Below are positions 1 through 64,000 of a stretch of DNA of 64,000 nt, piece by piece. The DNA lies in contig CANQQJ010000003.1 of assembly GCA_947625905.1 (NCBI GenBank), positions 55,992 to 119,991 of the forward strand, written 5' to 3'. The DNA comes from an uncultured Clostridia bacterium. GTDB lineage: Bacteria > Bacillota > Clostridia > Monoglobales > Monoglobaceae. The translations under genes and the position numbers were made by a program. Positions within the stretch are counted from its first letter, which is position 1, and every line of letters starts with the position of its first letter. The notes beneath the pieces are model-generated. The model was not told the DNA's origin. It was given only the letters and a program-made list of their open reading frames with translations, and searched no databases.

Positions 1-200
1 CAGCCTGCCCGCTTGCCTCCTCCCGGGAGGAGGTGTCAGGCGAAGCCTGACGGAGGTGGGAACGTAGGGACTAGGAATTAGGGCCTAGGGACTAGGATCC
101 CCCCTCAGTCGGGCAAAGCCCGACAGCTCCCCCGAGGGGGGCGCGCCTATGTAAATGCCTTCCCCGAGGGGAGCCTGACGGAGTCGGGAACGCAGGGATT
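1..200. repeat. Mosaic of palindromic intergenic repeats (CCTCCTCCCGGGAGGAGG block, TAGGGACTAGG tract)
   Basis: CAGCCTGCCCGCTTGC.TCCTCCCGGGAGGAGGTG...GACGGAGGTGGGAAC recurs at 14955-15026; contains perfect palindromes. Confidence 0.8.
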
Positions 201-203
201 AGC

Positions 204-291
204 TATAAACATCATATTTATAATAAATTAAAGATTAGTGTCAAAAAACAAAGATGATATTTTGCAGGGCGTATGTTAAAATAAAAATATG
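204..291 (+). promoter_or_regulatory. Upstream element, copy 1 of a duplicated ~88-bp regulatory sequence
   Basis: TATAAACATCATATTTATAATAAATTAAAGATTAGTGTCAAAAAACAAAG.TG.TATTTT......GCGTATGTTAAAATA is nearly identical at 15323-15410; both lie just upstream of accessory genes. Confidence 0.7.
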
Positions 292-359
292 ATAATTGTT
301 TCATGAGAAAAACATCCGCCGCGATCATACGCGGGGATTAAAGACAGGAGTGTTTTTTT

Positions 360-3300
360 GTGTCTGTATTTAAAAAAATGACGGCTTTGTTTACATCTGT
401 CGTTATATTGATTTCGGCGGGCGTTATACCCGTTTATTCCGAACCGCTTGACGAGGTGTTATACGCAAATGGTTTTGAGAGCACCGATGAAGCACTTTTG
501 CTGACGGGGAGCAACAATTCGATTGTATGCGGCACCACGGCCGACGCGGCCGCGGGCGGTGTATGCTCTTACGGATTTTCCGCCGATTCGGCTGTTGACA
601 ATGTCAGCGACGGCAAGGAGATATCAAAATCATTTGGAGTTGAGTATAAAAAGTTTTATAAGGTTAGTGTAAATTATCTTGTTAAAAATTATATGAGGGT
701 CAACGGAACAAACGGCGGAGCATATATATCCTACAAGGTTTTAAACGCCGACGGTTCGCAGATCGAGGATTATAAATACTGTATCGCATCCGAGAAGGTT
801 GAAAGCGGCGAGTGGCAAAGCGCCACGCTTTACATAACTCCCGGAAAAAATGCTGCGAAAGTTGGAATTTATCTAGGCTTTTCCGCCGCGAGCGGAACGG
901 TTTATTTTGACGACCTGACCTTCAGCGAGATAGATAAGTCTTTGGTCGGTCTTAATCCTGTTACGAGAACACAGGCCGGAGCGGGCGTCCAAGACAGCTA
1001 CAAAACAGGTTTTGAGGACGATGATGTTGATTATTGGACTTATTCGGTAAAAAGCGGCGATGCGGATGCGGGTGTTTCGGGAGATATGGCACATTCAGGA
1101 AGCAAGTGCTTTATGTTTCATTCGGTCTCGCAGAACAGAGATCCGTCAAACAACACTTCTATCACAAACAAAAAGTCAGGCGAGTTTATGTTTGTGCTTG
1201 AGCCCGGAGTTTATCAGATCTCATGCTGGTATAATCTTAAAGATTACAAGAGATTCAATAATTCTCACGGCGCCACCTTCGGCGTCAGCGCTTATAGCGG
1301 CAGTACAGAACTGCGCGGCAGCCCGACAACAAAAACTTTTGATGTGTTGGAGGATACGGCGGGCGAGTGGAAGTATTACAGCTTTACATTCACACTCCCC
1401 GAGGAATGTGACCGAATAAGAATGAATATCGGATTCCGCTGCTCGACAGGAACTTACGCGGTCGATGATATTGAGGTAACTCCGGTGCTTACCGGCCTTA
1501 CAACAAATCCGGATAATGAGCACTTTAACGGAATGACAGTTAAAAAAGCCGATGATGATACCGTGTCGGTCGATTTAGATTATGAGCAGGCGATCTCGCC
1601 CGCCATACTCGACACCATAATTCTCGGCAATGAGGAATCCGAGGCCGCTCACAATTTTGAGGCAGGCAACAGCGCTGTCGGTTACGGCGGCTTAGGAGAT
1701 ACATACAGGCAGCTTTATCCGAATGAGCCCGTGTGTTTTGAGGTAAAAGTCGATCCCGAAAAAATGAATTATCTGACAATTAAAATGTGGGGCTCGGAAT
1801 TTCCGCAGAAGGACCGACAGCATTTGCAGGTCACCGACGAGTACGGAACGTTCAAGCAGGAGTACGGAACGATGTGGCCCGATATTGACAGTATGATGCA
1901 CGAGCAGGCGCAAAATGATTCGTATTTCTACGGAACGCTCAGGCTTCCTCCCCAGGCGACAATGGGCAGAACAAGCATAAAGCTGAAGATCTGGAATGTG
2001 GGAAACTATAACGCTTACGGCGCGACAAAGTACGCTGCGGCTCCCGAATATTCGCGAGAGATCTTTAAAATAGCAACACACACCGAGCCGGAGTATATAC
2101 CGCAGAGCGACGATAAATCGGGAACCGAAAAGAGATACGATCTCACCAGAACCAAAGTTTCACCGAACGGACTTTCACCCTATGATTTTCTGATAAACGA
2201 GATGGACAAGGGCGTTGAGACCGTGATGGCGCGTCAAAACTACGGCGAGACATGGAACGAAATGGTTGCGGAAGGATTATCTCCGGTCGAGGCTACGGGC
2301 GCCTATATGGAGGACACAAACAGTCTGCGTCACGGCACATGGGAAAATTGGTGCAAGAATGTGTACTATAACAAGTGTGTGAGTTCAAACAGCGAGAATA
2401 TGAAAGGAATCCGTGTTTTGTCGACAGCGTACAACAGCCCGTGGAGCAAGTATTATCACGATGATATGCTGGTTGACCGCTGCGTTTCGTGGCTTGATTA
2501 CATGGTAAGAGCCCAAGGCTCAAACGGCGGTTACAACGATGCCAACAACAAGGCGTGGATAGGAGGTCCGAACAGGACCGAATCAACTAACGCCATTAAT
2601 GCAGGCGAACGAACGATCGGAGAGGTTTTCCTCCAGCTCCATACTGAGATGGAAAGACTGGGTTATATGGATCAGCTTATGGACGACGATCTTAATCCCG
2701 ACACGCCCATGATCACCAGAGCTAAAGCTTATGAAAATATGTTTGTCGGCATAAGTTATTATATGTTTGAGTATATTTCGAGAAGAACGGCCGTAAACCA
2801 AGATCTATTCAATATTATTGCGGGCGAGGCCGCGGAGGAATCCTTGCAGATCCTTAATCCCGCGCGCTGCCGCGACAGAGACACAATGAAGTGGTGGTGG
2901 TACACCGCCACCGGACTGATGGTCGCGCCGCACGGAAGTATTCAGATCTCTCCCAAGGGACTGTCACTTGAGACTCACGGACACTTAAACGGCGCATACG
3001 ATGGAAACTACGGTATGCACGGCGCTTCGATGGCGGCCGATCTTGCCATGCTCACAGGTGATGAAAATATTAAGCGGCGCGCGGTTTCGGCGGCAAACGC
3101 TCTTACATATTTCCAGGAAACAATAACCGATTCGGAGGGTTATGTCGCTATCAGGAAAGAGGATGCGATAAACACTCGTAATACTTATACTCCCGGACGC
3201 GTTGAGTACACAGCCTGGAACAACTTTAATGCAATATATTTTGGTTCAAAAGACGCTATACGCGAGCTTGAGCTGTATATCCAGTACGGCGAGATATACA

Positions 3301-4121
3301 GAGCGCCGATTGCAACCAACTCTCGTGATCTGTATTATGTTATGCAGATGTTTAATATAATGGGAGATAAGATCAAAGCCGCTTCCGAGGGCTATAAGAC
3401 CTTTGCGGACATCAGCGGTGTTGAGGAAGAAGGTGCCATAGTTACCTTGGCGTGGAAGGGAATAATCGACGGAGTGACCGATCTGACGTTTAAACCCGAT
3501 GAACGTATTGATGAGGAAACATTTAAGCGTTGGCTCAATAATGCTTTCGGCAACACGACCGAGATTCCTTATTCCATACTGTATACACGAGCCGAAGCGG
3601 CAAGGATAATACTTCAGCGCATTTATGACAAAGGCGTCGATATAGGCAGATTTGATCTCGGTTCGGGAATATGCCTTCCCAACGAGCCGTGGGTCCATGA
3701 TGATTATGTTTACAACGACGAAATTGCCGAGTCGTATGCCTGGAAACTTCATGACAACGAAATTTTCCGCTGCACCATGAACTGGAGAAGCGAGTACAGC
3801 AGTTCGACAGAAAGAAGCAGAGCGGTCGCGACTACTTCGGAAGTGCTCAGATATCACGTTATGAAGGATGAGTATTCATCGGTCGGCTGCGCTTATATGG
3901 CGGCGCCGCTGGGACTTAGGAGAATAGATATCGCGAAATACGGCAAGTATGTTATTCTGTCAAATGTGTCCGATCAGGATAAGTCTGTTAATGTCGATAT
4001 AACATCGGATATTAAAAAGGCGCGCGATATAGTTTCGGGCGAAATGATAGACTTAAACAGCGAATTGAATATAAAAGCTCAGTCAACCGTGGTTCTCAAT
4101 CTGGAGGATGTTGAAAAATGA
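360..4121 (+). CDS. Large secreted multidomain protein: tandem N-terminal jelly-roll/CBM-like domains, alpha-toroid-like putative carbohydrate-active domain, embedded SLH-like segment, C-terminal beta domain
   Basis: Signal peptide; two internally similar N-terminal modules; SLH-like FADISGVEEEGAIVTLAWKGIIDGVTDLTFKPDERI; paralogous to 17625-21611; GTG start. Confidence 0.75.
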   Translation: MSVFKKMTALFTSVVILISAGVIPVYSEPLDEVLYANGFESTDEALLLTGSNNSIVCGTTADAAAGGVCSYGFSADSAVDNVSDGKEISKSFGVEYKKFYKVSVNYLVKNYMRVNGTNGGAYISYKVLNADGSQIEDYKYCIASEKVESGEWQSATLYITPGKNAAKVGIYLGFSAASGTVYFDDLTFSEIDKSLVGLNPVTRTQAGAGVQDSYKTGFEDDDVDYWTYSVKSGDADAGVSGDMAHSGSKCFMFHSVSQNRDPSNNTSITNKKSGEFMFVLEPGVYQISCWYNLKDYKRFNNSHGATFGVSAYSGSTELRGSPTTKTFDVLEDTAGEWKYYSFTFTLPEECDRIRMNIGFRCSTGTYAVDDIEVTPVLTGLTTNPDNEHFNGMTVKKADDDTVSVDLDYEQAISPAILDTIILGNEESEAAHNFEAGNSAVGYGGLGDTYRQLYPNEPVCFEVKVDPEKMNYLTIKMWGSEFPQKDRQHLQVTDEYGTFKQEYGTMWPDIDSMMHEQAQNDSYFYGTLRLPPQATMGRTSIKLKIWNVGNYNAYGATKYAAAPEYSREIFKIATHTEPEYIPQSDDKSGTEKRYDLTRTKVSPNGLSPYDFLINEMDKGVETVMARQNYGETWNEMVAEGLSPVEATGAYMEDTNSLRHGTWENWCKNVYYNKCVSSNSENMKGIRVLSTAYNSPWSKYYHDDMLVDRCVSWLDYMVRAQGSNGGYNDANNKAWIGGPNRTESTNAINAGERTIGEVFLQLHTEMERLGYMDQLMDDDLNPDTPMITRAKAYENMFVGISYYMFEYISRRTAVNQDLFNIIAGEAAEESLQILNPARCRDRDTMKWWWYTATGLMVAPHGSIQISPKGLSLETHGHLNGAYDGNYGMHGASMAADLAMLTGDENIKRRAVSAANALTYFQETITDSEGYVAIRKEDAINTRNTYTPGRVEYTAWNNFNAIYFGSKDAIRELELYIQYGEIYRAPIATNSRDLYYVMQMFNIMGDKIKAASEGYKTFADISGVEEEGAIVTLAWKGIIDGVTDLTFKPDERIDEETFKRWLNNAFGNTTEIPYSILYTRAEAARIILQRIYDKGVDIGRFDLGSGICLPNEPWVHDDYVYNDEIAESYAWKLHDNEIFRCTMNWRSEYSSSTERSRAVATTSEVLRYHVMKDEYSSVGCAYMAAPLGLRRIDIAKYGKYVILSNVSDQDKSVNVDITSDIKKARDIVSGEMIDLNSELNIKAQSTVVLNLEDVEK

Positions 4122-6010
4122 AGATGATAAAAAATGTATTATGCGCAGTTTTAGCGTTTGTGATGATCTCGGGAACGGTCAACGCCGATGTTATGAGCGA
4201 CACGAGCTATGCCGAGGCTGTCGAGGGAGCGGTCGTGATAGACAGCTCTATGGTTTATGAAACCGAGGCGGACGTAACAAAAGAACAGATCGGATCGCTG
4301 TTTAACTATGCCAACGGAACAGACGATCGTCCCGCGCCTCTTAACGAAGCGTACAACGCGGATTTCACGATATACCTCGGTTCGGATAACGCGAAAAACA
4401 TATCGGGTTTCAGAGTGTATGTAAACGGTTCTGATTCGAGCGAGCACAATCCGCCGATCACTCTTTACGGCTCAAACGACGCCGTAACATGGGACGAGCT
4501 TACAAGCATAGAAACGCCGATCATGGGAGCGTGGAACGAGAAATACTTTGAGTCGGGATCGGAATATACATATCTGCGCCTCGAAAGTGCTATGTCTGTG
4601 ACCGATGAGGATGAGATCAGCGAGGATGACGTCTTTATCGAAGGCGAAACCGATACATATCATCAGAAAGTTTCATGCGTCGCTTTTTTTGAGGCGGTGA
4701 CGGACGAGGAAAGTTCCGGCTTGGTATCATCAAGCACAGGCGGCTATAAAACCGAACAGACTGTCACGGATTTCAGCGATATAAGCGGCCACTGGGCGGA
4801 GGATGTTATCCGAAAGTATTTATCGAACGGATATATAAACGGATATCCGGACGGTACATTCAGACCGGACGACGGAGTGACGGCGGCGGAGTTTTGCAAA
4901 ATCGTGTCATCATTACAGGGCGTGAGCTACAGCGTTTCGGGCGGCAGCTGGTCGCTTCCGTATATTCGGGAAATGATGTCAAAGGGCGTTATCGAACGCT
5001 CGGATTTTGACGATTATGATGTTCGGATGACAAGAGAGCAGGTCGCAAAAGCAGCGCTGGGGCTGATGACGGGCGAATATTATCCGAAAGATCTTGAACA
5101 ATATCTTGGATACATAACAGACTCGGATCAAATAACACCGGCATATAACGAATATGTTATAAAAACGTTTGTTTCGGGCGTTATCGGCGGATATCCCGAC
5201 GGAACTTGGAGACCGCAGGACGGAGTCACAAGGGCCGAGATACTGTCGATACTTGACAGGGTGACGAATAAAGACATGAGAGAGATCCCCGAGGCACTCC
5301 GGGGAAGCTCGTCCGAGGATCCGGTGCAGTCTTATTTCTTCAGCGCGGCGGTCCAAGTAAGAAAGAACACCAACGCTTCGGGAATGCAGTATCGTTTGTA
5401 CGGCTCGGACGCCAGATATATGGAGGCCGACGATGCCGCCACGGGTCTTAAGATATTCAATGAGATTCAGGGCGCGCAGGGATTCGCAATGATCCTGAGG
5501 TATGATGTCTCGGATATAAAAGAAAACAGAGATAAACTTAACAGTCTGCATTTAGACGCTGAGTGGGTAAAGGGCGGCAGTAACGGACATGAACTCGGTG
5601 TATGGTATTACACTTATGATGCTGACAAGACCGACTGGAACAACAATCTCTACTTTAAGAACCTGAACGGCTCGGCGGTCGCGAGCGATGATATTTCGGG
5701 TTATAACTCGGTTGTATCGAATATCGAGTCGCAGCTCCCTACTTGGGGCAATTCGTCAATGGCCGTGCCCAATAATCAAAAAACCAAGCCGGTATTCAGC
5801 GCCGTCAGAAACGAGGAGAAAAAATTTGTTTTTGATATAACACCTGATATTGATGATTTTCTGGCGCATGCCAACGAGAATAATATGGTGGAGATATTTA
5901 TAACATCGGTTAACTATGACGGATATGAGCTTGACGAAGATAAGCCGCAGATATATACGGCGGGCGAGAATGCCCCGGCACTTGTTGCTGAATACAATGT
6001 CGGAAGCTGA
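4118..6010 (+). CDS. Secreted S-layer-homology (SLH) protein with F5/8C-like N-terminal domain and C-terminal beta-sandwich
   Basis: Signal peptide; DFSDISGHWAEDVIRKYLSNGYINGYPDGTFRPDDGVTAAEF and GVIGGYPDGTWRPQDGVTRAEI are SLH motifs; start overlaps previous stop (ATGA). Confidence 0.8.
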   Translation: MKMIKNVLCAVLAFVMISGTVNADVMSDTSYAEAVEGAVVIDSSMVYETEADVTKEQIGSLFNYANGTDDRPAPLNEAYNADFTIYLGSDNAKNISGFRVYVNGSDSSEHNPPITLYGSNDAVTWDELTSIETPIMGAWNEKYFESGSEYTYLRLESAMSVTDEDEISEDDVFIEGETDTYHQKVSCVAFFEAVTDEESSGLVSSSTGGYKTEQTVTDFSDISGHWAEDVIRKYLSNGYINGYPDGTFRPDDGVTAAEFCKIVSSLQGVSYSVSGGSWSLPYIREMMSKGVIERSDFDDYDVRMTREQVAKAALGLMTGEYYPKDLEQYLGYITDSDQITPAYNEYVIKTFVSGVIGGYPDGTWRPQDGVTRAEILSILDRVTNKDMREIPEALRGSSSEDPVQSYFFSAAVQVRKNTNASGMQYRLYGSDARYMEADDAATGLKIFNEIQGAQGFAMILRYDVSDIKENRDKLNSLHLDAEWVKGGSNGHELGVWYYTYDADKTDWNNNLYFKNLNGSAVASDDISGYNSVVSNIESQLPTWGNSSMAVPNNQKTKPVFSAVRNEEKKFVFDITPDIDDFLAHANENNMVEIFITSVNYDGYELDEDKPQIYTAGENAPALVAEYNVGS

Positions 6011-6049
6011 GAGTAATGTTGAGCCGATATCAGATCAAACTATGAGAGG

Positions 6050-6679
6050 GTGGTTATTATGCAAACGATATTGTTTCAAGGTGACTCTATCACCGACGCG
6101 GGGCGCTCGCGCGAGATCGAGCGCAACGGAGGCTGGGGCTACGCGACGCTTGTAAAGGCGCAGCTCGGCTATGAAGATCCAGGCAAATATCAATTTTACA
6201 ACAGAGGCGTGGGCGGCGACAGAATAGTTGATGTCTACGCGCGGATGAATACAGATATAATTCAGCTTAAACCCGATGTGATGAGCATACTCGCGGGAGT
6301 AAATGATGTGTGGTCGCAGATACGATGGGAAAACGGCAGCAGCCCGGAGAAGTACGGAAAAATATATTCCATGCTTATCGAGGAGGTCAAGGAAGCGCTG
6401 CCGGACATAAAAATTATGATTTTGGAGCCGTTCGTTTTGCGCGGAGAGGCGACCAACGAATTTTGGGACAGATTTAATTATGAGGTAAGAGCGATCGCGG
6501 CAAAGGCGAAAGAGACGGCGCAAAAATATGATCTGCCGTTTATAGAGCTGCAGCACCTGTTCGACGAGGCATACCCGCTGGCGCCGGAAGGCTACTGGCT
6601 CGGAGACGGCGTTCACCCCGCCGCGCCGGGACATGAGATCATAAAAAGAGAATGGATCAAGGCGTTTAAGACGTTGTAA
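6050..6679 (+). CDS. SGNH/GDSL-family hydrolase (probable carbohydrate esterase)
   Basis: LFQGDSITDAGR, GVGGDRIVD, ILAGVNDVW, GDGVHPAAPGH blocks. Confidence 0.88.
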   Translation: MVIMQTILFQGDSITDAGRSREIERNGGWGYATLVKAQLGYEDPGKYQFYNRGVGGDRIVDVYARMNTDIIQLKPDVMSILAGVNDVWSQIRWENGSSPEKYGKIYSMLIEEVKEALPDIKIMILEPFVLRGEATNEFWDRFNYEVRAIAAKAKETAQKYDLPFIELQHLFDEAYPLAPEGYWLGDGVHPAAPGHEIIKREWIKAFKTL

Positions 6680-6700
6680 ATTAAATGGGGAGGTTAATTT

Positions 6701-9700
6701 ATGATTGCGAAATTCAAAAAAATTATTGCTGTGGTTACGGCTTTCGCGGTGCTTCAGACTCTGCCGTCCATAACGTACGCGCTGCCGGAAACAGCCGCCG
6801 AAGCACAGGGTACCACGGTGTGGAGCGCGACAGACACGGCGAACACAACATGGTCTTTGTCGACGAGCGACAAAATCAACGGCTATGCTAATGTTGACAA
6901 CGGCACGCTTACAACTAAGATAGTCGCGGATGCCGAGACAAATTTATATGAGAGCCAACCCGATGTGGCAACCGCGTTTGATAGCGCGCAGTTTAAAAGC
7001 GCCACGCCGACAACAAGCGTAAGTAATGTGCAAAATCCCAATATTATGGGCGTTATAGCGCAGGCGGGAAACGCGAGTAATTATTTATTCAAGGCGGACG
7101 TAAAATACACGCTGCATTATACGATTTCGGGAAGCTGGGAGAATAAGGTGACAAATACTCCCAACGGCTCATATATAAATGCGTCAATATGGCAGGGTTC
7201 GTCAAGAGTAAATGATAACAACTGGACCAACCAAAATACTGTATCAACATCACCGGCACAGGCGACCGAAATGACATACGAGTTTACGCCGACCGTGGAT
7301 GGTTACGCGCAGTTTAATTTCGAGCTGCGCCGTGTTAAGGCAGGCAGTACAATGACGGTTTCGGATATTTACGTCACGACCGATGTCGATATGTACACAG
7401 TCACCTTCGACTCAAACGGAGGCAGCAGCGTTCCGTCGCAGCAAGTCCTGAGCGGTAAGACCGCCGTTCAGCCGGATCCTCCGACGCGCGAGGGCTGCAC
7501 ATTTAAAGGTTGGACGCTGGACGGCGAGGCTTATGCCTTTACAGAGCCGGTAACGGGCGATATAGAGCTTGTCGCCCAATGGGAATCTATAACCGGCGAT
7601 ACGCTTGCCGAGGATAAGATCGATTTGACGGACAAAAAGATATATCTGTTCACGATTGACAACGCTACAAAAACATTTAAATTCAACAAAGATGTTACAT
7701 CTGACAGTACATACAACGTGCTTACCGACGGAAAATACGACACCGACGCGGCTCTCGGCGCAAATCACTACGTTATGATCGACCTCGGTCAGGAATATCC
7801 GATAAGCACAATAAAGGCGTATCAGAACGATATAACAGCGACGGGAACAAACGGTAATTTCGTTGCTGTGCTTGACGGCTGCACGGGTACGGATTCCGTA
7901 TTTGTAAAGGCGGATTTGAAAAATCTTATTCGAACGCATAAGGATTACAACCCGCTCACAACCGAGAACGATACGAACTGCTTTACATATTCGCAGCTTA
8001 CCTCCGAAAAACATAACATGGGCAAGTTCCAATATATAATCATCTATAACGGCGGCAGCTACCATATGAATATGTCCGAGATAGAAATATATCGGGATAC
8101 GACCGAGAAAAAGCCGTATCTGTCCGTAAATAATTTTTACGGCAGCAATATGGTTTTGCAGCGCAATAAGAATCACGTTATAAAGGGTTACAGTTCAAAG
8201 GGACAGACCGTAACCGTTAAAATGGAACAGGACGGCAGCGCTGAAAACACGCAGACGGTAACAGCCACGCCCGATGAAAACGGAAACTGGACAGCGGAGT
8301 TAACGCCTATGGATGCGGGCACAACGCCGTATATGATAACCGTATCGGATGATACCGACGCAGCAGAGGTAAAGCTCACCGATGTGCTTGTCGGCGACGT
8401 ATTCTTAGCGTCGGGACAGTCAAATATGGCGTATGATGCGCCGAAGTCGGCAACACAGAGCGAAACTCAGTACAATAATGTAGGCGGTCCGAGCGGCTCG
8501 GTGTACTACAAAAAGGGCATGTATGAGCTCCAAAAGGAACTTGCGAATAACAATATCCGTATGTTCAAAATGCGCGACGATACCGCCGCCGAATCGGGTC
8601 TTGTAACCGAGAATGTTCCCGTATGGATCGACTGGTGTAAATCCGATGAAAAGATGACGGAAACAAAATCAGACGGAACGACAACCAATATTGAACATGA
8701 AAATATCCTCGCGCTGTCCTCGCTCGCCGCGTTTTTCGCGGATAAGGTGCAGAAGGATGAAAATATCCCCGTCGGCGTGATCCAGGCGTCGCGCGGCGGC
8801 TCGGCGATCGATATTTGGAGCGAGGGCGGAAGATTATACAACAACCATATCGCGCCGCTCGACGGACTTAATATCGCCGGTATTCTCTGGTACCAGGGCT
8901 GCGCCAACTCGAATGAGACGGGATTTAAAACGTACCATGATGATTTCAAAAAACTGATTCAAAAGTACAGAGAAATATTTAAGGATGCTAATTTGCCGTT
9001 CCTGTATGTGCAGCTCGCGCCGTATAAAAACAGCAATCCCGAATATGTGCAGGCCGGTTCACAGCGTTTTCAGGTCATGCGCGAGATCCAGCGCGAAATG
9101 CTTGACGATACCGAGGTAAACAATAATTTGTATATGGCGGTAAGCCTTGACACGACGCAGGATTCGCACCATGATTCGGAAGGCAATATAGTAAATCAAA
9201 GTCTTATCCACCCGCTCGGCAAGGATACGCTCGGAGAGCGTATGGCAGCGGCGTATGAGGCTATGGCGAAGAATGATAACAACGCCGTTATTTCCGGACC
9301 GCTTGTTGACAAGGCGACTGTAAGCGGTAATACAATTACGGTTACGTTTAAGGAGAACACCGCTAAGGGTTTAAAGGTGTTAAACCCCGATTATACATAT
9401 CAGCACAACGGCACAACAGGCTGGCAATCGACCGCAACGGAGCTTGAGGAATTTAAAATCGCGGGTGAGGACGGCGTTTATCATGACGCGACATCGACGA
9501 TCGACGGCGAAACCGTTAAGGTATCGTCAAACGAGGTCTCTAATCCGAAATACGTAAGCTATGCTTACAGCGAGCTTCCCAAGAACCCGAATCTGGCAAA
9601 CGGAGCAGGACTTCCCGCGTCGCCGTTTAATATAGGTCTTAACGGCGCGGCGGCTCCCACGGCTCCGCCCGAAACAGAGCCCGGAACGGAAACGCCCGCG

Positions 9701-10591
9701 CCGACTGCGACATCAACGCCGGGGGCGACAGCAGAGCCGGACACGCCGGTATTCACAACCGCGCCGGATGACACAATACCGCGCGGCGTTGAGGAAGCGA
9801 TTGCGGAAATCGACATTCCGGCGGATGAATCAATGCAATTTGAGGATGGCGACACCGTAGCGGTAATAGGCGACAGTATCACACACTTTAATTATTACGT
9901 GTCATTGCTTGAAGAAATGTATGCCGTTAAAAAGCCCGAAGCAGATATAAAATTCTACAATATGGGTGTAGGCGGAAATACCGCTACAAGAGGTCTTGCA
10001 ATAATAGACAAAGAATTTGAAGTCGCAAAAAATGCAGGAGTTACGCCGAATAAAGCAATTATCATGTACGGCATGAATGACTCCGGTCTTACGAACGGTC
10101 AGACAGAGGCAGAAAATATTGCGGTCTATAAAGAAAAAATGACCGAATTTATACAAGCTGTCAGAGATAAGGGCATAACGGATATTACGCTTATGTCAAC
10201 CTCGCCGTATGACCATAATCTGGTGATAGACGGCAAAGTCGATACCGGCCACGAATATAAACGCAGAATAATGCTGGAGTATGTTAACTGGCTGAAGCAA
10301 TACACCGATGCACATGACGACTGCCATTTTATCGATCTCACAACACCGATGTATGCGCTGCTTGACGCATATCAGCAAGATGACAATACACGAACGTTTA
10401 TAAACTATAAAGACAGAATTCATCCGTTAGATCTGGGAAGCTTCATAATGACATATATTATAGCAAAATCTCAGGGACTTGACGGTAAGCCGGTAAGAAC
10501 CGAAATTACAGTTTCCGGTGACAATGCGGCAGTAAACAGCGGCACAGCACAAGATCCAAGCATAAATAACGGCGATGTCGAGTTTACATAG
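6701..10591 (+). CDS. Secreted dual esterase: CBM-like + InlB B-repeat (DSNGG...GWT) + sialate-O-acetylesterase-like domain + Thr/Pro linker + SGNH hydrolase; ends at an in-frame TAG
   Basis: Signal peptide; VTFDSNGGSSVPSQQVLSGKTAVQPDPPTREGCTFKGWT; GDVFLASGQSNM, GILWYQGCAN; VAVIGDSITHFNYY, GMNDSG, DRIHPLDLG. Downstream ORF continues in the same frame. Confidence 0.8.
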   Translation: MIAKFKKIIAVVTAFAVLQTLPSITYALPETAAEAQGTTVWSATDTANTTWSLSTSDKINGYANVDNGTLTTKIVADAETNLYESQPDVATAFDSAQFKSATPTTSVSNVQNPNIMGVIAQAGNASNYLFKADVKYTLHYTISGSWENKVTNTPNGSYINASIWQGSSRVNDNNWTNQNTVSTSPAQATEMTYEFTPTVDGYAQFNFELRRVKAGSTMTVSDIYVTTDVDMYTVTFDSNGGSSVPSQQVLSGKTAVQPDPPTREGCTFKGWTLDGEAYAFTEPVTGDIELVAQWESITGDTLAEDKIDLTDKKIYLFTIDNATKTFKFNKDVTSDSTYNVLTDGKYDTDAALGANHYVMIDLGQEYPISTIKAYQNDITATGTNGNFVAVLDGCTGTDSVFVKADLKNLIRTHKDYNPLTTENDTNCFTYSQLTSEKHNMGKFQYIIIYNGGSYHMNMSEIEIYRDTTEKKPYLSVNNFYGSNMVLQRNKNHVIKGYSSKGQTVTVKMEQDGSAENTQTVTATPDENGNWTAELTPMDAGTTPYMITVSDDTDAAEVKLTDVLVGDVFLASGQSNMAYDAPKSATQSETQYNNVGGPSGSVYYKKGMYELQKELANNNIRMFKMRDDTAAESGLVTENVPVWIDWCKSDEKMTETKSDGTTTNIEHENILALSSLAAFFADKVQKDENIPVGVIQASRGGSAIDIWSEGGRLYNNHIAPLDGLNIAGILWYQGCANSNETGFKTYHDDFKKLIQKYREIFKDANLPFLYVQLAPYKNSNPEYVQAGSQRFQVMREIQREMLDDTEVNNNLYMAVSLDTTQDSHHDSEGNIVNQSLIHPLGKDTLGERMAAAYEAMAKNDNNAVISGPLVDKATVSGNTITVTFKENTAKGLKVLNPDYTYQHNGTTGWQSTATELEEFKIAGEDGVYHDATSTIDGETVKVSSNEVSNPKYVSYAYSELPKNPNLANGAGLPASPFNIGLNGAAAPTAPPETEPGTETPAPTATSTPGATAEPDTPVFTTAPDDTIPRGVEEAIAEIDIPADESMQFEDGDTVAVIGDSITHFNYYVSLLEEMYAVKKPEADIKFYNMGVGGNTATRGLAIIDKEFEVAKNAGVTPNKAIIMYGMNDSGLTNGQTEAENIAVYKEKMTEFIQAVRDKGITDITLMSTSPYDHNLVIDGKVDTGHEYKRRIMLEYVNWLKQYTDAHDDCHFIDLTTPMYALLDAYQQDDNTRTFINYKDRIHPLDLGSFIMTYIIAKSQGLDGKPVRTEITVSGDNAAVNSGTAQDPSINNGDVEFT

Positions 10592-13500
10592 ACACCATCA
10601 AAGCACACACTTGCGTTATCGAATGAATATTTCGAAGCAAACAGAATTGTACCGTTTACAAAGGAATTCAATCAGGAAATCCTGAAGGTTAATGGATTGA
10701 ACGAAGGATATTACGACATCAACATGGACGGCTTCACGGCGGGACCGTACACGGCGGAAGAGCTTGCGGAAGGAATTAATATGGCGGTAATTCCGGATTC
10801 GCCGATCGCAAAGCGCGCGGATAAAATATACAGCGATTTGTCCGCAAGCTTCTATGTTGCAAAGGAGGAGCTTAGAAATCTTCGCTCGCTTGAACAAGAG
10901 GTGATCAAGCGAGCACAAGCGATGCCGGACGGAACTCCGAATAAGGAGGCACTTATAAATCTTGATGATGAGGCTGTTATGCAATATGTAGAAGATACAA
11001 CAGACCTTACGGGCAGAACTCGTTATATTGAAAACAAGCCGCACGAAACAGAGCTTATTAAAAAATTCATGACCTTACTGGCTAAGGTGCGCGAGGATGC
11101 AAACGAGGCTCCGGAACCTATAAACATATCGGTTACATCACACAAATCGAAAGGCAGCGAGCTTGTTATTTTTGCCGACGGTTTCACTAACCGCAACAGC
11201 AGCTATGACGAATCAAAATGGATGTTGGCAGACTTTGCGCCTTCCGGTACAACACCGGAGTCGGCAGGAACAACTTCGTATGATTATACAGAAGGTTCAA
11301 CGTTGGAAAACGGCAGTGGAGTAGGCGCGGCAAAGATTACGATTGGTATAGATAAATATAAAAACGGTTATACGCTTACAAACGGCCCCAAAAGCGGAGT
11401 GGATTATAAGTACAACAGACCGCATGTATTACCGGGGCAGAAACTCGACGTGTCGGCGGCTGTTAAGACAGATAATGTGCGCGCCACAGACACGGTCGAT
11501 CTGTCCGTGATATTCTATGATAAGAATAATGAGAATACAGTGGGCACGGAAACGAAAATCAGCGACAGCCAAAAAGGCACGCATGACTGGCAGACAATAA
11601 GAGGCGTCGTGACTGTGCCGGATGACGCGTATTATATGCGCCTTGATGTTTCCGCGCGCAGCCAGACTGAAGGCGCGACGGAAAAGCAAGGCACTGTATG
11701 GTTTGACGATGTAAGAGTAACATCATCATTGCAAAATCCGGATTTTGAGGACGCGTCAAACGGCGTGGCGGATGCGTGGACAACATCGGATATCGCGAAC
11801 CCGATACCGGAAAATTACAACACGGACCTGATGACGTTTAAATCAAACTGGACAGTAGGCGCAAACAGTAATACCGTGACGGGATCGTATGACACGGAAA
11901 ACTATGTTACAGGCGGCAGAAGCCTTAAATTCGTCAGCACCGCATCGGGCAATTCAACTGACAGAAGTTATTATCATGCGGGCACAAATTATATAAAGCT
12001 TAAGCCGAATACAAATTATAAAATCACAATGAAGGCGAAGGCAGACAATTATCAACTTCTGGATGATTTCTCACAGACCAAGCCCGCCGGCCTGACATAT
12101 CAGGCAATTTTGTATAAAGAAACGAACGGTGCGGCGGATACTAGCCAGACGTACACGCTGGCAAACTCATATCTGAACGTTCCGGGAAATACAACGACAG
12201 CAATCACAGAGGACTGGAAGGATTATTCAATGGTGCTCACTACTCCCGCGGCGGCGGAAGGTCAGACTTATGTATACCTTCGCTCAAACGTTATGATGCG
12301 CTTTGCGAGCGGCACGGCATGGGTTGACAGTATAACGATCGCGGAGTGTGACGCGGACGGCAATGTCACCTCGCAGAATATTGATACGGAAAACAAGGTA
12401 AGCGGACAGCAGTCCTTAATCGTAAAGGGCGGCAGTAACGGTGTGACATATTCCTCCGAGCCGATCATAGTCGCGGGTACGCAGAAATATCTCCTCAGCG
12501 CTTACGCGAAAAAGGACGCGGCGGCCACGGGTAAAATCAGCATTGAGACGTATAACTCAAAAAGAGAAAGCCTCGGCTCGATCGATATTTCCGTAACAAG
12601 CACGGATTTTGCGAAGGTACAGCAGGAGGTGACGATACCTGAGGGAGCGGTTTACGCGGTGATCAAGCTGTACGCCAAGGACGGCAATATGAACGTGGAC
12701 GCTGTAGGACTGTCAAAGTTCACCGGAGAGAGGGACCTGGCGTATACATATACGGAAGGCAGTCCTGTTCAACCCGAGCCTTCATCAACACCCGAAACCG
12801 AGCCTACATCAACGCCCGAACCGAGTGCAGAGGCTACGCCCGGAACCGAGCCTACATCAACGCCGGTAACCGAGCCTACGGCAACGCCGGGAACCGAGCC
12901 TACATCAACACCGGGAATCGAGCCTACATCAACGCCGGTAACCGAGCCTACGGCAACGCCGATAACCGAGCCTACATCAACGCCCGGAACCGAGCCTACA
13001 ACAACACCGATAATCGAGCCTACATCAACACCGGTAACCGAGCCTACATCAACACCGGTAACCGAGCCTACATCAACGCCGGGAATCGAGCCTACGTCAA
13101 CACCGGGAATCGAGCCTACGTCAACACCCGCAGCAACGGCTGCGGCCACTCCTTTAATACCCGCGGACAGAATGTTTACGGTAACTATACCGAGCAGTCA
13201 GGTGCCCGCTAATGTGAACAGGATCATGGTAAAGAGAAATCCGCTTGATCCCGACGAGGAACCGATGATCGTTGAGAGAGGCGCGGATGGCACATTTACG
13301 ATCCGGCTTGAAAAGGGCTACAGCTATGCTGTAACGGGCGCCAAAGACGAATCGGGCAATGATGTGATTCTCGACAGAGTTGCAAGCACGCTTACGCTCA
13401 GCGAGAGCACGACATCGAGCCAAGTCAAATTGGTCGAAAAGACGACGGATGACGCGTTTACGGTGACGCTCGATCCCGTGCCCGAGGCGGTCACACTGGC

Positions 13501-14701
13501 TCGGGGCGAGGAGTTTGATCCCGCAAAGGCCGGAACGATAACCGTTGTTGTGAAAAATCCGACGCGCACGACCGTTACATACAGCGAGGCAACAAAAGCC
13601 GACTTTGAGTTCAGACCCTACGGCGATGACGCGATCATGGTTATCTATAAGGGTGTGGCAGCGGACAACTATATACCTGTGATCCGCATAAACCGGATAA
13701 CAAAACTAGGCGTGACGGTAACGAATCCTTCCGCAGGATACGCGATGCCCGAACCGCAGAAGTCAATAGCGGGAGATTACAGCATCAGCTATCAGTGGTA
13801 CCTTATGGGCTCTTACGGAAACAGAACTCCGGTGGCATACGGAGAGAAAGCTGCTCGCGGAATGACCTACGAGATAGAAATAACATTCAAGGCGAACGTG
13901 GGTTCGTTGATTGAGGAAAACGCGGAATATTATCTCAATTCGGTTAAGCAGTGGAATGTATCAGACGGCGTTCTAACAGCGACGTTCAAGACGCCGAGCG
14001 GAGGCATTTCGAGCGGCGGAGGAGGCTACGGCGGCGGAGGCGGCGGAGGCGGCGGAGGAGCCGCGGCTGCGGCGACACCGACTCCGGCAGCTGCGCAGCC
14101 TACGGCCAAGCCGAGCGAAACAGAGAGCGGAAGCGTGTTTACGGATGTTCCGCCGACATACTGGGCCTATGATTACATTATGGACCTTTATAATGCAGGC
14201 GTTATAAACGGCGAGACGGCGACAACATTTATGCCCGAGAATAACATAACCCGCGCTGAGTTCACCAAGATCGCGGCGGTAATATTCGACCTCAAGGCTT
14301 CGTCCGATACCTCGGTATTTACCGATGTAACCGCCGGCGACTGGTTCGCGCCGTATGTGATCGCGGCGACCGAAGCGGGAATAGTCAACGGCGTTTCGGA
14401 GAGCGAGTTCGCTCCAGACGAACTGATCACACGCGAGCAAATGTCCGCGATAATCGGACGCTATCTGGGCGCGTCATCTCAGGCGCAGATGCCATACAGC
14501 GACGCGTCTGATATTTCGGATTACGCGGTGCCTTATGTGGCCGGTTTGACCGAGAACGGAATGCTTGAAGGCGACGAGACGGGAACATTCAGACCTCAGT
14601 CTAACGCGCAGCGCGCCGAAGCGGCCGCTCTGATGGACAGAGTTATGAAAACCTTAAAGCCGGCGGCAATTCCCGAGGCGAGCGATGCGCCCGCAGAATA
14701 A
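10592..14701 (+). CDS. In-frame continuation after the amber codon: SGNH C-terminal part, CBM-like domains, TEPTSTP linker, Gly-rich segment, C-terminal SLH repeats (annotatable start at 10697)
   Basis: Same reading frame as 6701-10591; codons after TAG read TPSKHTLALSNEYFEANRIVPFTKEFNQEILKVNGLNEGYYDINMDG without a stop; SLH VFTDVPPTYWAYDYIMDLYNAGVINGETATTFMPENNITRAEF; no RBS evident at 10697. Confidence 0.7.
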   Translation, partial: TPSKHTLALSNEYFEANRIVPFTKEFNQEILKVNGLNEGYYDINMDGFTAGPYTAEELAEGINMAVIPDSPIAKRADKIYSDLSASFYVAKEELRNLRSLEQEVIKRAQAMPDGTPNKEALINLDDEAVMQYVEDTTDLTGRTRYIENKPHETELIKKFMTLLAKVREDANEAPEPINISVTSHKSKGSELVIFADGFTNRNSSYDESKWMLADFAPSGTTPESAGTTSYDYTEGSTLENGSGVGAAKITIGIDKYKNGYTLTNGPKSGVDYKYNRPHVLPGQKLDVSAAVKTDNVRATDTVDLSVIFYDKNNENTVGTETKISDSQKGTHDWQTIRGVVTVPDDAYYMRLDVSARSQTEGATEKQGTVWFDDVRVTSSLQNPDFEDASNGVADAWTTSDIANPIPENYNTDLMTFKSNWTVGANSNTVTGSYDTENYVTGGRSLKFVSTASGNSTDRSYYHAGTNYIKLKPNTNYKITMKAKADNYQLLDDFSQTKPAGLTYQAILYKETNGAADTSQTYTLANSYLNVPGNTTTAITEDWKDYSMVLTTPAAAEGQTYVYLRSNVMMRFASGTAWVDSITIAECDADGNVTSQNIDTENKVSGQQSLIVKGGSNGVTYSSEPIIVAGTQKYLLSAYAKKDAAATGKISIETYNSKRESLGSIDISVTSTDFAKVQQEVTIPEGAVYAVIKLYAKDGNMNVDAVGLSKFTGERDLAYTYTEGSPVQPEPSSTPETEPTSTPEPSAEATPGTEPTSTPVTEPTATPGTEPTSTPGIEPTSTPVTEPTATPITEPTSTPGTEPTTTPIIEPTSTPVTEPTSTPVTEPTSTPGIEPTSTPGIEPTSTPAATAAATPLIPADRMFTVTIPSSQVPANVNRIMVKRNPLDPDEEPMIVERGADGTFTIRLEKGYSYAVTGAKDESGNDVILDRVASTLTLSESTTSSQVKLVEKTTDDAFTVTLDPVPEAVTLARGEEFDPAKAGTITVVVKNPTRTTVTYSEATKADFEFRPYGDDAIMVIYKGVAADNYIPVIRINRITKLGVTVTNPSAGYAMPEPQKSIAGDYSISYQWYLMGSYGNRTPVAYGEKAARGMTYEIEITFKANVGSLIEENAEYYLNSVKQWNVSDGVLTATFKTPSGGISSGGGGYGGGGGGGGGGAAAAATPTPAAAQPTAKPSETESGSVFTDVPPTYWAYDYIMDLYNAGVINGETATTFMPENNITRAEFTKIAAVIFDLKASSDTSVFTDVTAGDWFAPYVIAATEAGIVNGVSESEFAPDELITREQMSAIIGRYLGASSQAQMPYSDASDISDYAVPYVAGLTENGMLEGDETGTFRPQSNAQRAEAAALMDRVMKTLKPAAIPEASDAPAE
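12775..13135 (+). repeat. 24-bp-period coding minisatellite (8-aa units TEPTSTPx)
   Basis: About 14 consecutive (T/I)EP(T)(S/A/T)TP(G/V/I) units read from translation. Confidence 0.92.
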
Positions 14702-14714
14702 TAAAAAACATATA

Positions 14715-14738
14715 GGAGCCCCGAAAGGGGCTTCTGTT
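14715..14738 (+). terminator. Hairpin terminator-like sequence after the SLH gene
   Basis: AGCCCCGAAAGGGGCTTCTGTT. Confidence 0.55.
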
Positions 14739-14776
14739 AACGTAGGGACTAGGGAATAGGAACTAGGGACTGGGAC

Positions 14777-14795
14777 GGGCGGATAATATCCGCCC
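14777..14795. repeat. REP-like partial (GGGCGGATAATATCCGCCC, lacks CTAC foot)
   Basis: Same 19-nt core as 24725, 29990 copies. Confidence 0.7.
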
Positions 14796-14797
14796 GC

Positions 14798-14823
14798 GGG
14801 ACGCCGGGGTCGTCGTCCCCTAC
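14798..14823 (-). repeat. REP-like element, 26-nt type (GTAG GGGACG ACGACCCCGG CGTCCC)
   Basis: GTAG followed by 6-bp stem arms and 10-nt loop. Confidence 0.75.
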
Positions 14824-14860
14824 GACCGTAGTATGTAAAATACCGTAGGGGCGGACGACT

Positions 14861-14959
14861 CGCATGTCCTAGGTGATTTAATGATTTGCGGCCTCGTTTA
14901 TATGTGCAATCGGAATACGATAGTGCCACGAATCCGCTAACGCGGCTCCGGCCGCAGCC
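14861..14959 (+). repeat. ~98-bp interspersed repeat, copy 1, joined to a truncated REP (GTAGGGGCGGACGAC at 14845)
   Basis: Aligns (roughly 70% by eye) to the reverse complement of 15156-15252. Confidence 0.65.
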
Positions 14960-15026
14960 TGCCCGCTTGCATCCTCCCGGGAGGAGGTGGATTTCCGCCG
15001 CAGGCGGAAAGACGGAGGTGGGAACA
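14955..15026 (+). repeat. Second copy of the CAGCCTGCCCGCTTGC...GACGGAGGTGGGAAC palindromic block
   Basis: Flanks identical to 1-66; internal hairpin arms differ but remain complementary. Confidence 0.8.
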
Positions 15027-15146
15027 TAGTGATCAGCGATTAGTAAATAGCGAATACGCGGAAATACACCGACGCATCCGTTTCAGCATCCCCGCGAACA
15101 TTTAAAGTTTCTGATCACTATTCGCTAATAACTAATCACTACGTTC

Positions 15147-15265
15147 GTAGGGGACGGCTGTGGCCGGAGCCGCAAAGCGGGTTCGTTTAGCAAAAGTATT
15201 TCGTTTGCAAACATGAACAAGGCCGCAGATCATTAACGTAAACGGACATGAGCCCTCGACGTCCC
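15147..15265 (+). repeat. 26-nt-type REP interrupted by inverted copy of the ~98-bp repeat
   Basis: GTAGGGGACGGC (15147-15158) ... GCCCTCGACGTCCC (near 15252-15265) reconstitutes the intact element seen at 63931-63956. Confidence 0.65.
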
Positions 15266-15322
15266 ACCGGGAATTAACGTATATATACGATTGTTGCGGG
15301 ATATAATTGATTCGATCCCGGG

Positions 15323-15410
15323 TATAAACATCATATTTATAATAAATTAAAGATTAGTGTCAAAAAACAAAGGTGGTATTTTACGCGGCGTATGTTAAAA
15401 TATAATATAT
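15323..15410 (+). promoter_or_regulatory. Upstream element, copy 2 of the duplicated ~88-bp regulatory sequence
   Basis: See 204-291. Confidence 0.7.
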
Positions 15411-15434
15411 GTTTATATTACAAAGGAGAATTAT

Positions 15435-17543
15435 ATGATAGATAAAAAGACGGGTGAACCGTATATAAATGTTTGGTTCGGCAATTTTTACAGGCCGGCG
15501 TATGACGGCGGAGAGTTTATCGACAGCGGCGTGAAGTTCATAAAAAACCTTGGGTTTAACAGTATACTTCTTGATTCAAAGGCGTGGCAGGATTTTCACG
15601 AGCGATATGAAGGCGGCGAAGCAAGTCCTTATGTCGCGGCTCAGGAACACATGATGAAGAGCATAATTTCGGAGGGACTGAGCTATAATCACATGGCGCT
15701 TTATTTAAACGCCGACAATCTTTATCCCAACATCAGATTCAGCCCGCCGATTTACGGCGAGTCAATTATCGATGCGGACGGAAACGACGGCAAGTGGTAC
15801 AGATATTGGTCGGATAAAGCCAAAGATTCAATGATCGAACATGTTAGCGGCCTTTATAAACTGTACAGCGGCGGATTCGTAAGATGCGAGACAAAAGACG
15901 GTAAGAACGCCGAGATCATGTGCACAATGTGGGATCCGATCGTTGCGCCGAGCTTTGACGCCGAAGGCACGAAAAGATATGCGGATTTTCTTAAGAGCCG
16001 ATACAAGTCAATAGACGAACTGAATAAAAGTTACGGAACCGAATTTGACGATTTTAGCGATATTGATCTGCATGAGGTTTGGTTCGATTGCGCTTATGAT
16101 GCCGCCAAGGAATATAAGAATTTTACGCCCGAGAACCCCGCGATCATAATGAAGGCCGACAACATGAAGTGGAGCCGCGGCGAAATTTGTAATTTTTTTG
16201 CCGATATGCAGCAGAGGCTCAAAACGGTGAGCCCGGATCTGTTTACTTGTCCGTGCATGGCACAGTGGAGCTATTTTCTTAATATAGACGCGTCGGCCTT
16301 ATCAAGTGTAGGTCTCAGCGATTTATGGGATACCGCCAACAGAGGCATAGATGTTTATAAGACCGCGCTTTATGTTGACGCGGCGCACTTTATAACCGTT
16401 CCGATAACTCCGTTCGGAATTCCCGACGCTTATGTCTCGTCCTGCCAGTACAGCATGATGCGCGTGATGAACGAGGGCCGCGACTTTATCGGAGGTATAT
16501 ACTGGGGTCGTTTTTTATACAGCGATATATACGAGTTTCTTACTCCGTGCGAAATAATCGGAAGCATGGCCGCGGCGGGAGTTGACGGATACACGTCGTA
16601 CGGAATGTGCGGGATGGATGACGGTGGTGTGCTGAATCGTATGCCGAGCGGCTTTTGCGATTCGCTGCGCGTCGGAAACGAGTGGGCAAAACGCGTTATT
16701 CCCAAAATAAAAGGAAGGAGAAAAAAGCAGATCGCAATACTGTTTCCATCGGCAATGGCGCTTATTGAGCCGATGGCTGTTGAAGGAAACAAAGAGAGAC
16801 GCTGCGACCTTTTGGGTTTTTACAAAATGTGCTCTGATTTCGGATATATGGCCGATGTGATCGATGCCGATACAGCGGCGCGCGGCGCCCTCAAAGAATA
16901 CAGCGCGCTGATAATCCCCGAGAACAGCTGCTACGCGCTCGATGTGAATACGGCTGCGGAGAAAGCGATAGAGGAATGGGTTTTGTCGGGCGGAACATTG
17001 ATCTCATCGGTCGGGGATAAAATTTGTGAAAGGATCTTCGGAATTAAAGGTAAACCCTACAATGAGAGTCATTCGATCGAATATTACGAAGGCGGATTGT
17101 CCCAAAGCGATGTTTTTGAGTATTTCGATATTGGTGATACGATAGCAAACTACCGCGGCTGTGACGAGATTTATAATAAAGCGGCTGTTGTGAAAAATGA
17201 TTTCGGCAACGGTTCGGTATATTCATTCGGCTTTGCGTACGGTTATTCATACTGTGCTCAGATAGCGCCTCATGTGCCGATCGAACTTAAAAATAACGAG
17301 TATTATCCTATCCCGATGATGAAACGGAATATTATTAACGACATTTTTGAATGTGCGGGAATAGAAAAAAGTCCGGTGCACGGTCGGAATATAGAGTCGG
17401 CCGTATTTGACGACTGCATGGTTATTGTCAACCATACATCACAGCCGCTTAATATTAACTTTACCGGAGAAAAGGACTTTCAATATGATATAAATGACGA
17501 AATAATTATGCCGCGCAGCGCGGTATATATAAAAATCAAATAA
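15435..17543 (+). CDS. Intracellular glycoside hydrolase, GH42-like (TIM barrel plus trimerisation-like domain)
   Basis: No signal peptide; KSRYKSIDELNKSYGTEFDDFSDID resembles GH42 signature region; C-terminal Rossmann-like LFPSAMALIEPM... domain. Confidence 0.6.
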   Translation: MIDKKTGEPYINVWFGNFYRPAYDGGEFIDSGVKFIKNLGFNSILLDSKAWQDFHERYEGGEASPYVAAQEHMMKSIISEGLSYNHMALYLNADNLYPNIRFSPPIYGESIIDADGNDGKWYRYWSDKAKDSMIEHVSGLYKLYSGGFVRCETKDGKNAEIMCTMWDPIVAPSFDAEGTKRYADFLKSRYKSIDELNKSYGTEFDDFSDIDLHEVWFDCAYDAAKEYKNFTPENPAIIMKADNMKWSRGEICNFFADMQQRLKTVSPDLFTCPCMAQWSYFLNIDASALSSVGLSDLWDTANRGIDVYKTALYVDAAHFITVPITPFGIPDAYVSSCQYSMMRVMNEGRDFIGGIYWGRFLYSDIYEFLTPCEIIGSMAAAGVDGYTSYGMCGMDDGGVLNRMPSGFCDSLRVGNEWAKRVIPKIKGRRKKQIAILFPSAMALIEPMAVEGNKERRCDLLGFYKMCSDFGYMADVIDADTAARGALKEYSALIIPENSCYALDVNTAAEKAIEEWVLSGGTLISSVGDKICERIFGIKGKPYNESHSIEYYEGGLSQSDVFEYFDIGDTIANYRGCDEIYNKAAVVKNDFGNGSVYSFGFAYGYSYCAQIAPHVPIELKNNEYYPIPMMKRNIINDIFECAGIEKSPVHGRNIESAVFDDCMVIVNHTSQPLNINFTGEKDFQYDINDEIIMPRSAVYIKIK

Positions 17544-17624
17544 AAATGATAGATTCAAGGGTTTAAAATTTTAATTATGTCATATACAATAAACTTATAA
17601 TTATTTTAAAAAGGAGACAGAATT

Positions 17625-20600
17625 ATGAAAAGAATTATATCTTTGATAATTGTTTTGACGGTGACGGTTATGACTGTCGGTATGATTCCGGTATCGGCCG
17701 ATGAGCCCAATGTATCCGGACTGAATGATATACTTATTTTCGGGGACAGCGCATCGGAGACGGCGCACAATATGACCGAAAAAATGACTGTATCCGGCAC
17801 GGATACAAAGGCCGAAAAGCAGTATGCTGACGAGAACGGCTCATACGCGGGCGGCGGCATAGGCGAAGGACTGACTTATCGGCAGATTTTAAAGCCTGCT
17901 GAGGATACTCCGAAGGATACGGGATATCTCAGGTTTACACTTAAAGCCGATCCCGCAATGACCAATTATATCACGATAAGACTGTCGGGAAATCAGTACG
18001 GACGCGGCAATATTATGCTTTATGCGGGCGACGGCGATACAACATATTTTGATCCGTTTAACGGCAGAGAGTATTCGGAGCTTGACAGCGGGCAATATAG
18101 CGAGGGCTATACATCAAAGGGACATTATTACTATGCGACAATGAAGATCCCTCAGCAGATCGTTAAGGCAGACGGAACCGTTGACCTGAAACTGGTTCCT
18201 ACCGGAAAGCTTGATTCCTACGGTTCCAGCGTGTATGCTGATGTGACACAGGACAGCAAGTATATATACTCTATTGCGTCGCATACCGAGCCATACTATG
18301 TTCCTCAAGACGACAAGACCGGTTATAACATAGACGGAGTACCCGAGCCCGAGAGAGATATTACCGCATACGAATATCTGCAAAACGAGCTGTATGATAT
18401 GATGACAAAGGTCATGTCTTGGCAGTGTTACGGTAAAGATTGGGAAAACAAAAAAACCGATGAAAATGCCTTTATGGACGGTGCGGTCATACGCAACAGC
18501 CCGATAGCCGAGACCGACATGAGCGGTACAAGCGATGAGGTTGCGAGGCGCCATACGCTTGAGGCTATCAATCATCAGAATTGGTCAACAATGTCCAATT
18601 TGATGATAATTGCCAACGCGTTTATGTTTGATTTTTCAAAGGACTATTACAATAATCCGGAGATGCTTGACAGATATATACACCTGCTCGACTTCTATCA
18701 GAGAGCGCAGGACTCAAAGGGCGGCTGGTGCTATTTTACCTCGGGTGAAGACAAAGGCAAGTGGCTCGGCGCGTCGCTTGACGGTACGGGTGAGCGTTTG
18801 ATGGGAGAGTGGTGGCCGCTCATGTCGCTGGGCGTGGACGCTATGATGCAGTCGTTTATACAGCTGAATAATTATATAGTAAACGGCGACAATCAAGAAT
18901 TTAAAGACCTGTGGAACAATTATCTTGATGAAAAAATAGACGGAGATCTTACGGGAAAAACTGACAGAACCAGAAGATCATACTATATGGATATGTTCGG
19001 CAAGCTTCGCGATCGTCTCGCAAATCCCGAGCGCGGCGTTGGAGATTTTTATGCTCCCACCAACAGAGCGGGAACAGCCAATCAGGACTTCGGATTTGCG
19101 TATTCCGCGAACAAGGCTATGGAACTGCTGGGCAGCGCCGAAGGAGCTTCGTACAAACCCGAGGATGAGGCTCAGTATACCGACATGATAAAATATAAGT
19201 ATGGAGAAATGGTTGACGGAGAGAAATGGTTCTCCGACGAAAACAATTTGGGTCTTGAAGGCGGAGCCTCACACGGCGGCTGGTCAGGCGATTACGGTAC
19301 TCTGCTTATAGAGATAACAAATAAATACGCTGAGAGCGCTCAGTATTTTGATGCCGCAACAAAGGCGATATTTGATGATACCGCATATAAAGCTTATGAA
19401 AGTTCAAAGTATTTCTTCTATCCGGCTGTAAATGAAAAAGGTGAGACGATAATAAGTGCAGAGACATTCTCGTCATCACGCAAAGACGGTTACGGAATAC
19501 ACCTTTCGTATCCGGTTGCCGGATATACCGCGACAAAACTCGGCTCGCAGGGCGCGCTGTCATATCTGGCTCACTATATCAAAGAAAACCGCGGTTACAG
19601 TGATACACTCAGAAGCGATATAGAAAATAAGACGCCGCATGTTTACACGAGAATAGTTGATACTCAGGAAATCCTTAAATATTACAGTACGGTGGAAAAA
19701 CTGATCGCCGAGGGAAAAACCGAGCCTCTTCCAATGGAGGACGATGCACCGGACTTTGCTTGGTACGATGCCGACGCCCAGGAGATAGTGTTTAAGAACA
19801 ACGGTGAGAAAGGTTATATAACTTTTAACTTCCGACGCTCGGACTGGGAATACAACGACAACACGCGCGTACACCTGATCAAGGATGACGCTGAGTGGAC
19901 GGCAAATGTCAGAAGCTCGCATCAAGGCGGAATCTATGAATGGCAGGACAGCACCCATACAACCGATTCGGGCAGCCCGTATACTCATCGACGTTTCGAT
20001 GGAATGAATGAGGTTCGGTACGGAAAATATATCGGTGCTGTGAATCTGTCGAAAAACGATGCGTCGGTAGGACAGGATGGAAAAACTTATACTCTTCAAA
20101 ACACAGTGGATGTGACGAAAGCGAAAGATTTGATCTCGGGAAAAATTTATGAGGACGAAAACGGGATCAAGGTAGATGTAGCGCCGCGCGGCGCGGTTCT
20201 GCTTGAAGTTCTCGAAACAAGGCCGACGGCAGACATAGGCGTGGTTTATGAATTTGGCGGCAGTATTCTCGGTTCCGATGTCAAGAAGGTGGCTTTGGGC
20301 GAAACTGTGACAGTGAGCGCGCCGGTGCTTGACGGCTATTCCCTCATAGACGGTGTGCAGCAGACACAAACAGTAACGGCCGACGAGAGTAAAAATATCA
20401 TTTTCGGATATGAAACAAATTCCGCGCCCGAGTTCACGGCGCCGCACAGGATCGTGGATGATCCCGGCTGGAAAGTTATGAACTACGGCGAAGCGCAGGG
20501 CGGGATCACCGAACAGGACGGAAAGATTGCCATAGATTCTGTTTGCCCCGAAGGCGAGGGTAATCTGATGAAAACGTTTGCTTATAAAGAGGTCGCCGGT

Positions 20601-21611
20601 GATTTTGAGATCAGGCTAAAGCTGCTCGGATTTGATTCAACAGCGTACGATGCGGATTATTTCGGAGTAATGGCTACCGATGATCTTGATTTATACAGCG
20701 GAAACTTCTTTGAAGAGCGGCATTTTTCTAACAATAACAATATTTTGATGGTAACGCACAGCGCAGGTCAGGAAAAGAGCGTAACAAGCTCTTGGGCGGG
20801 AGATATGAACGGCAAGGATGTTCCGATTGATTTTATAATCAAAAGAACCGGAAACATGATCGAATATTGGTTCAGTCTGGACGGCGGCACGACTTTTGAA
20901 CAGACATCAAAGCCGAAAGTCACATTGAACGCAGATGACGTTATGTATGTCGGTTTCTGCATGACCGCGCAGAAAGGAATAAAAAACACCGCGTATATAA
21001 ACGCTGACGTCAGCATAGACGGCGAAATGGTCGGAGCTGATATACTCAAAGGAGAAACGGTTGAGCTTGATTTTTCATCAAGCGATGCGGACGGAGACAA
21101 TATCGAGTTCGAACTGTTGACCGAACTTCCGGAGGGAGCGCGGCTTTCGGGACAGAACATTGTGTTTACTCCCGAGCGCGAGGGCGAGTATGTGTTCACG
21201 GCGACTGCCAAGGATATGTATCATGAAACACCCGCGAAAAAGACTTTTAAGGTCAATGTAGCGCCCGTGATAAGCGTTATGTCAGGCGGCACATTTGTGA
21301 AAACCGATGTTTCGCCATATATAAAAAATGATATCACGATGGTTCCGTTGAGAGCGATTTCCGAGGCTTTGGGCGCAAGCATAGATTGGAACGAGGCGTC
21401 ACAGGAAGTCACAATAGAAAAGGACGGCATTGTTATAAAACTTACCGTTGGTTCAGCGGAAGCTTATGTGAACGGTTCCGCAACGGAAATGAGCGTCCCG
21501 ACCGAGGAGCATCAGGGCAGAACATTTGTTCCGATCAAATTTGTATCCGAGACTTTGGGTTGGAATGTCAGCTGGGATCCCGAAAATTATTCGGTATTGA
21601 TAAGCAAATAA
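17625..21611 (+). CDS. Large secreted putative carbohydrate-active protein, paralogue of 360-4121, with concanavalin-like and C-terminal copper-amine-oxidase-N-like domains
   Basis: Signal peptide; shared motifs SETAHN, YRQ.L.P, HTEPYYVPQDDKTG; C-terminus FVKTDVSPYIKNDITMVPLRAISEALGASIDWNEASQEVTIEK...AYVNGSATEM...GRTFVPIKFVSETLGWNVSWD. Confidence 0.75.
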   Translation: MKRIISLIIVLTVTVMTVGMIPVSADEPNVSGLNDILIFGDSASETAHNMTEKMTVSGTDTKAEKQYADENGSYAGGGIGEGLTYRQILKPAEDTPKDTGYLRFTLKADPAMTNYITIRLSGNQYGRGNIMLYAGDGDTTYFDPFNGREYSELDSGQYSEGYTSKGHYYYATMKIPQQIVKADGTVDLKLVPTGKLDSYGSSVYADVTQDSKYIYSIASHTEPYYVPQDDKTGYNIDGVPEPERDITAYEYLQNELYDMMTKVMSWQCYGKDWENKKTDENAFMDGAVIRNSPIAETDMSGTSDEVARRHTLEAINHQNWSTMSNLMIIANAFMFDFSKDYYNNPEMLDRYIHLLDFYQRAQDSKGGWCYFTSGEDKGKWLGASLDGTGERLMGEWWPLMSLGVDAMMQSFIQLNNYIVNGDNQEFKDLWNNYLDEKIDGDLTGKTDRTRRSYYMDMFGKLRDRLANPERGVGDFYAPTNRAGTANQDFGFAYSANKAMELLGSAEGASYKPEDEAQYTDMIKYKYGEMVDGEKWFSDENNLGLEGGASHGGWSGDYGTLLIEITNKYAESAQYFDAATKAIFDDTAYKAYESSKYFFYPAVNEKGETIISAETFSSSRKDGYGIHLSYPVAGYTATKLGSQGALSYLAHYIKENRGYSDTLRSDIENKTPHVYTRIVDTQEILKYYSTVEKLIAEGKTEPLPMEDDAPDFAWYDADAQEIVFKNNGEKGYITFNFRRSDWEYNDNTRVHLIKDDAEWTANVRSSHQGGIYEWQDSTHTTDSGSPYTHRRFDGMNEVRYGKYIGAVNLSKNDASVGQDGKTYTLQNTVDVTKAKDLISGKIYEDENGIKVDVAPRGAVLLEVLETRPTADIGVVYEFGGSILGSDVKKVALGETVTVSAPVLDGYSLIDGVQQTQTVTADESKNIIFGYETNSAPEFTAPHRIVDDPGWKVMNYGEAQGGITEQDGKIAIDSVCPEGEGNLMKTFAYKEVAGDFEIRLKLLGFDSTAYDADYFGVMATDDLDLYSGNFFEERHFSNNNNILMVTHSAGQEKSVTSSWAGDMNGKDVPIDFIIKRTGNMIEYWFSLDGGTTFEQTSKPKVTLNADDVMYVGFCMTAQKGIKNTAYINADVSIDGEMVGADILKGETVELDFSSSDADGDNIEFELLTELPEGARLSGQNIVFTPEREGEYVFTATAKDMYHETPAKKTFKVNVAPVISVMSGGTFVKTDVSPYIKNDITMVPLRAISEALGASIDWNEASQEVTIEKDGIVIKLTVGSAEAYVNGSATEMSVPTEEHQGRTFVPIKFVSETLGWNVSWDPENYSVLISK

Positions 21612-21630
21612 AAAATATATCGCGAAGGAG

Positions 21631-21660
21631 CGCGGGAATTAAAATGATTCCCGCGTTTTT
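21631..21660 (+). terminator. Rho-independent terminator
   Basis: CGCGGGAATTAAAATGATTCCCGCGTTTTT. Confidence 0.85.
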
Positions 21661-21845
21661 CGCGCTGTGTCTTTGATATAGCGTGTTTTCATATCCGCAA
21701 AATGATTTATTGCTTTAAAAAATGCGCATATAAACTTTGAATAATGATTTTTTATGCTATCCGCAAAATTTGAAGATGTCAAATCGTTCTATGCTATGCT
21801 AAAATGTATTCGGAAGATTTTGTATGATAAACGGAGGGCATATTA

Positions 21846-22169
21846 ATGTTTGTATACAGCGTGCTTGAATACATTAATAATAATTATAAGAATCCTAATT
21901 TGTCGGTTGAGATGATTGCCGAGGCGGTTGGCAAGAGCGTTAACTATACAAGAGCGATGTTCAAAAAGAGCATGGGTATATCCATTTCGGAGTATATTCG
22001 CAAAAAGAGGTATGAGGAAGTTTGCAGACTCCTGATAGAAACCGATCATGACGCATATAAAATCGGAAAAATGACCGGATTTGAATCCGTTAATTACTTC
22101 TACACCGGTTTTAAAAAGTATACCGGCATGACCTGCAATCAATACAGAGAGAAGAATAAAAACAAATAA
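21846..22169 (+). CDS. AraC-family DNA-binding domain-only regulator
   Basis: NPNLSVEMIAEAVGKSVNYTRAMFKKSMGISISEYIRKKRYEEVCRLL...IGKMTGFESVNYFYTGFKKYTGMTCNQYR; RBS GGAGGG upstream. Confidence 0.88.
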   Translation: MFVYSVLEYINNNYKNPNLSVEMIAEAVGKSVNYTRAMFKKSMGISISEYIRKKRYEEVCRLLIETDHDAYKIGKMTGFESVNYFYTGFKKYTGMTCNQYREKNKNK

Positions 22170-22195
22170 TAAGAAAGTCGGTTTAAGTTATAGTA

Positions 22196-22380
22196 AAATA
22201 TTCTAAAGTTGATTTACGGGAAGTTAAGCCACCGGCAGAAAAAAATAATGAAATCGATTTGATAAACTTGATTGAACAATTAAAAACTTCACCGGAGCTT
22301 GCCACTTCTCTTGCAGGTATATTGGCAAACATAACACAAGAAGGCGGAAAATTTGCTAATCGGCCGATTAGCAAATTTTA
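22196..22380 (+). pseudogene. ORF remnant without start codon
   Basis: Open frame IVKYSKVDLREVKPPAEKNNEIDLINLIEQLKTSPELATSLAGILANITQEGGKFANRPISKF* preceded by stop, no usable ATG. Confidence 0.4.
22348..22379. repeat. 32-bp perfect palindrome
   Basis: AAAATTTGCTAATCGG|CCGATTAGCAAATTTT; further CCGATTAGCAAA half-site near 22418. Confidence 0.95.
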
Positions 22381-22471
22381 AAAATTATTAGCAAACCTTG
22401 TGTAAAGAGTTCGTTTCCGATTAGCAAAAAACTTTACCAAAAATTGCTTAAAAATTTTCCTCGCGGAAAAC

Positions 22472-22513
22472 AAAAAAATGCCGCGAAAGTCAAAAAGTGA
22501 CGTTTTCGCGGCG
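22472..22513 (-). terminator. Terminator of the tRNA-Arg transcript
   Basis: Minus strand: GCCGCGAAAACGTCACTTTTTGACTTTCGCGGC followed by ATTTTTTTG. Confidence 0.8.
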
Positions 22514-22518
22514 TTTGA

Positions 22519-22593
22519 TGGCACCCTCTACGCGAGTCGAACGCGTGATCCACCCTTAGGAGGGGCGTGTTATATCCACTTAACTAAGAGGGC
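22519..22593 (-). tRNA. tRNA-Arg (anticodon CCU), CCA encoded
   Basis: Minus strand GCCCTCTTAGTTAAGTGGATATAACACGCCCCTCCTAAGGGTGGATCACGCGTTCGACTCGCGTAGAGGGTGCCA; anticodon loop CTCCTAA, T-arm ACGCG-TTCGACT-CGCGT. Confidence 0.95.
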
Positions 22594-22686
22594 GTGTTTT
22601 ATAAGCCTAATTATTATACACAAATTAAGGCCTCGTGTCAAGTCTATTTTTGATCGGATTTTCATAAAAGCGGAGCATTTCAAAAA

Positions 22687-22707
22687 CCGGGCGGATTTTC
22701 CGCCCGG
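22687..22707 (-). terminator. Terminator hairpin at end of purine block
   Basis: CCGGGCGGATTTTCCGCCCGG flanked by A-tract (T-run on minus). Confidence 0.8.
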
Positions 22708-22757
22708 CCTTTTACTTTTGTAATGATCTTGCTAAGAAATATTGACCAAATCACATA

Positions 22758-23936
22758 TTAATGGTGGAAGAGGCGGATGCCTGTAAACGACATCGCTATG
22801 CCGTACTTGTTGCAGGCGGCGATAACGTTGTCGTCTCTGATCGAGCCGCCGGGCTGGGCGATAACGGTCACGCCCGACTTGTGGGCGCGCTCGATATTGT
22901 CGCCGAACGGGAAGAACGCGTCGCTGCCCAGGGCAACATCGGTGTTCTTTTTGAGCCATTCCTTCTGTTCCTCTTTGGTGAACACGGGAGGCTTTGTCTT
23001 GAATATCTTCTGCCACTCGCCCTCTTTGAGCACGTCCATATACTCATCCGAGATATAAACGTCTATGGCGTTGTCGCGGTCGGCTCTGCGTATGCCGTCA
23101 ACAAACTCGAGGGCCAGCACCTGCGGCGACTGTCTGAGCCACCAGATGTCGGCCTTGTTTCCCGCGAGGCGGGTGCAGTGAATCCTCGACTGCTGACCCG
23201 CGCCGATGCCTATCGCCTGACCGTCCTTGACGTAGCACACGCTGTTTGACTGTGTATACTTGAGCGTGATAAGCGAGATCATCAGATCGCGCTTCTGCGC
23301 ATCGGTCATTTCGGTGTTTTGGGTAACGACATTCGACAAAAGCTCCTCGTTGATGTCGAGCTCGTTTCTGCCCTGCTCAAAGGTCACGCCGAACACCTGC
23401 TTGTGCTCGATCGGGTCGGGGGTGTAGTTTTCGTCGATTTGGATTATGTTGTAGTTTCCGCCGCGCTTGCCCTTTAATATTTCAAGCGCCTTTTCCTCAT
23501 AGCCGGGAGCGATCACGCCGTCGCTGACCTCTTTGGCGATAAGCTGCGCCGTGGGGATGTCGCACACGTCTGACAGTGAGATAAAGTCGCCGAAGGACGA
23601 CATTCTGTCCGCGCCTCTGGCTCTGGCGTAGGCCGAGGCGAGAGGCGAAAGCTCGATCGATTCGTCGATGAAGTATATCTTTTTGAGCGTGTCCGAAAGC
23701 TCCAGACCGACCGCGGCGCCCGCGGGCGACACGTGCTTGAACGATGTCGCGGCCGGGAGGCCGGTCGCCTTTTTGAGCTCCTTAACGAGCTGCCAGCCGT
23801 TCAGCGCGTCAAGCAGGTTTATGTAGCCGGGTTTGCCGCACAGCACGGTTATCGGCAGATCGCCGCCGTTTTCCATATAAACCCGCGAGGGTTTCTGATT
23901 AGGGTTGCAGCCGTATTTTAATTCCATTTCATTCAT
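22758..23936 (-). CDS. purH: Stand-alone AICAR formyltransferase (PurH-like, no IMP cyclohydrolase domain)
   Basis: CNPNQKPSRVYMENG, SFKHVSPAGAAVG, ARGADRMSSFGDFI; 392 aa, lacks N-terminal MGS-like domain. Confidence 0.88.
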   Translation of the reverse strand: MNEMELKYGCNPNQKPSRVYMENGGDLPITVLCGKPGYINLLDALNGWQLVKELKKATGLPAATSFKHVSPAGAAVGLELSDTLKKIYFIDESIELSPLASAYARARGADRMSSFGDFISLSDVCDIPTAQLIAKEVSDGVIAPGYEEKALEILKGKRGGNYNIIQIDENYTPDPIEHKQVFGVTFEQGRNELDINEELLSNVVTQNTEMTDAQKRDLMISLITLKYTQSNSVCYVKDGQAIGIGAGQQSRIHCTRLAGNKADIWWLRQSPQVLALEFVDGIRRADRDNAIDVYISDEYMDVLKEGEWQKIFKTKPPVFTKEEQKEWLKKNTDVALGSDAFFPFGDNIERAHKSGVTVIAQPGGSIRDDNVIAACNKYGIAMSFTGIRLFHH

Positions 23937-23948
23937 AACAATTCCTCC

Positions 23949-24662
23949 TTATTTGTTCTTATTCACGATTCGGGACTCGGTTTTGCCGGTTTGTATGTTT
24001 ATGTATCTCACGAACAGCGAAACTTTGTTGTCCTCGTTGAGGCTAGTCCACAATGTGTCGGTGAACTCGTCTATCGAATTCGGGACCTCGACTTTTTTGG
24101 GCTCGCCCTCAAAGCTCGGCAGCGGGTCGCCGTCGCCCTTGTAGGTGTGGATAAAATGTCCGTATCCGCTTTTCGGATTTGAATATGCGAACGTGAATCT
24201 TTGGCACGAATCGGGGTCGCCGTCGGCGCTTTTTAATATCGACATCGCGTAGTTGTAGGTTCCGTCCGACACCTTCATGACCGCCGATATCCTCGGCGTG
24301 TAGTTGGGCGCGTCGGGTTCAAACTCGCGGCCGCGGAGCGACTGCTCAAACGTCATCTGCTTGTTCATCAAATCGTATATAGTGTCGGTCTGATCGCCGT
24401 TGGTGACGATCGTCTTGTTGCCCAAAACGCGGACCGGCGCATAGATAATGAGCGACGGGTCCTCGAGCTTTGACTCGTCAAAGGCTTTGGTCCTGATGCC
24501 GTCTCCGTTTGCCACAAACACGCGGTTGCGGCTGTTTGAGCTTCTGCCCATGATAAAGTAGGCGCATACCGCGCTCTTTCCGTCGGCCGATTTGCCGACG
24601 ATGATTCCCCGTCCGGGGTATGAGTTGTTTTTCAGCTCATCGCTGATGTTTATTGTTTTCAT
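23949..24662 (-). CDS. purO: IMP cyclohydrolase, PurO-like family
   Basis: YPGRGIIVGKSADGKSAVCAYFIMGRSSNSRNRVF; RBS GGAGGT places start at internal Met. Confidence 0.8.
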   Translation of the reverse strand: MKTINISDELKNNSYPGRGIIVGKSADGKSAVCAYFIMGRSSNSRNRVFVANGDGIRTKAFDESKLEDPSLIIYAPVRVLGNKTIVTNGDQTDTIYDLMNKQMTFEQSLRGREFEPDAPNYTPRISAVMKVSDGTYNYAMSILKSADGDPDSCQRFTFAYSNPKSGYGHFIHTYKGDGDPLPSFEGEPKKVEVPNSIDEFTDTLWTSLNEDNKVSLFVRYINIQTGKTESRIVNKNK

Positions 24663-24687
24663 GATTACCTCCATAAATTTTTAATGC

Positions 24688-24710
24688 GGGCGGATGATAT
24701 CCGCCCCTAC
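24688..24710 (-). repeat. REP-like element, 23-nt type (GTAG GGGCGG ATATCAT CCGCCC)
   Basis: GTAG + 6-bp arms. Confidence 0.75.
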
Positions 24711-24724
24711 AAACGCGGGGCCCC

Positions 24725-24747
24725 GGGCGGATAATATCCGCCCCTAC
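24725..24747 (-). repeat. REP-like element, 23-nt type (GTAG GGGCGGATATTATCCGCCC)
   Basis: Identical to 29990-30012 copy. Confidence 0.8.
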
Positions 24748-24775
24748 AAGTTTTCCCCAAGGGGCGGGCCGATTT

Positions 24776-25369
24776 TTATTCGCTGCACAGCATTTCAACG
24801 GCGCGGGGCAGGATTATCCATTCGGCCTGCTCCATAACGCGCTTTTGCAGAATTTCCGGTGTGTCGCCGTCTTGTATCTCGACCGCTTTTTGCAGCAGGA
24901 TCTTTCCGCCGTCGACGACCTCGTTGACAAGATGCGCGGTGGCCCCCGTCACCTTGACGCCGTAATCAAGCGCCGCCTCGTGCACCTTGAGCCCGTACAT
25001 GCCCTCGCCGCAGAACGACGGTATCAGCGACGGGTGAATGTTAACGATTTTGCCCGCGTATTCCTTGAGCAGCTCGCCTCCGAATATGGCCAAAAATCCC
25101 GCCAGCACTATTATGTCAACGCCCATCTCTTTCATATAGGCGCAGATCCTTCGGCTGAACTCGTCGATATCGCCGCCGCAGTCCGCGTTTTTGCGAATGA
25201 CCTTTGTCGGTATTCCGGCTGTCTCGGCTCTTGTCAGTCCGTACGCGCCCGCGCTGTTTGAGCAGACGCACACGATCCTGCCGCTCTTTATGATGCCGCT
25301 TTTCTCGGCGTCGATAAGCGCCTGAAGATTAGTGCCGCCGCCCGAAATCAAAACTCCTATATTTTTCAT
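24776..25369 (-). CDS. purN: Phosphoribosylglycinamide formyltransferase
   Basis: [43 protein letters not shown]. Confidence 0.95.
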
Positions 25370-26403
25370 ACTATGTCCACGCCCTTCTCGCCGTCAATGA
25401 TCTCGCCGACAACGCAGGCCTTCTCGCCCTCGGAGTTTATCGCCTTGGTGGCTTTGTCGGCCTGATCGGCGGGCACAACGAACATCATGCCGATACCCAT
25501 GTTGTAGGTGTTGAACATGTCGTGCTCCGAAATGCCGCCCAGCGTTTGGAGCTTTTTGAATATCGGCGGAGTGTCAAAGCTGTCCTTTCGGATAACTGCG
25601 CGGGTGCCGTCTTTGAGCATACGCGGGATGTTCTCGTAAAATCCGCCGCCCGTTATGTGGGACACCGCTTTCACGTCAACGGATTCGATAGCCTTGAGCA
25701 TCGGCTTCACATAAATTTTTGTCGGCTCAAGCAGCGTTTCGCCTATCGACGCGCCCAGCTCGTCGTCATACTTTTTGAGAGCCTCGGCGCAGGCTTCGCT
25801 GTCGTCGATATTGAATATTTTTCTGACAAGCGAGTAGCCGTTGCTGTGAACGCCCGATGAGGCGATGCCGATTATCTTGTCTCCGATCTCGATCCTCTCG
25901 CCGTCGATGATCTTGTCCTTGTCGACTATGCCGACCGAGAATCCCGCCAGGTCATACTCGTCGGGGTCATAGAATCCGGGCATCTCGGCTGTCTCGCCGC
26001 CGACCAAAGCGCAGCCCGCCTTGACGCAGCCGTCGGCAATTCCCTTCACTATGTCCGCGATCTTTTCGGGCGTGTTCTTTCCGGTCGCTATGTAGTCGAG
26101 AAAGAACAGCGGTTTCGCGCCGCCGCACACAATGTCGTTGACGCACATGGCCACGCAGTCCTGTCCGACGGTGTCGTGCTTGTCCATGATGAACGCCAGT
26201 TTCAGCTTGGTTCCCACGCCGTCTGTGCCCGAGACCAGAACGGGGTTTTTACAGCCTCCGCCGAGCTCGAACAGGCCGCCGAAGCCGCCTATTCCCGAAA
26301 CGACGCCGGGTATGTTTGTTCTCTTTACGTGCTCCTTGATGAGTTCCACCGACCTGTAGCCGGCTTCCACATCAACGCCCGCGTTTTTATAAGCTTCGCT
26401 CAT
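25366..26403 (-). CDS. purM: Phosphoribosylformylglycinamidine cyclo-ligase
   Basis: [46 protein letters not shown]. Confidence 0.96.
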
Positions 26404-26415
26404 TACATCGCCTCC

Positions 26416-26916
26416 TTATATATTGTCATAAAGCTCTTTTTGAAGTTTTTTATCTTTCTCGTCAACAGCCGCCGCCATGTCCGCCTTGAATTTCTCAAGC
26501 TTTTCGGAAAGCTTTTCATCGCTGAGCGCCAGCATCTGCACGGCCAAAATGCCCGCGTTGTCCGAGCCGTTCACTCCGACAGTCGCCACCGGGATACCCG
26601 TCGGCATCTGGACCATAGAGAGCAGCGAGTCAAGGCCGTCCATAAACGAAGATTTGATCGGCAGCGCTATGACCGGCAGCGTGGTGTAAGCCGCGATAAC
26701 CCCGCCCAGATGAGCCGCCTTGCCCGCGGCCGCGATTATCACCTTAACGCCGTTTCCCTTGGCGCTCTTTGCGAATTCCTCCGCTTTGGCAGGGGTCCTG
26801 TGCGCCGAGATCACGTGCGCCTCAAAATCAACGCCGAACGACTTGAGCATATCGATCGCGCCCTTTACCACAGGCAGATCAGAGTTGCTTCCCATTACAA
26901 TTGCTACTTGTGCCAT
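26416..26916 (-). CDS. purE: 5-(carboxyamino)imidazole ribonucleotide mutase
   Basis: VAIVMGSNSDLPVVKGAIDMLKSFGV, SAHRTP, AAGKAAHLGGV. Confidence 0.96.
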   Translation of the reverse strand: MAQVAIVMGSNSDLPVVKGAIDMLKSFGVDFEAHVISAHRTPAKAEEFAKSAKGNGVKVIIAAAGKAAHLGGVIAAYTTLPVIALPIKSSFMDGLDSLLSMVQMPTGIPVATVGVNGSDNAGILAVQMLALSDEKLSEKLEKFKADMAAAVDEKDKKLQKELYDNI

Positions 26917-26946
26917 AATGTCCTCCTGAAATATATTTGAATTTTG

Positions 26947-28146
26947 TTATCTCTCGTATACTATATTGCCGTTTACCATTGTGTATTCAACGTCGCCGCA
27001 CTTCGCCGAGTAAACCAGACTTGAGATCGGGTCATAAAGCGGCTTAAGATGGGGCGTGTCAAGATCCACGACGACCAGATCGGCCAGATAGCCCTCTTTT
27101 ATCATTCCGAGGTCGTCAAAGCCCAGCGCCCTCGCGCCGTTCACGGTCGCCATTTTGAGGGCGGTCTCGGCGGGCACCGCCGTCGGGTCGAGCCCCGCGC
27201 CCTTGTGTATCAGAGCCGCCGCCTTGATCTCCTCGAACATATCAAGGCTGTTGTTGCTCGAAGCACCGTCGGTCCCAAGCGCCACGTTTATTCCCATGTC
27301 CAGCATTTTCGGGACCGGGGCGATGCCCGACGCCAGCTTAAGATTGCTCATAGGGTTGTGTGCTACCGAAACGTTATGCCTTTTGAGTATCTCAAGGTCG
27401 CTGTCGGTCATTACCACGCAGTGAGCGGCTATCGTCGGGTTTTCAAACAGCCCCGCGCTTTCCATATACGCGGTCGGCGTCATGTTGTGCTCGATCTCGC
27501 AGTCCGAGAACTCGGTTCGGGTCTCGGCCAGATGGGTGTGTATCGGCAGGTTGTGCTCTTTGGCGTACGCCGCGCATTTTTCCAGCAGCTCAAACGAGCA
27601 GGTGTAAATGGCGTGCGGCGAGAACGTGAAGGTTATAAGACCGCAGTCTTTAAATTCCTCGGCCATTTCCTCCATAAGCTTTACCTTGCGGTCGTATCCG
27701 TCAAAGCTCACGCAGTCGCTTAAAACCGCGCGGATGCCCTTTTGTACCGCCGCTCTGCCCGTCTCGGCCTGAAAGAAATACATGTCGCTGAAGCAGGTGG
27801 TCCCACCCGCCAGCATCTCGTCTATCGCGATCTCGCTTCCGCGGCGCACGTCCTCGGGCGTCATTTTGTCCTCAAAGGGAAATATCTTGTTATAAAGCCA
27901 GTCCTGCAGGTTCATGTCGTCGGCATATCCGCGGAGCAGCGTCATGGCCGTGTGGGTATGCGCGTTTATAAGACCCGGGATAAGCGCCTTGTTTTCGCCT
28001 TTAATCACCCTGTCAAATTTTCCCTCGGGCCTGCTTGTTCCCACATATTTTATCTTGTTTTTATCGACCGCAACATAACCGTTATTTATAACGCCCGCGT
28101 CATCGTCCATGGTTATGACCGTTATGTTTTCAAACAAAGTTTTCAT
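26947..28146 (-). CDS. mtaD: 5'-methylthioadenosine/S-adenosylhomocysteine deaminase-type amidohydrolase
   Basis: LIPGLINAHTHTAMTLLRGYADDMNLQDWL, NLKLASGIAPVPKML, ALGTDGASSNNSLDM. Confidence 0.88.
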   Translation of the reverse strand: MKTLFENITVITMDDDAGVINNGYVAVDKNKIKYVGTSRPEGKFDRVIKGENKALIPGLINAHTHTAMTLLRGYADDMNLQDWLYNKIFPFEDKMTPEDVRRGSEIAIDEMLAGGTTCFSDMYFFQAETGRAAVQKGIRAVLSDCVSFDGYDRKVKLMEEMAEEFKDCGLITFTFSPHAIYTCSFELLEKCAAYAKEHNLPIHTHLAETRTEFSDCEIEHNMTPTAYMESAGLFENPTIAAHCVVMTDSDLEILKRHNVSVAHNPMSNLKLASGIAPVPKMLDMGINVALGTDGASSNNSLDMFEEIKAAALIHKGAGLDPTAVPAETALKMATVNGARALGFDDLGMIKEGYLADLVVVDLDTPHLKPLYDPISSLVYSAKCGDVEYTMVNGNIVYER

Positions 28147-28181
28147 AATTTATTCTCCGAATCTTATTGTTACAATTAAAA

Positions 28182-28640
28182 TTACTTTTCGTACTCCAGA
28201 TCGTTTTCGGTGAGGTCCTTTATTTTTTCGCAGTAGTCCTCGGCCTCGCGGTTCGCTTCCTCGACTCTGAGGTTGCGGAAGTTGCCGCACTCGACCTCGC
28301 TCGCGCCGGGCATCTCGCCGTCATAGACCGCGATTTCTTTGAATATATTTTTAATTAAATCGACGACCTTTTTGTTATCGGCGTTTCTCATAAGCAGATA
28401 AAAACCGGTCTGGCAGCCCATGGGTCCGAAATATATCACGTCGTCCTTAAGCTCCGAGCTGCGCGCCATCGTGGCGAAGAGATGCTCGATCGAGTGTATT
28501 GTTATGTTGTCAAGCAGTCGGCCGGTGTTGGGCTTTCTCATGCGTATGTCGTAGGTGGTGATGTCGCCGTCGATTCGGGATATGTACACCCACGGCCTTA
28601 TTTTTCGGTGGTCCACCGTAAAGCTCGCGACTTTTTCCAT
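28182..28640 (-). CDS. luxS: S-ribosylhomocysteine lyase
   Basis: FTVDHRKIRPWVYIS, HSIEHLFATMARS, FGPMGCQTGFY. Confidence 0.96.
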   Translation of the reverse strand: MEKVASFTVDHRKIRPWVYISRIDGDITTYDIRMRKPNTGRLLDNITIHSIEHLFATMARSSELKDDVIYFGPMGCQTGFYLLMRNADNKKVVDLIKNIFKEIAVYDGEMPGASEVECGNFRNLRVEEANREAEDYCEKIKDLTENDLEYEK

Positions 28641-29156
28641 TTAAAATACCTCCCCTTTAATATAATAACGATCCTGTTCCCATTTAAACAAATTGGTATC
28701 TATATAATTCCATATCCTTTCATACTCTTTTTCATTGCGTATCATATGATCATGATAAGAACACTGCCATAATGATATTCCCGTCTTTTTATTCGTAAAC
28801 CTTTTAAGCATTGACACAAACGACGGCACTATCTCATTCGTAGGGGACGGCGCCCCCGACGTCCCGCTCTTGTTATCGTTTTCAACAATCAAAATCATAT
28901 GAACATGATTCGGCATAACTATGTATTTATCTATTTTCACGCTTTCATAAATCTCTCCGGCTTTTCTTATTTCATCGTCAACAATTTTACCGAGCGGAGA
29001 CGAATCCATTTCAGGGACGTCGAGGGCGCCGTTCCCTACAACCACTTTTCCTAAAATACACTTTTTATCCTTTGTGCATATGGTTATAAAATACGCGCCG
29101 CTTTGAGAATAATTATAATACTTAAGTCTGTTTCGTTTTCTTGATTTGAATTCCAT
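28641..29156 (-). CDS. REP-associated tyrosine transposase (RAYT / IS200-like Y1 transposase)
   Basis: YFITICTKDKKCILG, HUH motif MPNHVHMILIV, WNYIDTNLFKWEQD. Confidence 0.93.
   Translation of the reverse strand: MEFKSRKRNRLKYYNYSQSGAYFITICTKDKKCILGKVVVGNGALDVPEMDSSPLGKIVDDEIRKAGEIYESVKIDKYIVMPNHVHMILIVENDNKSGTSGAPSPTNEIVPSFVSMLKRFTNKKTGISLWQCSYHDHMIRNEKEYERIWNYIDTNLFKWEQDRYYIKGEVF
28840..28865 (+). repeat. REP-like element inside RAYT CDS (antisense)
   Basis: GTAGGGGACGGCGCCCCCGACGTCCC. Confidence 0.85.
29014..29039 (-). repeat. REP-like element inside RAYT CDS (sense)
   Basis: Minus strand GTAGGGAACGGCGCCCTCGACGTCCC. Confidence 0.85.
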
Positions 29157-29969
29157 TTATAACTTATTTATTATAACTTTTAATAATCTCATCAATTTCT
29201 CGCGGATCACGGGCTCGGCGCTGTCTATCGCTTCGCGGTTGAAACCGCCGCCCTCGATGCCCGCCGCCATGTTGGAAACGCCCGAAAGCGCCAGGATCCG
29301 CACTCCGCAGTGCGCCGCCGCTATGACCTCGGGCACGGTGGACATGCCTACCAGATCTGCGCCCAATATTTTAAGCATTTTTATCTCCGCGGGCGTCTCA
29401 AACTGAGGCCCCGCCATATACGCGTACACGCCCTTCGGGAGGCTGATTCCGAGCTCATCCGCGCATTTTTCGCAAAGCTCGATCAGGCCCTTGTCGTAGG
29501 CGTTTGTCATGTCGAAAAATCTCTCGCCCAGCTCCTCGGGATTCTCGCCCCTTAAGGGCGACTCGGCGCACAGCTTTATGTGGTCGCGTATTATCACTAT
29601 ATCTCCCGGGGCGCAGTCGGGATTGACCGCGCCCGAGGCGTTTGTGAGAATAACCGTCTCGATATCCATCGCCTTGAGCATACGGATAATAAACGCGGTC
29701 TCCTCCATGGTGTAGCCCTCGTAGTAATGAAGTCTGCCCTGCATGAACACGACGGGCGTTCCGTCGAGCTCGCCTATCAACATACGGCACTTGTGGTGAT
29801 TTCTGCCGATCGGAGGAAAGCCGGGTATATCTCCGTACGGTATTATTGTTTTGTTGTCGAGACTGTCCGCCAGCTCGGCCATGCCCGTGCCGAGCACAAC
29901 GGCAATTTCTGGCGCAAGGGTTATTTTTGAATTAACGTATTCCGCGGCTTTAGTGTATGATGTTGACAT
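29157..29969 (-). CDS. Purine-nucleoside phosphorylase (trimeric class)
   Basis: VVLGTGMAELAD, GRLHYYEGYTMEE, TNASGAVNPDCAPGDIVII, AGPQFETPAEIKM, GVSNMAAGI. Confidence 0.92.
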   Translation of the reverse strand: MSTSYTKAAEYVNSKITLAPEIAVVLGTGMAELADSLDNKTIIPYGDIPGFPPIGRNHHKCRMLIGELDGTPVVFMQGRLHYYEGYTMEETAFIIRMLKAMDIETVILTNASGAVNPDCAPGDIVIIRDHIKLCAESPLRGENPEELGERFFDMTNAYDKGLIELCEKCADELGISLPKGVYAYMAGPQFETPAEIKMLKILGADLVGMSTVPEVIAAAHCGVRILALSGVSNMAAGIEGGGFNREAIDSAEPVIREKLMRLLKVIINKL

Positions 29970-29989
29970 GGTGGTTCTCCTTTTTTGAC

Positions 29990-30012
29990 GGGCGGATAAT
30001 ATCCGCCCCTAC
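29990..30012 (-). repeat. REP-like element, 23-nt type
   Basis: GGGCGGATAATATCCGCCCCTAC. Confidence 0.8.
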
Positions 30013-30074
30013 GGTTGGCGTCATATCTTACATGTAATCGGTCTCACGTCCAATTCGCGTTTTCAAATGGCCGA

Positions 30075-33000
30075 TCATGAAAAATATTTTACTCCGCTTT
30101 CGAAAAGTTTTTGGTCGATGTTTCCGGTTATGTTTTTGTAAACATGTCCGCCGATGCGCTCCGAGTGTCCCATCTTGCCCAGGACTCTGCCGTCGGGGCT
30201 GGTGATGCCCTCGATCGCGTAGTAGGAGCCGTTGGGATTGTATGGCATCTCGTAGGTCGGATTGCCCGACAGGTCGACATACTGCGTGGCGATCTGGCCG
30301 TTCTTTTCCATTTCCGCGATGACCTCGGGGCTCGCCACAAATCTTCCCTCGCCGTGGGAAACGGCGATTTGGTGGATGTCCCCGAGCTTCACGCCCGACA
30401 TCCACGGCGATTTTACCGAGGATATTCTGGTCGATACTATCTGCGAAACGTGTCTGCCTACCGTGTTGTATGTGAGCGTGGGGCAGGTGTCGTCAACCTT
30501 TATTATCTCGCCGTAGGGCACAAGTCCCAGCTTGACAAGCGCCTGGAATCCGTTGCATATTCCCAGTATCAGTCCGTCGCGCTTGTTTAAAAGCTCCATA
30601 ACCGCCTCGCGCAGCTTCTCGTTCTCAAAGGCGGCCTTGATGAATTTGCCCGAGCCGTCGGGCTCGTCGCCGCCGCTGAATCCGCCGGGGATCATGATGA
30701 TCTGCGCCTCGTTTACCGACTTGACAAATCTTTCTATTGATTCCTCAACGTGAGACTGCTTTAAGTTTCTGAATATCCGAACGTCCGTCTCGGCTCCAGC
30801 CTGCTCGAAAACTCTCGCGGAGTCGTACTCGCAGTTGGTGCCCGGGAATGCGGGGATAAACACTCTGGGCTTCGCTGTCTTTATCGCCGGAGCCTTTGTG
30901 TTTCTCTCGCCCCACTCAAACGCCTTCATTCCCACATCGTCATATTTGGCCTTGGTGGGATAGACGCCCTCGAGCGGCTTTTGCCACGCTTTGATTATTT
31001 CGTCTATATCTATTTCCTCGCCGCCGACGCGTATTATGCCGTCGTCGGTGGTCCTTCCGAGCTTGATCGTGTCAACGTTGTCGCCTAAATATCCTGTTGC
31101 GTTGTTGCCCTCTATCTCAAGGACTATGCCGCCGCTCATCGCGCGGAACAGGTCCTCGCTGCTTCCGCAGTGGGTGAACGCGAAGCCCAGCTTGTTGCCC
31201 ATGGCGGCCTTGAGGACCGCCTCCATAGCTCCGCCGCAGCCAACGGCGTACGCGCTTCTTACAACGCTGTTTGGGTCTGAGATCATAAGATTCAGCATAC
31301 CGTAGAGCTGCTTTAAGCTCTCAAAATCGGGCAGGTTGTTCTCGTCGTATTTGGGGCGGACCAGGAACACCATGTTGCCCGCGCCCTTGAACTCGCAGGA
31401 CACAGCCTTGCCTGCCTCAAGAGGCGCCACCGCGAACGAGACCAAGGTGGGCGGAACGTCTATATCGTTAAACGAGCCGGACATCGAGTCCTTGCCGCCG
31501 ATAGCAGCGAGACCCAGCTTTTCCTGCGCGTAGTAGCCGCCCAGCAGCGCCGAAAGCGGCTTGCCCCAGCGCTCCGGGTCGGTGCCCAGTCTTTCAAAAT
31601 ATTCCTGGAACGTCAGATAAACGTCCCTATAATCGGCTCCGGCGCACACCGCACGCGTCACAGACTCAACCACGGCGTACACGGCTCCCGCGAACGGGTT
31701 GGCCTCCGAGACCTTCGGGTTATATCCGTATGCCATGACGGTGGCCGTCTCGCTTTCCTTGCCGCCGTCCAGAACGGGTATCCTCGCCGCCATGCTTTGC
31801 TGGGGCGTCAGCTGATATTTTCCGCCGTAGGGCATGAACACTGATGCGCCGCCGATCGTGCTGTCGAACCGCTCGACGAGACCCTTCTGCGAGCAGATGT
31901 TAAGGTCGCTGACAAGCGACATTATCTTCTCTTTATACGTGCCGCCTTTTGTTTTAAACTCGTATTTTTCGATGCCGAAATCGTCCGCCGTGACCGTTAC
32001 GTCGGCATTCTTCTCGGCGCCGTTGGCGTTTAAGAATTCCCTTGAAATGTCGCAGATAATTTTGCCGCGCCACTTCATAACCAGCCGCGGGCTCTCGGTC
32101 ACGACCGCAACGACTACCGCGTCAAGGTTTTCCTTGTCGGCTTCGGCTATAAATCTCTCGGCGTCCTTAGCGCGCACGACTACCGCCATTCTTTCCTGAG
32201 ACTCGGAGATGGCGAGCTCGGTGCCGTCCAGACCCTCGTATTTCTTCGGGACCTTGTCGAGATTTATGTCAAGACCGTCCGCCAGTTCTCCGATAGCGAC
32301 CGAGACGCCGCCCGCGCCGAAGTCGTTGCAGCGGCGGATCATGGTAGTTACCTCGTTTTTGCGGAACAGGCGCTGCAGCTTTCTTTCAACGGGCGGGTTG
32401 CCCTTTTGAACCTCGGCTCCGCAGGTCTCGAGCGACGAGCTGTCATGCGCTTTGGACGAGCCCGTGGCGCCGCCGCAGCCGTCGCGCCCGGTCATTCCGC
32501 CAAGCAGGATAACCACGTCGCCCGGCTCCGGCGTCTCGCGTATAACGTTCTTTTTGGGGGCCGCGGCGATGACCGCGCCGATCTCCATGCGCTTCGCCAC
32601 ATATCCCTCGTCATATATCTCGTTTACCACTCCGGTCGCGAGGCCTATCTGATTGCCGTATGAGCTGTAGCCCTCGGCCGCGCCCAGCACCAGCTTGCGC
32701 TGCGACAGCTTGCCCGGCAGGGTCTCTTTGAGCGTTTTTCTCGGGTCGCCCGCTCCGGTGACGCGCATCGCTTGGTACACATACGAGCGTCCCGACAGCG
32801 GATCGCGTATCGCGCCGCCCAGACAGGTGGCCGCGCCGCCGAAGGGCTCGATCTCCGTGGGGTGGTTGTGGGTCTCGTTTTTGAACATAACCAGATAATC
32901 CTCGGTCGTGCCGTCTGTCAGCTTGACCTCGACCTCGATCGAGCACGCGTTTATCTCCTCGCTCTCGTCAAGGGCGGTCAGCACGCCGCGCTTTTTAAGC

Positions 33001-33842
33001 TCCTTGACCGCGATGGTCGCCACGTCCATAAGGCATATATTCTTTTTGTCGAGCCTTTCGCCGTACACGAATTTTCTGGACTCCAGATAATCGCCGTACA
33101 CGCTTTTTATAAACTCGTTCTTAATCTTAACGTTATTGAGCTTGGTCGCGAACGTGGTGTGGCGGCAGTGGTCCGACCAATAGGTGTCGATCATTCTGAT
33201 CTCGGTCAGCGACGGGTCGCGCTTTTCATCGTCGCGGAAGTAGGCGCGGCAGAATTTTATATCGTCCTCGTCCATAGCGAGGCCGAGCTCGCTTATCATG
33301 CCCGTAAGCTCGTCGTCCGACATGGTGATAAACCCGTTGATTATTTTAACGTCGGCGGGTTCCTCGAGCTTGTCGTTCAGCGTCTCGGGCTTTTCCATCG
33401 ACGCGGGGCGCGACTCGACGGGATTTATGTAATAGTCCCGCGCCGCGGTAAGCTCGTCGTCGCTGATGTTTCCGCTCATGATAACGATTTTCGCGGTCCT
33501 GACAAGCGGTCTCTCGCCGCCCGTCATTATCTGCGCGCACTGGGCCGCGCTGTCGGCTCTCTGGTCAAACTGGCCCGGCAGGTACTCCGACGCGAAAAAT
33601 TTGCATCCCTCGGGGATATCTGTTTTTTCAAAATACACGTTGTCGACCTGGGGCTCGGCGAAAACCACGGGCAGCACCGTCTCAAGCTCGCTGTCGGTGA
33701 GGCCGTCTATATCGTAGCGGTTGAGCACGCGGACCGATTCAAGCCCGGTGAGGCCCAGATTGTTCACGAAATCATCCTTTAAGGCTCCCGCCTCGATGTC
33801 AAATCCCTTTTTCTTTTCAACAAATAATCTTTTTATGCTCAT
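30075..33842 (-). CDS. purL: Phosphoribosylformylglycinamidine synthase, single-chain large form with glutaminase domain
   Basis: MIDTYWSDHCRHTTFATKL, FKNETHNHPTEIEPFGGAATCLGG, FPGTNCEYDSARVFEQAGA, GICNGFQALVKLGLVP. Confidence 0.96.
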   Translation of the reverse strand: MSIKRLFVEKKKGFDIEAGALKDDFVNNLGLTGLESVRVLNRYDIDGLTDSELETVLPVVFAEPQVDNVYFEKTDIPEGCKFFASEYLPGQFDQRADSAAQCAQIMTGGERPLVRTAKIVIMSGNISDDELTAARDYYINPVESRPASMEKPETLNDKLEEPADVKIINGFITMSDDELTGMISELGLAMDEDDIKFCRAYFRDDEKRDPSLTEIRMIDTYWSDHCRHTTFATKLNNVKIKNEFIKSVYGDYLESRKFVYGERLDKKNICLMDVATIAVKELKKRGVLTALDESEEINACSIEVEVKLTDGTTEDYLVMFKNETHNHPTEIEPFGGAATCLGGAIRDPLSGRSYVYQAMRVTGAGDPRKTLKETLPGKLSQRKLVLGAAEGYSSYGNQIGLATGVVNEIYDEGYVAKRMEIGAVIAAAPKKNVIRETPEPGDVVILLGGMTGRDGCGGATGSSKAHDSSSLETCGAEVQKGNPPVERKLQRLFRKNEVTTMIRRCNDFGAGGVSVAIGELADGLDINLDKVPKKYEGLDGTELAISESQERMAVVVRAKDAERFIAEADKENLDAVVVAVVTESPRLVMKWRGKIICDISREFLNANGAEKNADVTVTADDFGIEKYEFKTKGGTYKEKIMSLVSDLNICSQKGLVERFDSTIGGASVFMPYGGKYQLTPQQSMAARIPVLDGGKESETATVMAYGYNPKVSEANPFAGAVYAVVESVTRAVCAGADYRDVYLTFQEYFERLGTDPERWGKPLSALLGGYYAQEKLGLAAIGGKDSMSGSFNDIDVPPTLVSFAVAPLEAGKAVSCEFKGAGNMVFLVRPKYDENNLPDFESLKQLYGMLNLMISDPNSVVRSAYAVGCGGAMEAVLKAAMGNKLGFAFTHCGSSEDLFRAMSGGIVLEIEGNNATGYLGDNVDTIKLGRTTDDGIIRVGGEEIDIDEIIKAWQKPLEGVYPTKAKYDDVGMKAFEWGERNTKAPAIKTAKPRVFIPAFPGTNCEYDSARVFEQAGAETDVRIFRNLKQSHVEESIERFVKSVNEAQIIMIPGGFSGGDEPDGSGKFIKAAFENEKLREAVMELLNKRDGLILGICNGFQALVKLGLVPYGEIIKVDDTCPTLTYNTVGRHVSQIVSTRISSVKSPWMSGVKLGDIHQIAVSHGEGRFVASPEVIAEMEKNGQIATQYVDLSGNPTYEMPYNPNGSYYAIEGITSPDGRVLGKMGHSERIGGHVYKNITGNIDQKLFESGVKYFS

Positions 33843-33928
33843 AACTGCTCTCCTTATGTATGATAAATTCTGTTGATCTCATGCTCGGATCCGATATGCC
33901 TCAAAAGGCATAATAATACATTATTATT

Positions 33929-33957
33929 ATTATAATTAATAACATGGACGTTGTCAA
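33929..33957 (-). promoter_or_regulatory. Consensus sigma-A promoter for purL block
   Basis: Minus strand TTGACA-17-TATAAT. Confidence 0.85.
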
Positions 33958-33967
33958 CTGTTTATTA

Positions 33968-33993
33968 AGCAAAAAAGGCGGTGTTTAACCGCC
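33968..33993 (-). terminator. Terminator after amidohydrolase gene
   Basis: Minus strand GGCGGTTAAACACCGCCTTTTTT. Confidence 0.8.
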
Positions 33994-34031
33994 GCTTCCG
34001 CGCGCAAAGCCGCGCGGAAATATTCATATAT

Positions 34032-34820
34032 TTATAGTCCGAGCAGCCTTTCGGCGTTCTCGTGAAGTATCATTTCTTTAACGGACGTGTCGAGATCAAG
34101 CGCGTCGATATGCTTAAGCTCATCGACGGCGTTCCACATGGGATAGTCGGTGCCGAACATGACGTGGTCCTCTCCGTAAAGCTTGATAAGCTCGCGCACG
34201 CGCTCGGGCGGCACCTCGTACATTGTGCTTGAAGTGTCAACGTATATTTTGTTTTTGCAGCGGCTGAAAACCTCGGCCGCGTCGTCCCATTCGGACCAGC
34301 CGCCGAAGTGCGCGCCGATGACCGTCAGGTTCGGAAAATCCTCCATGACCTTTGCCATTCTCGCGGGCTTGCTCCACTGGTAGCGGAAGTCTCCGGTGTG
34401 AACAAGAACGGGAATCCTGCCCGCGATTGCCTCGTATATGTCATACGCCTTTTTGTCGTCTATATGAAAGCGCTGAAAATCGGGGTGTATCTTGAGCCCC
34501 TTAAGCCCCATTTTAACGCAGCGGTCAACCTCGCCCTCGATGTCGTCAAAATCGGGGTGCATCGTCATAAAGCCGATTATTCTGTCGGGATATTTTTGGG
34601 CGCACTCGTGAATAAAATCGTTTATTGAAGTCACCTGGTGGGGCGTGGTAGCGGGGGAGTGGATTATCGCCTTGTCCACCCCGGCCTCGTCCTCCATTTG
34701 AAGCAGCCTGCCCAATGTTCCGTTGTTCACAACGTCAAGATCGTAAAACACCTGTATCCCGTGGGAAGCCTTTTCGGCTATCTTGTCGGGGAAGACATGT
34801 GCGTGAGCGTCAATTATCAT
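34032..34820 (-). CDS. Amidohydrolase-2 family metal-dependent hydrolase
   Basis: MIIDAHAHVFPDKIAEK, GLKIHPDFQRF, MFGTDYPMWN. Confidence 0.88.
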   Translation of the reverse strand: MIIDAHAHVFPDKIAEKASHGIQVFYDLDVVNNGTLGRLLQMEDEAGVDKAIIHSPATTPHQVTSINDFIHECAQKYPDRIIGFMTMHPDFDDIEGEVDRCVKMGLKGLKIHPDFQRFHIDDKKAYDIYEAIAGRIPVLVHTGDFRYQWSKPARMAKVMEDFPNLTVIGAHFGGWSEWDDAAEVFSRCKNKIYVDTSSTMYEVPPERVRELIKLYGEDHVMFGTDYPMWNAVDELKHIDALDLDTSVKEMILHENAERLLGL

Positions 34821-35087
34821 AATTTATGTCTCCTGTCTGTTCACTTTAAAAATATTCAACCGAACCATTATACCGATTAAATTATATTTAGTCAATATAA
34901 GATAAGCAAAAAATTTGAGAAGCGTTTATAAAAAGTATTTTGCCCATAATATATTTTACCTCCGATTAAAATATTGTAGCACAAATTTCCGCGCCGCGCA
35001 AATATTTTAGGAAATTTTTTAAAAAAGGGCTTTTATTCCGAATTTGTTTGTGCTATAATATTATGCGGAAATTTAGCGAGGTGTGTT

Positions 35088-35546
35088 ATGGCGGAGCTTA
35101 AACATGTACGGATCTATACCGACGGCGCGTGCAGCGGAAATCCCGGCCCCGGCGGCTACGGAGTTATCCTCAGATACGGAGAATATGAGAAAAAACTCAG
35201 CGGCGGCGAGGCGGAGACCACCAACAACCGCATGGAGCTTACCGCGGTCATCGAGGGGCTTCGGGCGCTCAACCAAAAGTGCAGGGTCGATATATACAGC
35301 GATTCGAAGTATTTCATCGACGCGGTCGAGCTCGGCTGGGCCGAGGGCTGGAAGCGCCGAGGATGGATGCGCAACAAAAAAGAAAAAGCGCTGAACCCCG
35401 ATCTGTGGGAGCAGCTGCTTGAACTGATCAGTTTTCATGAGGTCACTCTCCACTGGGTCAAAGGCCACAGCGGCAATCCCGAGAACGAGGAGTGCGACCG
35501 AATGGCGGTTGAGCAGTCAAAAAAGCACGCCGAGCAGACCTTATAA
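35088..35546 (+). CDS. rnhA: Ribonuclease HI
   Basis: IYTDGACSGNPGPGGYGVIL, NNRMELTAVIEGL, VKGHSGNPENEECDRMA. Confidence 0.96.
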   Translation: MAELKHVRIYTDGACSGNPGPGGYGVILRYGEYEKKLSGGEAETTNNRMELTAVIEGLRALNQKCRVDIYSDSKYFIDAVELGWAEGWKRRGWMRNKKEKALNPDLWEQLLELISFHEVTLHWVKGHSGNPENEECDRMAVEQSKKHAEQTL

Positions 35547-35620
35547 ATTTCCGAAAAATACGTAGATCTACTTTTCATGGGTTGAACGTATAAAATTTAA
35601 CGAAAGGTAGGACAGGCATA

Positions 35621-36796
35621 ATGAGAATTTATGTTGACAACGCGGCGACCACCCGAATTGCGGACGAGGTCGCCGAGGAAATGATCTCGTGTATCAAAGA
35701 GATACCCGGGAACCCGTCCAGCATTTACACCGAGGGACGGGACGCGCGCCGCGCGATCGAGGCGGCGAGAGAGAAAGTGGCAGGCGCCATAGGCGCGAGC
35801 CCAAAGGAAATTTACTTTACCGGCAGCGGAACCGAGGCGGACAACTGGGCTATAAGAAGCACGGCCAAGATGTACGCCGATAAGGGAAAGCACATCATAA
35901 CAAGCGCCGTTGAGCATCACGCGGTGCTGCACACCTGTCAGGATCTTGAAAAGCAGGGCTGGGATGTGACGTACCTGCCGGTCGACAAGTACGGCAGAGT
36001 TTCCGCCGAGGACGTGAAGAACGCGATCAGGCCCGACACGATCTTGGTTTCGATCATGTTCGCCAACAACGAGATCGGAACTATCATGCCGATAAAAGAG
36101 ATCGGAGAGATCTGCCGCGAGAAAAAGGTCCTGTTCCATACCGACGCGGTCCAGGCGATCGGAATGGTCGAGATCGACGTGAATGAGCTTAACATAGACA
36201 TGCTGTCGCTGACGGCGCACAAGTTCCACGGCCCCAAGGGCGTGGGCGCGCTGTATGTGAGACAGGGCGTCAGACTTACGCCGTTTATCACGGGCGGAGC
36301 CCAGGAGCGTGGAAAGCGCGCCGCCACCGAGAACGTGCCCGGCATCGTGGGCATGGGCAAGGCGATAGAGCTCGCCACGGCGGATATCCCCGCGAAGGCG
36401 AAAAAGCTTACCGAGCTTCGGGATTATTATATAAAACAGGTGCTTGACAAGGTGCCCTACGCGTGGCTCAACGGCCATCCGACCGAGCGCCTGCCGGGCA
36501 ATACAAACATAAGCTTCAGATTTATCGAGGGCGAGGGCATGCTGCTCCGCCTCGACATGAAGGGCATATCCGCATCCAGCGGAAGCGCCTGCACCTCGGG
36601 TTCTCTTGACCCGTCCCACGTGTTGCTGGCGATAGGCCTCAAGCACGAGGAGGCCCACGGCTCGCTTCGCGTGACGTTCGACGAGAGCAACACCAAAGAG
36701 CAGGTCGACATCATAGCCGACGCGCTCGCCGAGATAGTGCCGCTGCTCCGCAGCATGTCGCCTCTTTATGAGGATTTTGTGAAGAATAATTCTTAA
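35621..36796 (+). CDS. iscS: Cysteine desulfurase
   Basis: YVDNAATTRIADEV, HKFHGPKGVGALYVR, SSGSACTSGSLDPSHVL. Confidence 0.94.
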   Translation: MRIYVDNAATTRIADEVAEEMISCIKEIPGNPSSIYTEGRDARRAIEAAREKVAGAIGASPKEIYFTGSGTEADNWAIRSTAKMYADKGKHIITSAVEHHAVLHTCQDLEKQGWDVTYLPVDKYGRVSAEDVKNAIRPDTILVSIMFANNEIGTIMPIKEIGEICREKKVLFHTDAVQAIGMVEIDVNELNIDMLSLTAHKFHGPKGVGALYVRQGVRLTPFITGGAQERGKRAATENVPGIVGMGKAIELATADIPAKAKKLTELRDYYIKQVLDKVPYAWLNGHPTERLPGNTNISFRFIEGEGMLLRLDMKGISASSGSACTSGSLDPSHVLLAIGLKHEEAHGSLRVTFDESNTKEQVDIIADALAEIVPLLRSMSPLYEDFVKNNS

Positions 36797-36827
36797 TTTT
36801 CTTAGATTATAATTAGGAGGAAATATT

Positions 36828-37280
36828 ATGTACAGTGAAAAAGTAATGGACCATTTTTCAAATCCGCGCAATGTGGGCGAGATTCCCGACGCAAACGCTG
36901 TCGGCCAGGTCGGCAATCCTCAGTGCGGAGATATAATGAAGATATATATGAAGATAAATGACGACACCGGAGTTATCGAGGACGTTAAATTTAAGACATT
37001 CGGCTGCGGCGCGGCCATAGCCACATCCAGCATGGCGACCGAGCTTGTCAAGGGCAAGTCGATAGACGAGGCCCTCAAGCTCACGAACCAGGCCGTGGCC
37101 GACGCTCTGGACGGCCTGCCGCCCATTAAGATGCACTGCTCCAATCTTGCCGAGGAGGCGGTGCACGCGGCGCTCGCCAACTACTACGAGAGCCGCGGAA
37201 TGGACGCGTCGGCCATACCTCAGTGCAGCGGATGCTGCTCATCCTGCACGGTGGCGGACGAGGTCCACGGGGCAAAATAA
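36828..37280 (+). CDS. nifU: Fe-S cluster assembly scaffold, IscU/NifU type
   Basis: MYSEKVMDHFSNPRNVGEI, VGNPQCGDIMKIY, FKTFGCGAAIATSS, KMHCSNLAEEAV. Confidence 0.94.
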   Translation: MYSEKVMDHFSNPRNVGEIPDANAVGQVGNPQCGDIMKIYMKINDDTGVIEDVKFKTFGCGAAIATSSMATELVKGKSIDEALKLTNQAVADALDGLPPIKMHCSNLAEEAVHAALANYYESRGMDASAIPQCSGCCSSCTVADEVHGAK

Positions 37281-38353
37281 TGCCTAAGCGTGTAGTTATC
37301 GGAATGTCGGGCGGCGTTGACAGCACTGTCGCCGCCGCCCTTTTAAAAGAAAAAGGCTATGAGGTCATAGGCGTCACCATGCGGCTTTGGGACGGAGAGG
37401 AAGAAGGCTCCTGCTGCTCGCTGTCGTCGGTGGAGGACGCCCGCCGGGCCTGCATAAAACTGGGGATTGACTACCACGTGCTCGACTTCCGCTCGGATTT
37501 TGAAAAAAACGTGGTAGATTATTTTGTGGACGAATACAAGAGCGCCCGCACCCCCAATCCGTGCATAGCCTGCAACAGATTTTTGAAATTCGACGCGATG
37601 CTCGACAAGGCGCGGATACTTGACGCGGACTACATAGCCACCGGGCACTACGCGAGAGTCGGCTATGACGAAAGGCTTAAAAGGTTCGTGCTGCGCCGCG
37701 CGAGAGCCGAGGCGAAGGACCAGACCTATGTGCTGTATTCCCTGACCCAGCGGCAGCTTTCAAAAATGATACTGCCGCTCGGGGAGATGAGTGACAAGGA
37801 AGAGGTCCGCGAGACCGCGAGGCGGCTGGGCCTTGACGTCGCCGACAAGCCCGACAGCCAGGAGATATGCTTTGTGCCCGACAACGACTATGCCTCTTTT
37901 ATCGAGAGATACGACGGCTCAAAGTCCGAGCCCGGCGATTTTGTCGATTCAAGCGGCAACGTCATCGGCAGGCACAAGGGTATAATCAATTACACGATAG
38001 GCCAGCGCAAGGGCCTGGGCGTGGCGTTCGGCAGGCCGATGTTCGTCACGCGGATAGACCCCGAGACCAATCGGGTGACGCTGGGCGAAAAGGGTAGCGA
38101 GTTTTCGTCGTCCCTTGTGGCGGACAGACTGAACTTTATCACGTTTGACAATGCCGATTTTGAGCCGTTTGAGGCTCTGGCAAAGGTGCGCTACGCGGCA
38201 AAGCCCGCGCGCTGCCGCGTTGAGCCTATTGGCGGCGGGCTTGCGAAAGTCGGATTTGACGAGCCCCAGAGAGCCGTGACCCCGGGGCAGGCGGTTGTGT
38301 TTTACGACATGGATTTCGACGTCGTTATCGGCGGAGGAACAATAAAGGGATAG
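37280..38353 (+). CDS. mnmA: tRNA-specific 2-thiouridylase
   Basis: VVIGMSGGVDSTVAAALL, TPNPCIACNRFLKF, ATGHYARV, PDSQEICFVP; ends with TAG. Confidence 0.95.
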   Translation: MPKRVVIGMSGGVDSTVAAALLKEKGYEVIGVTMRLWDGEEEGSCCSLSSVEDARRACIKLGIDYHVLDFRSDFEKNVVDYFVDEYKSARTPNPCIACNRFLKFDAMLDKARILDADYIATGHYARVGYDERLKRFVLRRARAEAKDQTYVLYSLTQRQLSKMILPLGEMSDKEEVRETARRLGLDVADKPDSQEICFVPDNDYASFIERYDGSKSEPGDFVDSSGNVIGRHKGIINYTIGQRKGLGVAFGRPMFVTRIDPETNRVTLGEKGSEFSSSLVADRLNFITFDNADFEPFEALAKVRYAAKPARCRVEPIGGGLAKVGFDEPQRAVTPGQAVVFYDMDFDVVIGGGTIKG

Positions 38354-38359
38354 GAAATA

Positions 38360-40732
38360 ATGAGTGATTTTTTAGAGATACGAAAAAGCATAATTGAAAA
38401 CGAATATAAAAACTTAAATGAGATGCAGAGGCGTGCGGTGTTTTCGACCGAGGGGCCTCTGCTTGTTCTGGCGGGAGCGGGCAGCGGCAAAACCACGGTC
38501 ATAATCAACAAGATCGCCCATCTGATAAAATACGGAAGGGCGTATGAGAGTAAAAAAATTCCACGTGATTTTACCGACGAGGAGCTTGAATTTTTCGAGT
38601 GGTACAGAGACGGCGAGATCGACGAGCTCGCGCCCGAGCTCGAGGCGTGCCTTTCCGATATGCCGGTGAGACCCTATAACATACTCGCCATAACCTTCAC
38701 CAACAAGGCGGCGGGCGAGCTCAAGGACAGGCTGGCGGCGCGTCTGGGCCCCGACGGAACAGACGTTCACGCGGGGACATTCCACTCGATGTGCGCACGT
38801 ATGCTCAGGCGGGATATTGACAAGATAGGCTACACGGGCGATTTTGTCATATACGACACCGCCGATCAGCTGACCGTTATCAAGGACTGCCTTAAAGAGC
38901 TGAATATCGACGACAAAAAGTATTCGCCGAGATTGGTGCAGACCCTGATAAGCGGCGCCAAGGACAAGCTTATCGACCCGCTCGAATACAGGGATGAGGC
39001 CGAGAAGGACTATTATTTAAAGTCCGTCGCGGAGGTATACACCCTCTACAGCCAAAAGCTCAAGAGCAGCAACGCTTTGGATTTCGACGATCTTATCATG
39101 CTGACGGTGCGGCTGTTTGAGGAATGTCCCGAGGTGCTTGACCACTACAGAAACAAATATAAATACATACTGGTCGACGAGTACCAGGACACCAACCACG
39201 CGCAGTACCGATTGGTAAGCCTGCTTGCCGAAAAGCACCGCAATCTCTGCGTTGTGGGCGACGACGACCAGAGCATATACAAGTTCCGCGGCGCCGATAT
39301 CCGCAATATTCTGGGCTTTGAGGAGGACTTTCCCGACGCGAAGGTGATAAAGCTCGAGGAAAACTACCGCTCAACTCAGCGCATACTGGATGCTGCCAAC
39401 GGCGTTATCAAAAATAACGGCGGCCGCAAGGGCAAGAATCTCTGGACGTCAAACGGCTCGGGTGAGAAGATAGCTCTGCATGTGGCCGACAACGAGCACA
39501 GCGAGGCGCGGTTCGTGGTCGACAATATATACAAGCTGGGCGCGGGACTGAATGACATTGTTATCCTGTACCGCGTCAACGCCCAGTCGCGCGTTATTGA
39601 GGACGCGCTGCTGCGCTCCGCCATACCATACAAGGTCGTGGGCGGCCTCAGGTTTTATGACCGAAAAGAGATAAAGGACATAGGCTCATACCTCAGGCTG
39701 ACAGCCAATCCCGACGACGACGTCGCGCTGCGCAGGGTCATAAACGAGCCCAAGCGCGGTATCGGAGCGGCCTCTGTTGATAAGCTGGCGGCGATCGGAG
39801 CGGTCGAGAACATATCAATGTTCCGAGTGTGCGAGAGGGCGGACGAGTTCTCGGAGTTCAATTCCGCGGCCGCGTCGCGGCTCAAAAAATTCGCCGGGCT
39901 GATAAACGGATTCAGAGCAGACGCATTAGACGGCATGGGTCTTGAGCTGCTTGTCAGGACCGTTATGAAGGCTTCGGGAATGCTCGAGGCGCTTCAAAAA
40001 GAAAAGACAGTTGAGAACCAGACCAGGCTCGAGAACTTAAACGAGTTCGTGTCGATGGTGCAGGAGGCTGTCAAGGAAAACGAGGATATAACGCTGAGCG
40101 AGCTGCTTGAAAACATCTCGCTCATTTCGGATATTGACAACTACGACGAGGCGCAGGAGAGCGTCACGCTGATGACGCTCCACAGCGCCAAGGGTCTTGA
40201 GTTTAAAAACGTGTTTTTGATAGGCATGGAGGAGAGCGTTTTCCCCAACTCCCGTGCCTTCGGAGACGCCGAGGAGCTTGAGGAGGAGCGCCGCCTGTGC
40301 TATGTGGGAATAACCCGCGCCAAGGAGCGGCTGTTCCTGTCCGCGGCCAAGCAGAGGACGCTTTTCGGTCAGACGAGGTACAATATGCCCTCGAGATTTT
40401 TGGACGAGATCCCGGATGATCTGATCGACAAAACCGAGGACGCGCCCGCGTTCGAGCAGACGGAGCTTCGGAGCTTCGGAGCGGGCAGAGGGCGCCGCGT
40501 GAACGTTTACGGCGGCTTCGGCGACAGCGCGTTTCTCAAAAAAGAGCCCGAGCCCGCCGCGTCTTCGGGAGACACATACAGTCCCGGCGACCGCGTAAAG
40601 CACCGCAAATTCGGCGTCGGCACAGTGGTTTCGGCTCAGGAGATGGGCAAAGACTGGTTCGTGATAGTGGACTTTGAGACGGTCGGCACGAAAAAAATGA
40701 TGGCGGCATACGCCAATTTTGAAAGACTGTGA
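38360..40732 (+). CDS. pcrA: UvrD/PcrA-type superfamily I DNA helicase
   Basis: LNEMQRRAVFSTEGPLLVLAGAGSGKTTVI, LVDEYQDTNHAQY, VGDDDQSIYKFRGA, TLHSAKGLEFKNVFL. Confidence 0.95.
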   Translation: MSDFLEIRKSIIENEYKNLNEMQRRAVFSTEGPLLVLAGAGSGKTTVIINKIAHLIKYGRAYESKKIPRDFTDEELEFFEWYRDGEIDELAPELEACLSDMPVRPYNILAITFTNKAAGELKDRLAARLGPDGTDVHAGTFHSMCARMLRRDIDKIGYTGDFVIYDTADQLTVIKDCLKELNIDDKKYSPRLVQTLISGAKDKLIDPLEYRDEAEKDYYLKSVAEVYTLYSQKLKSSNALDFDDLIMLTVRLFEECPEVLDHYRNKYKYILVDEYQDTNHAQYRLVSLLAEKHRNLCVVGDDDQSIYKFRGADIRNILGFEEDFPDAKVIKLEENYRSTQRILDAANGVIKNNGGRKGKNLWTSNGSGEKIALHVADNEHSEARFVVDNIYKLGAGLNDIVILYRVNAQSRVIEDALLRSAIPYKVVGGLRFYDRKEIKDIGSYLRLTANPDDDVALRRVINEPKRGIGAASVDKLAAIGAVENISMFRVCERADEFSEFNSAAASRLKKFAGLINGFRADALDGMGLELLVRTVMKASGMLEALQKEKTVENQTRLENLNEFVSMVQEAVKENEDITLSELLENISLISDIDNYDEAQESVTLMTLHSAKGLEFKNVFLIGMEESVFPNSRAFGDAEELEEERRLCYVGITRAKERLFLSAAKQRTLFGQTRYNMPSRFLDEIPDDLIDKTEDAPAFEQTELRSFGAGRGRRVNVYGGFGDSAFLKKEPEPAASSGDTYSPGDRVKHRKFGVGTVVSAQEMGKDWFVIVDFETVGTKKMMAAYANFERL

Positions 40733-40738
40733 TAATAT

Positions 40739-41476
40739 ATGTACGACGATTTCGCTAAGATATACGACAGGTTCCAAAAGACAGACTACGGCGCCTTTGT
40801 CAAGTTCTACAAGGCGCTGTTCCGCCACGCGGGCGTAACTCCCGAAACGGTGCTCGATCTGGGCTGCGGCTCGGGCGCTGTCACGCTGCTGCTGGCGAAA
40901 GAGGGATACGATGTGACCGGAGTCGATATATCGCCCGATATGCTGGCGATAGCGCGGAGCAAGGCCGACGCCGAGGACCTTAATATTTTGTTTTTAAATA
41001 TGGATATGTGCGCCTTTGAGATCCCGGAGCCGGCAGACTGCGTTGTTTCGGCTCTTGACTGCGTGAATTATCTTGAGAGCCTAAGCGAGCTCAGAGCGGC
41101 GTTTGAGTGCGTTTTCGGCAGCCTGAGACCGGGCGGGATGTTTGTGTTCGACATAAATTCCGAGTACAAGCTCCGCGAAATATTGGGAAACAACACCTTT
41201 GTATATGAGGACGATTCGGCTTACTGCGTGTGGGACTGCGGATATTTTCCCGATGATAACGTGGTGAGCTTTGACCTGAATTTTTTTGTTAAGGACAGAG
41301 GCGGCGGCTACTCGCGATATAACGAGTATCAGGAGGAGACGATCTTCAAAGCCGGCGAGGTCGAAGAACTGCTGAAAGAATGCGGATTCGGGCAGATCGA
41401 GGTTTTCGGCGATCTGGGTTTTGAAAAGCCGAGCGACAGGACCGAGCGGATATTTTTCGCCGCCCGCAGAATGTGA
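40739..41476 (+). CDS. Class I SAM-dependent methyltransferase
   Basis: VLDLGCGSGAVTLLLAKEGYDVTGVDISPDML. Confidence 0.9.
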   Translation: MYDDFAKIYDRFQKTDYGAFVKFYKALFRHAGVTPETVLDLGCGSGAVTLLLAKEGYDVTGVDISPDMLAIARSKADAEDLNILFLNMDMCAFEIPEPADCVVSALDCVNYLESLSELRAAFECVFGSLRPGGMFVFDINSEYKLREILGNNTFVYEDDSAYCVWDCGYFPDDNVVSFDLNFFVKDRGGGYSRYNEYQEETIFKAGEVEELLKECGFGQIEVFGDLGFEKPSDRTERIFFAARRM

Positions 41477-41483
41477 GCGAGCC

Positions 41484-42626
41484 ATGATAATATCAAGAGA
41501 GAAAAGCGCCTGCGTTGGCGCCGCGGAGGCCGGAAACGCGGCTGCCGCGGCCGACGCGGTGACGCCCGCGAATTATTCGATAAACAACTCAAAAAGCGGC
41601 CACGGGATAATGGCGGAAGAGGCGCAGACGATGATCGACCGCCTGCGCGGAAAAAGCGCGTTTGTCGTCGGCCGAGACAACGCTAAAAACGGAGCCGACC
41701 GTCTGGTTGACGGAACGCGTATCCAGACCAAGTTTTATAACTCGGGAAAGGGCTGCGTCGCCGCCTGCTTTGATTCCGATAACGGCGGGACCTACAGATA
41801 TATCAACGATGACGGCAGTCCTATGCCCGTCGAGGTCCCGAAGGATATGTACTCAGATGCGCTGAAGGAGTTCAGGCTCAGAATTTCAAAGGGCAAGGTC
41901 CCCGGCGTGAGCGACGAGAGCCGCGCCGAGGAATTTGTGCGCCCCTCCGATCTGACATACGACCAATCTGTCGCTTTGTGCGCGCCGCTCACCCGCGAGT
42001 CACTGCTTTATGACTGCGCGGTCGGATTTTTGCGCTGCTTTGTTTTGTCTGTCGTCGTATTCGCAGCGGCCTTTGTTTCAGCGCTGAGAGGCGGGCGAGG
42101 CAAAGCCGGAGCCGCGAAGTCGGCGCTTAAGTGCGGAGGCGGAGCTTTCGGCCTGTCTTACATAACGCATATTATATGTTCGCAGTTTGCCAGGACCGCT
42201 CTGTTTAAGGCGCTGCCCTTTCCGGAGATCGAAAAGAGCCGCGCCGTGCTCGCGTTTGACGCGGCGGTGAAAACCGGAGCCGGTGGCGGATTTACTTCAA
42301 TGAGCGGGGCCGTGAACCGGTTTCCGAAAGTAATAAAAACCGGACTGCTCGCCTCGATGATCACGCTGATCTTATTTTTGGCGCTCGAGGTTTTTTCTCT
42401 GATTCGCGGAAAGTCAAACTTCGCGGAATTTAAGCTCAATGTGCTGATAATTTTGTTTTCAAAAATAACGGCAGCGGCGTTTTATTTCTGCGCCGCGTTC
42501 CTGCTTGCGTCAATGCTGAGCCTGCCGTTTGTTTTAAACGTGTCGCTTTGCGCGCTGGCCTCCGTCGCAGGCGGTATGTGCGGGCGCGGCGCCGTGTTTA
42601 AATTATTAAGTAAGATCAGGATATAA
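41484..42626 (+). CDS. Uncharacterised protein: N-terminal possible nuclease-like domain fused to multi-TM C-terminus
   Basis: KSGHGIMAEEAQTMIDRLRGKSAFVVGRDNAKNGADRLVDGTRIQTKFYNSGKGCVAACFD; at least four hydrophobic segments after about residue 150. Confidence 0.6.
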   Translation: MIISREKSACVGAAEAGNAAAAADAVTPANYSINNSKSGHGIMAEEAQTMIDRLRGKSAFVVGRDNAKNGADRLVDGTRIQTKFYNSGKGCVAACFDSDNGGTYRYINDDGSPMPVEVPKDMYSDALKEFRLRISKGKVPGVSDESRAEEFVRPSDLTYDQSVALCAPLTRESLLYDCAVGFLRCFVLSVVVFAAAFVSALRGGRGKAGAAKSALKCGGGAFGLSYITHIICSQFARTALFKALPFPEIEKSRAVLAFDAAVKTGAGGGFTSMSGAVNRFPKVIKTGLLASMITLILFLALEVFSLIRGKSNFAEFKLNVLIILFSKITAAAFYFCAAFLLASMLSLPFVLNVSLCALASVAGGMCGRGAVFKLLSKIRI

Positions 42627-42634
42627 CGCGCGCG

Positions 42635-42958
42635 TCAAAGTACAAAATATTCGCTGATGTCGCTCGGGTCCGTGTCCGAAAGCAGCAGCGCGGTGACAAA
42701 CTCAAGGCACGGATAGATGTTCTCCCGCTTTTTTCTCCAGCGCACCTTGAACTCCTGGGGCAGTACCGCCTTTCCGCCTCCGGTGCGGAAGCCTCTCTGC
42801 ACGCAGTACAAAAAACCATCGTCGCCTATGCTTGACGCGGTCACGCTGGAGTTTTGCTTGAGACCGCATGTTATAAGCAAAATCTCCCGCTGATCGGGAA
42901 TTTTATCCGCAGTATCCGCGTCGCTGTCTATTATCAGATTGTCAAATATCCTGACCAT
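42635..42958 (-). CDS. Conserved hypothetical protein (small)
   Basis: MVRIFDNLIIDSDADTADKIPDQREILLITCGLKQNSSVTASSIGDDGFLYCVQRG. Confidence 0.6.
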   Translation of the reverse strand: MVRIFDNLIIDSDADTADKIPDQREILLITCGLKQNSSVTASSIGDDGFLYCVQRGFRTGGGKAVLPQEFKVRWRKKRENIYPCLEFVTALLLSDTDPSDISEYFVL

Positions 42959-43106
42959 CGGCGCCGCCTCCATCGTTTTGATTAATTCATTATATATTAT
43001 CCCATTGATCGCGGCTAAAATACCGCTTTTTTCATGTCAATATATGGGTAATGGTTGTTTGATTTTGTATTGTTTTGTTTTAAATTTAATAATTTATATT
43101 TTTTTG

Positions 43107-43135
43107 TTGACAAACATATTCGGCTGTTATATAAT
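43107..43135 (+). promoter_or_regulatory. Consensus promoter of putative small RNA
   Basis: TTGACA-17-TATAAT. Confidence 0.85.
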
Positions 43136-43141
43136 CAAAAA

Positions 43142-43239
43142 GTCGGATTTGATACACGCGATGATGCGTTTCCGATAAAAAATCAAGAATGTTCAATGAC
43201 GCACAATGGGGTGTGGCTTTTTAGCTGCACCCTTTTTTT
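43142..43239 (+). ncRNA. Putative ~98-nt small RNA or attenuated leader
   Basis: Consensus promoter upstream, strong hairpin + T7 terminator (GGGTGTGGCTTTTTAGCTGCACCCTTTTTTT), no ORF, separate promoter for nfnA downstream. Confidence 0.55.
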
Positions 43240-43278
43240 GACGGATTTGATATAAATTTTAATACATAATATTTATTG

Positions 43279-43308
43279 TTGCAAACATAAGAGCGGTTAT
43301 GATATAAT
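43279..43308 (+). promoter_or_regulatory. Promoter of nfnA-like gene
   Basis: TTGCAA-18-TATAAT. Confidence 0.8.
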
Positions 43309-43351
43309 TGGAGAAAGCGTATAATCGCGAAAATTTATGGAGGTGTGGTAA

Positions 43352-44197
43352 TTGTTTAAAATTGTAAAAAAGCAAGAGCTCAATCCCACCGTTTCGTTGA
43401 TCGAGGTCGAGGCGCCCTATATCGCCAAAAAGGCGGAGCCGGGTCAGTTTATCATTCTCAGGATCGACGAAAAAGGCGAGAGAATTCCCTTCACTATAGC
43501 GGACTTTGACAGGGAAAAGGGAATAATAACGGTAATTTTCCAGATCGTGGGACAGAGCACTCAGCGCCTGAACGAGCTTAATGAGGGCGACAGCATTCAA
43601 GACTTCGTCGGACCTTTGGGCGTGGCGTCCAAGTTTGACGGAGTAAAAAAGGTCGCGGTCATCGGCGGCGGCCTGGGCACGGCCATCGCTTATCCCCAGG
43701 CGAAAAAGCTTCACTCAATGGGCGTTGAGGTCGACATGATAAACGGTTTTCGCAATAAAGACCTTATCATAATCGAGGATCTGTGCGGGGCCGCCTGCGA
43801 CAATCTGTACACCATGACAGACGACGGCTCAAACGGAAACAAGGGATTTGTGACCGCAAAGCTCGAGGAACTGATCGAGGGCGGCAGAGGCTACGACATG
43901 GTTATCGCCATCGGTCCTCTGGTTATGATGAAGGCCGTTTGCGACCTGACTAAGAAGTATAACATCAAGACCATCGTAAGCATGAACCCGATCATGATCG
44001 ACGGCACAGGAATGTGCGGCGGCTGCCGCGTGACGGTTGGCGGAGAGACCAAATTCGCCTGCGTCGACGGCCCCGATTTCGACGGTCATCAGGTCGATTT
44101 CGACAGCGCTATCTCGCGCTCGAGAATGTTCAGAAAGCAGGAAGCGGAGTCGAGCGAGGCTCACAGATGCAGATTGGAGGGAATGCGCGATGCCTAA
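43352..44197 (+). CDS. nfnA: NfnA / PyrK-like ferredoxin-NADP reductase subunit
   Basis: FKIVKKQELNPTVSLIEVEAPYIAKKAEPGQFIILR, VIGGGLGTAIAYPQ, MCGGCRVTVGGETKFACVDGPDFDGHQVDF; TTG start with GGAGGTG. Confidence 0.9.
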   Translation: MFKIVKKQELNPTVSLIEVEAPYIAKKAEPGQFIILRIDEKGERIPFTIADFDREKGIITVIFQIVGQSTQRLNELNEGDSIQDFVGPLGVASKFDGVKKVAVIGGGLGTAIAYPQAKKLHSMGVEVDMINGFRNKDLIIIEDLCGAACDNLYTMTDDGSNGNKGFVTAKLEELIEGGRGYDMVIAIGPLVMMKAVCDLTKKYNIKTIVSMNPIMIDGTGMCGGCRVTVGGETKFACVDGPDFDGHQVDFDSAISRSRMFRKQEAESSEAHRCRLEGMRDA

Positions 44198-45584
44198 CAT
44201 GTCCTTAAAAAAAGTTGCTATGCCCGAGCAGGAGCCCGATGTGAGAAACAAAAACTTCAAAGAGGTGACCCTGGGCTACACCGAGGAAATGGCGAAGGAA
44301 GAGGCGCAGCGCTGCCTTTCCTGCAAGCATAAGCCCTGTATGCAGGGCTGCCCCGTAATGGTGCAGATTCCCGAGTTTATCGCGCTTGTGGCCGAGGGAA
44401 AATTCGAGGAAGCGTACAAAAAGATACAGGAGACCAGCTCGCTGCCCGCTATTTGCGGCAGAGTGTGTCCGCAGGAGACCCAGTGCGAGAAGTACTGCGT
44501 CCGCGGCATAAAGGGCGAGCCCGTGGCGATCGGCAGACTTGAGAGATTTGTCGCCGATTGGTATATGAAGAACTGCAGCGATGAAGCGGCGAGACCCGAG
44601 CCCAACGGCAAAAAGGTCGCCGTTGTCGGCGCGGGACCCTCGGGTCTTACATGCGCGGGCGACCTTGCGAAGATGGGATATCAGGTGACGGTTTTCGAGG
44701 CGTTCCACACTCCGGGAGGAGTGCTGGTATACGGCATTCCCGAGTTCCGTCTGCCCAAGGACATCGTCGCCAAAGAGGTCGACAAGCTCCGCGATCTGGG
44801 CGTTGAGATAATGACCGATATGGTTATCGGCAAGGTGCTGTCGGTAGACGAGCTTCTGACCGACGAGGGCTTCGACGCCGTGTTTATCGGTACGGGAGCC
44901 GGACTGCCGAGCTTTATGAAAATAGAGGGCGAGTCATTAAACGGAGTGTATTCCGCCAATGAGTTCCTGACCCGTATCAATCTTATGAAGGCGTACAAGT
45001 TCCCGGAGTACGATACCCCGATCTACGTGGGCAAAAATGTGGTCGTTGTCGGCGGCGGAAACGTTGCCATGGACGCCGCGCGTTCCGCGAAGCGCCTGGG
45101 AGCCGAGAACGTTTACATAGTTTACCGCCGCAGCGAGGAGGAAATGCCGGCCAGAGCCGAGGAGATCCACCACGCCAAGCAGGAGGATATAGAGTTCAAG
45201 CTGCTCAACAATCCCGTTAAAATAAACGGCGACGACGAGGGCTGGGTAAAGAGCGTGACATGCATAAAGATGGAGCTTGGCGAGCCCGACGCGTCCGGCA
45301 GGCGCAGACCCGTTCCCGTTGAGGGAAGCGAGTTTGACATAGACGCCGACGTTGTGGTAATAGCTATCGGCCAGACGCCGAACCCGCTTATCAAAAACAC
45401 GACCCCCGACCTTGAGACCAACCGTTGGGGCTGCATCGTTGCGAAAGAGGAGACCGGAGCCACAAGCAAAAAGGGCGTTTACGCCGGAGGCGACGTGGTG
45501 ACCGGAGCCGCGACGGTTATCCTCGCGATGGGCGCCGGCAAAACCGCCGCCGCATCGATCGACGAGTATTTACGCAACGCGTAA
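44190..45584 (+). CDS. nfnB: NfnB / glutamate synthase small-subunit-like oxidoreductase
   Basis: RCLSCKHKPCMQGCPVMVQIPEFI, GRVCPQETQCEKYCVRG, VAVVGAGPSGLTCAGDLAKMGYQVTVFE. Confidence 0.9.
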   Translation: MPNMSLKKVAMPEQEPDVRNKNFKEVTLGYTEEMAKEEAQRCLSCKHKPCMQGCPVMVQIPEFIALVAEGKFEEAYKKIQETSSLPAICGRVCPQETQCEKYCVRGIKGEPVAIGRLERFVADWYMKNCSDEAARPEPNGKKVAVVGAGPSGLTCAGDLAKMGYQVTVFEAFHTPGGVLVYGIPEFRLPKDIVAKEVDKLRDLGVEIMTDMVIGKVLSVDELLTDEGFDAVFIGTGAGLPSFMKIEGESLNGVYSANEFLTRINLMKAYKFPEYDTPIYVGKNVVVVGGGNVAMDAARSAKRLGAENVYIVYRRSEEEMPARAEEIHHAKQEDIEFKLLNNPVKINGDDEGWVKSVTCIKMELGEPDASGRRRPVPVEGSEFDIDADVVVIAIGQTPNPLIKNTTPDLETNRWGCIVAKEETGATSKKGVYAGGDVVTGAATVILAMGAGKTAAASIDEYLRNA

Positions 45585-45655
45585 ATAACGGCTTGGGCGC
45601 TCGGGGCGGAGGCGGCGAGCGCAACCGGGCGGGCGAAATAATTCAAAAAAAATAA

Positions 45656-47038
<1,383 letters not shown>

Positions 47039-47059
47039 TATAATTTTAAATTACGGCGT

Positions 47060-47096
47060 CTCCCCTCCAAACGGAGGGGAGGCCTTTTTTTATTAT
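47060..47096 (+). terminator. Rho-independent terminator after gdhA
   Basis: CTCCCCTCCAAACGGAGGGGAGGCCTTTTTTT. Confidence 0.9.
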
Positions 47097-47100
47097 CCGC

Positions 47101-47129
47101 TTGCAATCAAAATCGTTTTGTGTTATAAT
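47101..47129 (+). promoter_or_regulatory. Sigma-A-type promoter
   Basis: TTGCAA-17-TATAAT. Confidence 0.8.
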
Positions 47130-47152
47130 GTCGTTTTGAAAGGACTGGTAAC

Positions 47153-47755
47153 ATGACGATAACTTACGAATTGGGGAATTCCCTCTATGTTAATATAACC
47201 AACCGCTGCTCCAACGCGTGCGGGTTTTGTCTGCGCTCAAAGCATGACAACGTGAACGGCCGGGACGATCTGTGGCTTGAGCGCGAGCCGACGATCGACG
47301 AGATCAAGGCCGACTTTGTAAAGCGGAACTTGAGCAAATACGACGCGGTGGTGTTCTGCGGCTTCGGCGAGCCGACCGAGCGATTTGACGATATGATAAC
47401 GATAGCGAAGTGGCTCAAGGCGAATAATGACGTGCAGATACGCGTTAATACCAACGGGCAGGGCAACCTGATAAACGGCAGAGACGTCACGCCCGAGCTG
47501 CGCGGCGCGATAGATATAGTCTCTATCAGCCTTAACGCTCCGACGGCCGAGGCGTATCAAAAGATATGTCACAGCAGATACGGGGAAGCGGCATTTGAGG
47601 CCCTTCGGGAATTTGCTCGAAAAGCAAAGCCGTATGTCAAAGACGTGGTTTTCAGCGTGGTCGACAAGACCATGCCCGACGCCGATATAGAACTGTGCCG
47701 CCAAATAGCCGAGAAAACGGGCGTTAACTTCCGCGTCAGGGAATATATCGAATAA
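47153..47755 (+). CDS. Small radical SAM protein (TatD-associated type)
   Basis: LYVNITNRCSNACGFCLRSKHDNVNG; VVFCGFGEPTERFDDM; ~200 aa. Confidence 0.85.
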   Translation: MTITYELGNSLYVNITNRCSNACGFCLRSKHDNVNGRDDLWLEREPTIDEIKADFVKRNLSKYDAVVFCGFGEPTERFDDMITIAKWLKANNDVQIRVNTNGQGNLINGRDVTPELRGAIDIVSISLNAPTAEAYQKICHSRYGEAAFEALREFARKAKPYVKDVVFSVVDKTMPDADIELCRQIAEKTGVNFRVREYIE

Positions 47756-47914
47756 GCATATTTTTCATGCGTCATTTTGCCATAAAAACAGTATAGTCTA
47801 ACGGATATTTGGCGTAAAAATGGCGTAAATCAAAAGATTTTTAAATCGCAGCACCCTGAAACCCGCGTAAAAACGTTGATTTCGGCTTGCTTTGAATTTT
47901 TGTGTATTTTTTTT

Positions 47915-47965
47915 AACAATATTTTTAAAGATATTGTTGCAGTTTTAATTTTTTTATGATATAAT
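47915..47965 (+). promoter_or_regulatory. Hydrogenase operon promoter with overlapping inverted repeat
   Basis: AACAATAT-8-ATATTGTT overlapping -35 of TTGCAG-17-TATAAT. Confidence 0.7.
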
Positions 47966-48048
47966 GAATTGGTTTTTGTGAGAAGTGTTGAAATATGATC
48001 AATCTTATAACATATACACGAAATTAAAACTAATAGGAGGTTTTGCAA

Positions 48049-48528
48049 ATGGCGATCCCATTTAAGGGTACAAAAGAGCAGGAAGAGCAGCTTAAGGCAG
48101 TAATTGCCGCTCACAAGGGTGAGAAGGGAGCCACTATCCCGGTTCTTCACGAGGCGCAGGATATCTACGGCTACCTTCCGATCGAGGTTCAGAAAATGAT
48201 TGCCGAGGGACTGGGCGTATCTCTTGCAGAGGTATACGGAATCGTTACGTTCTACACTCAGTTCTCGCTGAATCCAAAGGGCGAGCATCCCATCGGAGTC
48301 TGTCTCGGAACCGCGTGCTACGTAAAGGGCAGCGGCGATATTCTCGAGAAGCTCAAAGACATTTTAAAGATCGACGTCGGAGAGTGTACGGACGACGGCA
48401 AGTTCTCGCTTGACGCGACGCGCTGCATAGGCGCCTGCGGTCTGGCTCCCGTTATGACGATCGGCGACGATGTTCACGGCAGACTGACCGTTGATCAGGT
48501 CGAAGGCATAGTCAAGCAGTACAGTTAA
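48049..48528 (+). CDS. hydC: [FeFe]-hydrogenase NuoE-like subunit
   Basis: PVLHEAQDIYGYLPIEVQKMIAEGLGVSLAEVYGIVTFYTQF, CLGTACYVKGS, CIGACGLAPVMTI. Confidence 0.93.
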   Translation: MAIPFKGTKEQEEQLKAVIAAHKGEKGATIPVLHEAQDIYGYLPIEVQKMIAEGLGVSLAEVYGIVTFYTQFSLNPKGEHPIGVCLGTACYVKGSGDILEKLKDILKIDVGECTDDGKFSLDATRCIGACGLAPVMTIGDDVHGRLTVDQVEGIVKQYS

Positions 48529-48559
48529 TATAAACGAGCATAAAGTTTGGAGGGTTAAA

Positions 48560-50443
48560 ATGAAAAGTTTGGAAGAGCTTAAATCAATTCGCGAAAAAAT
48601 GTTCGACCTGGTTGACATGAGAAATGATGACAGCGAAAACACCAATAGTGATTATAAGTATCAGGTTCTGGTGTGCGGCGGTACAGGCTGCACCTCGTCT
48701 GGCAGCATGACGCTGATCAGCGAGTTCGAGAAGCTGATAGAAAAGAACGGTCTGGGCGATAAGGTAAAGCTCGTTAAGACGGGCTGCTTCGGTCTGTGCG
48801 CGCTGGGTCCGGTTGTTATAGTTTATCCCGAGGGTGCGTTCTACAGCATGGTAAAGGCCGAGGACGTGCACGAGATAGTCGAGCAGCACCTGATGGGCGG
48901 CAAGGTCGTTACCAGACTGCTCTACGAGGAGTCCGTTCACGCGGGCACCGATGAGATCAAGTCTCTCAACGAGATCGACTTTTATAAAAAGCAGCACAGA
49001 GTTGCGCTCAGGAACTGCGGCGTTATCAATCCCGAGAACATCGAGGAGTACATAGCCAGAGACGGATACGCGGCGCTGGGCAAGGTGCTTAAGGAAATGA
49101 CGCCTCAGCAGGTAATCGACACGATCAGCGCGTCGGGACTCAGGGGCCGCGGCGGCGCTGGCTTCCCCACGGGCACAAAGTGGCAGTTTGCCGCCAACTC
49201 AAAGGGCGATATAAAATACGTGTGCTGCAACGCCGACGAGGGCGACCCGGGAGCGTTTATGGACAGAAGCATACTCGAGGGCGATCCCCACGCGGTGCTC
49301 GAGGCGATGACGATAGCGGGTTACGCCATAGGCGCGTGCCGGGGCTACATATATATCAGAGCCGAGTACCCGATCGCGGTAGAGAGGCTCAAGATCGCCA
49401 TAAAGCAGGCGAGAGAATACGGAATGCTGGGCAAAGACATTTTCGGCTCGGGATTCGATTTTGACATTGATATCAGACTGGGCGCCGGCGCGTTCGTGTG
49501 CGGCGAGGAAACCGCTCTGATGACCTCGATCGAGGGTCACAGAGGCGAGCCCAGGCCCCGTCCCCCGTTCCCGGCGGTAAAGGGTCTGTTCGGCGTGCCC
49601 ACGATACTCAACAACGTTGAGACCTACGCCAACGTGCCCGGAATTATATTGAAGGGCGCCGAGTGGTTCGCGTCAACCGGAACCGAAAAGAGCAAGGGCA
49701 CCAAGGTGTTCGCACTTGGCGGAAAGATCCACAACACGGGTCTTGTCGAGGTTCCCATGGGCACCACCATGCGCGAGATAATAGAGGACATCGGCGGAGG
49801 CATTCCGAACGGCAAGAAGTTTAAGGCGGCCCAGACGGGCGGCCCCTCGGGCGGATGTATCCCCGCGGAACTTATAGACACGCCGATCGACTACGATTCG
49901 CTGACGGCCATCGGCTCGATGATGGGCTCCGGCGGTCTTATAGTTATGGACGAGGACAACTGCATGGTCGACATCGCCAAGTTCTTCCTGGAGTTCACGG
50001 TCGACGAGTCGTGCGGTAAGTGCACGCCCTGCCGAATCGGCACAAAGCGCCTGCTTGAGATATTGACAAAGATCACCGAGGGCAAAGGCACGATGGAGGA
50101 TCTCGATCGTCTGGAGGAGCTGGCGAACGCCATCAAGGCGGGCTCGCTGTGCGGCCTTGGCCAGACCGCGCCCAACCCCGTGCTGTCCACCTTAAAGTAT
50201 TTCAGACACGAGTACGAGGCGCATATAAAGGACAAGACATGTCCCGCTCATGTCTGCAAGGGACTTTTGAAGTTCACGATCGACCCCGACAAGTGCCGCG
50301 GCTGCAGCCTTTGCGCCAAGCAGTGTCCCGTGGGCGCGATCTCGGGTCAGGTCAAGAGCCCGTTCAAGATCGATACCGATAAGTGCGTAAAGTGCGGCGC
50401 TTGCATGGAGAAGTGCCCCTTTAAGGCTATCAGCAAGCAGTAA
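48560..50443 (+). CDS. hydB: [FeFe]-hydrogenase NuoF-like subunit
   Basis: GLRGRGGAGFPTGTKWQF, CNADEGDPGAFMDRS, SCGKCTPCRIGTKR, two C-terminal CxxCxxCxxxCP. Confidence 0.95.
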   Translation: MKSLEELKSIREKMFDLVDMRNDDSENTNSDYKYQVLVCGGTGCTSSGSMTLISEFEKLIEKNGLGDKVKLVKTGCFGLCALGPVVIVYPEGAFYSMVKAEDVHEIVEQHLMGGKVVTRLLYEESVHAGTDEIKSLNEIDFYKKQHRVALRNCGVINPENIEEYIARDGYAALGKVLKEMTPQQVIDTISASGLRGRGGAGFPTGTKWQFAANSKGDIKYVCCNADEGDPGAFMDRSILEGDPHAVLEAMTIAGYAIGACRGYIYIRAEYPIAVERLKIAIKQAREYGMLGKDIFGSGFDFDIDIRLGAGAFVCGEETALMTSIEGHRGEPRPRPPFPAVKGLFGVPTILNNVETYANVPGIILKGAEWFASTGTEKSKGTKVFALGGKIHNTGLVEVPMGTTMREIIEDIGGGIPNGKKFKAAQTGGPSGGCIPAELIDTPIDYDSLTAIGSMMGSGGLIVMDEDNCMVDIAKFFLEFTVDESCGKCTPCRIGTKRLLEILTKITEGKGTMEDLDRLEELANAIKAGSLCGLGQTAPNPVLSTLKYFRHEYEAHIKDKTCPAHVCKGLLKFTIDPDKCRGCSLCAKQCPVGAISGQVKSPFKIDTDKCVKCGACMEKCPFKAISKQ

Positions 50444-50456
50444 GGAGGGAATAGAG

Positions 50457-52208
50457 ATGTCTGAAAAAATTAATATGGTTAACATGAAAATAAACGGAAT
50501 GGAAATTTCTGTTCCCGAGAATTACACGATTTTAGAGGCGGCAAGGGAAAACGGAATAGATATCCCCACCCTGTGCTATTTAAAAGACGTCAGCAAGACC
50601 GGCGCGTGCAGAATGTGCATCGTTGAGATAAAGGGCGCGAGAGCCCTTCAGGCTTCCTGCGTATATCCCGTATCAGAGGGCCTTGAGGTCCTGACCAACA
50701 CAAAGAAGGTAAGGGACCAGAGGAGAGTTACGCTTGAGCTCTTGCTGTCGGACCATGACAGAAAATGTCTCAGCTGTCCGAGGAACCAAAAGTGCGAGCT
50801 TCAGGCTCTGGCCGATGATCTGGGCGTTGAGAACATCCCGTTTGAGGGTGAGATGAACACTTACGACATAGACGAGGTTTCAGCCTCGATCGTGCGCGAC
50901 AACAACAAGTGCGTGCTCTGCCGCCGCTGCGTTAATATGTGCAAAAACGTTCAGACCGTTTCGGTAATCGACACAATGGAGCGCGGATTCAGGACAAAAG
51001 TGGGCTCGGCTTTTGACATGAGCCTTGCGGACACCGCATGCGTCAACTGCGGACAGTGCATAATCTCATGTCCCACGGGCGCGCTCAGAGAAAAGAACAA
51101 TACCAAGGAAGTATGGAACGCCATCGCCGATGACAGTAAGGTCGTTATCGTGCAGACCGCGCCCGCGGTAAGAGCCGCGCTGGGCGAGGAATTCGGTTAT
51201 CCCATGGGAACGGCAGTCACGGGCAAAATGGCCGCCGCGCTGCGCAGACTTGGGTTTGACAAGGTATTCGACACCGACACGGGCGCCGACCTCACTATAA
51301 TGGAAGAGGCAAACGAGCTGGTGGAGAGGATCAAAAACGGCGGCAAGCTGCCGATGATAACCTCCTGCAGCCCCGGCTGGGTCAAGTTCTGCGAGCATAA
51401 CTTCCCCGATTTTCTCGATAATCTTTCGAGCTGCAAGTCTCCCCACGAGATGTTCGGTGCGATCATAAAGAGCTATTACGCCGAGAAGCACGGCATTGAC
51501 CCCAAGAGCATATTTATGGTTTCGGTTATGCCCTGCGTTGCCAAGAAATTTGAGGCGGGCAGGCCCGAGATGGAGTGCGGCGGCCTCAGAGACGTTGACG
51601 CGGTTATCTCCACTCGCGAGCTTGCGGATATGATCAAGGAAGCCGGCATAATGTTCAGCAAGCTTCCCGACGAGGAATTCGATCAGCCGTTTGAGAGAGC
51701 CAGCGGCGCGGGAGTCATATTCGGTGCGACCGGCGGCGTTATGGAAGCGGCGCTCAGGACTGCGGCCGACACCCTCGGCGGCAAGTCTGTCGAGGAGATC
51801 GAGTATCACGGCGTTCGCGGAGTTGAAGGCATCAAGGAGGCTACGGTCAACATGGGCGGCATGGATGTCAAGGTCGCGGTCGCTCACGGGTTGGGCAACG
51901 CCAGAAAGCTGCTCGAGAATATCAGAGACGGCAAGGCCGACTATCACTTTATTGAGATCATGGCATGTCCCGGCGGCTGTGTAAACGGCGGCGGACAGCC
52001 GATAGTAGCCTCCAAGGACAAGATGGACAAAGACCTCCGCGTTGAGCGCGCCAAGGCCATCTATTCCGAGGACAGAGCCAGCGGCATCAGAAAGAGCCAC
52101 GAGAATCCCGACATGGTAACTCTCTATAACGAGTACCTCGAAAAGCCGGGCTCTCACAGGGCACACGAGCTGCTCCACACGACCTACACAAGCAGAGGTT
52201 TGTTCTAA
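50457..52208 (+). CDS. hydA: [FeFe]-hydrogenase catalytic subunit
   Basis: H-cluster motifs ITSCSPGWVKFCE, VMPCVAKKFEAGRPEM, MACPGGCVNGGGQP. Confidence 0.96.
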   Translation: MSEKINMVNMKINGMEISVPENYTILEAARENGIDIPTLCYLKDVSKTGACRMCIVEIKGARALQASCVYPVSEGLEVLTNTKKVRDQRRVTLELLLSDHDRKCLSCPRNQKCELQALADDLGVENIPFEGEMNTYDIDEVSASIVRDNNKCVLCRRCVNMCKNVQTVSVIDTMERGFRTKVGSAFDMSLADTACVNCGQCIISCPTGALREKNNTKEVWNAIADDSKVVIVQTAPAVRAALGEEFGYPMGTAVTGKMAAALRRLGFDKVFDTDTGADLTIMEEANELVERIKNGGKLPMITSCSPGWVKFCEHNFPDFLDNLSSCKSPHEMFGAIIKSYYAEKHGIDPKSIFMVSVMPCVAKKFEAGRPEMECGGLRDVDAVISTRELADMIKEAGIMFSKLPDEEFDQPFERASGAGVIFGATGGVMEAALRTAADTLGGKSVEEIEYHGVRGVEGIKEATVNMGGMDVKVAVAHGLGNARKLLENIRDGKADYHFIEIMACPGGCVNGGGQPIVASKDKMDKDLRVERAKAIYSEDRASGIRKSHENPDMVTLYNEYLEKPGSHRAHELLHTTYTSRGLF

Positions 52209-52220
52209 AATTCATAATAC

Positions 52221-52250
52221 CAAAACCGTCGGCGCAGCCGGCGGTTTTAT
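52221..52250 (+). terminator. Rho-independent terminator after hydA
   Basis: AAAACCGTCGGCGCAGCCGGCGGTTTTAT. Confidence 0.8.
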
Positions 52251-52261
52251 TTAACTTTCTG

Positions 52262-52290
52262 TTGCAATGTACAAAAAATTGTGCTATAAT
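52262..52290 (+). promoter_or_regulatory. Promoter of pectate lyase-like gene
   Basis: TTGCAA-17-TATAAT. Confidence 0.8.
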
Positions 52291-52330
52291 TTGTGTTAAG
52301 AAACAAAATTTAATGTCAGGAGGGTAAATC

Positions 52331-55300
52331 ATGAAAAAATTATTGTCATATATTTTGATATTATGCGTGGCATTTTCCGTATTTTCGATTTGTCCGATAT
52401 TCGCGGAAGGCGATGCGGTCCCTTCGGAGAGCGCCGCGCTTTCGCAGGATCCGGTTCCCGCCGCGGTGCCTGACCCGCTGCCTGCCTTCCCCGGCGCCGA
52501 GGGCGGAGGAAAATACTCAAAAGGCGCAAGAGGAGCTTTGGAAAGCGGCGGCGCCGTTGAGGTGTATCATGTGACGAATCTCGACCCCGACGGCCCGGGC
52601 AGTTTGGCCGACGCGGTTGGCGACGGCGTGACGGTCGGTGATGATTCCGACACGGTCGGCAGGATCGTTGTGTTCGATGTGGGCGGAATTATCGACGTGC
52701 CCGACACTCTTTATATCAACAGAAACAACATAACGCTTTTGGGGCAGACCGCGCCGGGCGACGGAATAACTCTGACGGGCGGCGATCTAAGGATCGGCAA
52801 CGGCAGAAAAAATGTTATCATCCGCTATATGCGGGTGCGCCCCACCAACAAGAACGGCGGCGAGTATGACGGTATAGGCGGCCAGTGGAACCAAGACGTT
52901 ATCATAGACCACTGCTCAACGAGCTGGTTCGTGGACGAGGGCTTGACGCTTTACGCGGGCAACTCGGAGAACGCCACATACAAGCAGGGTCAGCGCCTCA
53001 CTGTTCAGGACACGATCACCGCGGAGAGCATGAGGATATCGGGGCATTTTAAGGGCGCGCACGGCTACGGCGGAATTTTGGGCGGCACGAACGCCACCTA
53101 CTATCGCAATCTTTTTGCCCACCATGACAGCCGCTCGCCCAGACTTGACAGAGTGCTGCAAAAGACGGATATTCAAAACAACATGATCTACAACTGGGGA
53201 GTTACCAACTCGGCATACGGCGGCGAGCCTACCTCTCCCCACAATCAGATACTTAATCCCTCAAAGATCAACTATGCCAACAATTATTACAGCTTCGGCC
53301 CAAGCACACGCGAGGACAGGAAGCCGAGAATTTATGACCTTGACAAGCTGGCCAAAACGGTTGACGGCGTTACATACAAGAGCCAATTTTATATGGAAAA
53401 CAATTATGTGGACGGCTATTCCGACGTAACTGCCAACAACTGGCTCGATAAGGCGGTCAACAAGGGCGCAAATCAAGTCGAAAGAATGAATGTGCCGTTC
53501 CTGCTCGGCGACGAGCTTTATCCCGATCTCAGCGTCAGCGAGGTTATCCCGGGCGCCGAGGTCAAGGACGCGATACTTCCCGGGATAGGAGCAACTCTGC
53601 CCAAGCGCGACGCGATCGACGCCAGAATAATCGCCGACGCGAAAAACAGGACCGGCAGGATAATCAACAATTCCGATGAGGTCGGCGGTATCACGGGCTT
53701 TGAAAAAGTTGAAAAGCCGTTTGTGATCCCCGCGGATTGGAAGACCGAAAACGGCATGGGAAGCGCGAAGGACGAAGATATTATACAAGACGGCGCAAAC
53801 GCGGGCTACACATGGATAGAGGCGTATGTTAACGATTGGACGGCCGAGCAGAGCCAAACGCCGCCGACCAATCCCGAGATAATCGTCACGTCGCCCGCGA
53901 TCGCCTCCGTAAACGGAAGCATCGGCGGCACGACCGTAAACAAAGGAAATTGGTCTGTTATTAACGACACGCAGACCGTGGCATATAAGGCGCAGGCTTC
54001 TCCGGTCGGAAGCACCGCGATCACCAAAATGGAGCTTTGGGACGGCCCGAATATGATCAAAGAATACCCGGGAGCCTCGTCGATAGACGACGCGGTATCC
54101 CTCGATATCGGCGAGCATTATCTTTCCTGCATGGCGTATAACGACGCGGGCGAGAGCACCCGCAGCACGACCTCGATAGTATACGTTAACGGCACAAAAG
54201 CTCCCGAGGGCTGGCAGATGGCAAAGATCGGCTCGCCCACATTCGGAAACGGAGCGGTTTCGGTCGATGAAAACGGCATATACACCATAGGCGGCAGCGG
54301 AAAGATCGGCGGCACGGCCGATAAGTGCAGCTTTATGTACAAGCAGATGAGCGGTAATTTTGATATTTCGATCAAGCTCGATTCGGTTCCCGCAAACGAG
54401 AACGGACCTGTTGTCGGCCTTATGGTCCGCAGCAGTTTGGACGCCAACTCGATCTCCGCGGCTCTGGTAGACGGCTGGATAAAGCTCGGCAGGAACCCGA
54501 GGATCGTTGCCAGAACCAAAAAAGGCGGGGCTCTCGCGGTCGATAATGACCAAAAATACGATGATTTAAAAGACGGAAAATCGAGTAATAGGGACAGTGA
54601 CCAGAAAATAGGTATTTTCTTTGAGGATAAAAACGGCGGCGTTGTATCCGCGAATAATTTGGGCGAGTATAACGACGGAAACAAAAAGGGTTACAACTGG
54701 CTGCCCGGCGAAGCGCACGAGCTTCCGAACTATCTCAGGATCCAGCGCGACGGCGACAATCTGGTGTTCTCGGTCTCAAATGACGGAGAGGACTACACCG
54801 ACAATATCAGACAGCCCTATATCATGAACATCAACGGCCTTCCCGAGACTATGTATGTCGGCGTCGCGATTGACTCGCACCAGGGCCAGTCGGACGCGTC
54901 GCCCAAGGCGTATTATTCGATGGCGAGCTTCAGCGATTTGAAGCTTGACAACAATTCCAACTTTGAGGGTCTGCCAACGCCCGGACCGACGCCCACTCCG
55001 GCGCCCACGATCGAACCCGGTACCGCCGCGCAATACGATCTTTGGAAAGTCGGTCAAGCAAAAGAAAATGTTAATGACGGCGAGAAGGCATATGTTAATT
55101 ATAACGGTAAGGACGCTCTTTTAGTAAAAAGCAGGAATGTTTATCTGACCCTTAGTGATCCGATTAAGTCGGGAAAAGTTGTCTTCGGCACAGATGTGTA
55201 TATAGACAAGACCGTATCCAGAAACTTTAGAATATACCTTGAGAACGGCAGCGGTATCCTATCCGACGCATCTAAGGTTCTGGCCGAGGTAGTGAATAAC

Positions 55301-55876
55301 GACGGCGTGAGCAACGGAGGTAAAATTATAAATTACGGACCGGGTACGGGAACTGCGGGTCCGGCACTGTTCACATATGATGACTTGAGCGAAAGTTCAT
55401 GGGTCAATTTTAAGATAACCTTAGATTATGACAAAGCTGACGCCGCGGACTTTATTACGGTATCAGCCACGCTGCCTGACGGAACTGTTCTCGGCACAGC
55501 TTCGATGCCCGTCATCGAGGGAAGGGATGTGACTCTTAAACAAATCAGACTGGTGCAGACGGCCGCTCCGGCGTACTTTGCCAATATGAGACTTGAAAAA
55601 GAGTTTTCGAGCGAAAAGGTATTCTATGTGAGCGAGCCCATCATGGACGGCAGAACAGTCAATGCGGTGATAAAGAACATTGGCGGACAGGGAGACGCTT
55701 TGTTTATAGCGGCAGCGTACGAAAACGGCGCTTTGGCGGACGCGAAGTTCGCTGAGATACCCGTGTCTGACTCGGATTATGTCGTCAGCGGTATGGCCTT
55801 TGACAAGGATTATACCGACGTCAGGTTCTATCTCTGGAGCAGCGGAGATCTGCGGCCGTATACCAATGTCAGATAA
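52331..55876 (+). CDS. Secreted PL1-like pectate lyase with concanavalin-like and C-terminal CBM-like domains
   Basis: Signal peptide; FPGAEGGGKYSKGARG, VYHVTNLDPDGPGSLADAV, IDHCSTSWFVDEG, NLFAHHDSRSPRLD. Confidence 0.87.
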   Translation: MKKLLSYILILCVAFSVFSICPIFAEGDAVPSESAALSQDPVPAAVPDPLPAFPGAEGGGKYSKGARGALESGGAVEVYHVTNLDPDGPGSLADAVGDGVTVGDDSDTVGRIVVFDVGGIIDVPDTLYINRNNITLLGQTAPGDGITLTGGDLRIGNGRKNVIIRYMRVRPTNKNGGEYDGIGGQWNQDVIIDHCSTSWFVDEGLTLYAGNSENATYKQGQRLTVQDTITAESMRISGHFKGAHGYGGILGGTNATYYRNLFAHHDSRSPRLDRVLQKTDIQNNMIYNWGVTNSAYGGEPTSPHNQILNPSKINYANNYYSFGPSTREDRKPRIYDLDKLAKTVDGVTYKSQFYMENNYVDGYSDVTANNWLDKAVNKGANQVERMNVPFLLGDELYPDLSVSEVIPGAEVKDAILPGIGATLPKRDAIDARIIADAKNRTGRIINNSDEVGGITGFEKVEKPFVIPADWKTENGMGSAKDEDIIQDGANAGYTWIEAYVNDWTAEQSQTPPTNPEIIVTSPAIASVNGSIGGTTVNKGNWSVINDTQTVAYKAQASPVGSTAITKMELWDGPNMIKEYPGASSIDDAVSLDIGEHYLSCMAYNDAGESTRSTTSIVYVNGTKAPEGWQMAKIGSPTFGNGAVSVDENGIYTIGGSGKIGGTADKCSFMYKQMSGNFDISIKLDSVPANENGPVVGLMVRSSLDANSISAALVDGWIKLGRNPRIVARTKKGGALAVDNDQKYDDLKDGKSSNRDSDQKIGIFFEDKNGGVVSANNLGEYNDGNKKGYNWLPGEAHELPNYLRIQRDGDNLVFSVSNDGEDYTDNIRQPYIMNINGLPETMYVGVAIDSHQGQSDASPKAYYSMASFSDLKLDNNSNFEGLPTPGPTPTPAPTIEPGTAAQYDLWKVGQAKENVNDGEKAYVNYNGKDALLVKSRNVYLTLSDPIKSGKVVFGTDVYIDKTVSRNFRIYLENGSGILSDASKVLAEVVNNDGVSNGGKIINYGPGTGTAGPALFTYDDLSESSWVNFKITLDYDKADAADFITVSATLPDGTVLGTASMPVIEGRDVTLKQIRLVQTAAPAYFANMRLEKEFSSEKVFYVSEPIMDGRTVNAVIKNIGGQGDALFIAAAYENGALADAKFAEIPVSDSDYVVSGMAFDKDYTDVRFYLWSSGDLRPYTNVR

Positions 55877-55881
55877 CACAA

Positions 55882-55910
55882 AAAGCGGGCGGCAAATTGC
55901 CGCCCGCTTT
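55882..55910. terminator. Bidirectional terminator
   Basis: AAAGCGGGCGGCAAATTGCCGCCCGCTTT between convergent genes. Confidence 0.88.
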
Positions 55911-55923
55911 AATATTATCTTTT

Positions 55924-57411
55924 TTAGCTCCACGGGTTTTCTGTGGGATATCTCACGCCCTTGGGCTGATTGTATCCGATCTCCTCAACGGGAACACCGA
56001 TGTACTTGAACACCTCAAACAGCTCTTTGCCGAAGTGTCCGAACGCAACCGCGCCGTGGTGCGGATAGTTTTTCTCGATAAGCACGTGGCGGTAGAACCG
56101 TCCCATCTCGGGGATCGCGAATACGCCGATCGAGCCGAACGAGCGGGTTGCGACGGGCAGAACCTCGCCGTTTGCGATATAACCGCGCAGCTTGGCGTCG
56201 GATGTGCTCTGGAGGCGGAAGAACGTGATGTCTCCGGGAGCGATGTCGCCCTCGAGAGTGCCGTTGGTTACCTCAACGGGCAGGCTTCTCGCCATGATCT
56301 TCTGGTACTTCATCGAGCAGGCCGCCAGCTTGGACGAGCAGGTGTTTCCGCAGTGGAAGCCCATAAACGTGTCTTTGTGGGTGTAGTCGAACTTGCCCTC
56401 GATGTCCTCTTTGAACATGTCGGCGGGAACCGAGTTGTTGATGTCAAGCAGCGTCACCGCGTCCTCGCTTACGCAGGTTCCGATGTACTCGCTGAGGCAG
56501 CCGTAGATGTCTACCTCGCAGGATACGGGGATTCCGCGGCCCGTGAGACGGCTGTTCACATAGCAGGGAACAAAACCGAACTGGGTCTGGAACGCGGGCC
56601 AGCACTTGCCGGCTACCGCAACATATTTCTTGGAGCCCTTGTGGTTTTCGATCCAGTCGAGCAGGGTCAGCTCATACTGCGCCAGTTTGGGCAGTATCTC
56701 GGGCTTCATGTTGCCCTCGCCAAGCTCTTTTTCCATGTCGGCCACAACCTCGGGTATTCTCTCGTCGCCCGCGTGATTGTTGAATGACTCGAACAAGTCG
56801 AGCTCCGAGTTTTCCTCGATCTCAACGCCGAGCTTAAACAGCTGATAGATGGGCGCGTTGCAGGCCATGAAGTTTAAGGGTCTGGGTCCGAAGGAGATTA
56901 TCTTGAGATCCGACAGACCGATAACCGCTCTGGCGATCGGCAGGAATTCGTGGATCATTTCGGCGCATTCCTCGGCGTTGCCCACGGGATATTCGGGGAT
57001 ATACGCCTTTGTGCCTCTCAGATACAGATTGTAGCTGGCGTTGAGCATGCCGCAGTATGCGTCGCCTCTGTCGTCGCTGAGGCAGCCGATGCTCTCCTCC
57101 GCGGCGGCCACGAACATTTTGGGGCCCTCGAACTGCTGGGCCAGCATAGTCTCCGAGATCTCGGGGCCGAAGTTGCCAAGATATACGCAAAGCGCGTTGC
57201 AGCCCGCTTTTTTGATGTCTTCAAGCGCCTGCTGCATATGTATCTCGCTTTCAACGATGCAGACGGGACATTCATAAATATCCGCCGAGTCGTATTTGCC
57301 GGCGTAAGCCTTAACGAGCGCCTCGCGTCTGCTCACGGACAGAGACTCGGGGAAACAGTCGCGGCTTACGGCCACAATACCGATTTTAACTTTTGGAATG
57401 TTGTTGATCAT
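55924..57411 (-). CDS. L-fucose/L-arabinose isomerase family protein
   Basis: GIVAVSRDCFPESLSVSRREALVKAY, CNALCVYLGNFGPE, CEVDIYGCLSEYIGT, FHCGNTCSSKL. Confidence 0.85.
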   Translation of the reverse strand: MINNIPKVKIGIVAVSRDCFPESLSVSRREALVKAYAGKYDSADIYECPVCIVESEIHMQQALEDIKKAGCNALCVYLGNFGPEISETMLAQQFEGPKMFVAAAEESIGCLSDDRGDAYCGMLNASYNLYLRGTKAYIPEYPVGNAEECAEMIHEFLPIARAVIGLSDLKIISFGPRPLNFMACNAPIYQLFKLGVEIEENSELDLFESFNNHAGDERIPEVVADMEKELGEGNMKPEILPKLAQYELTLLDWIENHKGSKKYVAVAGKCWPAFQTQFGFVPCYVNSRLTGRGIPVSCEVDIYGCLSEYIGTCVSEDAVTLLDINNSVPADMFKEDIEGKFDYTHKDTFMGFHCGNTCSSKLAACSMKYQKIMARSLPVEVTNGTLEGDIAPGDITFFRLQSTSDAKLRGYIANGEVLPVATRSFGSIGVFAIPEMGRFYRHVLIEKNYPHHGAVAFGHFGKELFEVFKYIGVPVEEIGYNQPKGVRYPTENPWS

Positions 57412-57493
57412 ATTAGTAACCTCCGTTTATTTAAAATTTTATAATATTCTACAGTATATTTTAATATATATTTTTCGGCAAGTCAACAAAAAC

Positions 57494-58726
57494 TTATATT
57501 ATTAGCTTGATTTTCGCCACTCTGCGGTTCTCCATGCTTGTTACCATAACTTTGTGGCCGTTGTATTCAAACCTGTCGCCCAGCTCGGGCATTCTGGCCA
57601 GCTTTTCCATGACCCAGCCCGAAACCGTGTTCGGGTCGTCGTCATCGGGCTCCTCGCCTATAAGCTCCATAAAGTCCTCAAGGTCGGACGAACCCAGCAC
57701 CTCATATACGCCGTCCGACAACTTTTTAAAGTTCTCGACGAATTTGTCGTGCTCGTCCCATATCTCGCCCACAAGCTCCTCAAGCACGTCCTCAAGGGTC
57801 ACGATACCCTCGGTTCCGCCATACTCGTCCACAACCACGGCGAAGTGGTTCTTGGATTTTTGCAGCGTTTTGATAAGGTCCGAAACGCTCATTGAGGGCA
57901 GAATGTAGTTGACGGGAGATATAATATCGTCGATCTTTTCGCCCGTGCCCTTCTGCATCTGGTGGAACAGGTCCTTTTGGTGGATAACGCCGATTATATT
58001 GTCGATCGTGTCCTTAAACACGGGCAGACGCGAATATCCGGTGTCCAGAAATGTGTCGATTATCTCGCTTCTGTCGGTGCCCAGCTCCACGGCGCAGACG
58101 TCTATCCTCGGGGTCAGTATGTCCTCGACCTCGCGGTCGTTGAACTCGATTGCGCTCTTGATGAGGTCGCGCTCCTCGGGATCTATCTCGCCTCCGCTCT
58201 CCGCCTCGTCAACAATAGTGATCAGCTCTTCCTCGGTAATGCCCCCGCCGTCGTCCGACTTGACGATCTTGTCGATCAGTTTTTTCCACAATCCGAACAG
58301 ATAGTTAAACGGCGTGAGAATGACCGCGAAAAACGAAATAGGCTTCGACACCGCGATAGCGAATTTTTCGGGGCTTTCCTTTGCCACGTTTTTGGGTGTG
58401 ATCTCGCCGAAAATAAGGACGAGAACCGTCATAACAACGGTCGAGACCGTGACGCCCGCGTTTCCCAAAAGGCTCGTGAAAAGCACGGTCGCGAGAGATG
58501 ATGAGAGGATGTTAACAATATTGTTTCCGATCAGAATAGTGGACAACAGTCTGTCATAGTTGTCCGAAAGCCTGTCAACAAGCTTCGCCTTTTTGTTGCC
58601 CTCTTTGGCAAGGTTCTTTATACGAATACGATTAATTGATGTGTACGCTGTTTCGGTCGCGGAAAAAAACGCCGAAAAAGCGATAAGAAAAATAATTACA
58701 AGGCTAAGCCCGACATAACTGTCCAT
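57494..58726 (-). CDS. TlyC/CorC-type membrane protein (DUF21 + CBS pair + CorC_HlyC domain)
   Basis: [65 protein letters not shown]. Confidence 0.94.
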
Positions 58727-58857
58727 AATAAGCCGGTGCGCGGAAAAGCCGCGCCGCTCCTTTCTTTTATATAAAATTTTACAAATAACATTATATCACC
58801 GCCCTTTATAAAAGTCAATATATCAAAAAATAATTAAAATTTTTTTAACAATTTCTC

Positions 58858-58920
58858 TTGACAACGATATAATACAGTGGTATTATATCAATATAACAAT
58901 TGAACAGATGTTCAGATGTT
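58858..58920 (+). promoter_or_regulatory. Promoter TTGACA-17-TATTAT with 12-2-12 ArsR/SmtB-type operator
   Basis: AACAATTGAACA-GA-TGTTCAGATGTT at 58895-58920; arms match 10/12. Confidence 0.75.
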
Positions 58921-58947
58921 TAGATGAAGTCAAGGGAGGACATAATA

Positions 58948-61065
58948 ATGAAAAGCGATGAGCATAAAAAAGATAAAGTCGTCACAAAAAAATATAAGAT
59001 CGAGAATCTCGACTGCGCCAACTGCGGCGCGAAGATCGAAAAGCTCATATCCGAGATGGACGGTGTGAGCGCGGCGGCGCTGTCGTTTCCGCTGATGCGC
59101 CTTTCGGTCACCGCCGATGATCCCGACAAGCTGATGCCCGCCATACTCAAGACCGCGCGCACGATAGAGGACGAGATAAGCTTCACGCCCGAGGAGCAAA
59201 AGCGGGAGGAAGAGGATGATGACGAAAAATCCGAGCTTATAACTCTTATCGTCGGAGCCGCGCTGTATATAGCGGCGCTTGTTCTCGGCGCTTTTGGGGT
59301 ATTTGATTCGGCGGAGTGGATAAAGATCGCGCTGCTTGCGGCGGCGTATCTGACGCTGGGCGGCGGAGTGCTGCTGACGGCGGGGAAAAATATCCTGAGA
59401 GGCAGGGTATTTGACGAGAACTTTCTGATGGCGATAGCCACGCTCGGCGCGTTCGCGATACGCGAATACCCCGAGGCGGTCGGCGTTATGCTGTTTTTCA
59501 GAATAGGCGAGCTGTTTGAGGATATAGCGGTCAAGCGCAGCCGCGGCAAGATAATGGAGGCCGCCGACATGCGCCCCGACACGGTGAATCTGATAAGCGG
59601 CGAAGATGTTAAAACCATTCCCGCCGAAAACGCCGCGATCGGCGATATAATTCTTGTGCGACCCGGCGACAGAGTGCCGCTGGACGGAACGATAGTCGAG
59701 GGCGAGACTGGGATCGACACCTCGGCTGTGACCGGAGAGCCGCTGCCCGTGCGTGCGGCCGCGGGCGACAAGGTCGTCTCGGGCTGCGTCAACACAAGCG
59801 GCGCTATAAAGGTTCGAGTGGACAGCGAGCTTCGGGATTCGATGGTATCTCGCATTCTCGAGTCGGTCGAGAGCGCGGCCGAGAGCAAGCCGAAGATCGA
59901 CGCGTTCATCACGAGATTCGCCGCGATATACACGCCTATCGTTGTGGCGGTCGCGCTGATCACGGCGTTTGTTATCCCGCTTGTGACGCACGGTGAGTTC
60001 TACCCGTGGATATACACCGCGCTGACGTTTTTGGTAATGAGCTGCCCGTGCGCGCTGGTGCTCAGCGTGCCTCTGGCGTTTTTCTGCGGCATAGGCAGAG
60101 CGTCAAAGTCAGGCATATTGTTTAAGGGCGGCATCGTTATGGAGCAGCTTGCGAACATAAAGGCCGTGGTCATGGACAAAACCGGAACTGTTACCGAGGG
60201 CAGATTCGCTGTCCGCGATATAGACGGAGCGACAGACGAAAATACGATTTTAGCTCTCGCGGCGTCGGCAGAGCTTGATTCCACCCATCCGATCGGAGTC
60301 AGCATAGTTTCCGAGGCGCGCGGGCGCGGGATCGAGCCGAGCCGTCCCGAATCTGTGCGGGAGATCTCGGGCAAAGGCATAAAGGCGGTTATCGGCGGAG
60401 ACGAGGTCCTTGTCGGCAGCGAGAAGCTCCTTTCGGAAAACGGTATCGAGACCGCCTCAAGCCCCGCTAATCCGGGCACAACGGTTTATATTGCCTCGGG
60501 CGGCAAATACGTCGGACACGTAACGGTCGCCGACGCCGTGAAAGAGGGAGCGGCCGAGGCGGTCGCAGGGCTGAATCGCGGCGGAATAAAAACAGCCATG
60601 CTCACCGGAGACGCCGAATCTGCCGCCGAGGCGGTCGCGAAGCAGACGGGCATCGAAAAGGCGTACGCCGAACTTTTGCCCGCCGACAAACTCGACAAGC
60701 TGCGCGAGATACGCGCCGAGAGCGGCAGCGTCATGTTCGTGGGCGACGGAATAAACGACGCGCCCGTCCTGGCGGGCGCGGATGTCGGAGCGGCCATGGG
60801 CAGCGGAGCCGACGCGGCCATCGAGGCTGCCGACGTGGTGTTCATGGGCTCGAACCCCGAGGCGGTACCCGAGTCGATCGCGATATCAAAAAGCACCGCC
60901 CGTATCGCCAAACAGAATGTGGTGTTCGCGCTGGCGATAAAAATAGCGGTCATGATACTGGGCATCACGGGTATCTACTCAAACATGTGGCTGGCGGTAT
61001 TTGCCGACACGGGCGTGGCCATGCTCTGTATACTGAATTCCGTCAGGATGTTGTTTAAAAAATAA
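58948..61065 (+). CDS. Heavy-metal translocating P1B ATPase (Zn/Cd type)
   Basis: IENLDCANCGAKIEKLI, VMSCPCALVLSVPLAF, MDKTGTVTEGRF, MFVGDGINDAPVLAGADVG. Confidence 0.93.
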   Translation: MKSDEHKKDKVVTKKYKIENLDCANCGAKIEKLISEMDGVSAAALSFPLMRLSVTADDPDKLMPAILKTARTIEDEISFTPEEQKREEEDDDEKSELITLIVGAALYIAALVLGAFGVFDSAEWIKIALLAAAYLTLGGGVLLTAGKNILRGRVFDENFLMAIATLGAFAIREYPEAVGVMLFFRIGELFEDIAVKRSRGKIMEAADMRPDTVNLISGEDVKTIPAENAAIGDIILVRPGDRVPLDGTIVEGETGIDTSAVTGEPLPVRAAAGDKVVSGCVNTSGAIKVRVDSELRDSMVSRILESVESAAESKPKIDAFITRFAAIYTPIVVAVALITAFVIPLVTHGEFYPWIYTALTFLVMSCPCALVLSVPLAFFCGIGRASKSGILFKGGIVMEQLANIKAVVMDKTGTVTEGRFAVRDIDGATDENTILALAASAELDSTHPIGVSIVSEARGRGIEPSRPESVREISGKGIKAVIGGDEVLVGSEKLLSENGIETASSPANPGTTVYIASGGKYVGHVTVADAVKEGAAEAVAGLNRGGIKTAMLTGDAESAAEAVAKQTGIEKAYAELLPADKLDKLREIRAESGSVMFVGDGINDAPVLAGADVGAAMGSGADAAIEAADVVFMGSNPEAVPESIAISKSTARIAKQNVVFALAIKIAVMILGITGIYSNMWLAVFADTGVAMLCILNSVRMLFKK

Positions 61066-61080
61066 AGGTGAAAAATTCAA

Positions 61081-61125
61081 GGCGCGCCGCTAAAAAATGC
61101 GGCGCGCCTGTGTTGTGTTTTTTAA
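61081..61125. terminator. Terminator between convergent ATPase and folD genes
   Basis: GGCGCGCCGCTAAAAAATGCGGCGCGCC then T-rich. Confidence 0.85.
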
Positions 61126-61128
61126 ATT

Positions 61129-61977
61129 TTACTTCATATGTTTTTTCGAGGCCGTGACTGTGTTGCGCATCAGCATGGCGACCGTCATCGGACCCACGCC
61201 GCCGGGGACGGGCGTAATCGCTCCCGCGATCGGCTCAACCTCGTCAAAGTCCACATCGCCGCACAGCTTTCCGTTTTCGTCTCTGTCCATGCCCACGTCG
61301 ATAACGACCGCGCCGGGCTTCACCATGTCTGCTTTGACAAATTTGGTGATGCCCACCGCCGCGACCAGAATGTCGGCGCGCTTTGTAATTTCGGCGAGGT
61401 TTTGGGTGTGCGAGTGGCAGGTCGTCACCGTGCCGTTTTCGTGGAGCAGCAGCATAGACATCGGTTTGCCCACAATATTGCTGCGGCCGATCACGACGCA
61501 GTTCTTGCCGTCAACGCTGACGCCGCTCTCGTGTATCAGCTCCATTATGCCCGCCGGGGTGCAGGGCAGAAAGTCATAGTCGCCTATCATTATCTTGCCC
61601 ACGTTGACGGGATGGAAGGCGTCAACGTCTTTGTCGGGCCTGATATTGTTTATGATAACGCTGTCGTCAAGGTGCTCGGGCAGCGGCAGCTGCACCAGAA
61701 CACCGTCTATCTTGTCGTCGTTATTGAGCTTTTCGACCAAATCAAGCAGCTCGCGCTCGGTGGTTTCCGCGGGCAGTCTGTGTATTTCGGAATAAATGCC
61801 CAGGTCTTCGCAGGCTTTTTCCTTGTTGCGCACATAGACCTTCGAGGCCGAGTCGTCGCCGACCAGGACCACCGCGAGGCCGGTTTGTTTGCCTTGAGCC
61901 TTAAGCTCCGCCGCCTCGTCCCTGAGCTCGTCCTTTACTCTTTGTGACACGATTTTTCCGCTGAGAATTTTTGCCAT
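61129..61977 (-). CDS. folD: Methylenetetrahydrofolate dehydrogenase/cyclohydrolase
   Basis: [56 protein letters not shown]. Confidence 0.96.
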
Positions 61978-63814
61978 TGTTTGTTTTCCTCCTGTGTGTA
62001 TTTTGATTGTTATTATTATACGGTTTTATAAGGCATTTCCTGTCATAGCCTATCAAATCCCTGCGCCCCGCCTTGATCAGCGCGCGCCTCACGAGGTCAT
62101 AATTCTTCGGGTCGCGGTACTGCAGCAGCGCCCTCTGCATCTGTTTTTCCTCGTAGGTTTTCGGCACATATACCGGCTTCATGGTCCTTGGGTCGATGCC
62201 CGTGTGGTACATGCAGGTCGAAATGCTTCCGGGCGTGGGATAAAAATCCTGCACCTGGTCGGGGCTTATGCCGTTGTCTCGCAGATACTCGGCAAGCCTG
62301 ACCGCGTCTTTAAGCGCGCAGCCCGGGTGCGACGACATCAGATAAGGCACCATGTACTGCTCCTTGTCAAGCTCCGCGTTTATCGCGTTAAACTTTTTTC
62401 GGAATTTTTCATACACCGCGTGCTTCGGTTTTCCCATATATCCAAGAACGGTGTCAGAGATATGCTCGGGCGCGACCCGCAGCTGTCCGCTGATATGGTG
62501 CGCCGACAGTTCCCTGAGAAATGTCGGGTCCTTGTCCGCCAGAACATAGTCGAATCTGACGCCGCTGCGCACGAACACTTTTTTCACGCCGGGCAGCTCT
62601 CTGAGCTCGCGCAGGAGCCTAATATAATCGCTGTGGTCAGCGATAAGGTTGGAGCACGGCTCGGGGAACAGGCACTGCCTGTTTTTGCACACGCCCCGTT
62701 TTTCCTGCTCCTTGCAGGAGGGAGCGCGGAAGTTGGCCGTGGGCCCGCCCACATCGTGTATATACCCCTTGAAGTTTTTGCGTTTCGTGAGTTTTTCGGC
62801 CTCGCGGAGGATAGACTCTCGGCTCCGCGCGGTCACCGTGCGCCCCTGGTGCAGGGTCAGCGCGCAGAAATTGCATCCGCCGAAGCAGCCGCGGCATGAG
62901 GTTATCGAAAACTCGACTTCTTTGATCGCGGGCACGCCGCCCATCTTCTCGTAGGAGGGGTGATAGGTTCCCGCGTAGGGCAGCTCGTACACGTCGTCGA
63001 GCTCCTGAGTCGAAAGCGGCGCGGCGGGCGGGTTCTGCACTGTATATCTGTCACTGTCAAGCTGTATAAGCGGTCTGCCTCTGACGTGGTCCTGCTCGTC
63101 GTATTCGAGCTTTGTGGCCTCGGCGTATTTATATTTGTCGTCTCTGACCTCCGAGAACGACGGGAGCGTTATCCCGTCCGCGGGCAGAGCGGCTTTCTCG
63201 CTTTCGATATACATCGTGCCCAAAACGCCTTTTATCTCGGAGATCGGCACGCCGGCGTCCAGCAGCTCGGCTATCTCGGTGATCGAGCGCTCGCCCATGC
63301 CGAAAGACAGCAGATCGGCGCCGCTGTCTATCAATATACTGCGCCGAACCTTGCCGCTGTGGTAGTCATAGTGGGCGAAACGCCGCAGGCTCGCCTCTAT
63401 CCCGCCGATGATGATCGGCACGTCGCCGAACGCCTCGCGTATGCGGTTGCAGTAAACGATCGTGGCGCGGTCGGGGCGTCTGCCCGCTTTTCCGCCCGGG
63501 GAATACAAGTCGGTATTGCGCACCTTTTTGGCGGCTGTGTATCGGTTGACCATCGAATCGATATTACCCGCGGTCACCAAAAAACCCAGCCTCGGCCTGC
63601 CGAGGAGCTTAAAGCCCTCGCAGTCGTGCCAATCGGGCTGCGAAATAATGCCCACGGTGTAGCCGCGGCTTTCGAGCACACGCGAAATAACGGCGTGCCC
63701 GAAACCCGAGTGGTCAACATAGGCGTCGCCGATCACATATACAAAGTCAAGCCGCTCGATACCGCGCTCTTTCATATCCTCCCGCGAAACGGGCAAAAAA
63801 TCAAAATTATCCAT
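61901..63814 (-). CDS. YgiQ-family radical SAM protein (UPF0313)
   Basis: [61 protein letters not shown]. Confidence 0.93.
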
Positions 63815-63884
63815 GCGTTAATTATAACATTATAAGCGGGTCAAGTCAACATAGTAATTAGTGATTAGCGAATAGCGATTAGAC

Positions 63885-63910
63885 GGGCGGCCGAGGTCGT
63901 CCGCCCCTAC
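63885..63910 (-). repeat. REP-like element, 26-nt type (GTAG GGGCGG ACGACCTCGG CCGCCC)
   Basis: GTAG + complementary arms. Confidence 0.8.
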
Positions 63911-63930
63911 GGCATTTTGTGCACCATGCC

Positions 63931-63956
63931 GTAGGGGACGGCGCCCTCGACGTCCC
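63931..63956 (+). repeat. REP-like element, 26-nt type (GTAG GGGACG GCGCCCTCGA CGTCCC)
   Basis: Near-identical to copies within the RAYT CDS. Confidence 0.85.
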
Positions 63957-64000
63957 GGCTCGCCCCTTGGGGGCGATGGTTGCCGGTGGCAACCGCTTAT

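Follow-up and report, generated by a model that had tools for sequence, protein, structure and literature searches.

A RAYT gene of Monoglobus with an inverted pair of cognate REPs inside its reading frame, probably kept as DNA

Introduction

Transposases of the IS200/IS605 family use single-strand hairpins as recognition elements. In the classical REPtron, the RAYT gene is flanked by inverted copies of its cognate REP, the REP has many copies in the genome, and RAYT and REP have co-evolved with the palindromes preserved (Nunvar et al., 2010; PMC2817692). REPs also occur within RAYT genes: the main text of Quentin et al. (2018; PMC6006769) describes in-frame REPs inside tnpAREP genes of subclass 2.4 (group 4 in the RAYT scheme of Bertels), in a variable peripheral loop and in most cases after HUH and before Y; the core phenomenon of in-frame REPs in RAYT genes is already published. 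That main text mentions no regular site before the HUH motif, no constant inverted orientation, no matching between copies at two sites within a gene and no genes that lack flanking REPs; supplementary Figure S10 of the same paper may show a second site. Here we describe a RAYT gene that carries an inverted pair of its own REPs, one on either side of the HUH codons, and compare it with its homologues; the arrangement bears on how RAYTs and REPs stay matched and on whether RAYT genes themselves move.

Results

The window, a stretch of 64,000 nucleotides from a member of the Clostridia (genus Monoglobus), contains a RAYT/TnpAREP gene that encodes 171 residues (28641..29156, minus strand) and was identified by its ORF, the family NF047646, a fold match to 4er8 and its invariant residues. 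The protein contains MPNHVHMI with the HUH histidines at H84 and H86 (H84-V85-H86, codons at 28899..28907, minus strand), W130-Q131 and N155; the HUH motif and the downstream tyrosine motif Y-x-x-x-N(P) are present as NHVH and YIDTN (Y151, N155), with the P of NP replaced by L. Y151 is the probable catalytic tyrosine, and H84, H86, Y151 and N155 are invariant in an alignment of 19 homologues. NCBIfam REP_Tyr_transpos (NF047646) matches the protein with an E of 7e-15 and 55 bits, short of its 80-bit cut-off. Pfam Y1_Tnp matches weakly (E 0.18) and finds nothing in the same genome at E 0.001, so the NCBIfam model and the RAYT protein itself were taken as queries; across the class, NF047646 returned chiefly RAYTs of ~250 residues that are probably another group. 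The best Foldseek fold match is PDB 4er8 (TnpAREP with REP; E 3e-5), which is also the sole PDB match by sequence. The motifs of subclass 2.4/group 4 are NH[IFV]H, WQ and YIxNNP; the first two are present (NHVH, WQ), YIDTNL is a partial third, and the REP between HUH and Y that is described for the subclass is found in frame (REP B, below). On these sequence features, the RAYT is provisionally assigned to subclass 2.4/group 4.

The HUH codons are flanked by two REPs. REP A (GTAGGGAACGGCGCCCTCGACGTCCC; 29014..29039, minus strand) lies 5' of them on the coding strand (gene nt 118-143), where it is read in frame as V-G-N-G-A-L-D-V-P within the peptide VVGNGALDVPE; REP B (GTAGGGGACGGCGCCCCCGACGTCCC; 28840..28865, plus strand) is on the non-coding strand, 3' of the HUH codons and 5' of the catalytic Tyr codon (gene nt 292-317), where it is read in frame as G-T-S-G-A-P-S-P-T within SGTSGAPSPTN. 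Both are 26-nt GTAG-type REPs; they are inverted, identical at 24/26 positions and spaced 148 nt apart, with their GTAG tags facing outward (GTAG> ... <CTAC). The original prediction of near-identical 26-nt inverted repeats, in frame and around the HUH motif, is thereby borne out. Copy A has one stem mismatch (GGGAACG/CGTCCC), given which its activity may be fading.

These repeats belong to a family. With up to three mismatches, the REP sequence occurs four times in the window and never in 100 dinucleotide shuffles; a further copy of the family (GTAGGGGACGGCGCCCTCGACGTCCC) lies at 63931..63956 on the plus strand. The 2.96-Mb genome (G000) contains 39 copies with up to two mismatches, both internal ones included. 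The internal repeats had been taken for REPs of the family that this enzyme class recognizes, and they do belong to a real cognate genomic family. Coincidence is ruled out by the lack of matches in the shuffles together with the genomic family. A second variant (GTAGGGGACGACGACCCCGGCGTCCC; in the window at 14798..14823, minus strand) is likewise common in the genome, and it is this variant that occupies site B of the second RAYT gene of the genome (G000:C1:62115-62594; L053). The second RAYT is 44% identical to the first and has this one internal REP; another REP, oriented as at site A, lies ~111 nt upstream, and the RAYT directly precedes the ribosome-binding site of the gene that follows.

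In an AlphaFold model of moderate quality (mean pLDDT 73, 8 sequences), the residues encoded by REP A form a turn between strands (40-48) and those encoded by REP B form a loop that precedes a long helix (96-105), where the pLDDT is < 50. The model fits sites A and B being surface loops, the outcome for which structure prediction of the inserted peptides had been proposed.

We then compared 90 distinct genes that belong to this subfamily, almost all of them from genomes of Clostridia; those relatives that have names are for the most part MAGs of uncultured Monoglobus, with isolate names of the form Lapin-.... Site A contains a coding-strand GTAG hairpin in 66 of the 90 genes and an opposite-strand hairpin in none; site B contains a non-coding-strand GTAG hairpin in 81. 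Both sites are filled in 64 genes, or 65 with the window's copy A, which the strict finder missed. The pair is not indispensable, because nine of the 90 genes have no detected REP at site B and others are empty at site A. The REP sequences are diverse from gene to gene (e.g., GTAGGGGCGATTCACGAATCGCCC, GTAGGGCAGGGGCTTGCTCCTGCC and GTAGGGGCCGATGACCTCATCGGCCC); nonetheless, the two copies within a gene match. The similarity between A and the reverse complement of B averages 18.6, compared with 8.9 (sd 0.36) when the partners are shuffled and a maximum of 10.6 in 10,000 permutations; this test ignores the tree, and shared ancestry accounts for some of the matching. On a tree of the protein core without the loops, the A stem changed at least 31 times and the B stem at least 29 times; among 32 disjoint tree pairs, changes in A are associated with changes in B (Fisher p 0.0017), the tree being weakly resolved.

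At sites A and B, the homologues have different REPs, or else their loops are shorter and free of REPs. Some genes that lack a REP at site A have a loop of 22 residues compared with a median of 28, which fits the addition of a REP. Conservation in the A and B segments is among the lowest in the protein, and both vary with the REP, which rules out ancient conserved protein sequence, the finding that would have counted against the original prediction.

At the same loops, extra REPs pile up in several genes (L058, L146 and L149 at site A; L046 and L171 at site B); in L171 an entire inverted REP pair is found inside site B, and site A is short. A search of a viral collection returned one relative (L177; IMG/VR contig IMGVR_UViG_3300029305_005738, classed viral), a RAYT with both internal REPs and another copy upstream.

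Several observations concern the REPs as DNA. The three inner stem pairs, which are not anchoring positions, form Watson-Crick pairs in 224 of the 240 cells, compared with 116 (sd 7) after shuffling, and 16 stem triplets occur. Between the orthologues in G003, G004 and G010, the REPs differ at 0/54 nt and the remainder of the gene at 4-12%; at fourfold sites, G003 and G010 differ at 0/15 positions in the REPs and at 9/35 in the rest. A same-orientation REP is found within 250 nt upstream in nine of the 13 genes that have B and are empty at A (three or four of which are related and form a single clade), compared with seven of the 67 that are filled at A (p 2e-5); this trade-off points to a single bracket whose outer member is located either upstream or at site A. 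Taken together, the matched pairs, the compensated stems and the absence of synonymous change favor maintenance of the REPs as DNA.

If instead the peptides mattered, the REP-encoded loops would be part of the DNA-recognition surface, and a swap of REPs would be a swap of specificity. The loops do vary with the REP, although they do so by construction, and 47 different peptides are found at A and 52 at B. However, whereas site A is nearly confined to one reading frame (66/67), site B occurs in each of the three frames (59/15/7), so it is the DNA and not the peptide that is kept; the B loop lies away from the DNA site in the model of Quentin et al. (PMC6006769), and homologues without REPs retain the fold residues. 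We regard a role for the peptides as very improbable. The hairpins, rather than the encoded peptides, appear to be the reason for keeping the paired arrangement.

The original prediction had also allowed that the REPs are tolerated in loops. In its full form, this explanation holds that REPs jump at random, that two loops of the RAYT accept them and that the pattern records the survival of in-frame loop insertions. REPs inside genes are known (PMC3733652); both loops are of low confidence or peripheral, in the AlphaFold model as well as in that of Quentin; L058, L146 and L046 have accumulated multiple REPs there; and site A is under a stop-free constraint, GTAG giving TAG in one frame. Random insertion, however, would not be expected to yield a constant relative orientation, matching sequences within a gene, REPs more conserved than the neighboring sequence, compensatory stems or the trade-off with an upstream REP, and few others of 30 genomic REP loci that we inspected are inside clear genes. 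Random insertion is therefore an unlikely account; the location in loops stands, and the pair matching, the compensatory stems and the scarcity of synonymous changes suggest maintenance of the DNA in addition to tolerance.

The inverted pair could also act on expression: a long A:B hairpin might form in the mRNA (or in the displaced DNA strand), or the RAYT might find a binding site on its own mRNA or gene, and either would limit its production. In the predicted minimum-energy fold of the whole mRNA, A and B pair at 25/26 positions, the 215-nt segment from A to B has a raw predicted energy of -83 kcal/mol, and the A-B spacer is fairly constant across the family (median 145 nt, range 109-262). 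Such pairing is, however, expected of any inverted repeat, and in some genes the outer REP is located 5' of the start codon, which would give a different structure. Autoregulation is thus an improbable reason for the arrangement.

Whether the internal REPs are also the REPs of the host genome was assessed by counting five REP patterns across 16 genomes. The matrix is largely diagonal. The Monoglobus REP has 39 copies in G000, 16 in its congener G010 and 0-3 in each of the 14 others; the G348 REP has 117 copies, all in G348; and the G372 REP has 23 copies in G372, nine in G101 and none elsewhere. The REP of a gene is thus usually the repeat family of its own genome. In two genomes it scarcely is: G162 has two perfect internal copies and no other within two mismatches, and G023 has one further copy beyond its internal REPs, so a large genomic pool is not required for internal copies and REP spread is not automatic.

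Many of the 117 REPs in G348 (L178-L185) are doublets ~100-125 nt apart with GTAG inward, and more GTAG repeats are nested between and around them. At G000:C12 ~53014-53111 (L026/L190), an ORF for a copper-type P-ATPase, as identified by eye, continues through two tandem REPs (VGADIIRPRDVEGAVPYDHN repeats) and on into a heavy-metal-binding domain, as though the REPs had been turned into an in-frame linker joining two genes.

The pair within the gene had been likened to a BIME-like unit. The inverted pair is there; the equivalence is loose, as clear doublets elsewhere occur in either orientation. We dropped a general equivalence with REPINs, the tags facing outward in the gene pair, inward in the G348 doublets and outward in those of G372.

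The gene is tightly packed between its neighbors. The stop codon of a pnp-type nucleoside phosphorylase (29157..29969, minus strand; PF01048, E 2e-53) abuts the RAYT start codon, and the start codon of luxS (28182..28640, minus strand; PF02664, E 1.5e-47) directly follows the RAYT stop codon. The same pnp-luxS site is occupied by RAYT in G010 and G003 and by broken copies in G011 and G007; pnp directly adjoins luxS in G004, G005, G006, G008 and G009, and other sequence intervenes in G002. The empty site of G005 reads AGTTATAATAAATAA-TGGGGGAGTTTAAATGG, and the filled site of the window reads AGTTATAATAAATAA-[RAYT]-GGGGAGGTATTTTAAATGG. In G004, the RAYT instead sits just 5' of the ribosome-binding site of der, a site that is clean in G000, G010 and G005 and contains RAYT remnants in G003, G011 and G006. 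At pnp-luxS, the insertion amounts to the ORF and a few further bases; at der, ~40 additional bases precede the ORF. For the window RAYT and its full-length orthologues in G003, G004 and G010, no REP of the same family was found outside the gene within 1 kb.

The broken copies in G011 (L062:3286-3410) and G007 (L065) have a related insert of ~90-100 nt in the REP B loop, and the frame is interrupted. Upstream of der in G011 and G003 (L209, L210), the remnant stops ~4 nt past REP A (counted from its 3' end), where the der ribosome-binding site directly follows, possibly the product of a REP-guided deletion in one event common to the two species.

At two orthologous loci, the Monoglobus RAYT is thus present in some genomes and absent from others, essentially as a bare ORF that abuts the ribosome-binding site of its downstream neighbor. 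Location before a ribosome-binding site is not a rule for the family, as it is found in only 14/86 genes (0-2 in control windows). In a tree of der and luxS, G004 and G010 are sisters, and the presence and absence of the gene demand repeated gains or losses at both loci. The RAYT may have moved by itself, the alternatives being homologous exchange or repeated deletion; the empty sites are compatible with the self-mobilization that had been among the proposals. Tentatively, and with considerable doubt, the Monoglobus RAYT could be an autonomous single-strand element reduced to its ORF, with no flanking repeats and with the internal REP hairpins as recognition ends, that inserts just before a Shine-Dalgarno sequence and leaves without a scar.

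Discussion

We think it probable (roughly 0.7) that this is a RAYT in which the bracketing inverted pair of cognate REPs of a REPtron has been shifted into the reading frame and persists there for its DNA, the peptides being by-products. One REP lies in the loop before HUH (site A) and the other in the loop that follows HUH and precedes the catalytic tyrosine (site B); both would be retained as single-strand hairpins whose GTAG tags face outward, and the encoded peptides would happen to fit surface loops. The internal and genomic copies would change jointly, for which the simplest cause would be that the enzyme, or recombination, rewrites them from one family; with such joint change, gene and recognition sequence would travel as one piece. 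We also infer that the RAYT protein may bind or cut the internal REPs, from which their persistence would follow.

A cognate REP pair in the coding sequence means that enzyme and target are physically linked. Dozens of natural enzyme-REP matches can be read from the gene alone, and the orthologous filled and empty loci offer a direct testing ground for movement. In the literature searched, whose scope stopped short of supplementary figures, Bertels 2017 and Ton-Hoang 2012, we found no report of a matched inverted pair, of a site upstream of HUH or of an exchange between site A and an upstream REP.

The gene resembles subclass 2.4, as the main text of Quentin et al. describes it (PMC6006769), in its NHxH, WQ and Y-I-x-x-N core motifs, its GTAG REPs with a G-C-rich stem foot and their in-frame location; the sampling in that text is chiefly of Cyanobacteria and Bacteroidetes, whereas ours is of Clostridia. 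The closest solved fold is that of the E. coli TnpAREP (4er8), with which it shares the HUH-Y1 core; however, identity is ~17%, and the site-B loop is ~11 residues shorter in the E. coli protein. The HUH-Y1 fold is shared with the IS200/IS605 transposases (IS608, ISDra2) as well, but the RAYT hairpins are located well inside the coding sequence and not beside the ends of the element, and no known cleavage-site motif was recognized at the window RAYT. Flanking inverted cognate REPs, the mark of the classical REPtron, are found neither at the window RAYT nor at those of G003, G004 and G010. As in the classical REPtron (PMC2817692), two inverted cognate REPs bracket RAYT sequence and have many copies in the genome; there the pair lies outside the gene, whereas in the present gene the coding sequence contains both copies.
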